Of a stretch of 34,711 nt of DNA, positions 1-34,711 are shown in pieces. The stretch covers positions 1 through 34,711 of the forward strand of contig JAFUVM010000038.1 of assembly GCA_017483665.1 (NCBI GenBank), in the 5' to 3' direction. Both the position numbers and the translations under genes were made by a program. Numbering within the stretch: the stretch's first letter is position 1; each line of letters opens with the position of its first letter. Below the pieces are notes generated by a model. That model saw only the letters and a program-made list of their open reading frames with translations, ran no database searches and was not told the origin of the DNA. This DNA is from Bacteroidaceae bacterium. Its GTDB lineage: Bacteria; Bacteroidota; Bacteroidia; Bacteroidales; Bacteroidaceae.

Positions 1-551
1 AGAAGGTCAATTCCTGTCTCTGACTTCTTCTGCCCTCGCTGCATGTCCAATGTCTCAGCTACCAAAGCGTGGATGGCAGACATGTCCTCGGCATTCAGCT
101 TGAAGGACTTGCCCGTGTCGTGGTCCATCCATTCCCAGATGATATGAGCATGGTAGTTCGGTTCCCACGATGCTGGGTCGTTAGTGTCCTCATAATGCCC
201 TTCATCCTTATGGATGTGTATCTGTATGGCTCTGATGCCCCACCTCTCGTGCACTCTTTCGACATAGCGCAAAAGGTCTTCCATCGTCGTGTCGGGCTTG
301 ATGTTCACCACACCTTCACGGATAGGGCTGCACCCCTGACGGACACGCTGCTTGCCTTTCTTGTCGGTAAACTTCACGTCCTTCTCCTGCATCGTCCTGC
401 CAGTCTTCTGCTTGATGGTGTCCGTCAACTGGCTCGTCTGCGAATTCTTGTCCGACCGTCCCGCATCGGAATTAGCCGTTTCATTTCTTAAATCGAGTTC
501 AATGGTACGAAATTTCCTGCTATATCGTTTCAGTTCGCCCAACAAATGCAC
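1..551 (-). CDS. Mobilization relaxase (MobV/Pre-like), partial, runs off the left edge
   Basis: An open frame reads leftward from about 551 to the window edge, about 180 codons, with no stop. The visible part includes KFRTIELDLRNE near the start, then PIREGVVNIKPDTTMEDL, WGIRAIQIHIHKDEGHYED and PNYHAHIIWEW. The HxHKDEG...NYHAH pattern is the metal-binding histidine signature of plasmid mobilization relaxases of the MobV/Pre type, which nick DNA at oriT. The family assignment rests on this motif and on recalled Bacteroidota mobilization proteins. There is no ATG at the start: after an in-frame TAA the first candidates are GTG at 551-549 and two TTGs, with no clear Shine-Dalgarno sequence, so the 5' end may be decayed. 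It marks the window's left side as part of an integrated mobile element. The rest of the gene lies outside the window. Confidence 0.7.
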   Translation of the reverse strand, partial: MHLLGELKRYSRKFRTIELDLRNETANSDAGRSDKNSQTSQLTDTIKQKTGRTMQEKDVKFTDKKGKQRVRQGCSPIREGVVNIKPDTTMEDLLRYVERVHERWGIRAIQIHIHKDEGHYEDTNDPASWEPNYHAHIIWEWMDHDTGKSFKLNAEDMSAIHALVAETLDMQRGQKKSETGIDL

Positions 552-601
552 AAAAATTTAAGATTTTTGTCTATATTCGCTCGTTTTCGGAAGAATTTGT
601 G

Positions 602-609
602 TAATTTTG
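602..609 (+). promoter_or_regulatory. -7 promoter element for the DUF4160/DUF2442 pair
   Basis: TAATTTTG fits the Bacteroidota -7 consensus TAnnTTTG and lies 24 bases before the ATG at 634. No TTTG is found at the usual 19-20 base spacing upstream, so only the -7 half is convincing. Confidence 0.45.
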
Positions 610-633
610 CCATCGTAAACAACAAGTAACATT

Positions 634-922
634 ATGCCAGAGATTAGCAAATTCTACGGAATCATCATCTATATGTATATTGATGACCACCGCTCGACCT
701 TTGGTCGCTTGCTTAAGCAAGAACCCGCCGCACTTCCATGTGTGGTATGATGACTATGAGGCAGAAATCACGATTAAGGACGGCATCGTTACTGGTTCTC
801 TTCCCCGTCGTGCCCTGCGTCTTGTTTATGAATGGCTTGACCTGCACCGCGATGAACTGATGGAGAACTGGGAGCGACTGACAAACAGTGAAGCAGCTAA
901 GAAGATAGAACCACTTCGATAA
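634..922 (+). pseudogene. DUF4160 protein, frame broken by a 31-bp palindromic insertion
   Basis: The reading frame starts at ATG 634 with MPEISKFYGIIIYMYIDDH, the usual N-terminus of DUF4160 proteins. The family then continues NPPHFHVWYDDYEA, and exactly that follows, but in another frame from base 722. Removing bases 691-721 (31 bp) joins ...DDH to NPPHFHV... in one frame and gives an 85-residue protein ending KKIEPLR at 922. As it stands the first frame stops at 748-750 after nonsense residues. A start at TTG 680 or ATG 683 could still make an N-terminally altered product. DUF4160 genes are typically followed by a DUF2442 gene, as here, and the pair is often discussed as toxin-antitoxin-like. 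The joined-frame reconstruction is seen directly; loss of function is inferred. Confidence 0.85.
691..721. repeat. 31-bp double-palindrome insertion in the DUF4160 gene
   Basis: The inserted bases consist of CGCT, then CGACC-TTT-GGTCG (695-707, a hairpin with a 3-base loop), then CTTGCTTAAGCAAG (708-721, a perfect 14-bp palindrome). Its ends are defined by restoring the DUF4160 frame. Nearly the whole insert is self-complementary, which suggests a small palindromic element rather than random slippage. Confidence 0.75.
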
Positions 923-1004
923 GCGAGAGCAGAGAAAACTTGATTCCTATGCCGAGCGAAGAAGTGGTCGAACAAAGTTCAACCGTTAAAGTAATAAGGA
1001 TGAC

Positions 1005-1261
1005 ATGAATATGATGACAAAAAATCCATTGCTCAAAATTGTTGCAGCCGAATACGTAAGTGACTATACCCTGCGCCTTACGTTCAATACTGGCGAAGTA
1101 CGGTTAGTAGACTTTACTCCGCTGATGCAGAAGGGCATCTGCCGTAAGTTGCAAGACCTCGATTACTTCAGTCATTCCGTCTCGACCCCTTTACCGTTGA
1201 CTGGAATGACGAAATTGGATTTGCTCCGAGATATTTGTATGAAAGAGGGATTGCTGCATAG
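1005..1261 (+). pseudogene. DUF2442 protein with a one-base frameshift
   Basis: ATG 1005 follows an AAGGA ribosome-binding site at 996-1000. The frame reads NPLLKIVAAEYVSDYTLRLTF, then GICRKLQDLDYF, as expected for a DUF2442 protein. At about 1173-1178 it shifts: the family-like ending RLDPFTVDWNDEIGFAP then YLYERGIAA, stop at 1259-1261, is in the next frame. One missing T in the ATTCC stretch would explain it (CAT TTC CGT expected). The unshifted frame continues to 1283 with an unrelated tail. It is the second damaged member of the pair that begins at 634; both genes carrying lesions argues for a decaying unit rather than a sequencing error in one gene. Confidence 0.8.
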
Positions 1262-1282
1262 AAATAGGAAACTAAAGCACTA

Positions 1283-1315
1283 AAAATCCCGTGGGTTGTT
1301 CACCCGCGGGATTTT
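1283..1315. terminator. Bidirectional hairpin terminator
   Basis: AAAATCCCGTGGGT (1283-1296) pairs with ACCCGCGGGATTTT (1302-1315), with A-rich and T-rich flanks on both sides. It sits between the rightward DUF2442 pseudogene and the leftward regulator gene, so it can end transcription from both directions. Confidence 0.8.
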
Positions 1316-1318
1316 ATT

Positions 1319-1606
1319 CTATCTCACATCGAGATAACTCTTCAGTGCCTCCACGTATTCCTCGAACGCTTTCAATCCGGCGGGGGTTATGCGGCACAGC
1401 GTGCAGGGTTTCTTGCCCTTGAAAGTCTTCTCTACCCCGATGTAGCCCGCTGCCGAGAGTTTGTCTATCTGCACACTCAGGTTACCCGCCGTGGCTCCCG
1501 TTTGTTCTTTGATGTAGGGAAACTCGGCTTCCTCGGCACTGATCAGCAGCGACATGACGGCCAGTCGTAACTCGGAGTGCAGTAGTGGGTCTAATGGCTT
1601 GAACAT
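1319..1606 (-). CDS. Winged-helix transcriptional regulator
   Basis: This 95-residue protein looks like a single winged-helix DNA-binding domain of the HTH_34/MarR-like type. Residues 1-25 (FKPLDPLLHSELRLAVMSLL) form the lead helices. The recognition region is TGATAGNLSVQIDKLSAAGYI, followed by a wing with a basic strand (KTFKGKKPC) and ITPAGLKAFEEYVEAL, the usual C-terminal dimer helix. Proteins of this form often repress a neighbouring membrane-protein gene. Here a 70-residue membrane protein is encoded 9 bases upstream on the same strand, so the two are probably co-transcribed. The ligand and target are unknown. The gene ends at the bidirectional terminator. Confidence 0.85.
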   Translation of the reverse strand: MFKPLDPLLHSELRLAVMSLLISAEEAEFPYIKEQTGATAGNLSVQIDKLSAAGYIGVEKTFKGKKPCTLCRITPAGLKAFEEYVEALKSYLDVR

Positions 1607-1615
1607 TGTCTGTAA

Positions 1616-1828
1616 TTATTTTAGTTTCAAGCCTGGGAGCGTCAGGCCGATAAATGCTAAGATAGCAACGATGATGGCGGGAATGATGCCGTGGGCTACG
1701 CCAACATAGTGAGCACTGGTATAATAAACCAACCATCCAGTCAGTGTCTCTGTGACGTAGAACGACTCCCAGATGAAGCCGCCGATGCCGCCTACGATGC
1801 CGCACCACACCATCAAGCTACTCTTCAA
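1616..1828 (-). CDS. Small two-helix membrane protein
   Basis: The protein is about 65-70 residues with two hydrophobic segments: MVWCGIVGGIGGFIWESFYV and then HGIIPAIIVAILAFIGLTL, ending GLKLK. It is probably an inner-membrane protein; no named family is recognised. The start is uncertain: TTG at 1828 or ATG at 1813. The ATG would place translation immediately at the first helix. The frame is also open further upstream, through the GC-rich repeat-like stretch at about 1840-1895, without another ATG. The gene precedes and probably shares a transcript with the winged-helix regulator, a common arrangement for a regulator and its membrane partner. Confidence 0.6.
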   Translation of the reverse strand: MKSSLMVWCGIVGGIGGFIWESFYVTETLTGWLVYYTSAHYVGVAHGIIPAIIVAILAFIGLTLPGLKLK

Positions 1829-1978
1829 TATGTAACCGTTGACGGTCCCGCGGCGCGGAGGATTTTGTCTGGCGTTGCGGAGAAGGTTGTTCCGCGCGGC
1901 GGAGAGGCTTGCGGTGCAAAAATGACACGATAAGAGAGAAAAGTGATGCTTTTTGTTGCTCGTTTTGTCGGAAAGCTG

Positions 1979-1986
1979 TACCTTTG
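1979..1986 (+). promoter_or_regulatory. -7 promoter element of ddh
   Basis: TACCTTTG fits TAnnTTTG and lies 44 bases upstream of the ddh ATG. TTTG sequences occur upstream at 1952 and 1964, but neither has the preferred 19-20 base spacing. Confidence 0.6.
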
Positions 1987-2030
1987 TCGCCTGAAAACTG
2001 AAAACGCTAACATATAAAAATACAGAAGAT

Positions 2031-2930
2031 ATGGAGAAACTAAAGATTGCAGTTGTCGGCTACGGCAACATAGGGAAGTACACCGTACAGGCTTTGCAGG
2101 CTGCTCCCGACATGGAGATAGCAGGCATCGTCCGCCGAGGCGGAGCAGCCGACAAGCCCGCCGAGCTGGCAGAGTACAAGGTAGTGAAGGACATCACGGA
2201 GCTGGGCAAAGTGGACGTGGCAATACTGGCTACTCCGACGCGTTCCGTTGAGGAGCATGCGCTGAAGTGCTTGGCGCTGGGCATCAATACGGTGGACAGC
2301 TTCGACATCCATACGTCCATCCTCGACCTGCGCCGCTCGCTTTCGGCAGCCGCCAAGCAGCACGGAGCCGTCAGCATCATTTCGGCCGGATGGGACCCGG
2401 GCAGCGACAGCATCGTCCGCACACTCATGGAGAGCCTTGCCCCCAAGGGCCTGACCTACACGAATTTCGGTCCTGGCCGCTCGATGGGTCACAGCGTCTG
2501 TGTCCGTAGCAAGGCGGGCGTCAAGGATGCCCTCTCGATGACCATCCCCGTGGGCGAAGGCATTCACCGTCGCATGGTGTACGTCGAGCTGGAAGAAGGC
2601 GCCAGCCTGGAGGAAGTGACGAAGGCCATCAAGGCTGACCCCTATTTCTCCAACGACGAGACGCACGTCTTCCAGGTGGAAAGCGTGGACGCCCTGAACG
2701 ATGTCGGCCATGGTGTCAACCTCGTCCGCAAGGGCGTAAGCGGCCAGACACACAACCAGCTCTTCGAGTTCAACATGAAGATAAACAATCCTGCCCTCAC
2801 GGCTCAGGTGCTCGTCAACGCCGCCCGCGCCACGATGAAACAGCAGCCCGGAGCCTATACGATGATTGAGATACCCGTCATCGACTACCTCCCCGGCGAC
2901 CGCGAACAGATTATCGGGCACCTTGTGTAA
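2031..2930 (+). CDS. ddh: meso-Diaminopimelate D-dehydrogenase
   Basis: This cytosolic enzyme reduces and aminates L-2-amino-6-oxopimelate (tetrahydrodipicolinate) with NADPH and ammonia to meso-diaminopimelate in one step, feeding lysine and peptidoglycan synthesis. The 299-residue protein opens with a Rossmann fold, AVVGYGNIGKYTVQAL. It then has ILATPTRSVEEHA, the substrate region SIISAGWDPGSDSIVRTL, FGPGRSMGHSV, and the C-terminal SGQTHNQLFEFNMKINNPA and IPVIDYLPG. These match the family along its full length. The ATG at 2031 follows a Bacteroidota -7 element. The gene stands alone: the next plus-strand gene is miaB, 1.7 kb away. A hairpin just after the stop may end its transcript. Confidence 0.93.
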   Translation: MEKLKIAVVGYGNIGKYTVQALQAAPDMEIAGIVRRGGAADKPAELAEYKVVKDITELGKVDVAILATPTRSVEEHALKCLALGINTVDSFDIHTSILDLRRSLSAAAKQHGAVSIISAGWDPGSDSIVRTLMESLAPKGLTYTNFGPGRSMGHSVCVRSKAGVKDALSMTIPVGEGIHRRMVYVELEEGASLEEVTKAIKADPYFSNDETHVFQVESVDALNDVGHGVNLVRKGVSGQTHNQLFEFNMKINNPALTAQVLVNAARATMKQQPGAYTMIEIPVIDYLPGDREQIIGHLV

Positions 2931-2936
2931 GAGTAT

Positions 2937-2964
2937 TTTCCGTTCGGCCCGGGCCGTACGGAAA
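2937..2964 (+). terminator. Hairpin downstream of ddh
   Basis: TTTCCGTTCGGCC pairs with GGCCGTACGGAAA around a CG centre, starting 6 bases after the ddh stop. There is no long T run after it, so it may terminate or only protect the message end. Confidence 0.55.
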
Positions 2965-3195
2965 CAGAGGGCGTTTCAAAATACACGTATTCAACTTTCG
3001 CATGTGTTGGAGATAAATGTAGACAAAAGGAGATATGTCGCTTCCAGCGACGAAGATAAAGGACGATACAACATGCAGCAGCCAAAACTGACGTCTTCTA
3101 TCTCCTTATATCTCCATCTATCTTCTTCTGTCTTCTTCTGTCAATATGGCAAACAAAGCTTGCGAAACTTAAAACACTTATTATTATACAACAGC

Positions 3196-3270
3196 GGATT
3201 TGACGGATTACTCGGATTTAAGTTATACTGATAGCAGTAGATAATATAATCCGCGTAATCCGTCAAATCC
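3196..3270. repeat. Inverted repeat, 23-bp arms
   Basis: The arm at 3196-3218 (GGATTTGACGGATTAC plus seven bases) is matched by the reverse complement of 3248-3270 at 22 of 23 positions, with a 29-base AT-rich spacer. It would form a strong hairpin in RNA but has no T tail. Confidence 0.85.
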
Positions 3271-3430
3271 ATTGTGGTTTTTAAGGATTGACTAATTATA
3301 TTGTTTATCATAAAGTTTTTGCAAAATAATCTGCAAATCTGCCACAAGACACACAATCGGTTGTAAGCGATGCAGTTGCAATATGACAGATGATATGGCA
3401 GATGTGATATATTAGGTTTTACGCTTTTGC

Positions 3431-3497
3431 TCATTCCCAGCACACGGGAACAATAGGTGCGACACGTGGGAACAGCGGGTACGACACGTGGGAATAC
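3431..3497. repeat. 'CACGTGGGAA' dispersed repeat, copy 1
   Basis: The segment carries GACACGTGGGAA twice (3461 and 3483), joined by CAGCGGGTAC, and a third degenerate unit (CACACGGGAACAATAGG). Its reverse complement aligns unit for unit with 15951-16001, including the order 'CTGTTCCCACGTG', then 'TGTTCCC', then a closing GGGAA. Confidence 0.65.
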
Positions 3498-3580
3498 AGA
3501 GGCATCGGTGGTATAATCGGTGGTATAAATGTGTATTGTCATAATAGAATAATGTGTATTTCCCTTTCTTTGAAACAAAA

Positions 3581-3752
3581 GAAACGTGGACTTCACTAGT
3601 CTACGTTTCTCGAGATATCGCCAAACACCATTGCAATCATATACGAGTAAAAGCCCACGCCTCGGCGTGAGCGTCAAGGCTTTACTCTTGATTGCTTCTT
3701 TAATTTTGGCGAAATTCCGAGAAACAAGAATCTAAGCGGACGCTTCTTTGTC
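3581..3752. other. Large imperfect cruciform element, possible structured RNA or MITE
   Basis: Three nested structures can be traced. GAAACGTGGA (3581-3590) pairs with TCTACGTTTC (3600-3609) with one mismatch. The main arms are 3605-3655 and 3671-3725; they share GTTTCTCG, CGCCAAA, GCAATCA, GAGTAAA and AGCC in order, and enclose a tip hairpin CACGCC-TC-GGCGTG at 3656-3669. Then AAGCG-GA-CGCTT forms a small hairpin at 3734-3745. There is no reverse transcriptase, integrase or transposase gene beside it. It could be a non-autonomous transposable element, an attC-like site or a structured RNA; the sequence does not decide. Confidence 0.55.
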
Positions 3753-3823
3753 TATGTGTCTAATTCTTTTTGTTTATTCTATAGGCTGGTACAATTAAAA
3801 GTTAAAGATTGAGATTGAAGTTA

Positions 3824-4132
3824 TTATAGGTTTTGTGCCAGGTTTTGGGGTTCCCTGCGGCAGTCCCAAAAGGCAACTACTTCGATGTGTGTTTCAACTA
3901 TACGATATACTATTTTGTTAAGATGTCGAACGACGATGCTACGGTATTGCAGAGGAAGGTCAGCAAGCAGAGTCTCTACAGGTCCGAGGTGGGGATTGTC
4001 TGCAAGGAGATTGTTTGTTTGCCGTACTGCTTGCATAAATTCATCCCTCGTCTTTTGTCCGAACTCTTGGTAAATGTATTGAGTCGTCTGGCGAAGTTGT
4101 TCCTTTGACTGTCTGTTCCACCTTACTTTCAT
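3824..4132 (-). CDS. RelE/ParE-family toxin
   Basis: The 102-residue protein has the RelE/ParE plan: MKVRWNRQSKEQLRQTTQYI (strand then helices), DEFMQAVRQTNNLLADNPHLG, then LQYRSIVVRHLNKIVYRIVETHIEVVAFWDCRREPQ. The last part, a basic strand followed by a hydrophobic strand and a W/F-containing turn with RR, is typical of the toxin C-terminus. Members either cleave ribosome-bound mRNA or inhibit gyrase; the sequence does not say which. Its ATG overlaps the end of the antitoxin gene by 4 bases, so translation is probably coupled and the pair forms one operon read leftward. Confidence 0.88.
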   Translation of the reverse strand: MKVRWNRQSKEQLRQTTQYIYQEFGQKTRDEFMQAVRQTNNLLADNPHLGPVETLLADLPLQYRSIVVRHLNKIVYRIVETHIEVVAFWDCRREPQNLAQNL

Positions 4133-4416
4133 ACATTTGCAGGCATTTCCTGTTCCAGTTCACGAAACATCTCTTCACTATCTTGCCATTGGCCCTTAGC
4201 AAATTGCAATTCGCCTTCTGCTATCATCTGGTGTAATTCCTCAACAGTGTAAGGCTTGGGCGAGTGCGTTGTTTCTTTATCCTCAGCAACAGAAGGCTTT
4301 ACACTATTGACAAGCATGGTTACCAGTTCCAACTTTTGGCTGTCGTCGAGGTCTTTTATCATCCCCCAATAGTGTGAGACAGGAAGTGCGGTACTCTTTC
4401 CAAGTGTCGTTTCCAT
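4129..4416 (-). CDS. Cognate antitoxin of the RelE/ParE pair
   Basis: The 95-residue, acidic protein lies directly upstream of the toxin and overlaps it by 4 bases. Its C-terminal half, YTVEELHQMIAEGELQFAKG then EEMFRELEQEM, resembles the extended helix that antitoxins of Bacteroidales RelE-type modules wrap around the toxin. The N-terminal part (DLDDSQKLELVTMLVNSVKP) is a helix pair often seen in these small proteins. There is no obvious ribbon-helix-helix or Xre DNA-binding domain, so autoregulation is not evident from sequence. A consensus promoter lies just upstream. Confidence 0.8.
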   Translation of the reverse strand: METTLGKSTALPVSHYWGMIKDLDDSQKLELVTMLVNSVKPSVAEDKETTHSPKPYTVEELHQMIAEGELQFAKGQWQDSEEMFRELEQEMPANV

Positions 4417-4438
4417 GATTATAAATGAATTTCGATGG

Positions 4439-4469
4439 CAAAGTTACGAATTATATTTCATAATTCAAA
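4439..4469 (-). promoter_or_regulatory. Consensus promoter of the toxin-antitoxin operon
   Basis: On the minus strand TTTG (4469-4466), exactly 19 bases, then TAACTTTG (4446-4439) matches the Bacteroidota housekeeping promoter fully. The -7 box is 22 bases before the antitoxin ATG. Confidence 0.88.
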
Positions 4470-4638
4470 ATCAGAAAGCATAAAATTGTAGTTTACTCCA
4501 AAATCCACAGGTGTGTTCAGCCAAATCCTCGTGTATCGTGCAGCTCCAGCTGCCGCCGTTTAACATTATTTATATATATATTGAAGCATAGAGGCCCACA
4601 TTATTTGCAAATAATTCGCGAATGTCGCGAAAAAGTCG

Positions 4639-4646
4639 TACCTTTG
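4639..4646 (+). promoter_or_regulatory. -7 promoter element of miaB
   Basis: TACCTTTG fits TAnnTTTG, 28 bases before the miaB ATG. At the -33 distance there is TTCGC within the palindrome ATTCGCGAAT rather than TTTG. Confidence 0.6.
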
Positions 4647-4674
4647 CGGCGAAAATGGGAGACTGCACCCCATT

Positions 4675-6075
4675 ATGTATATGAAGAAACTGCTGATTGA
4701 GACATACGGCTGCCAGATGAACGTGGCGGACAGTGAGGTGGTGGCCAGCGTGATGGGCATTGCCGGCTATGAGGTGACGGAGAATATGGACGAGGCCGAT
4801 GCCGTGCTGCTGAACACTTGCTCGGTGCGCGACAATGCCGAACAGAAGATTATCTCCCGTCTGGAGTTCCTCCACAGCCTGCAGAAAAAGGGGCGCCAGC
4901 TCATCATCGGCGTGCTTGGCTGCATGGCAGAGCGCGTCAGGGAAAAACTCATCGAGGAGCATCATGCCGACATCGTGGCCGGACCGGACGCCTATCTGTC
5001 CCTGCCCGACCTCGTCAGTCAGGTGGAGTGCGGACAGAAGGCCATCAACGTGGAGCTCTCTACCACTGAGACCTATCGCGACATCGTGCCGCAGCGCATC
5101 TGCGGGCCGCACATCTCGGGCTTCGTCAGCATCATGCGCGGGTGCAACAACTTCTGCCACTACTGCATCGTGCCCTACACCCGGGGCCGCGAGCGCAGCC
5201 GCGACGTGGAGAGCATCCTGCGCGAATGCCGCGACCTGCAGGACCGTGGCTACAAGGAGGTCACGCTCCTGGGGCAGAACGTGAACAGCTACAGAAGCCC
5301 CCTCCCCGCTCCCCCTTTGGGGGAGTGCCTCATTGCCATTGAAACTTCCAAGTGCAGCGAGGCAGAGGCACTCCCCCAAAGGGGGGGCGGGGAGGGGGCT
5401 TTTCCTCAGCTATTGCGTCTCGTGGCCCGCGAAGTGCCGCAGATGCGGGTGCGCTTTACGACGTCGCACCCCAAGGACATGAGCGACGAGACACTCCGCG
5501 TCATTGCCGAAGAGCCCAACATCTGCCACCACATTCACCTGCCGGTGCAGAGCGGAAGCAACCGTATCCTGAAGCTCATGAACCGCAAGTACACGCGCGA
5601 GTGGTACCTGGACCGCGTGGCAGCCATCCGCCGCATCATCCCCGACTGCGCCATCTCCACCGACATCTTCTGCGGCTACTGCAGCGAGACGGAGGAGGAC
5701 CACCAGCAGAGCCTCTCCCTCATGCGCGAGGTGGGCTACGACAGCGCCTTCATGTTCAAGTACAGCGAACGTCCGGGGACGTATGCCAGCAAGCACCTCC
5801 CCGACGACGTCCCCGAGAATGTGAAGATACGCCGCCTGAATGAACTCATCGCCCTGCAGAACGAGCTGTCGGCCGAGGCCAACCGCCGCTGCGTCGGGCA
5901 GGAGTATGAGGTCCTCATCGAGGGCGTCAGCAAGCGCAGCCGCGAAGAGCTCTTCGGCCGGACGGGACAGAACAAGGTAGTCATCGTGCCGCGCGAAGGG
6001 CTCCACATCGGCCAGACCGTCCGTGTCCGCATCACCGAGAGTAGCAGTGCAACGCTGAAAGGAAAGAAAGAATAA
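4675..6075 (+). CDS. miaB: tRNA-2-methylthio-N6-isopentenyladenosine synthase MiaB, with an in-frame repeat insertion
   Basis: MiaB is a radical-SAM methylthiotransferase that adds a methylthio group to i6A37 of tRNAs. The N-terminal UPF0004 domain shows its three cluster cysteines (YGCQMN Cys13, NTCSV Cys49, GCMAERV Cys83). The radical-SAM motif CNNFCHYC (Cys157, 161, 164) follows, then TSHPKDMSDETL, LPVQSGSNRILKLMNRKYTR, STDIFCGY and a C-terminal TRAM domain. The protein is 466 residues. Residues about 207-243 do not belong to the family: they are encoded by a 108-bp inverted-repeat element placed between LLGQNVNSYR and FPQLLRLVA, a loop that varies in length among homologues. The frame is kept and all catalytic motifs are intact, so the protein is probably functional. 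Starts at ATG 4675 or 4681 are both possible. ftsX follows 11 bases downstream. Confidence 0.95.
   Translation: MYMKKLLIETYGCQMNVADSEVVASVMGIAGYEVTENMDEADAVLLNTCSVRDNAEQKIISRLEFLHSLQKKGRQLIIGVLGCMAERVREKLIEEHHADIVAGPDAYLSLPDLVSQVECGQKAINVELSTTETYRDIVPQRICGPHISGFVSIMRGCNNFCHYCIVPYTRGRERSRDVESILRECRDLQDRGYKEVTLLGQNVNSYRSPLPAPPLGECLIAIETSKCSEAEALPQRGGGEGAFPQLLRLVAREVPQMRVRFTTSHPKDMSDETLRVIAEEPNICHHIHLPVQSGSNRILKLMNRKYTREWYLDRVAAIRRIIPDCAISTDIFCGYCSETEEDHQQSLSLMREVGYDSAFMFKYSERPGTYASKHLPDDVPENVKIRRLNELIALQNELSAEANRRCVGQEYEVLIEGVSKRSREELFGRTGQNKVVIVPREGLHIGQTVRVRITESSSATLKGKKE
5295..5402. repeat. 108-bp paired-arm palindromic element inside miaB
   Basis: The left arm (AAGCCCCCTCCCC at 5295, then CTCCCCCTTTGGGGGAG at 5309-5325, then TGCCTC) is matched in reverse complement by the right arm (GAGGCA at 5359, ...CTCCCCCAAAGGGGG at 5371-5385, GGGGAGGGGGCTT ending 5402). 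The spacer between them is about 27 bases. Each arm also holds its own small hairpin. The length is a multiple of three and the reading frame stays open through it. The core CCCCCTTTrGGGGG is shared with the element at 9971-10066. Confidence 0.9.
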
Positions 6076-6086
6076 AGAATGAAATA

Positions 6087-6950
6087 ATGAAAAGGAAACA
6101 TCGGTTGTCCTGGACCATGCAGGCCATTACGAGCACCATCAGCGTCGGGCTGGTGCTCATCCTCATGGGGCTTGTCGTGCTGCTCTCGCTCACGGCACGC
6201 GTCGTGGCCGACAGCGTCAAGGAGAACCTCACCGTCACCGTTGTGCTCGACGACGATGTGCAGACCGCCGATGCCCGGGCGCTGCAGGACTCGCTCAGCG
6301 CCAAGTGCTACGTCAGTCACATCGACTACATCAGCCGCGAACAGGCCCTGCAGGAACAAATCGAGAGCATGGGCATCGACCCCACAGAGTTCCTCGGCGC
6401 CAACCCCTTCTCCATTTCGATGGAGATAAACGTCAAGCCGGAGTATTCCTCCGCTGACAGCCTGCTGTGGATTAGCGACGAACTGCGCAGCACGAAGCTC
6501 GTGGCCGACGTTCTCTACCAGAAGGACCTGGTGGAGAGCCTCAACCGCAACCTGCACCGCGCTTCGTTCTTCATGCTCGTCGTGGCCCTGCTGCTGGTCA
6601 TCATTTCGCTGAGCCTCATCAACAATACCGTCCGGCTGAGCGTCTTCAACCACCGCTTCGTGCTCTACACCATGAAGCTGGTCGGTGCCCGATGGGGCTT
6701 CATCCGCCGGCCGTTCCTGGTGCGCGGCTTCTGGATAGGCGTGGCCTCGGCCCTCATTGCCGACACCGTCATCCTCTCCGGCGTCTACTGGGCAGCAACC
6801 TACGACGCGGCCGTCCTGCGCTACGTCACCGGACAGAACATGCTCATCACGGCTGCGGCGGTCTTCGCCATCGGACTCGTCCTGACGCTCGTCTGCACGT
6901 ACTTCTCCGTGACGCACTGCCTGAAGATGCGCGGCTCGGAGCTGTACTAA
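6087..6950 (+). CDS. ftsX: Cell-division ABC transporter permease FtsX
   Basis: FtsX pairs with the ATPase FtsE in the inner membrane and controls peptidoglycan hydrolases at the division site. The 287-residue protein has the family layout: a first transmembrane helix (SVGLVLILMGLVVLLSLTA), a periplasmic extracellular-loop domain of about 120 residues (VKENLTVTVVLDDDVQTADA, YVSHIDYISREQALQEQ), then three helices with NNTVRLSVFNHRFVLYTMKLVGA and the closing RGSELY. No ftsE is in the window. The gene starts 11 bases after miaB and heads the conserved Bacteroidales run that continues with DUF3098 and uppP; a short 'AGTGAAGAGTGAAAAGTGAA' repeat follows its stop. Confidence 0.93.
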   Translation: MKRKHRLSWTMQAITSTISVGLVLILMGLVVLLSLTARVVADSVKENLTVTVVLDDDVQTADARALQDSLSAKCYVSHIDYISREQALQEQIESMGIDPTEFLGANPFSISMEINVKPEYSSADSLLWISDELRSTKLVADVLYQKDLVESLNRNLHRASFFMLVVALLLVIISLSLINNTVRLSVFNHRFVLYTMKLVGARWGFIRRPFLVRGFWIGVASALIADTVILSGVYWAATYDAAVLRYVTGQNMLITAAAVFAIGLVLTLVCTYFSVTHCLKMRGSELY

Positions 6951-7002
6951 AGTGAAGAGTGAAAAGTGAATCTCCAACTAACCTCTAACCCCTAACTACA
7001 AC

Positions 7003-7236
7003 ATGGCATTTAACAAAACGAACTACATCCTGCTTGCCATCGGCATGGCTATCGTCATCGTCGGCCTTGTGCTGATGTCGGGCGAAGGCAGCGCAGAGGG
7101 TTTCTTCAACCCCGACATCTTCAGTGCACGTCGCATCAAAGTGGCTCCGCTGGTGAGCCTCTTCGGCTTCCTCTTCATCATGGTTGCCATCATGTACAGG
7201 CCCAAGGCAAAGACCGGGCTCGACATCAACCGGTAA
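7003..7236 (+). CDS. DUF3098 small membrane protein
   Basis: The 77-residue protein has two transmembrane helices (YILLAIGMAIVIVGLVLMSG and VAPLVSLFGFLFIMVAIMY) separated by GFFNPDIFSARRIKVAP, the recognisable DUF3098 linker. This family is largely confined to Bacteroidota and is nearly always found between ftsX and uppP, as here. Its function is unknown; the constant position suggests a role in envelope growth or division. uppP begins 12 bases downstream. Confidence 0.9.
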   Translation: MAFNKTNYILLAIGMAIVIVGLVLMSGEGSAEGFFNPDIFSARRIKVAPLVSLFGFLFIMVAIMYRPKAKTGLDINR

Positions 7237-7248
7237 GGAGGCACGGGT

Positions 7249-8112
7249 ATGACAGTTATCGAGACTATCATCATCGCAATCGTGGAGGGACTGACCGAGT
7301 TCCTGCCCGTCTCGTCGACGGGACACATGATCATCACGCAGAACCTGCTCGGCGTGGAGAGCACGCCGTTCGTAAAGGCGTTCACCATCATCATACAGTT
7401 CGGCGCCATCCTCTCCGTCGTGTGCCTTTACTGGAAACGCTTCTTCCGTCTGGACCGCACGCCAGCTCCTGCCGGAAGCACGCCCCTGCAGGCCTTCCTG
7501 CACAAGTGGGACTTCTACTGGAAACTGCTGGTAGCCTTCATCCCCGCCATCGTCATCGGCTTCATCGGCAAGATGTCCGGCCTCATCGACCGCTTCCTGG
7601 AGAACGTGGAGGTCGTGGCTGTGATGCTGGTCGTAGGCGGCATCTTCATGCTCTTCTGCGACCGTCTCTTCAGCAAGGGCAGCGAACAGACCCGACTGAC
7701 AGAGGGCAGAGCCTTCCGCATCGGCCTGTTCCAGTGCATCGCCATGATACCGGGCGTGTCACGTTCGATGGCAACCATCGTGGGAGGCATGGCGCAGAAG
7801 CTGACACGCCGCGCCGCTGCCGAGTTCTCGTTCTTCCTGGCTGTTCCCACAATGGCGGCTGCCACAGCGCTCGACGTGCTGCAGCTCTTCTTCGGCGACG
7901 AGGCCGACGCGAGCTGGGCCACGAGCGACAACCTGCTGATGCTGGCGCTGGGATGCGTCGTGGCCTTCGTCGTGGCCCTGGCCGCCATGAAGTGGTTCGT
8001 CGACTTCCTCGCCAAGTACGGCTTCCGGGCATTCGGCGTCTACCGCATCATCGTGGGCATCGTCATCCTTGCCCTGCTGTGGTCGGGTCATTCACTCGTA
8101 ATGGTTGACTGA
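7249..8112 (+). CDS. uppP: Undecaprenyl-diphosphatase UppP (BacA)
   Basis: UppP dephosphorylates undecaprenyl diphosphate in the inner membrane and so recycles the lipid carrier used for peptidoglycan and surface glycans. Both active-site segments are visible: [17 protein letters not shown] near residue 13, with its conserved glutamates and histidine, and [10 protein letters not shown] near residue 168, with the catalytic serine/arginine pair. The 287 residues contain seven or eight hydrophobic segments, the usual length. A strong AAGGAGG Shine-Dalgarno sequence lies 8 bases before the ATG, unusual in Bacteroidota. The stop shares one base with the truB start (TGATG at 8110-8114), so translation is probably coupled. 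Confidence 0.95.
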
Positions 8113-8825
8113 TGGACTTCATAGAGGGAGAGATACTTTGCTTCGACAAGCCATTGAGGTGGACGAGCTTCAATCTTGTTGCCAAGATACGGAGCCAGCT
8201 GTGCCACCGGCTTGGCGTCAGGAAACTCAAAGTGGGCCATGCCGGTACGCTCGACCCGTTGGCAACTGGCGTGATGGTCATCTGCACGGGCAAGGCCACG
8301 AAGCGCATCGACGAACTGCAGGCGCATGTCAAGGAATACGTTGCCACGTTGCAGCTCGGCGCTACTACGCCAAGCTTCGACCTCGAGAAGCCTGTCGACC
8401 AGACATACCCCACGGAGCACATCACCGAGACGCTGCTTCGCGAAGCACTCGGCAGGTTCCTCGGCCGCATCGAACAGGTTCCGCCAGCCTTCTCGGCCTG
8501 CAAGATTGACGGAAAGCGGGCGTATGACCTGGCCCGTCGTGGCAAGGAGGTGGAGCTCAAGCCGAAGGTGTTGGTCATCGACACGATAGAGCTTCTCAGC
8601 TTCGACCCCGAGGCGATGCAGGCCACGATTCGTGTCGTCTGCAGCAAGGGAACGTACATCCGGGCCCTGGCCCGCGACATAGGACAGGCCCTCGGCAGCG
8701 GTGCACACCTCATCGCCCTGCGGCGTACCCGGGTGGGCGACATCCGTGTGGAGGACTGCATGAAGGTTGAGGACTTCCCCGGCTGGCTGGAAAGCAATTC
8801 ACAATTCATAATTCACAATTCATAA
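8112..8825 (+). CDS. truB: tRNA pseudouridine-55 synthase TruB
   Basis: TruB isomerises U55 in the T-loop of tRNAs. The catalytic aspartate lies in KVGHAGTLDPLATGVM; other motifs are FDKPLRWTSFNLV at the N-terminus, PPAFSACKIDGKRAYDLAR, and GTYIRALARDIG. The 237-residue protein is of the short bacterial form. Its last residues, NSQFIIHNS, are encoded by an AT-rich intergenic repeat (8795-8830), so the native C-terminus has probably been replaced or extended by that element. The gene overlaps uppP by one base and is followed by queA after 64 bases. Confidence 0.95.
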   Translation: MDFIEGEILCFDKPLRWTSFNLVAKIRSQLCHRLGVRKLKVGHAGTLDPLATGVMVICTGKATKRIDELQAHVKEYVATLQLGATTPSFDLEKPVDQTYPTEHITETLLREALGRFLGRIEQVPPAFSACKIDGKRAYDLARRGKEVELKPKVLVIDTIELLSFDPEAMQATIRVVCSKGTYIRALARDIGQALGSGAHLIALRRTRVGDIRVEDCMKVEDFPGWLESNSQFIIHNS

Positions 8826-8830
8826 TAATT
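8795..8830. repeat. AT-rich 'AATTCA' repeat at the truB 3' end
   Basis: CAATTCACAATTCATAATTC is followed by a second ACAATTCATAA. It includes the truB stop codon (8823-8825) and the last eight or nine TruB codons. The units match the larger elements at 13118-13292 and 16416-16575. Confidence 0.75.
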
Positions 8831-8889
8831 TCTTTGGCGGCCAAACTATATTCCCCAAACGACTAATTCCCTAAACGACCAAATACAAC

Positions 8890-9972
8890 ATGAAACTACA
8901 GCAATTCAAGTACAAGCTTCCCGAGGAACGCATTGCGCAGGAGCCTACACCCTTCCGCGACGACTGCCGCCTCATGGTGATACATGCCAAGCGGGGAGTC
9001 ATAGAGCACCGCGAGTCTTTCCGCGACGTGCTGAAGTATTTCGACGAGAAGGATGTCTTCGTCTTCAACGACACGAAGGTCTTCCCGGCTCGCCTCTATG
9101 GTAACAAGGAGAAGACGGGCGCCAGGATAGAAGTCTTCCTGCTGCGCGAGCTCAACAAGGACATGCGTCTGTGGGATGTGCTGGTCGACCCCGCCCGTAA
9201 GATCCGCATCGGCAACAAGCTTTACTTCGGCGAGGACGAGTCGATGGTGGCCGAAGTCATCGACAACACCACGAGCCGCGGCCGTACGCTGCGTTTCCTC
9301 TACGACGGAACGCACGAGGAGTTCAAGCGTGCCCTGTACGCTTTGGGCGAGGCCCCCATACCCAAGCAGATTCTCCGGCGCGAGGTACTGCCCGACGACA
9401 TGGAGAACTTCCAGACCATCTTCGCAGAGAAGGAGGGTGCCGTCACAGCGCCGACAGCCGGTCTGCACTTCTCACCGCAGCTCATGAAGATGATGGAGAT
9501 TAAGGGCATCGACTTCGCCTTTGTCACCTTGCACTGCGGTCTGAGTAACTTCCGCGAGATAGATGTGGAGGACCTGACGAAGCACAAGATGGACAGCGAA
9601 GAGATGCACGTGGAGCAGGAGGCTTGCGACATCATCAACCGTGCACGCAAAGAAAACCACAAGGTTGTGGCCGTCGGCACGACCGTGCAGCGCGTGCTGG
9701 AGACAGCGGTCTCGACCGACGGACAGCTCAAAGAGTACCACGGCTGGACCAACCGCTTCATCTTCCCTCCCTACGACTTCCACCTGGCCGATGCCATGAT
9801 AGCGAACTTCCACCTGCCTTACAGCACGATGCTCATGCTGACCTGTGCCTTCGGCGGTTACGACCTTATCATGACGGCCTACAAGGAGGCGCTTCGCCAC
9901 AACGAGAACGACCCCGAGAAGCGTTACCGCTTTGGCACCTATGGCGATGCCATGCTGATACTTAATGATTGA
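8890..9972 (+). CDS. queA: S-adenosylmethionine:tRNA ribosyltransferase-isomerase QueA
   Basis: QueA moves the ribosyl part of SAM to preQ1-modified tRNA, making epoxyqueuosine at wobble position 34. Recognisable segments are [98 protein letters not shown] and [10 protein letters not shown]. The length of 360 residues is normal. It starts at the ATG in TACAACATG. Its TGA stop (9970-9972) overlaps the first bases of a palindromic element that also carries the folK start, so the queA-folK junction has been rebuilt by the element. Confidence 0.96.
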
Positions 9973-10066
9973 CCCCCTATCCCCCTTTAGGGGGAACAAA
10001 TGGTAATTGACTTTATGTCAGAATCCAAGGCTAATAAAAGACTCCCCCTAAAGGGGGATGGGGGGT
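9971..10066. repeat. Paired-arm palindromic element across the queA-folK junction
   Basis: The left arm GACCCCCTATCCCCC-TTTA-GGGGGA (9971-9995) is the near-exact reverse complement of the right arm TCCCCC-TAAA-GGGGGATGGGGGGTC (10043-10066). The spacer is 47 bases. The design equals that of the element in miaB: two hairpin-bearing arms with core CCCCCTTTrGGGGG facing each other. Confidence 0.88.
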
Positions 10067-10548
10067 CTTCCCTTTATTTGTCTCTTGGCTCGAACCTCGG
10101 CGACAGGGAACAGACACTGCACCGTGCCATTGCGCTCGTTGGCGAACGCATCGGCACGGTGCAGCGCGTTTCTTCGTTCATTGAGACCGAGCCTTGGGGG
10201 TTCCGGAGCGAACATCCCTTCCTGAATGCTGCCTGCATGGTGCTGACAAAGCTTTCTCCCATGCAGTGCCTCGAGGCGTCGCAGCAGATAGAACGCGAGT
10301 TGGGACGGCGGACGAAGTCGCAAGGCGGCATTTATCACGACCGTCCCATCGACATCGACCTCCTGCTCTACGACGACCTCCACATCTCTACTCCCACGCT
10401 GACCTTGCCGCATCCCCGCATGCTGGAGCGCGACTTCGTGATGATTCCCCTGCGGGAAATAATGGGGGATGCGGAGGCGCTACTCGCCGGCCATCACGAT
10501 GAGGCTCAGTCCTGTGATGAAGAAGGCGAACATCAGGGCGACCAATAG
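10000..10548 (+). CDS. folK: 2-Amino-4-hydroxy-6-hydroxymethyldihydropteridine pyrophosphokinase FolK
   Basis: FolK transfers pyrophosphate from ATP to hydroxymethyl-dihydropterin in folate synthesis. Motifs: YLSLGSNLGDREQ, SSFIETEPWGF, HPFLNAACMVLT, and DRPIDIDLLLYDD with the metal-binding aspartates, then HPRMLERDFVMIPLREI. Homologues begin a few residues before YLSLGSN. Here the first 20-25 residues (MVIDFMSESKANKR then LPLKGDGGSS) come from the palindromic element, and the only in-frame ATGs (10000, 10015) are in its spacer. The C-terminus runs 69 bases into the convergent transporter gene; the residues after REIMGD are probably read-through rather than conserved. Functional core motifs are intact. 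Confidence 0.9.
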   Translation: MVIDFMSESKANKRLPLKGDGGSSLYLSLGSNLGDREQTLHRAIALVGERIGTVQRVSSFIETEPWGFRSEHPFLNAACMVLTKLSPMQCLEASQQIERELGRRTKSQGGIYHDRPIDIDLLLYDDLHISTPTLTLPHPRMLERDFVMIPLREIMGDAEALLAGHHDEAQSCDEEGEHQGDQ

Positions 10549-11478
10549 CTTTGTCTTGCTGTCGGCACCCTTGAATTCGTGCCATACAAACACGCCCCAC
10601 AGGGCTGCTATCATCGGTGCTCCCTGACCGAGGGCGTACGAGATGGCGGCTCCGGCCTTGCCCGCTGCAATGTAGCTGAGCACGGTGCCCAGTCCCCAGA
10701 CCAGTCCGCCGAGGATGCCCACGAGGTGCGTCCCGAATGCCCCTTCAAAGTAAGTCTTGTAGCCGACGGGTTTGCCTTCGACGGGATACTTCATCGCCAG
10801 CGTGCCCCAGAGGAAGTTGCTCAGGAAGATGCCCACGGCGAAGATGAAGAACGCGGTGTAGGGCGTAGCCTTGCCGGGTTCGGGAGTCTGGAAGTTGTCC
10901 AGGTCCATTGCGGCAGCCACGAAGCGGTAGAAGCATGACATCAGCACGCCGGCTATGACGGCCAGCACGATGCCTTTGCGACCCGTCGTGCCGCCCTTCT
11001 GCATGCGTCCCGAGGCGATGCCGTTCACGATGATAGCCACCATGATGACAGCCACGCCGGTGAAGAGCAGACAGGCGTCGCCCTTGGGCTGTCCGATGTA
11101 GTTGAGAATCACGCCGAGCACCAGCGCGATGCCCACTCCGACGGGGAAGGCGACGGCCATGCCTGCCAGCGACACACTGGCGGAGAGCAGGATGTTGGAG
11201 GCATTGAAGATGACGCCTCCGACGAGCGCACTGAGCACCGCTGCGCCCGACACCTGTTGCAGGTCGGGGATGAAGCTGCGGCCTTCCTCGCCCGTGCTGC
11301 CCAGCGTAAAGCCGATGAGCAGGGAGAGAATGACGATGCCGATGACGTAGTCCCAGTAGAACAGCTCGTAGCGCCAGTTCTTGGCTGCAAGTTTCTGTGT
11401 GTTGCCCCACGAGCCCCAGCAGATCATCGTGACTACGCAGAGCACGATTGCCAGTAGATAACTGTTTACGATAAACAT
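10480..11478 (-). CDS. GRP-type (DMT superfamily) sugar permease
   Basis: The 332-residue protein is hydrophobic throughout, with about ten transmembrane helices. It begins YLLAIVLCVVTMICWGSWGN, the conserved opening of the glucose/ribose porter family, and has LFYWDYVIGI, FNASNILLSASVSLAGMAVAFPVGVGIALVLG and the C-terminal repeat with GKAGAAISYALGQGAPMIAALWGVFVWHEF. Members import sugars such as ribose or glucose, probably by proton symport. It lies 32 bases downstream of ribokinase on the same strand, which points to ribose or a related sugar. Its 3' end overlaps folK tail to tail by 69 bases. Confidence 0.85.
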   Translation of the reverse strand: MFIVNSYLLAIVLCVVTMICWGSWGNTQKLAAKNWRYELFYWDYVIGIVILSLLIGFTLGSTGEEGRSFIPDLQQVSGAAVLSALVGGVIFNASNILLSASVSLAGMAVAFPVGVGIALVLGVILNYIGQPKGDACLLFTGVAVIMVAIIVNGIASGRMQKGGTTGRKGIVLAVIAGVLMSCFYRFVAAAMDLDNFQTPEPGKATPYTAFFIFAVGIFLSNFLWGTLAMKYPVEGKPVGYKTYFEGAFGTHLVGILGGLVWGLGTVLSYIAAGKAGAAISYALGQGAPMIAALWGVFVWHEFKGADSKTKLLVALMFAFFITGLSLIVMAGE

Positions 11479-11510
11479 GGTGATGTGTTATTTTTAGTTT
11501 GGTTGTTGCA

Positions 11511-12437
11511 TTACAGGTCTATCTCGTTGCGATGCGGGATGCTCTGCCAGGCTCCCATGCGCGTGACGCTGATGGCGGCGGCGCGGTTGGCGAAGTGTAT
11601 GGCATCGCTGAGCGGGCGTCCTTCGCTGATGGCGACGCACATGGCGCCGCAGAAGGTGTCGCCCGCAGCCGTGGTGTCCACTGCCTGGACGCGTTCGGAG
11701 GGGATGCAGACGAGGCGGTCGCCTTCCGTCGTATAGGCACCCTTCGCGCCGGCAGTGACGATGACGTTCTCTACGCCCTTGGCTTGTATTGCCTGGATGG
11801 CCTGCAGGGCGGAAGCCTCGTCGGTGACCTCGATGCCCGACATCATCGCGGCCTCTGTCTCGTTGGGCGTGATGAGTGCCAGACACTTCAGGAGTTCCTC
11901 CGGCAGCGGTTCCGGCGGGAACGGTGCGGGGTTGAGCACGACGCGTGCCCCGGCCTTGCATGCTATCTTGGCAGCGCGGACGAGCGTCGGGATGGGAGTC
12001 TCCAGCTGCATCATCACGATGTCGGCCTGGGCGATGAGTGTCCATGCCGCCTCGATGTCGTCCTCGCTCAGCAGTGCATTGGCGCCGCTTGCCACGATGA
12101 TGTTGTTCTCGCCCTTGCTGTCCACGGGGATGAGTGCGACGCCCGTGGCGGCCAGCTTCGTGGGAAGGACAAAGGTGGTGTCGATGCCCTCGTCCCTCAG
12201 CATGGCGATAGCCTGACGGCCGAAGCTGTCGTCGCCCACCCGGGCCACGAATGCCACCTGTCCGCCCATGCGGCATGCGGCCACGGCCTGGTTGGCGCCC
12301 TTGCCTCCCTGGTTCGTCATGAAGTCGTGCCCAATGATTGTCTCGCCCGGGCGCGGCAGATGGTCCACCTTGATGACCATGTCCGTGTTGCTGCTGCCCA
12401 CGACCACTATCAGCGGTCTGTTCTCTGTCTTTTCCAT
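11511..12437 (-). CDS. rbsK: Ribokinase (PfkB family)
   Basis: Ribokinase phosphorylates D-ribose with ATP to ribose 5-phosphate. The 308-residue protein has both PfkB signatures: near the N-terminus GHDFMTNQGGKGANQAVAAC, and near the C-terminus VDTTAAGDTFCGAM with the catalytic base Asp. SSNTDMVIKVDHLPRPGETI is the usual ribokinase opening and LNPAPFPPEPLP the central segment. No LacI-type regulator is present. It is the first gene of a two-gene operon with the GRP-type permease. Confidence 0.92.
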   Translation of the reverse strand: MEKTENRPLIVVVGSSNTDMVIKVDHLPRPGETIIGHDFMTNQGGKGANQAVAACRMGGQVAFVARVGDDSFGRQAIAMLRDEGIDTTFVLPTKLAATGVALIPVDSKGENNIIVASGANALLSEDDIEAAWTLIAQADIVMMQLETPIPTLVRAAKIACKAGARVVLNPAPFPPEPLPEELLKCLALITPNETEAAMMSGIEVTDEASALQAIQAIQAKGVENVIVTAGAKGAYTTEGDRLVCIPSERVQAVDTTAAGDTFCGAMCVAISEGRPLSDAIHFANRAAAISVTRMGAWQSIPHRNEIDL

Positions 12438-12482
12438 CGTGAAATGTAGGTTAGTCTGCTATTGTTTGAAGGTTTTTCAGCA

Positions 12483-12490
12483 CAAAGATA
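12483..12490 (-). promoter_or_regulatory. -7 promoter element of the rbsK operon
   Basis: On the minus strand TATCTTTG fits TAnnTTTG, 45 bases before the rbsK ATG. A TTTG lies 22 bases further upstream, slightly longer spacing than the ideal. Confidence 0.6.
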
Positions 12491-12671
12491 CTCTTTTTTT
12501 CTCAGAAACGTGCAAAACGCGCGGAATTATTGTTCGTTTCTTCCGGAAAGCGCCGTCCGTGCGGAAATGAGCGTTGGGGTTTGATTCCGAATGGCAGCGT
12601 GCTCTTCCGTGATAAGCCCCTTGGCAAAACAAGAAAAAAGCAGGTAAAGATGTAATTTTGAGCTCAATTAT

Positions 12672-12702
12672 TTTGTAGTTCGGATAATTTGCCGTAACTT
12701 TG
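12672..12702 (+). promoter_or_regulatory. Consensus promoter of rpsO
   Basis: TTTG (12672-12675), 19 bases, TAACTTTG (12695-12702): a full match to the Bacteroidota housekeeping promoter. It leaves a leader of about 70 bases before the rpsO ATG, long enough for the known S15 autoregulation, though no specific structure was identified. Confidence 0.88.
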
Positions 12703-12777
12703 CACCCGCATTTGCGTCCACAGTGCCGACGAGTGGTGCTGTACGCCAAACAAGTTTAACACATAACACACAACATT

Positions 12778-13047
12778 ATGTACTTAGATTCAGCTAAGAA
12801 AGAAGAGATTTTCGGACAGTATGGCCAGAGCAAGACCGACACTGGCAGCGCCGAAAGCCAGATTGCTTTGTTCACCTATCGCATCAAGCATCTGACCGAA
12901 CACATGAAGCAAAACCGCAAGGACCACAGCACCGAACGTGCCCTGACGGGTCTGGTCGGCAAGCGTCGCGCCCTGCTCAACTACCTGAAGGCACGCGACA
13001 TCAACCGCTATCGTGCCATCGTCAAGGCTCTCGGCCTGCGTAAGTAA
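12778..13047 (+). CDS. rpsO: 30S ribosomal protein S15
   Basis: S15 binds the 16S rRNA central domain early in 30S assembly. The 89-residue protein has the conserved TDTGSAESQIALFTYRIKHLTEH, the RNA-binding NRKDHSTERALTGLVGKRRALLNYL and the ending YRAIVKALGLRK. The length is exactly that of the family. It is transcribed alone, from a consensus promoter to a strong terminator. Confidence 0.98.
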   Translation: MYLDSAKKEEIFGQYGQSKTDTGSAESQIALFTYRIKHLTEHMKQNRKDHSTERALTGLVGKRRALLNYLKARDINRYRAIVKALGLRK

Positions 13048-13074
13048 ACAAACGCAGACCCGCTGGAAAAGAAC

Positions 13075-13115
13075 AAAGGCTGCATTCCCTCAGCGGGCGT
13101 GCAGCCTTTCTTCTT
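13075..13115 (+). terminator. Rho-independent terminator of rpsO
   Basis: AAAGGCTGCA (13075-13084) pairs perfectly with TGCAGCCTTT (13100-13109), followed by CTTCTTTT. A competing pair, CCCGCTG (13059-13065) with CAGCGGG (13091-13097), overlaps it. Confidence 0.9.
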
Positions 13116-13117
13116 TT

Positions 13118-13292
13118 AATTCATAATTCGCAATTCATAATTCATAATTAGGCTTCGCCGTACAATGCTGTGTGCGAGGTAATTCTGAAAGTCGAGTTGC
13201 GCATTATGATGGAACAATTATGAATTATGTTCCGCGCATTAAAAGCGCGCCTTGATGTTAAAACATTCAAGAATTAAGAATTATGAATTGGA
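13118..13292. repeat. AT-rich inverted-repeat element A, carries the yfhO start codon
   Basis: The left end is AATTCATAATTCGCAATTC with further ATTCATAATTA, then GGCTTCGCC; the right end is AAGAATTAAGAATTATGAATT (13272-13292), largely its reverse complement. The yfhO ATG (13283) is inside the right arm. Left arm plus core match element B at 16416-16575. Confidence 0.75.
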
Positions 13293-15826
13293 AAAAGTTT
13301 CTTCCCGATGTGCTGGCCGTCGTGTTCTTCGTGGCCGTCAGCGTCATGTATTTCATTGTCCCCATCCGCGACGGACTTGTCCTGACGGGGCACGACCATA
13401 GCGGAGCCGTAGGCAGCGGCGTGGAGATGGAGCAGTACCGGGCTGCGCACGACGGCGAGCGAACGCGCTGGACGAACACGCTCTTCTCCGGCATGCCCAC
13501 CTACCAGATGAGTCCCAGCTACCCGAGCACCGACACGCTGAGCTCGCTGGAGCGCGTCTATCAGCTCGGGCTTCCGGCCCTCTCGGCCTATGCCGCCTAC
13601 GTCTTCATGATGCTGCTCGGCTTCTACATCATGCTGCGGGCGTTCGACTTCCGCGTCTGGATGGCAGCCCTCGGCGCCGTATTGTGGGCATTCAGCAGTT
13701 ACTATTTCATCATCATACAGGCCGGCCACATCTGGAAGCTGCTGACCCTGAGCTTCATTCCCCCGACCATCGGTGGCATGGTGCTCTGCTATCGCGGCCG
13801 GTATCTGCTCGGCATCGTGGTGACAGGCATTTTCACCGCCATGCAGGTGCTCAGCAATCATGTGCAGATGACGTACTATTTCCTCTTCGTCATCGGCCTG
13901 ATGTCGCTGGCTTACCTCATCGAGGCCGTCCGCGAGAAGCAGTTTGCGGGATGGCTGAAAGCGACCTGCAGCTTTGCCGTCGGCGGCATCCTGGGTGTCT
14001 GCATCAACCTGAGCAACCTCTATCACACGTGGGAGTACAGCAAGGAAAGCATGCGTGGCAAGAGCGAGCTGACCCAAAAGACCAAGGACCCCGCAGACCA
14101 GACGGACAGCGGGCTGGAGCGTAGCTACATCACGATGTGGAGCTATGGCATAGGCGAGACGTGGACCCTGCTCGTGCCCAACACGAAGGGCGGCGCCAGC
14201 CAAGTGCTTGCCGACAACGAGACCGCGATGAAGCATGCTAACAGCACCTTCGCCCCTATCTACCGCGGCTTTACCCAGTACTGGGGCGAACAGCCCGGAA
14301 CGAGCGGCCCGGTGTATGTCGGCGCCTTCGTGCTGATGCTCTTCTTCCTCGGACTGTTCATCGTGCGCGGCCCCATGAAGTGGTGTCTGCTTGCTGCCAC
14401 CGTGCTCAGCATCCTGCTCTCGTGGGGAAAGAACTTCATGGGCTTCACCGATTTCTTCCTCGACTACGTGCCCATGTACGACAAGTTCCGCACCGTGGCC
14501 TCCATCCTCGTCATCGCCGAGTTCACCATCCCCCTGCTGGCTGTGCTGGCGCTGAAGAAGGTGCTGGACGACCCCGAGTGCCTGCGCGGCAAGGACGGCG
14601 CTTTCTCGCGCGTACATTATATAACTATATCGTTTGCCCTGACGGGCGGCATGGCGCTGCTCTTCTGGCTCATGCCCGACGTCTTCTTCGGCGAATACCT
14701 CTCCACGTCCGACCGCATGTACATGCAGCAGTACGTCTCGGCAGGCTACATCCCGCAGGAGATGTCCGGACAGATACTTGCCAACATGAGCGAGATGCGC
14801 AGGGCCATGTTCACAGCCGACGCCCTCAGGAGCTTCATCGTCGTGGGCATCGGCACCGTCCTGCTGCTGGTGTTCCGTGCCGGCAAACTGAAGAGCACGC
14901 CGCTGGTTGCTGCCGTCACGGTGCTTTGCCTCGTGGATATGTGGGGCATCAACAAGCGTTACCTGAACGACGGCATGTTCTCGCGTCCGAAGACCAACGA
15001 ACAGGCCTTCCCCATGAGCGATGCCGACCGCCTCATCTGTCAGGACCCCGACACCTATTACCGTGTGCTGAACCTGACCGTAAGCACCTTCAACGACAAC
15101 ACCACCTCGTTCCATCATAAGAGCATCGGCGGCTATCATGCTGCCAAGCTGCGCCGCTACCAGGAGCTCATCGAGGAACATCTGCAAGGCGAGATGGGTC
15201 GCATCCAGCGGGCCGCCATTGACGGCGCAGGCTATCTCGACACCTGTTCGGGCGACAGCCTGTTCCCCGTCCTCGACATGCTCAATACGAAGTACGTCAT
15301 CCTGGGCGGGAAGGACGGTGCAAAGATACCCGTTCGGAACCCTTGGGCCCAGGGCAACGGGTGGTTCGTGCGTGGCATCGACTATGTTCCCGACGCCGAT
15401 GCCGAGCTGGCTGCCCTGCACAGTGCCGACCTCCGGCACGTGGCTGTCGTGGACGAGAAGTTCGCCGACGTCCTGGGCAAAGAAACCATGCAACCCGACT
15501 CTACGGCCTCGGTGGAACTCACCGCATACGAAGCCAACCGCCTTGCCTACAAGGTTCAGAGCCAGAAGGGTGGGGTAGTCGTCCTGAGCGAAATTTACTA
15601 TCCCGGCTGGATCTGCACCGTGGACGGCGAACCGACCGACATTGCCCGCGCCAACTACGTGCTGCGTGCCATCAAGGTGCCTGCCGGAACACACGAAGTT
15701 GTCATGACCTTCGACCCGCAGACCGTGCACGTCACCGAGACCATCGCCTATGCTGCCCTGGCATTGCTGGCGCTGATGCTCGTCGTCCTGCTTGTCGTCC
15801 GGGTAAGAAAGGCCCGCCAGGCATAG
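13283..15826 (+). CDS. YfhO family integral membrane protein
   Basis: The 847-residue protein has an N-terminal helix (LAVVFFVAVSVMYFIVPI), then a conserved stretch including TLFSGMPTYQM, many further transmembrane helices across residues 90-540 (for example YAAYVFMMLLGFYIML and ALGAVLWAFSSYYFIII), and a soluble C-terminal domain with the final helix LALLALMLVVLLVV. This is the layout of YfhO proteins, polytopic GT-C-like proteins. In Gram-positive bacteria YfhO is linked to glycosylation of lipoteichoic acid; in Bacteroidota the substrate is not known to me. It is a single gene. Its ATG lies in an AT-rich repeat arm and no ATG in a better context is nearby, so the start is probable rather than certain. 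Confidence 0.88.
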   Translation: MNWKKFLPDVLAVVFFVAVSVMYFIVPIRDGLVLTGHDHSGAVGSGVEMEQYRAAHDGERTRWTNTLFSGMPTYQMSPSYPSTDTLSSLERVYQLGLPALSAYAAYVFMMLLGFYIMLRAFDFRVWMAALGAVLWAFSSYYFIIIQAGHIWKLLTLSFIPPTIGGMVLCYRGRYLLGIVVTGIFTAMQVLSNHVQMTYYFLFVIGLMSLAYLIEAVREKQFAGWLKATCSFAVGGILGVCINLSNLYHTWEYSKESMRGKSELTQKTKDPADQTDSGLERSYITMWSYGIGETWTLLVPNTKGGASQVLADNETAMKHANSTFAPIYRGFTQYWGEQPGTSGPVYVGAFVLMLFFLGLFIVRGPMKWCLLAATVLSILLSWGKNFMGFTDFFLDYVPMYDKFRTVASILVIAEFTIPLLAVLALKKVLDDPECLRGKDGAFSRVHYITISFALTGGMALLFWLMPDVFFGEYLSTSDRMYMQQYVSAGYIPQEMSGQILANMSEMRRAMFTADALRSFIVVGIGTVLLLVFRAGKLKSTPLVAAVTVLCLVDMWGINKRYLNDGMFSRPKTNEQAFPMSDADRLICQDPDTYYRVLNLTVSTFNDNTTSFHHKSIGGYHAAKLRRYQELIEEHLQGEMGRIQRAAIDGAGYLDTCSGDSLFPVLDMLNTKYVILGGKDGAKIPVRNPWAQGNGWFVRGIDYVPDADAELAALHSADLRHVAVVDEKFADVLGKETMQPDSTASVELTAYEANRLAYKVQSQKGGVVVLSEIYYPGWICTVDGEPTDIARANYVLRAIKVPAGTHEVVMTFDPQTVHVTETIAYAALALLALMLVVLLVVRVRKARQA

Positions 15827-15889
15827 CGTAGCAGCCGTCGTGTCAGTCCTGCCATCCGTTGGACGGCAGCCGGCATCCTGCAGACCATT

Positions 15890-16002
15890 TCCAGTACCAC
15901 CGTGGGAAAACTCCAGTACTCCCGCGGTGGTACTGCAGTTTTCCCGCGGTGGTACTGCTGTTCCCACGTGGCGGTACTGCTGTTCCCGCGCGGCGGGAAC
16001 GG
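15890..16002. repeat. 'GGTACTGCTGTTCCC' imperfect repeat array, copy 2
   Basis: About five units of 20-25 bases lie between yfhO and groES. Each has a form of CCCGCGGTGGTACTGC or TTCCCACGTGGCGGTACTGC, and the last closes as the hairpin TTCCCGCGCGGCGGGAA. The unit matches the reverse complement of 3431-3497. The rest of the 318-base gap (to 16144) holds only the groES leader. Confidence 0.75.
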
Positions 16003-16144
16003 CCTGACGGCACAGGTGTCCTGCCACATGTCTGTGCTGGCATGTTTTGTCAGTCGTGGCAAATAATCTGACGGCTTTGCCCGTTTTGGCACACACTTTG
16101 TATAGAAGAAGGTGGAATGTTTAACTCATTAATATAATTATACT

Positions 16145-16415
16145 ATGAACGTAAAACCATTGGCAGACCGTGTGCTCATTGAGCCCGCAGCAGCAGAGAC
16201 AAAGACAGTAGGCGGCATCATCATCCCCGATACCGCAAAGGAGAAACCCCTGAAGGGAACAATCGTAGCCGTCGGCGGCGGAACGAAGGACGAGGAAATG
16301 GTGCTCAAGGTGGGCGACCAGGTGCTCTACGGCAAATATGCCGGCACTGAGCTCGAACTCGAAGGCAAGAAGTACCTCATCATGCGTCAGAGCGACGTCG
16401 TGGCAATACTTAGTT

Positions 16416-16417
<2 letters not shown>
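16145..16417 (+). CDS. groS: Co-chaperonin GroES
   Basis: GroES caps the GroEL folding chamber. The 90-residue protein contains [20 protein letters not shown], the mobile loop [15 protein letters not shown] and [33 protein letters not shown], all typical. It is followed by groEL after a 160-base gap filled by an AT-rich inverted-repeat element, much longer than the usual groES-groEL spacing. Upstream, TGGCAC-5-TTGTA (16087-16102) looks somewhat like a sigma-54 site and CACTTTG like a weak -7 box; neither is convincing. Confidence 0.98.
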
Positions 16418-18206
<1,789 letters not shown>

Positions 18207-18230
18207 GCATCCCTGCGAACAGACAAACGG

Positions 18231-18272
18231 AAGCTCCCTGACGGCCTTTTTGACCGGCAGGGAGCTTTTTTT
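18231..18272 (+). terminator. Rho-independent terminator of groEL
   Basis: AAGCTCCCTGACGG pairs with CCGGCAGGGAGCTT around a 9-base loop, followed by a run of T. Confidence 0.92.
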
Positions 18273-18359
18273 ATCTGCAAATTCCTGTGTGCAGCAAGCA
18301 ATTCTTCGATACAAGTCTTTTTATGTTTGATAATGTGTCGCAGAATGAAGTTTTTTTCT

Positions 18360-18367
18360 TATCTTTG
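18360..18367 (+). promoter_or_regulatory. -7 promoter element of the GH92-GH125 operon
   Basis: TATCTTTG fits TAnnTTTG and lies 31 bases before the GH92 ATG. A properly spaced TTTG was not found. Confidence 0.6.
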
Positions 18368-18398
18368 TGGCAGATTTGTGAACAAAACAGAAAGTTAC

Positions 18399-20603
18399 AT
18401 GAAAAGAAAAGTAATTCTCCTTGGCCTTTTACTTGCAGCAATGACACAGGTTGAAGGCCGCGCAGCCGATGCGCAGACCGGTGCTTCGGCATCGGAAAAC
18501 CTTGCAAAGTACGTTGACCCGAAAATCGGTACGGGCGACCACGGACATGTCTTCATGGGTGCCAACGTGCCCTTCGGCATGGTCAATGCCGGCCCTACAC
18601 AGATTGAGACGGGTTGGGACTGGTGCTCCGGCTACCACGAGTCGGGCAAGAAGATAATAGGCTTCGGCCAGATGCACCTCAGCGGCACCGGTTGCGGCGA
18701 CTTGGGCGACATCGGCCTCATGCCTGCCTATGGCGACGTAGAACTCACCCGTGAGGGCATTGCCAGCGACTATCGCCACGAGACGGAAATGGCCGTCCCG
18801 GGCTACTACCGTGTCCTGCTCGACCGCTTCAGCATCATGGCCGAGGTGACAGCCACGGAGCGTACTGCCCTCTATCGCTTCACCTTCCCCCGCGGCAGCA
18901 ACAATGCCCGCATCATCATCGACCTGGAGAACACCATTGGCGACGAGGCTCGCGACACACGTGTCATTCCCGTCGACGACTACACCCTGATGGGCTATCG
19001 TCGCAGCCACGGCTGGGCAAACGACCAGATTGTCTACTTCTGCATGCGCTTCAACAAGCCTATCCATAATTGGCTGAGCGAAGGACCGGACGCGAAGTAC
19101 GGTCAGGCCACCTTCGAAGTGAACCCCGACGACCAGGTCATGGTCAAGGTGGCACTCTCGCCCACAAGCGAGGCCAATGCCCTCATTAACCTGAATGCCG
19201 AGCAAGGCAATGCCTGGGACTTCGACGCCCTGGCCAACGCTGCCTCCGAAGCTTGGAACCAGCAGCTCTCGCGCATCAAGGCAACCTTCCGCACCGAGCG
19301 CGAGCGTACCATCTTCTACACGGCGATGTACCACTACATGGTAGCGCCTCAGATCTGGTGCGACGCCACGGGCGACTACATGGGCTGCGACTTCAAGGTG
19401 CACCGCGGTGCCGACTACACGACACTCACTACATGGAGCCTCTGGGACACCTATCGTGCCGCTCATCCCCTCGCTACCATCATCATGCCGGACCGCATGC
19501 GCGACTATGCCAAGACGATGCTTGCCATGTACCGCGAATGGGGCGAACTGCCCGTCTGGCACCTTGTCAGCAACGACACATACTGCATGGTGGGCGAACC
19601 TGCCGTGCCCGTCCTGGCCGACATCATCCTGAAGGGTGAGGCAAAGGACATCGACATCAACGAAGCATACGAGGCCGTTTGTGCCAGCATGCTCCCCACA
19701 GAATACGCCAAGGTGCGCCGTGTGCCCCTGCGCGGCAAGGACTACCTGGCCGAGCTCGGCTACCTGCCCTACGACGGACGCGAGGGCGAAGTGGTCGGCA
19801 AGAGCATGGAGTACTTCATTGCTTCGTGGGCTGCAGCACAGTTGGCCGGTCGCCTCGGTCACAAGGAGGACAGCGTCCGTTTCTACGACATCAGCATGAA
19901 CTACAAGAAGCTCTACGACCGTCGTGTCAACGTGATGCGAGCTCTCGACATGAAGGGCGAGTTCCGTCCCCTGCCCGAGAACTTCAATCCCAACCAGCAG
20001 ACGCGCGACTACACCGAGGGCAACCCCTGGCAGTACACCTTCCTCGTGCCTCACGACGTGAAGGGTCTCGCTGAGCTGATGGGCGGCGACAAGGCGCTCG
20101 ACAAACGCCTGGACGACCTCTTGGCAGCCAGCAGCGACCTGGGCGAAGGCGCAGCTCCCGACATCTCCGGCCTTATCGGTCAGTATGCCCACGGCAACGA
20201 GCCCAGCCATCACATATTATATATGTATAACTATGTCGGTCAGCCCCGCAAGGCACAGAAATGGATTCGCCAGGTCATGGACGAACTCTATACGGACCAG
20301 CCCGCCGGACTCTGCGGCAACGAGGACGTCGGTCAGATGTCCGCCTGGTACATCCTCTCGGCTCTCGGCTTCTATCAGGTTGAGCCTTGCGGCGGCGTCT
20401 ACCAGCTCGGCTCGCCCATCGTGGAGGAGGCCGTCATTCCCGTAGGCGAAGGCAAGACCTTCACCATCCGCACACATGGCGGCAGCGACAAGGCCATCTA
20501 CGTCAAGAAGTACGTCCTGAACGGCCAGACCCTGAAGGGCACCACCATCACCCACGAGCAAATCATGGCAGGCGGCACGCTCGACGTCTACATGACGAAA
20601 TAA
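18399..20603 (+). CDS. GH92 family alpha-mannosidase
   Basis: GH92 enzymes are calcium-dependent, inverting exo-alpha-mannosidases acting on N-glycans or fungal mannan. The 734-residue protein starts with a signal peptide (MKRKVILLGLLLAAMTQ..., cleavage near VEGRAADA), so it is exported to the periplasm or surface. It then has YVDPKIGTGDHGHVFMGANV, PFGMVNAGPTQ, MHLSGTGCGDLGDIGLMP, WSLWDTYRAAHPL, and the catalytic region GNEPSHHILYMYNYVGQP with the general-acid glutamate, plus GNEDVGQMSAWYILSALGFY with the base aspartate. The chosen ATG gives a clean signal peptide; the frame also opens upstream at 18327. It leads a three-gene unit with GH125 and a transglutaminase-like lipoprotein. Which linkage it cuts is not visible. 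Confidence 0.93.
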   Translation: MKRKVILLGLLLAAMTQVEGRAADAQTGASASENLAKYVDPKIGTGDHGHVFMGANVPFGMVNAGPTQIETGWDWCSGYHESGKKIIGFGQMHLSGTGCGDLGDIGLMPAYGDVELTREGIASDYRHETEMAVPGYYRVLLDRFSIMAEVTATERTALYRFTFPRGSNNARIIIDLENTIGDEARDTRVIPVDDYTLMGYRRSHGWANDQIVYFCMRFNKPIHNWLSEGPDAKYGQATFEVNPDDQVMVKVALSPTSEANALINLNAEQGNAWDFDALANAASEAWNQQLSRIKATFRTERERTIFYTAMYHYMVAPQIWCDATGDYMGCDFKVHRGADYTTLTTWSLWDTYRAAHPLATIIMPDRMRDYAKTMLAMYREWGELPVWHLVSNDTYCMVGEPAVPVLADIILKGEAKDIDINEAYEAVCASMLPTEYAKVRRVPLRGKDYLAELGYLPYDGREGEVVGKSMEYFIASWAAAQLAGRLGHKEDSVRFYDISMNYKKLYDRRVNVMRALDMKGEFRPLPENFNPNQQTRDYTEGNPWQYTFLVPHDVKGLAELMGGDKALDKRLDDLLAASSDLGEGAAPDISGLIGQYAHGNEPSHHILYMYNYVGQPRKAQKWIRQVMDELYTDQPAGLCGNEDVGQMSAWYILSALGFYQVEPCGGVYQLGSPIVEEAVIPVGEGKTFTIRTHGGSDKAIYVKKYVLNGQTLKGTTITHEQIMAGGTLDVYMTK

Positions 20604-20690
20604 CGTTATAACGAAATAGCGTCATAACGAAATAACGTTATAACGAAAACAAAGAAACACAACGAAAATAACGAAATAACGATGAAAAAG
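20594..20690. repeat. 16-bp tandem repeat in the GH92-GH125 gap
   Basis: Three 16-base units (GACGAAATAACGTTAT, AACGAAATAGCGTCAT, AACGAAATAACGTTAT at 20594, 20610 and 20626) are followed by degenerate AACGAAAA units up to the GH125 start. The GH92 stop codon is inside the first unit. Confidence 0.85.
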
Positions 20691-22112
20691 ATTCTATTTG
20701 CCCTGCTGATGAGCGCACCGATGTCTGCCTTCAGCAACAGCGTCTGCAACATCCCCGTACCTGACAAGAAGCAGCAGGTGGCCGTGCAGAGCACCATCAA
20801 GGACCTTCGCCCCGAACCTGAGAAGCGCCTCTTCCGCAGCGATGCCATCGAGAAGCAGATACTCGACCTCAAGCAGAAGCTTACGGCCATCGACCCCAAG
20901 CTCTACTGGATGTTCGTCAATTGTTTCCCCAACACGCTCGACACGACCGTCTGGTACTCGAACGAGACAGGCGACGACGATACCTTCGTCATTACGGGCG
21001 ACATCGAGGCCATGTGGCTGCGCGACAGTGCCGCACAGGTTTGGCCCTACCTGCGCTATGTAAACCAGGACGAACCCTTGCGTCACCTCATTCGCGGCGT
21101 CATCCGCCGGCAGTTTGCCTGCATTCTCATCGACCCGTATGCCAATGCGTTCAATATCAAGCCCAAGGACGGCGAATGGCAGACCGACGAGACGGACATG
21201 AACAAGATGCTGCACGAACGCAAGTACGAGATTGACTCCCTGTGCTATCCCCTCCGCCTGGCCTACGCCTATTGGCAGAAGACGGGCGACACCAGCATCT
21301 TCGACGAGAACTGGCTGAAGGTGGTTCGTGCCACACTCGACGTCTTCCGCGACCAGCAGAACTGGAACGGCTACAAGACCAACTACCACTTCCGCCGCAA
21401 CACCAAGGCACTCCACGACACCCGCAGCAACAGCGGCTACGGCCATCCGGGCAAGCCTTGCGGCCTCATCGCCAGTGCCTTCCGTCCCAGCGACGACAGC
21501 ACCATCTTCCCCTACCTCGTGCCCTCGAACTTCTTCGCTGTAAGCGTTCTGCGCAAGGCTGCAACCATCCTTCGCGACGTGAACAAGGAGAAGGTGCTTG
21601 CCGGCGAATGCGAGCAGATGGCAAGCCAAGTGGAGACAGCTCTGAAGGAGTATGCCGTGGTGGAACATCCCAAGTACGGCCCCATCTATGCCTTCGAGGT
21701 GGACGGCTACGGAAGCTATCTGCTCATGGACGATAGCAATGCGCCCAGCCTGCTTTGTCTGCCTTACCTGACCGATGTCGCCATCGACGACCCCATCTAT
21801 CAGAACACGCGCCGCTTCGTCTGGAGCGAGGACAATCCCTACTTCTTCAAGGGCAAAGCTGGCGAAGGCATCGGCGGCCCGCACTGCGGACTGGACAAGC
21901 CTTGGCCCATGAGCCTGGTGATGAAGGCTTTCACCACCAACGACCGTGCCGAGAAGGAATGGTGCGTCCAGCAAATCCTCAAGACCGACGGCGGCAAGGG
22001 CTTCATGCACGAGTCCTTCAACAAGGACGATGCGACGGACTTCACCCGCAGCTGGTTTGCATGGGCCAATACCATCTTTGGTGAACTAATCGTTGACATG
22101 TATGCAGAATAA
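20682..22112 (+). CDS. GH125 family exo-alpha-1,6-mannosidase
   Basis: GH125 enzymes remove alpha-1,6-linked mannose from N-glycan or mannan cores. The 476-residue protein begins with a signal peptide (MKKILFALLMSAPMSAFS) and has the family segments YWMFVNCFPNTLDTTVWY, TFVITGDIEAMWLRDSAAQVWPYL, DEWQTDETDMNK-like DGEWQTDETDMNKMLHERKYEIDSLCYPL, LVPSNFFAVSVL, GKAGEGIGGPHCG and GFMHESFNKDDATDFTRSWFAWAN. The conserved acid residues in these last segments fit the inverting mechanism. It is separated from GH92 only by a short tandem repeat, and the next gene overlaps it by 11 bases, so all three are probably co-expressed and act together on mannose-rich glycans. Confidence 0.93.
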   Translation: MKKILFALLMSAPMSAFSNSVCNIPVPDKKQQVAVQSTIKDLRPEPEKRLFRSDAIEKQILDLKQKLTAIDPKLYWMFVNCFPNTLDTTVWYSNETGDDDTFVITGDIEAMWLRDSAAQVWPYLRYVNQDEPLRHLIRGVIRRQFACILIDPYANAFNIKPKDGEWQTDETDMNKMLHERKYEIDSLCYPLRLAYAYWQKTGDTSIFDENWLKVVRATLDVFRDQQNWNGYKTNYHFRRNTKALHDTRSNSGYGHPGKPCGLIASAFRPSDDSTIFPYLVPSNFFAVSVLRKAATILRDVNKEKVLAGECEQMASQVETALKEYAVVEHPKYGPIYAFEVDGYGSYLLMDDSNAPSLLCLPYLTDVAIDDPIYQNTRRFVWSEDNPYFFKGKAGEGIGGPHCGLDKPWPMSLVMKAFTTNDRAEKEWCVQQILKTDGGKGFMHESFNKDDATDFTRSWFAWANTIFGELIVDMYAE

Positions 22113-24510
22113 GAAGCAAACGCTACTGCAGGGAGCCCTCATAGTGGGGCTCCTTGTTTTTATGGCTGCTTGCACCGGCAGCAGTCGCGAGGAACAGGAG
22201 GCACTCAGCTTCCTGTACGAGAACATGCCTTTGCCCGACAGCGTGGACTATCCGCGCGGGTTCTGGGAGGCAAATGTCAAGGTGGCCCTGAAGGCTCGTT
22301 GCGAGATGCCGTGGGGCGAGAAGGTGCCCGGCAGGGAGTGGCGGCACTTCGTCCTGCCTCTGCGTGTCAACAACGAGGACCTCGACTCCTTCCGCATCGT
22401 CTATTACGACGAGTTGAAGGAGCGCGTCAAGGGCAAGACGATGTACGGCGCCGTGCTTGAGGTCAACCACTGGTGCCACGAGCACGTCAGCTATCAGCCC
22501 AGCGACAGCCGCACCTCGTCGCCCATGAACACGCTGCGTTCCGCTATCGGGCGTTGCGGCGAGGAGAGCACCTTTACCGTCTCGGCGCTCCGCACCATCG
22601 GCATCCCGGCCCGCCAGGTGTACACGCCGCGTTGGGCCCACACCGACGACAACCATGCCTGGGTCGAAGCCTGGGTGGACGGCAGGTGGTACTTCCTCGG
22701 GGCCTGCGAGCCTGAGCCTGTGCTCAACCTCGGATGGTTCAACGAGCCGGCAGCCCGTGGCATGCTGATGCACACGAAGGTGTTCGGAGCCTACGACGGA
22801 CCGGAGGAAGTGGTGGGCCGCAATGCCTGCTACACGGAGATTAACGTCACGAAGAACTATGCCGACGTTGCCACGGTCAAGGTGACGGTGCTCGGTGCCG
22901 ACAGCCTGCCCGTGGAGGATGCTACGGTCGACTACCGCCTGTACAACTACGCGGAGTTCTATCCCATTGTCACGAAGAAGAGCGACGCCAAGGGGCAGTC
23001 CTCGCTGACCTGCGGCAAGGGCGACCTCGTCGTGTGGGCCAGCAAGGACGGACGCTTCGGCTTCCAGAAGGTGAGTGTCGGGCAGGATGACTTTATCAGC
23101 GTCTATCTCGACAAGGACAGCACGTACACCGCCTCGTTCGACCTCGACCTGATTCCGCCTCTCGGCAAGGACAACAAGCCGGACGTCAGTGCCGAATCAG
23201 TGCGGGCGAACCGCAAGCGCCTTGCCGCGGAGGACAGCATCCGTGCGGCCTATATGCAGCAGGCGTTCTGTCCGGATGCCGCTCCCGACAGCTACGAGGC
23301 TCTGGCACGCGCCAACTGGCAGACCATTGCTGCGTTTCGCGAGAAGGTCGGCAACGAACGTTCCGCCGAGGTCTTTGCCGGACTCTCGAAGAAGGACTTC
23401 CGCGACGTGACGATGGAGGTCCTGATGGACGGAGTGGGCCGCGTTGCTAACGAACGTCTGACACCCTGCCGCACTGAGCTTAAGGAGTACTTCGACGGCA
23501 TGACGGCCGGGCAGCTCCGGCAGTGGGTGAAGGACAGCATCACGGTGGACGACACACGCAACCCGCAGCATCTCTGCATGAGTCCGCTCGGCGTGCTCCG
23601 CCATCGGACGTGCGATGCCCACAGCCGCGACATCTTCCTCGTCTCGGCAGCCCGCGCCATCGGCATTCCTGCCCGCATGAACGAGATAGACCCCACCCAG
23701 CCTCCCTTTGTAGGCGAGGAGCATAATGTAGTCTCCCCTCTCCCCGGAGAGGGGTCGGGGGTGAGGCTTTCTCTCACCTACTCCGACCAGGCGGTGAAGG
23801 AGAACCCTGTATACTACACGCATTTCGCCCTCTCGCGCATCGTGGATGGCCGTCCGCAGGTGCAGGAATACCCCGAGGGAGCGACATGGAAGGACACTTT
23901 CAAGGAAGGTGTAGAGGTTGAGCCTGGGCAGTACATGCTGCTGAGCGGCACACGTCTTGCCAACGGCGGTGTGCTGGCACATGTGGAGATAAACAGCCTG
24001 CCTCAGGGAGGGTCTCTGCCCCTCCGTCTGCGTGTGGATGAGGACCGTCTGCGTGTCATCGGCAGCTTCGACTGCGAGCAGTACTTCACCAACGTGCACG
24101 GCGTGCACAAAAAGATACTCGACACCACGGGCCGGGGCTTCTACATCATCGCCCTCATCCGTAGCGGACACGAGCCAAGCACGCACCTCCTGCACGACAT
24201 CGAGGCGGCCAACATCCACTTCTCGCAGTGGTCGCAGTGCTACCTCATGCTCTTCCAAAGCCAGGAAGACTACGACAACTTCAACCGCAAGGAGTTCGAC
24301 GACCTGCCCAGCAATGTGCTCTTCGGCGTGGCCGACCCCGAGACAGCCGAAGCCATGCACATCCAGGAGCTCACCCACGGCAACGAAGAGCTGCCCATCG
24401 TGATGCTCTGCGACACGTTCAACCGCGTCGTCTGGTTCCGACAGGGCTACAGCATCGGCCTGGGCGACCAGATGATGGATGCCTTGCGCAAGATAATAAT
24501 GAAAGAATAG
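22102..24510 (+). CDS. Transglutaminase-like lipoprotein
   Basis: The ATG at 22102 overlaps the GH125 3' end. Residues 1-24 form a lipoprotein signal (ALIVGLLVFMAAC, lipid on Cys24). The first transglutaminase core has GRCGEESTFTVSALRTIGIPA with Cys152 and DDNHAWVEAW with His185. A second, partial core-like segment, RTCDAHSRDIFLVSAARAIGIPA at about residues 500-525, repeats the Cys-to-GIPAR spacing. Between them is a beta-rich carboxypeptidase-regulatory-like stretch (VTVLGADSLPVEDATVDYRL). The C-terminal third (HEPSTHLLHDIEAA, QEDYDNFNRKEFDDLP) is unassigned. Such proteins may act as peptidases or cross-linkers. Residues near VVSPLPGEGSGVRLSL come from an inserted hairpin element. Its operon position suggests a role in processing glycoproteins. 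Confidence 0.85.
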   Translation: MQNKKQTLLQGALIVGLLVFMAACTGSSREEQEALSFLYENMPLPDSVDYPRGFWEANVKVALKARCEMPWGEKVPGREWRHFVLPLRVNNEDLDSFRIVYYDELKERVKGKTMYGAVLEVNHWCHEHVSYQPSDSRTSSPMNTLRSAIGRCGEESTFTVSALRTIGIPARQVYTPRWAHTDDNHAWVEAWVDGRWYFLGACEPEPVLNLGWFNEPAARGMLMHTKVFGAYDGPEEVVGRNACYTEINVTKNYADVATVKVTVLGADSLPVEDATVDYRLYNYAEFYPIVTKKSDAKGQSSLTCGKGDLVVWASKDGRFGFQKVSVGQDDFISVYLDKDSTYTASFDLDLIPPLGKDNKPDVSAESVRANRKRLAAEDSIRAAYMQQAFCPDAAPDSYEALARANWQTIAAFREKVGNERSAEVFAGLSKKDFRDVTMEVLMDGVGRVANERLTPCRTELKEYFDGMTAGQLRQWVKDSITVDDTRNPQHLCMSPLGVLRHRTCDAHSRDIFLVSAARAIGIPARMNEIDPTQPPFVGEEHNVVSPLPGEGSGVRLSLTYSDQAVKENPVYYTHFALSRIVDGRPQVQEYPEGATWKDTFKEGVEVEPGQYMLLSGTRLANGGVLAHVEINSLPQGGSLPLRLRVDEDRLRVIGSFDCEQYFTNVHGVHKKILDTTGRGFYIIALIRSGHEPSTHLLHDIEAANIHFSQWSQCYLMLFQSQEDYDNFNRKEFDDLPSNVLFGVADPETAEAMHIQELTHGNEELPIVMLCDTFNRVVWFRQGYSIGLGDQMMDALRKIIMKE
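23735..23778. repeat. GC-rich double-hairpin element, in frame in the transglutaminase gene
   Basis: CCCCTCTCC-CC-GGAGAGGGG (23735-23754) is a perfect hairpin; GGTGAG (23760-23765) pairs with CTCACC (23773-23778). It encodes SPLPGEGSGVRLSLT, a low-complexity insert after EEHN and before YSDQAVK. It lacks the second arm seen in miaB and folK and belongs to a different sequence family. Confidence 0.75.
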
Positions 24511-24520
24511 GGATAGGCCT

Positions 24521-24666
24521 TCTAGAACTTCTAGGATTTCTAGAACTTCTAGGATTTCTAGAGCTTCTAGGATTTCTAGAGTTTCTAGAGCTTCTAGGAT
24601 TTCTAGAGCTTCTAGGATTTCTAGAGCTTCTAGGATTTCTAGAACTTCTAGTTCCTCTAGTTCCTA
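24521..24666. repeat. Tandem 'TTCTAGAnC / TTCTAGGAT' decamer array
   Basis: About fourteen 9-11-base units starting TTCTAG, alternating TTCTAGAGC or TTCTAGAAC with TTCTAGGAT, fill the gap between the convergent transglutaminase and flippase genes. The flippase TAG stop (24659-24657) lies in the last unit. Confidence 0.9.
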
Positions 24667-26072
24667 GCTATCTCTCTCTTGTAGACGATGCCCGCGAAGG
24701 CGAGAATCATTGCCGTGCTGATGCCGAGATGCAGCCACACGGGAGCGTCGGCAGGGATGCAGGTTATCGCGTAGTAGAAAACGGCGGTGAGGAGCGTATA
24801 GCCAGCCATAGACCGTATCGGGTAGGGGATGGGATAGAGCTTCTGCCCGACGAAGTAGCTCAGCAGCATTGCTGTGCCGTAGCCTGCCACGCCGCCCCAG
24901 GCGCAAGCCATGTAGCTGTAGTGCGGGATGCCCCAGATGTTGACGGCAAGCAGCACGAGGCAGCCGGCCAGCGAGAACAGGGCACCATAGATGGTTTTGT
25001 CAATCAACTTGTACCAGAACGAGAGGTTGAAGTAGATGCCCATCATGATCTCCGCCACCATGACGATGGGAATGACGCGCAATCCATCCCAGTAATCTGA
25101 ACCAATCATGTAGCGGAGCACGGGCAACCAGCCCATCACGCAGAGAAAAGCCAGCAGCGTGAAGATGACGAAGTATTTCATGCCCAGGGCGTAATACTCC
25201 GTCTTGTCGGCATCCTTCGCCTTGGCAAAGACGATGGGCTCGTAGGCGTAGCGGAACGCCTGCGTTATCATTGCCATGATCATCGCCACCTTCGCACAGC
25301 TGCCATACACGCCCAGCTCCACGTTGGCCTGTGCCTCGTCGGGGTAAACCTTCGGGAAAAGTATCTTGTCCGCCACTTGGTTCAGGATGCCCATCACGCT
25401 CAGAAGGAGTATCGGCCACGAGTAGGAAAGCATCCGTCGAAGCAGCTTGCCGTCGAATTTCCAATGGATCTTCATTAGCTCAGGAATGAAGAAGAAGGTG
25501 ATGAAGCCCGTGCAAAGCAGGTTGATGAAGAAGACATAGAACACACTCGTCTTGCCGAGCAGGACGAAGAAAATGAGGTTGAGGGCGATGTTGAGGAAAA
25601 TGAAGCCCATCTTCAGCGACATGAATCGAATGGGACGGTGCTGGAAACGAAGGAAGCAGAAAGGCAGCGCCTGTAAGGCATCCAGCGCAACCACCGTCGC
25701 CATCATCAGCAAGTATTCCGGATGCTCAGCGTATCCCAGGTAATTCGAAACGGGTGTGATGAAGCTGAAGAGCAGCAAAAGGAACACCGCGGCGAGGCTT
25801 CCCACCATCGCAAAGCCGGTAGAGAAGACCGTGTCGGGCGTCTCTCGCTCATCGTTGGCATAGCGGAACAGCGTGGTCTCCATGCCGAACGTCAGAATGG
25901 CGAAGAACAAAGCGGTGTAGGCGTACATGTTCGTGTTCACGCCATAGTCGCCGGAAGCCTTCGGCATGTAGTGTGTATAGAGGGGTACGAGCAGGTAGTT
26001 GAGGAAACGCCCCACGATGCTCGAGAGTCCGTATATGGCCGTGTCCTTGGCCAGAGCTTTCAGGTTTGCCAT
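24657..26072 (-). CDS. Polysaccharide flippase (Wzx/MATE-like)
   Basis: The 471-residue protein has 12-14 transmembrane helices and the typical opening LKALAKDTAIYGLSSIVGRFLNYLLVPLYT, with YGVNTNMYAYTALFFAILTFGMETTLFRYAN next. These are hallmarks of lipid-linked oligosaccharide flippases, which turn undecaprenyl-linked sugar units across the inner membrane for surface glycan or lipopolysaccharide assembly. No glycosyltransferase cluster surrounds it, so it is probably a core-type flippase rather than part of a capsule locus. It follows the exonuclease gene on the same strand with a 113-base repeat-filled gap. The C-terminal residues REIARN end in the TTCTAG array. Confidence 0.88.
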   Translation of the reverse strand: MANLKALAKDTAIYGLSSIVGRFLNYLLVPLYTHYMPKASGDYGVNTNMYAYTALFFAILTFGMETTLFRYANDERETPDTVFSTGFAMVGSLAAVFLLLLFSFITPVSNYLGYAEHPEYLLMMATVVALDALQALPFCFLRFQHRPIRFMSLKMGFIFLNIALNLIFFVLLGKTSVFYVFFINLLCTGFITFFFIPELMKIHWKFDGKLLRRMLSYSWPILLLSVMGILNQVADKILFPKVYPDEAQANVELGVYGSCAKVAMIMAMITQAFRYAYEPIVFAKAKDADKTEYYALGMKYFVIFTLLAFLCVMGWLPVLRYMIGSDYWDGLRVIPIVMVAEIMMGIYFNLSFWYKLIDKTIYGALFSLAGCLVLLAVNIWGIPHYSYMACAWGGVAGYGTAMLLSYFVGQKLYPIPYPIRSMAGYTLLTAVFYYAITCIPADAPVWLHLGISTAMILAFAGIVYKREIARN

Positions 26073-26074
26073 CT

Positions 26075-26170
26075 CACATTTACCATTTACTATTTACCAT
26101 TTGCAGTTTACCTTTGGGCGGCAGCAAATTGTTCACTTTTCACACTTCACTTTTAATTTTTAATTTTTAA
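26075..26170. repeat. Simple AT-rich repeats between xth and the flippase
   Basis: TTTACCATTTACTATTTACC, then TTCACTTTTCACACTTCACT (26132-26151), then TTTTAATTTT repeated. The central 20-mer matches the reverse complement of 6951-6970, just after ftsX, at 19 of 20 bases. Confidence 0.75.
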
Positions 26171-26185
26171 TTTTTCATTTTCTAC

Positions 26186-26935
26186 TTACATTGTCAGCGA
26201 AACGGGACAATGGTCGCTGCCCATGATGTCGTCGTGTATGTCGGCTGCCACGATGCTTGGTGCCAGACGTTCGGACACGAGGAAGTAGTCGATGCGCCAG
26301 CCCACGTTCTTCTCGCGGGCGTGGAAGCGGTAGCTCCACCAGCTGTAGCGGTCTCTGGCATCGGGGTGCAGGTGGCGGAACGAGTCGACGAAGCCGCTGC
26401 CCAGCAGCACGGTCATCTTTTCGCGTTCCTCGTCGGTGAAGCCCGCATTCCTGCGGTTCGTGGCGGGATTCTTCAGGTCAATCTCCTGGTGAGCCACGTT
26501 CATGTCGCCGCACACGATGACGGGTTTCTGCCGGTCCAGCCCGGTGAGATACTTGCGGAAGTCGTCCTCCCACTGCATACGGTAGTCCAGCCTTCGCAGT
26601 CCGTCCTGGCTGTTCGGCGTGTAGACGCACACCAGATAGTGGTCCGCCATCTCCAGCGTGATGATGCGTCCCTCGGTGTCGTGCTCCGCTATACCCATGC
26701 CGTAGGTCACAGCCACGGGCGTCTGCCGCGTGAAGACCGCGGTGCCCGAGTAGCCTTTCTTCTCGGCATAGTTCCAATAGGCCTGGTAGCCGGGGAAGCT
26801 CAGGTCGAGCTGTCCGGCCTGCATCTTCGTCTCCTGCAGGCACACGAAGTCGGCATCCAGTGCGTTGAACGTTTCGCAAAAATTCTTTCCGACCACGGCT
26901 CGCAGGCCGTTGACGTTCCAGCTGACGTATTTCAT
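26186..26935 (-). CDS. xth: Exodeoxyribonuclease III (AP endonuclease)
   Basis: This enzyme of the exonuclease III/APE family cuts DNA at abasic sites in base-excision repair. The 249-residue protein shows all active-site motifs: SWNVNGLRA, CLQETKMQ with the metal-binding glutamate, VYTPNSQDGLRRLDYR, CGDMNVAH with catalytic Asp/Asn, WWSYRFHAREKNVGWRIDYF and MGSDHCPV with the final Asp-His pair. The length is normal. It lies upstream of the flippase on the minus strand; a functional link is unlikely. Confidence 0.96.
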   Translation of the reverse strand: MKYVSWNVNGLRAVVGKNFCETFNALDADFVCLQETKMQAGQLDLSFPGYQAYWNYAEKKGYSGTAVFTRQTPVAVTYGMGIAEHDTEGRIITLEMADHYLVCVYTPNSQDGLRRLDYRMQWEDDFRKYLTGLDRQKPVIVCGDMNVAHQEIDLKNPATNRRNAGFTDEEREKMTVLLGSGFVDSFRHLHPDARDRYSWWSYRFHAREKNVGWRIDYFLVSERLAPSIVAADIHDDIMGSDHCPVSLTM

Positions 26936-26988
26936 TATTTACGATTTTAAGTAGCTACACGAAATGAAATGACTAATAATTTATCTTA

Positions 26989-27136
26989 CCACGAATTACA
27001 CTAATTGCACGAATACTGGTTTTTCCTTTTTAATTTTTCAACTTTTATTCAAGCAGCAGATTACACGGATGATTACGTCACACAGAAAACACAGAAATCA
27101 CAGAAGTATAATTCGTGCAATTCGTGCAATTCGTGG
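26989..27136. repeat. 'ATTCGTG' inverted repeat
   Basis: The arm at 26989-27014 (CCACGAATTACACTAATTGC plus ACGAAT) matches the reverse complement of 27111-27136 at 24 of 26 positions. The spacer contains ATTACACGGATGATTACG and CACAGAAAACACAGAAATCA. The arms share ATTCGTG words with the 72-bp array at 30115-30358. The rest of the 273-base gap holds nothing recognised. Confidence 0.82.
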
Positions 27137-27208
27137 TTTTATATAATACGATAGTTGTGTTCATTTACATACTATCTACCATTTCTTATTCTCTCCATTT
27201 CTTATTCT

Positions 27209-29482
27209 CTATTTCACTGTGATGCGACGGGTCTGCACGTCGCGGCTGTTGCCGCCCATCATGATGTCGAACTCTCCGGCCTCGAAGAAGAGGTTGCCCT
27301 CTGCGTCGTACGAGCTGAGCTCCTGCTCCGTCAGACGGATGCTCACCGTCCGTGTCTCGCCCGGCCGCAGGGTGATGCGCTCGAAGCCCTTCAGCTCCCT
27401 GACGGGACGGGCGTAGCGGCAGGCCACGTCGCGGATGTAGCACTGCACCACCTCGGCTGCCTCTCTTTCGCCCGTGTTGCTGACGCTCACGCTGGCGGTC
27501 ACGTTGCGTCCGTCCTTTTCAACCTTCATCTCGCCGTACTGGAACGTGGTGTACGTGAGTCCGAAGCCGAAGGGGAAGGCCGGACCGTTGCTCACCTCGA
27601 AGTAGTTGCTCTGGTACTGGCGGAAGGTGTCGTCGTCGTGGCGGACGGGACGGCCCGTATTGAGGTGGTTGTAGTAGAGCGGCTCCTGACCTGTTACCTG
27701 CGGCAGCGAGACGGTGAGGTGTCCGCTGGGCGATTTGTCGCCGAAGAGCACGTCGCACAGGGCCGGGCCTGTCTCCGTGCCGCCGAACCATACGTTCATC
27801 AGGACGGGCACGTGCTCCTTCTCCCATCCCATTGCGGTGGGACGGCCCGAGAAGTTGAGCATCACCAGCGGCTTGCCCAGCGACTGCAAGGCTGCCAGCA
27901 GTTTCTTCTGGCATTCGGGCAGGCTCAGGTCGGCACGGCTGTGGCTCTCGCCGCTCCATTCCGCACCTTCGCCGCCGGCAAAGACGATGACGTCGGCCTG
28001 GGCTGCCACGTGCATGGCTTCGGCCAGAGCCTGATGGCTGTCCACACGGGGCGCGGTCCGGTAGGGCGCATTGGCGAAGCCTGCCTTCTCCTGCCGCTCG
28101 TCGTCGGTCAGGTTACAGCCTTGGGCGTAGAGCACCTCAGCCTGTCCTTGCAGGTATTCCTTCATGGCACCGAGCAGCGAGGGGTAGGCGTCGCGCTGCG
28201 GACGTACCACGCACCAGGAGCCCAGCAGCCCGTCCGTCGTGTCGGCATTGGGACCGATGAGAGCCACCTTCCCCTGCTTCTTGAGGGGCAGGACGCCGCC
28301 TTCGTTCTTCAGCAGCACGAACGTCTCGGCAGCCAGGTCGCGTGCTGCACGGCGGTGCTCCGGGGTGAAGATGTGCTTGGCCTGCTCCTTGTCGCTCATG
28401 TCGCAGTGCTTGTAGGGGTCCTTGAAAAGGCCGAGCTTGTACTTTGCCTCCAGCACGCGGCGGCAGGCCTGGTCGATGTCCTGTTCCGTCAGGAGTCCTT
28501 CGCTGACGGCTGCCTCGCAGTGGTGCAGGAAGGCCTGTGCGCACATGTCCATGTCGGTGCCTGCCTTCAGGGCCTTTATGCCGTTCTCCTTCTGCGAGCC
28601 GAAGCCCCAGCTCGTCATCTCGGTGATGCTGGCGTAGTCGGTCACAACGAAGCCCGTGAAGCCCCACTTCTTGCGCAGCACCTCGTCCAGGAGCCAGGGG
28701 TTGGCTGTGGCATGCTGTCCGTCCACGATGTTGAAGCTGGTCATCACGCTTCCCACGCCTGCACGGACGGCAGCCTCGTAGGGCGGCATGTACTGGTTGA
28801 ACATGCGCCATCGGCTCATGTCCACCGTGTTATAGTCGCGACCGGCCTCGGCAGCGCCGTAGAGGGCGTAGTGCTTCAGGCAGGCCATGATGTTGTGTTT
28901 CTCCTTGAAGTCGCCCTGATAGCCTCGCACCAGAGCCGCCGCGATGAGGCTGCCCAGGTAGGGGTCCTCGCCGCTGCCCTCCATGATGCGTCCCCATCGG
29001 GCATCCAGGGCAATGTCCACCATCGGGCTGTAGGTCCACGAGATGCCGTCCGACGAACATTCCTCGGCAGCGATGCGTGCGCCTCCCTCGATGGCTGGGA
29101 TGTCCCACGAGCAGGCCTGTGCCAGGGGAATGGGCAGGATGGTCTTGTAGCCGTGAATCACGTCGAGCCCCACCAGCAGCGGAATGCCCAGTCGGCTCTT
29201 CTTCACGGCCACTTCCTGTATGGCGCGTATCTCGTTCTTGCCCGTCTGGTTCAGTATGGCGCCCAGTTCGCCTTTCATCACCAGACCGCCCACCTCGGTG
29301 TCCATCGCACCGCCCGTGGTGATGTTGCCCGCAGGCTGCAGGTTCAGCTGCCCTATCTTCTCGCGCAGCGTCATCTTCTTCATCAGCGTGCTGACGAAGC
29401 TGTCCATCTTATCGTCCTTCGCCGCCTCCAGGCAAAGCGTCGTGCCCATCAGAGCCAGCAGTAAACAGAGTTTCTTCTTCAT
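27209..29482 (-). CDS. bglX: GH3 family beta-glucosidase, BglX-like
   Basis: GH3 enzymes of this type remove terminal beta-glucose (some beta-xylose) from oligosaccharides. The 757-residue protein has a signal peptide (MKKKLCLLLALMGTTLCLEA), so it is probably periplasmic. The catalytic barrel includes LLVGLDVIHGYKTILPIPLA, WTYSPMVDIALDARWGRIMEGSGEDPYL, CLKHYALYGAAEAGRDY and the nucleophile in GFVVTDYASITEM (Asp282). The GH3 C-terminal domain follows (VALIGPNADTTDGLLGSW, FAGGEGAEWSGESHSRADLSLP), then a fibronectin-III-like domain (GPAFPFGFGLTYTTFQY). It stands alone with its own consensus promoter; no SusC/D pair is in the window. Confidence 0.95.
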   Translation of the reverse strand: MKKKLCLLLALMGTTLCLEAAKDDKMDSFVSTLMKKMTLREKIGQLNLQPAGNITTGGAMDTEVGGLVMKGELGAILNQTGKNEIRAIQEVAVKKSRLGIPLLVGLDVIHGYKTILPIPLAQACSWDIPAIEGGARIAAEECSSDGISWTYSPMVDIALDARWGRIMEGSGEDPYLGSLIAAALVRGYQGDFKEKHNIMACLKHYALYGAAEAGRDYNTVDMSRWRMFNQYMPPYEAAVRAGVGSVMTSFNIVDGQHATANPWLLDEVLRKKWGFTGFVVTDYASITEMTSWGFGSQKENGIKALKAGTDMDMCAQAFLHHCEAAVSEGLLTEQDIDQACRRVLEAKYKLGLFKDPYKHCDMSDKEQAKHIFTPEHRRAARDLAAETFVLLKNEGGVLPLKKQGKVALIGPNADTTDGLLGSWCVVRPQRDAYPSLLGAMKEYLQGQAEVLYAQGCNLTDDERQEKAGFANAPYRTAPRVDSHQALAEAMHVAAQADVIVFAGGEGAEWSGESHSRADLSLPECQKKLLAALQSLGKPLVMLNFSGRPTAMGWEKEHVPVLMNVWFGGTETGPALCDVLFGDKSPSGHLTVSLPQVTGQEPLYYNHLNTGRPVRHDDDTFRQYQSNYFEVSNGPAFPFGFGLTYTTFQYGEMKVEKDGRNVTASVSVSNTGEREAAEVVQCYIRDVACRYARPVRELKGFERITLRPGETRTVSIRLTEQELSSYDAEGNLFFEAGEFDIMMGGNSRDVQTRRITVK

Positions 29483-29551
29483 GTGTAGAGTATGTTGTGT
29501 TGTCTTATCCAGTTGTGTTGTCTTGTTCTGTGGTATTGTCTTATCCTACTG

Positions 29552-29583
29552 CAAAGTTAAACGTTTTCTGCGAATGGTGCAAA
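29552..29583 (-). promoter_or_regulatory. Consensus promoter of the GH3 gene
   Basis: On the minus strand TTTG (29583-29580), 20 bases, TAACTTTG (29559-29552). It begins at the base after the stop of the upstream antitoxin gene, so GH3 is expressed independently, with a leader of about 65 bases. Confidence 0.85.
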
Positions 29584-29901
29584 TCATACAGCATCTTTGT
29601 GCTTGCGGCCAGCCCTTTCTTCGCGAGTCTGCCTGATTTCCTCGTTTATCTCTTCCAAAGTCAAGTCGGGCAGTTGACCATTTTCCGCCATCTTCCTTAT
29701 TCTGTGAAAAGCTTCAAGTCCTTTCATCGAGTCATTTCTCTCTGCCGCTCTCACTTCAAAAGGAATCCGCCGTTGTCTCACAACGGCATTTGCGAACACG
29801 TTCATCGCAGTGTTCACACTCATGCCAAATTGTGAACATAGCTCCTCGAATGCGGCTTTAATACCAGCATCCATCCTTACTGTCATAGAAACTTGTGCCA
29901 T
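29584..29901 (-). CDS. RelB/DinJ-family antitoxin, orphan
   Basis: The 105-residue protein begins MAQVSMTVRMDAGIKAAFEELCSQFGMSVNTAMNVFANAVVRQRRIPFEV, the ribbon-helix-helix DNA-binding domain of RelB/DinJ antitoxins. Its C-terminal half (GLEAFHRIRKMAENGQLPDL, EEINEEIRQTREERA) is the toxin-binding tail. The start at 29901 gives a proper spacing from AAAGGA; the frame is open a little further upstream (29907, 29931). No RelE/YafQ-like gene lies on either side: downstream is the GH3 promoter. It may act in trans on another module or regulate neighbours as a solitary repressor. Confidence 0.82.
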   Translation of the reverse strand: MAQVSMTVRMDAGIKAAFEELCSQFGMSVNTAMNVFANAVVRQRRIPFEVRAAERNDSMKGLEAFHRIRKMAENGQLPDLTLEEINEEIRQTREERAGRKHKDAV

Positions 29902-29928
29902 AATCATTCCTTTTTTTGTTTTACGCCA

Positions 29929-29936
29929 CAAAGATA
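29929..29936 (-). promoter_or_regulatory. -7 promoter element of the orphan antitoxin
   Basis: TATCTTTG on the minus strand fits TAnnTTTG, 28 bases before the chosen ATG. Confidence 0.55.
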
Positions 29937-30456
29937 ATGTTTTTATTTCATTCTGCCATCGTTTTTCATTAAAATTTAGTCAAAATGAGTGTTTCCTTCG
30001 TTTTCTCTCAACACGCAACATCAAAATACAAGGAAGATAACATGAAATAGGATTTAATTTTAACATCTAAAAGCACGGAATAAACGAAAGCCTTTGTCGT
30101 GGGCTTGTTTTGAGCTTTTCGTGTCTTTCGATGTTCATATATTATTCGTGTCAATTCGTGGCATTATGGTAATTCGTGTTTTAGTGTCTTTCGTGCCTTT
30201 CGATGTTCATATATTATTCGTGTCAATTCGTGGCATTATGGTAATTCGTGTTTTAGTGACTTTCGTGCCTTTCGATGTTCATATATTATTCGTGTCAATT
30301 CGTGGCATTATGGTAATTCGTGTTTTAGTGACTTTCGTGCCTTTCGATGTTCATATATATATACGCAGAAATGACGTTTCGTACAGCAAACCCAAGTTAA
30401 ACAATGTTAATTCGGCGTCTTTAGTACACAAAAGTTCTTAAATACCGCATGGCTTG
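29937..30456. other. Intergenic region dominated by tandem repeats
   Basis: No credible gene is seen. A 115-codon open frame (30094-30441) is the translation of the 72-bp array, which stays open because the unit is a multiple of three. Outside the array, TTAACATCTAAAAGCACGG (30059) recurs as TTAACATCTAAAAACACG after the terminator at 34477. Confidence 0.7.
30115..30358. repeat. 72-bp tandem repeat, three full copies plus a partial
   Basis: CTTTCGATGTTCATATA recurs at 30125, 30197, 30269 and 30341, a constant 72-base period. Units are nearly identical; the first complete unit has GTGTC where later ones have GTGAC. Each unit contains ATTCGTG three times (ATTCGTGTCAATTCGTGGC, TAATTCGTG). The uniformity points to recent expansion. 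Confidence 0.95.
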
Positions 30457-30488
30457 TTTGCGTGTGTTGCGCGGAAGCACTACCTTTG
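30457..30488 (+). promoter_or_regulatory. Consensus promoter of the large secreted-protein gene
   Basis: TTTG (30457-30460), 20 bases, TACCTTTG (30481-30488). The ATG is at 30725, so the 5' untranslated leader would be about 230 bases. Confidence 0.85.
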
Positions 30489-30724
30489 CCGAACGTCGTT
30501 AAGGCATTCATAGTGATGGGGCCTTGCAGTAAGAGAATGCATACCTAAACTTCAAACAAATCTCAACCTGTAATACCATATTATATTATACGTACGCGTA
30601 GCGCGCACGCGAAGAAGAAATCATGCGCCTCACAATCTGATACCAACTTGCCCCAAGCAGCCAAAGACAAATTCGACATACCTAAACAAATAATACATAA
30701 TTAACTAACAAAACTTAAAACACT
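30489..30724 (+). promoter_or_regulatory. Long 5' leader of the secreted-protein gene
   Basis: About 230 bases separate promoter and ATG with no open frame of note. The leader contains GGGGCCTTGCAGTAAG (30519), an AT stretch ATACCATATTATATTATA, and a GC-alternating block CGTACGCGTAGCGCGCACGC (30591-30610) that can self-pair. No known riboswitch class was recognised. It may be a regulatory RNA leader. Confidence 0.45.
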
Positions 30725-33700
30725 ATGAAACAAAAACTAACCCTTTTGCTTCTCGCCCTCGTCACCTCGATTGGGGCCTGGGCAGATGTAACCGTGACCC
30801 TTGTAGATGGAACAAATGCTCCATTTGATTACTTTGGCACGCGTTCAACTGAAAACACTCCAAACACTTTTACGACTAACGCCACTTCGGGGGCGGCTGG
30901 ACTTGTATTCAGCGCACCCGTAATTGACCGTTCGAATGGGTGGTGGTCTACTTACTGCTTAGGTTTGAAGCCTTCTGCCGTTCAGACAGATGAGACCATG
31001 ACGCTGACCGCTCCGAAAGGTTATCTTATCACAGGTCTTTCTATGACCGTTCAGGCTATCAGCTCCAACAATCCCTATAGCATGACTGTTGGCTCAGACA
31101 CTCAAACAATAACTGGCGCCAGTGCATATACCTTCACCCAGTCAGGTCTCAAGGTGAAAGAGTTGGACATGACCTTCCAGCAGACATCTTCAACGAATAA
31201 TTGGTTGGCAGTGAAGGCAATGACCGTCACCCTAGCGAAGATTGACTACATCAGTTTAACCTTCGACAAGCCCGGCTCTGCCACGAACGATATTACAGTG
31301 AACGTCAAGGATGCCGATGGCGATGCTATCCCCGGCGTTACCGCCTCGCTCGAAAGCACATCCTGCACAGAGTTCAAGACTGGCTCGGCTGCCGCTCTTT
31401 CGCGCACAACGAATTCTGTTCTGGCTCCGAATGCAGGATATGACAATAAGCAAGGCAGCGCCATCACCTACACCTTCAAGGTCGTGGGTCTGCCCACCAC
31501 GTTCACCTATAACAAAGCTGCCCTGGATGTGTATGCCTTGACTGGTGGCGGTGCTGCTCAGGGAAACACTGGCAACACCGTTCGCGATTGGACCTTTGAT
31601 GTGGCTACTGGCTCGGCAGCTGATGACGTAACCTCTTTCGTAAACCAGACGGGCAATGACATCTGCACCGTCACAGACCAGGATGGCGACCTCTACCACA
31701 AGCTCTGGACAATGACTGGCACCGACAAGGCCGCCACAGACGCGCTCTACATCGTGGTGACGCTGACCAAGACCGCCAGCGATGGTTGCTACGCCGGCCT
31801 CGGCGAAGTGCAACTCTACAAGCCCGGTGCTACCGTTCAGTACGTCATCTCCGATGAAGGCGGAAACGTAGTCTTCACCTCCGATGCTGTGACCACCACT
31901 GAGGGCGCAGTCATCACCGATCTCCCCTCTGCCTACAAGCGCGACTTCTGCTCCTACAGCGCCATCAACCAGACGATGGTTGCTGGCGAGAACACGGTGA
32001 ACGTGACGGTCACCTACAACCTGCCGTTTGAAGTCGGAACAGATAAGAAATACTTGGCTACACTACGCGGTCACTACGTTTATTATGACGAGACTAACAC
32101 AGATGTCCGTACAAACCAGTCTTCTAAGGAATATAATGATAACTACTATTGGAGTTTCTACGGTAATCCCTACTCCGGTATTAAGATGAAGAATGCAGCT
32201 ACGGAGACATACCTTGACAACACATCCACTACGGTTCAACTCAGTGGAGAGGGCTATAGCTGGACTATTGTCAGCCTTAATTCAACATCCACCTTTGGCC
32301 TTTACAACGGTTCAAACTATATCAATGAACAAAACAATGGTAACCATAATTTGATTTATTGGTCAAACTTCACTGGAGACACGGGTTCACAATGGACGGT
32401 AGAGGCAGCTCCCGATGGAACGGTTCAGGTGACTTATAATTTAGTAGTCAATGGTTCCACGGTGAACACGTCTACCGTTGAGCAGCCCATTAATAGCAAT
32501 GTTTCCATTCCTACCAACCTCACCAGTGACTACAGTACTCTAGGCTATGACTTCTCCACAAGCGGCACCATTGGCATAGAGGACTGCACCATCACCGTCA
32601 CAGCAACTCCAAAGACGGGTGTCGTCACGGACCTCTCACAGTTGAGCAACAGTAAGACTTATAATATCTATTGCTCACGTGGCTATCTGAGCACATATAA
32701 TGAAACGACCCTGGCATCGACGGTGAAGACCGAACTCAACGTCTCCGCAGGTAAATTCGCTATTATTACGCGCGATGAGAACCTGTACCTCTATAGCGTA
32801 ACAGATAAGAAATATGTGCAGGCCGACGGCTCACTCAGTGCTTATCCTACAGATGCCATATTGACCATCAATACCGCGAGCACCAAGCCCATATTCTGGT
32901 TTAAGTATGGAGAGAAGTATATGAACTCTAGTTCAGGGGAAACATACGGTGTTACTATTAACACATGGTCAACAGCCGATGACGGCAACCAGTATGTTAT
33001 TGCAGAGGTTGATGATTTCTCGTCTGAAGATCTTGCCGATGCCCTTGCCGCCTTCGTCGATCGCACACCCTACTACGAGGCATTGGCAGCTGTCATAGCC
33101 ACCGCTGAGGCCATGACCTTCGGCACGGGCGTGGGAGAATATACTAAAAGCAACAATTTTGACACGGCACTGAGTGCAGCAAAAACAACATACGACAATT
33201 CTGATGCCACTCAGACAGAACTTGAAGAGGCTGCAGAGGCACTATCAACAGCCATCAGCGCATGCACCATCACCAGCATCAACGGAAAAATCATCCGTCT
33301 GAAGAACACTTCTGTCAGCGGCTATTCCTACGTGGGTACTGCGGCCAGCGGCAAGGCTCCGCTCGTGGCTAATGTAGAAGATGCCGGCATTTACTTTGTG
33401 ACAGACGACAGCAAGATTGTCAGCTACGACCAAGGCAAATACCTGTCTAAAAATGCAGGCGCTCAATGTACAGTTACAGATGAAGCCACATTCACCATCG
33501 GTGATGGTGGTAACGGCACATATACTTTCTACTATGGAGGTAACGGGTATCTGATTGCTTGGACAAACGGCTATACTGACCGCCTCAGCTCTGTCAGCGA
33601 CTACGCTCGCTTCACCGTTGAGGAAGTTACGGAGCTTCCTGTCACCATCAACTCCATCGGCGGACATGGTTTTGCAAGCTTCTACTCACCTGTTGCTATT

Positions 33701-34198
33701 TCTTCACTGCCCAGCGGTGTGAAAGCATACATTGCTACCCTCACGACAACCCGCGTGAAGTTCTCTGCAATCACCGACATTCCGGCTAACACTGGCGTTG
33801 TACTCTACATGCCTTCATGTGAAGTTAATACCACAGTCAACCTGACCATCGGCAATGCTTCGGCAAGCACCACCGGTAACGTGCTCATCGGAACTGCTGC
33901 TGCTGTGGCTCGTGACGAACAGGAGGAGGTTCTGACAATGCAGGTGGTAAATGATGAACTTGGTTTCTACAAGTTCAACGGCGAATATCTGGCTGGCTTC
34001 AAGGCTTACATCAACAACACCTCTGGCATCAAGGGCTTCGCCTTCGACTTCGAGGATGACGCAACAGGTATGAGTGAAGAACTAAGAATGAAGAATGAAG
34101 AATCAAAGAGTGCCATCTACAACCTCGCAGGCCAGCGCTTGAACAAGCCCGTCAAGGGTATCAACATCGTGAACGGAAAGAAGGTAATGGTAAAATAA
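30725..34198 (+). CDS. Large secreted or surface protein with FIVAR-like region and Prevotella-type C-terminal tail
   Basis: The 1157-residue protein has a signal peptide (MKQKLTLLLLALVTSIGAWA). It is rich in Thr, Ser, Asn and Ala with strand-forming segments. Residues about 30-170 look like a carbohydrate-binding or jelly-roll-type module (GYLITGLSMTVQAISSNN). Segments VQYVISDEGGNVVFTSDAV and VQVTYNLVVNGSTVNTS resemble each other, each followed by a 'YNLPFEVG / TPKTG' turn. Residues about 780-850 form a helical FIVAR-like region (YEALAAVIATAEAM, ALSAAKTTYDNSDATQTELE). The end, YNLAGQRLNKPVKGINIVNGKKVMVK-like, resembles the sorting tails of Prevotella exported proteins (type IX secretion-like). 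Just before it a repeat oligomer encodes SEELRMKNEES. No enzymatic motif was seen; function unknown. It may share its transcript with the small peptide at 34233. Confidence 0.8.
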   Translation: MKQKLTLLLLALVTSIGAWADVTVTLVDGTNAPFDYFGTRSTENTPNTFTTNATSGAAGLVFSAPVIDRSNGWWSTYCLGLKPSAVQTDETMTLTAPKGYLITGLSMTVQAISSNNPYSMTVGSDTQTITGASAYTFTQSGLKVKELDMTFQQTSSTNNWLAVKAMTVTLAKIDYISLTFDKPGSATNDITVNVKDADGDAIPGVTASLESTSCTEFKTGSAAALSRTTNSVLAPNAGYDNKQGSAITYTFKVVGLPTTFTYNKAALDVYALTGGGAAQGNTGNTVRDWTFDVATGSAADDVTSFVNQTGNDICTVTDQDGDLYHKLWTMTGTDKAATDALYIVVTLTKTASDGCYAGLGEVQLYKPGATVQYVISDEGGNVVFTSDAVTTTEGAVITDLPSAYKRDFCSYSAINQTMVAGENTVNVTVTYNLPFEVGTDKKYLATLRGHYVYYDETNTDVRTNQSSKEYNDNYYWSFYGNPYSGIKMKNAATETYLDNTSTTVQLSGEGYSWTIVSLNSTSTFGLYNGSNYINEQNNGNHNLIYWSNFTGDTGSQWTVEAAPDGTVQVTYNLVVNGSTVNTSTVEQPINSNVSIPTNLTSDYSTLGYDFSTSGTIGIEDCTITVTATPKTGVVTDLSQLSNSKTYNIYCSRGYLSTYNETTLASTVKTELNVSAGKFAIITRDENLYLYSVTDKKYVQADGSLSAYPTDAILTINTASTKPIFWFKYGEKYMNSSSGETYGVTINTWSTADDGNQYVIAEVDDFSSEDLADALAAFVDRTPYYEALAAVIATAEAMTFGTGVGEYTKSNNFDTALSAAKTTYDNSDATQTELEEAAEALSTAISACTITSINGKIIRLKNTSVSGYSYVGTAASGKAPLVANVEDAGIYFVTDDSKIVSYDQGKYLSKNAGAQCTVTDEATFTIGDGGNGTYTFYYGGNGYLIAWTNGYTDRLSSVSDYARFTVEEVTELPVTINSIGGHGFASFYSPVAISSLPSGVKAYIATLTTTRVKFSAITDIPANTGVVLYMPSCEVNTTVNLTIGNASASTTGNVLIGTAAAVARDEQEEVLTMQVVNDELGFYKFNGEYLAGFKAYINNTSGIKGFAFDFEDDATGMSEELRMKNEESKSAIYNLAGQRLNKPVKGINIVNGKKVMVK
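34073..34104. repeat. 'GAAGAACTAAGAATGAAGAA' oligomer inside the secreted-protein gene
   Basis: AGTGAAGAACTAAGAATGAA then GAATGAAGAATC encodes SEELRMKNEES between GFAFDFEDDATGM and the conserved tail SAIYNLAGQR. It resembles the intergenic AAGAATTAAGAATT-type repeats of this window (13272, 16560). Confidence 0.6.
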
Positions 34199-34232
34199 AA
34201 TTCCAAGTCACTTAAATTCTAAAAATAAGATT

Positions 34233-34409
34233 ATGAAAAAGACATATAGCACCCCCGAGACACTCGTAGTGAAGATTGGACTCAGAAGTCATCTCATGGA
34301 TGTCTCCTATCAGGGCGACAACCTCAATTCTATGAGCCTCGACGTTAACGAAGTCGGCGGTAGTCAATTGGTGAAGGACAACAAGTCCATCTGGGACAAC
34401 GAGTGGTAA
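34233..34409 (+). CDS. 58-residue peptide with MKKTYxTPE start and acidic-aromatic WDNEW end
   Basis: ATG 34233 to TAA 34407-34409 encodes MKKTYSTPETLVVKIGLRSH...SQLVKDNKSIWDNEW. It starts 34 bases after the secreted-protein stop and is followed by a strong terminator, which favours a real gene at the end of that operon. I recall similar short Prevotella and Bacteroides proteins that share the KKTYxxPExxVV opening, a variable glycine- and serine-rich middle and a tryptophan/acidic end, but their function is unknown. There is no clear signal peptide. It could be a secreted peptide precursor or an accessory of the large protein. Confidence 0.75.
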   Translation: MKKTYSTPETLVVKIGLRSHLMDVSYQGDNLNSMSLDVNEVGGSQLVKDNKSIWDNEW

Positions 34410-34437
34410 TCCCTGACGCAAGTCACAGATGATGTCG

Positions 34438-34477
34438 AGCCCCAGGAGCCTTTGCTAAGACTCTTGGGGCTTTTTTT
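34438..34477 (+). terminator. Rho-independent terminator after the small peptide
   Basis: AGCCCCAGGAG (34438-34448) pairs with CTCTTGGGGCT (34461-34471), followed by TTTTTT. Confidence 0.93.
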
Positions 34478-34621
34478 AACATCTAAAAACACGAAAAACT
34501 CGAAAGGTAACTATTCAGCGGAAGGTCAACAGGTATCTTGTTGTTAGGAAACGAATTGGAATAATGATAATAACTCAACTTTAGCATTTGATTCAAAAGC
34601 GTAGTATTCAGGCACGAAAAA

Positions 34622-34700
34622 AGCTAAGGAATATTTGGGGAATTCCCCAAAAATCAGTACCTTTGTAATAGCAAAAAAACAAGATACTTCATTCCTTAGC
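34622..34700. repeat. Inverted repeat and perfect palindrome at the right edge
   Basis: AGCTAAGGAAT (34622-34632) and ATTCCTTAGCT (34690-34700) are perfect 11-bp inverted repeats flanking the promoter. Inside them TTTGGGGAATTCCCCAAA (34634-34651) is an 18-bp perfect palindrome that includes the -33 box. The stretch from 34478 to 34621 holds nothing recognised. Confidence 0.85.
34634..34665 (+). promoter_or_regulatory. Promoter of the gene leaving the right edge
   Basis: TTTG (34634-34637), 20 bases, TACCTTTG (34658-34665). The -33 box is part of an 18-bp palindrome, so a dimeric repressor or a terminal structure of a mobile element could control it. Confidence 0.75.
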
Positions 34701-34701
34701 T

Positions 34702-34711
34702 ATGTGCAAAG
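34702..34711 (+). CDS. Start of a gene that continues beyond the window
   Basis: ATGTGCAAAG follows a well-formed promoter at the expected distance (36 bases). Only MCK is visible. The inverted repeats upstream make a transposase of an insertion sequence a reasonable guess, but three codons cannot show it. Confidence 0.35.

Follow-up and report, generated by a model that had tools for sequence, protein, structure and literature searches.

The miaB gene of a Bacteroidaceae bacterium carries an in-frame palindromic insert that belongs to a dispersed repeat family. That the members of this family are kept in frame within genes is close to certain. The miaB insert itself is probably a non-autonomous (MITE/REPIN-like) member of a mobile family of palindromes associated with DUF559, in which full-size members would consist of the same arms around a DUF559 nuclease of ~130 residues. 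The insert lies in a 34,711-nt stretch of DNA, referred to here as the window; the genome to which the window belongs is designated G000.

An in-frame palindrome within miaB

The host gene and the parts of the insert are listed below by window position.

4675..6075, + strand: miaB, the interrupted host gene, 466 codons (ORF open throughout; domain matches)
5296..5400, + strand: in-frame element of 105 nt, MiaB residues 208-242 (inverted repeat, ORF and MiaB alignment)
5295..5331, + strand: left arm, itself a hairpin, with core TCCCCCTTTGGGGGA (inverted-repeat search and genome matches)
5332..5364, no strand: spacer between the arms, which differs in length and sequence among copies (comparison of copies)
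5365..5401, - strand: right arm, the left arm inverted (inverted-repeat search)

The arms are 37 nt each, 97% complementary and 33 nt apart. The RNA fold of the element reaches -98.7 kcal/mol (z -10.7), and none of 200 shuffled sequences folds equally well. The 26-nt arm core, with up to three mismatches allowed, has two matches in the window versus none in 100 shuffled windows. An initial annotation of this DNA had described a near-perfect inverted repeat within miaB, which these values bear out; the 27 bases that it gave for the spacer were slightly short.

In a profile search, the MiaB ORF matches UPF0004, Radical_SAM and TRAM. The insert is located between the motifs QNVNSYR and FPQLLRL, and the crystallized MiaB of B. 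uniformis (7mjv) aligns on both sides of it, with ~10 residues at this place versus 35 in the protein described here. The earlier reading of an in-frame insertion agrees with the open ORF, while its size is corrected from 108 bp and ~36 residues to 105 nt and 35 residues. Rfam matches in the miaB region were all below threshold and nearly all to microRNA hairpin models, with no intron model among them. An assembly artefact is an unlikely source of the insert, because two other assemblies, G036 and G045, have the same element in their miaB genes, and in G027 the element is cut off by the end of a contig.

A dispersed family in the same genome

A genome-wide search with the arm core, as the initial annotation had proposed, identified the arm as a dispersed repeat with 31 matches in G000 (up to three mismatches), none of them as a mirror image. 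When grouped, these matches represent 19 places on 18 contigs, although the contig-end copies on C108 and C119 seem to be a single locus split by an assembly break. Near-identical arms are found in unrelated places, the spacer differs among copies, and single-armed copies also exist. Contigs end inside or beside the element in G000 (C95, C108 and C119) and G027 (C23); assemblies therefore break at the element, and its copy counts are probably too low.

At 12 of the 19 places, the element is in frame within an ORF of a recognized family, as judged by profile matches. The first six hosts are miaB, tldD, the CCA tRNA nucleotidyltransferase gene (cca), a DHODB/glutamate synthase fusion, a TolC-family protein and a NanM-like protein. 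The other six are a histidine-kinase ATPase domain, prmC, RNase R (rnr), an RlmB-like methylase, uxaC and pcrA. In the TolC-family copy, the insert follows directly after the presumed signal peptide, and the host match is on the downstream side alone. Two further places (L011 and L022) are open ORFs that lack a family match, two are contig-end copies in a RibD-like gene (judged by eye), and three (L014, L018 and L023) lie outside genes or at gene ends. This distribution supports the earlier suggestion of an in-frame, tolerated element that behaves like the palindromic elements of Rickettsia (RPEs). The window-family arm has no stop codon in any of its six frames, and copies would therefore read as a flexible loop with the host enzyme still working.

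The window also contains a second palindrome, alike in build but from another family.

9971..10067, no strand: second palindrome, arms GACCCCC..CCCCCTTTAGGGGGA (inverted-repeat search)
10000..10548, + strand: folK (HPPK), with its first codons within the second palindrome (ORF)

This palindrome supplies the stop codon of a queA-like ORF (8890-9972) as well as the first residues of FolK. Its core occurs 64 times in G000, including two occurrences in the window (9981 and 10043). Of the two DUF559 genes in G000, the one at C130:12122-12445 lies between GACCCCC..CCCCCTTTAGGGGGA arms. Twenty-one sites of this second family, which include both arms of the DUF559 unit, were sampled: six are in frame and open, four out of frame, ten one-sided and one noncoding.

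Other repeats of the window include a tandem array at 24502-24681, with a 9-nt step and TTCTAGAGC/TTCTAGGAT units, at the terminus of an 805-codon ORF and downstream of it. A repeat at 30108-30358 is present in three copies that are 94% alike and spaced 72 nt, and AT-rich inverted repeats of the AATTCATAATTC type, which represent another family, occur at 8795, 13115, 16410 and 16535.

Frame preservation and insertion ends

The frame census combined the window, 17 loci of its own genome and 113 named loci. These yielded 159 elements, reduced to 108 non-redundant sites with flanks after 15 elements lacking flanks and 36 near-identical sites were left out. Coding sequence lies on both sides at 40 of the 108; the element is in frame and open at 33 of these, in frame with a stop at one, and out of frame at six. 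Of the other sites, one is between opposite strands, 44 have coding sequence on a single side and 23 are noncoding. Among 1865 cut points placed at random within these loci, 752 were in-frame, 667 had one coding side, 436 were noncoding and 10 fell into other classes. The element is therefore not clearly barred from genes, yet the frame is kept. Its translation in the cell would follow from the kept frame. Arms open in all six frames account for 19 of 42, versus a random mean of 10.1 and a maximum of 18 in 500 draws (L184/L208 counted twice), so that their share exceeds the random one only moderately.

At 61 sites the ends take the form A-GCCCCC...GGGGGC-T, with T at 98 of the 122 ends. No target-site duplication of 2-6 nt and no wider target motif was found at or around these sites. 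The commonest element lengths, 92 nt (12 sites) and 103 nt (10 sites), differ in phase; the frame is therefore presumably fixed by losing or gaining a variable number of bases at the junctions, followed by selection. Such a junction pattern appears to suit cutting by a nuclease with subsequent repair more than it does classical transposition.

The same sites in other species

Of 101 same-genus genomes, 31 contain arms with up to three mismatches, and as many as 87 matches were counted per genome. Exact cores were found in at least 113 stretches; the 80 listed are named MAGs from Bacteroidales, Bacteroidaceae or Prevotellaceae, and the hosts among the matches listed include sheep, goat, yak, horse and others.

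The miaB insertion site is a hotspot at which different palindromes reside in different species. Across the 29 same-genus genes readable on both sides, the present one included, the linker measures 12-144 nt and is always a multiple of three. Its size varies by species, in keeping with the initial description of a length-variable MiaB site. The same palindrome type is present in G036 and G045, a right-arm remnant in G005, and other palindromes in G038 and G020, while the linker is merely 12-15 nt in six species (G035, G013, G052, G012, G024 and G058). The MiaB alignment that had been proposed did not reveal the same residues, encoded by non-palindromic DNA, in most homologs. G000, G036 and G045, in all of which the site is occupied, fall into separate groups of the MiaB tree, yet the family is spread over many different genes. 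As a separate observation, GGAGCAAGGAGCAAGG runs with an inverted partner represent another palindrome type that is located at the same sites, namely in miaB of G020 (L032) and cca of G027 (L319).

The sister genome G053 allowed comparison at seven of nine sites, since rnr and rlmB have no match in it. None of the seven has the window-type palindrome, miaB included, and none is empty. Another paired palindrome occupies the corresponding site in uxaC, tldD, gltA, prmC and the kinase gene, and remnants of another palindrome were recognized by eye at the cca and miaB sites. The G053 uxaC palindrome has exactly the 35-nt arm of that genome's own DUF559 unit (L204), and the one in gltA has a 20-nt core in common with its DUF559 locus L205. 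Palindrome families may therefore replace one another at fixed sites, given that G053 has other palindromes or their remnants at all seven comparable ones. In uxaC, the left junction is identical in G000 and G053, and the six outermost bases of the G000 left arm are those of the G053 family, a hint that one palindrome took the place of another; G027 and G036 have native sequence at the insertion place. This uxaC arm is the one clear hybrid among 163 cores, so exchange is suggested rather than proven. Over a larger sample, another palindrome was present at the orthologous site in 64 of 203 pairs versus 11 of 249 random places, with the pairs being non-independent and the loci picked for having arms.

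A DUF559 gene between the arms

Window-type arms bracket a unit for a protein of ~130 residues in five named loci, and the four complete units are 491-521 nt long. The protein matches PF04480 (DUF559) at 5.7e-32 in a profile search. These five units share one orthologous location, which by eye is flanked by genes for a transporter and for an N-acylglucosamine 2-epimerase. L212 and L221 have the same arms; L212 is at that transporter/epimerase place, and the flanks of L221 match those of another locus, L157. The window-armed units thus reside mostly at one orthologous locus, and independent events are therefore few. A search of G000, which is 78% complete, yielded no DUF559 unit bracketed by the window's own arms.

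The association of DUF559 with arms extends well beyond the window family. PF04480 is present in 68 of the 101 same-genus genomes. Forty-nine distinct same-genus loci were fetched, the first 30 as the best match of 30 genomes and the rest chosen from genomes with window-type arms; six with short flanks were left out. Inverted arms bracket the gene (score of at least 12) at 41 of the resulting 43 loci versus 12 of 1238 control placements elsewhere in the same loci. These arms are unlike in sequence, but mostly have a common layout of a C-rich foot followed by a hairpin. More similar DUF559 proteins have more similar arms (Mantel r 0.171, with 2 of 5000 permutations as high and same-locus pairs left out), a link beyond chance that is weak but real. 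In the literature searched, which excluded most subscription papers and preprints, no report linking DUF559 to inverted repeats was found.

DUF559 domains are also read in an open frame with their host in leuS, metH, hsdR and a capF/WbjC-like gene, where they lie internally, and in gmk and purD, which they precede; host domains match on at least one side. Such cases are probably undercounted, since the in-frame readings are valid for plus-strand loci alone. From these reading frames, the full-size unit, too, may behave as a translated insert. Bracketing scores are 32 for gmk, 18 for purD, 13 for the capF-like gene, 12 for metH, 11 for hsdR and 7 for leuS; the poor arms around the last three count against the DUF559-arm explanation.

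The structural model of DUF559 resembles the homing endonuclease I-Bth0305I (PDB 3r3p) and Vsr. A nuclease of the homing-endonuclease type in the full-size unit would suit a self-splicing intron, an intein or a programmed bypass, by which the insert would be removed before the protein is complete, although the short miaB insert does not encode it. This kind of removal is extremely improbable, as the frame is kept at 34 of the 40 two-sided coding sites, 33 of them free of a stop, and no Rfam family reaches the gathering score in five DUF559 loci, just as no intron model does in the miaB region.

Copy numbers of palindromes, DUF559 genes and RAYT genes

Palindromes of the CCCTCCC..GGGAGGG type have a median of 29.5 in the 68 genomes with DUF559 versus 2 in the 33 without. 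Palindrome number follows DUF559 number across the 101 genomes with a Spearman coefficient of 0.60, or 0.52 after genome size is accounted for, with kinship ignored in both. The number of window-type arms is weakly related to that of DUF559 (rho 0.20, p 0.04).

If the element were a REPIN, it would be mobilized by a RAYT (Y1 tyrosine transposase), and DUF559 would be a passenger. Paired inverted hairpin arms around a variable spacer are what a REPIN would have, and G000 does possess one Y1_Tnp (RAYT) gene. That gene is flanked by a different palindrome, GCGGATTTGCAATCCGC, however, and RAYT number is related neither to palindrome number (rho 0.16; 0.01 for strong matches alone) nor to that of window-type arms (rho -0.005). 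Mobilization by RAYT is accordingly held to be quite improbable and was rejected. The REP-like paired-arm build put forward in the initial annotation is retained, but the RAYT that it implies gives way to the DUF559 endonuclease as the likelier mobilizer. Around the RAYT gene itself (L028 1000-2300; G000:C3), many GCGGATTTGCAATCCGC-like palindromes occur on both sides and represent a separate REP-like family. Phage carriage was likewise rejected, as viral contigs gave no exact arm matches.

Six DUF559-negative genomes nevertheless have at least 20 palindromes, one of them 123. Such palindrome-rich genomes would be expected if there were no dedicated mobilizer and host repair or replication slippage spread palindromes that accumulate in insertion-tolerant loops. 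The location of the inserts at sites where proteins vary in length, and the occupation of the same miaB and cca sites by GGAGCAAGGAGCAAGG-like repeats, are also in line with this. Spread by the host alone is still unlikely, in view of the near-identical arms in unrelated places, the matched inverted arms at 41 of 43 DUF559 genes, and a palindrome number that follows DUF559. DUF559 is thus the likely mover of the palindromes, and the DUF559 unit that shares its arms with the short copies is presumably autonomous.

DUF559 beyond the genus

Across the phylum, PF04480 is present in 78 of 148 genomes. Of 30 such loci, five that are cut short were left out; 15 of the other 25, which are full-length, score at least 12, versus 36 of 738 control placements, and some of their arms are not C-rich. 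Ten plasmid loci were drawn from 33 plasmid-record matches in other phyla. C-rich bracketing arms outscore all controls at six of the ten, in one case by just one point. Locus L256 is also above its control, but its match is not C-rich, and the three further plasmid loci are not above theirs.

In Sinorhizobium meliloti (CP090106.1; L254), DUF559 is situated between long CCCTCACCCTAACCCTCTCCCC palindromes, and 39 places in the record match this locus, some of which are an IS element. The palindromes are reminiscent of the rhizobial RIME repeats. DUF559 also lies between operon genes in two loci, namely sufB and sufC in a Sphingomonas (L258) and paaD and paaZ in a Deinococcus (L260). An occupied/empty pair was sought in plasmid records with one Sinorhizobium and one Azospirillum locus, and none was present among the matches listed.

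Proposed mechanism and significance

As proposed here, the DUF559 nuclease would nick or cut the palindromic arms (as a hairpin or cruciform) or the target sites. Repair of the break would then copy the element in with no target duplication, at times replacing native bases or an older palindrome, and selection would keep those copies with a frame-preserving length.

A broader proposal is put forward tentatively, at somewhat less than even odds, namely that PF04480 proteins mobilize a cross-phylum superfamily of C-rich palindromes. Here, a Vsr/homing-type nuclease would replace the transposase, genes would be inserted into but not spliced, arms would often be open in many frames, and families would be exchanged at fixed docking sites in conserved proteins. 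For palindromes that lack a known transposase, among them the CGTC class with some of the RPEs, these proteins may likewise supply the missing enzyme. If true, many C-rich bacterial palindromes would be explained, DUF559 would be given a role, and enzymes such as MiaB, LeuRS, MetH and RNase R would receive a steady supply of new loops. Coding palindromes are known in Rickettsia and, more thinly, elsewhere; here they are common in another group, with a candidate enzyme between the same arms. These features suggest a poorly known type of mobile DNA that persists because it is translated.

Comparison with known systems

RPEs are short palindromic repeats of several families that occur in frame in unrelated genes (PMC10969869; PMC3733652). 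The present family is alike in being a palindromic repeat of ~100-150 nt with several copies, some in frame in unrelated protein genes. It differs in its bacterial phylum, seemingly in its C/G-rich arms, and in its residence, the 80 listed loci being Bacteroidales, Bacteroidaceae or Prevotellaceae MAGs rather than Rickettsia. It also has a candidate mobilizer gene, whereas a 2013 survey names no dedicated transposase for the CGTC class, which includes RPE-4 and RPE-6 (PMC3733652). The same survey describes intragenic REP copies for many species and CGTC repeats in Bacteroidetes as well (PMC3733652), and coding palindromes outside Rickettsia are therefore not new per se.

REPINs and the GTAG and CGTC REPs share with the present family a hairpin unit, inverted pairs, a variable spacer and a REPtron-like unit around a gene (PMC3733652). 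Unlike them, the window arm has no GTAG or CGTC tag at the hairpin foot, and the bracketed gene is DUF559 rather than RAYT, with the RAYT flanks read at the own-genome locus. Window-family elements are also frequent inside genes, whereas GTAG and CGTC REPs are mostly intergenic (PMC3733652).

The predicted nuclease fold of the full-size unit is that of the homing endonuclease I-Bth0305I. In contrast to homing endonucleases, the unit described here is palindrome-flanked, occurs in many different genes and is accompanied by no intron found with Rfam. MITEs resemble the present family in that terminal inverted repeats are common to a larger coding element and short, non-autonomous copies (PMC10969869). 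The family differs from MITEs in that insertion leaves no target-site duplication, and the unit between its arms encodes a Vsr-like nuclease in place of a known transposase.
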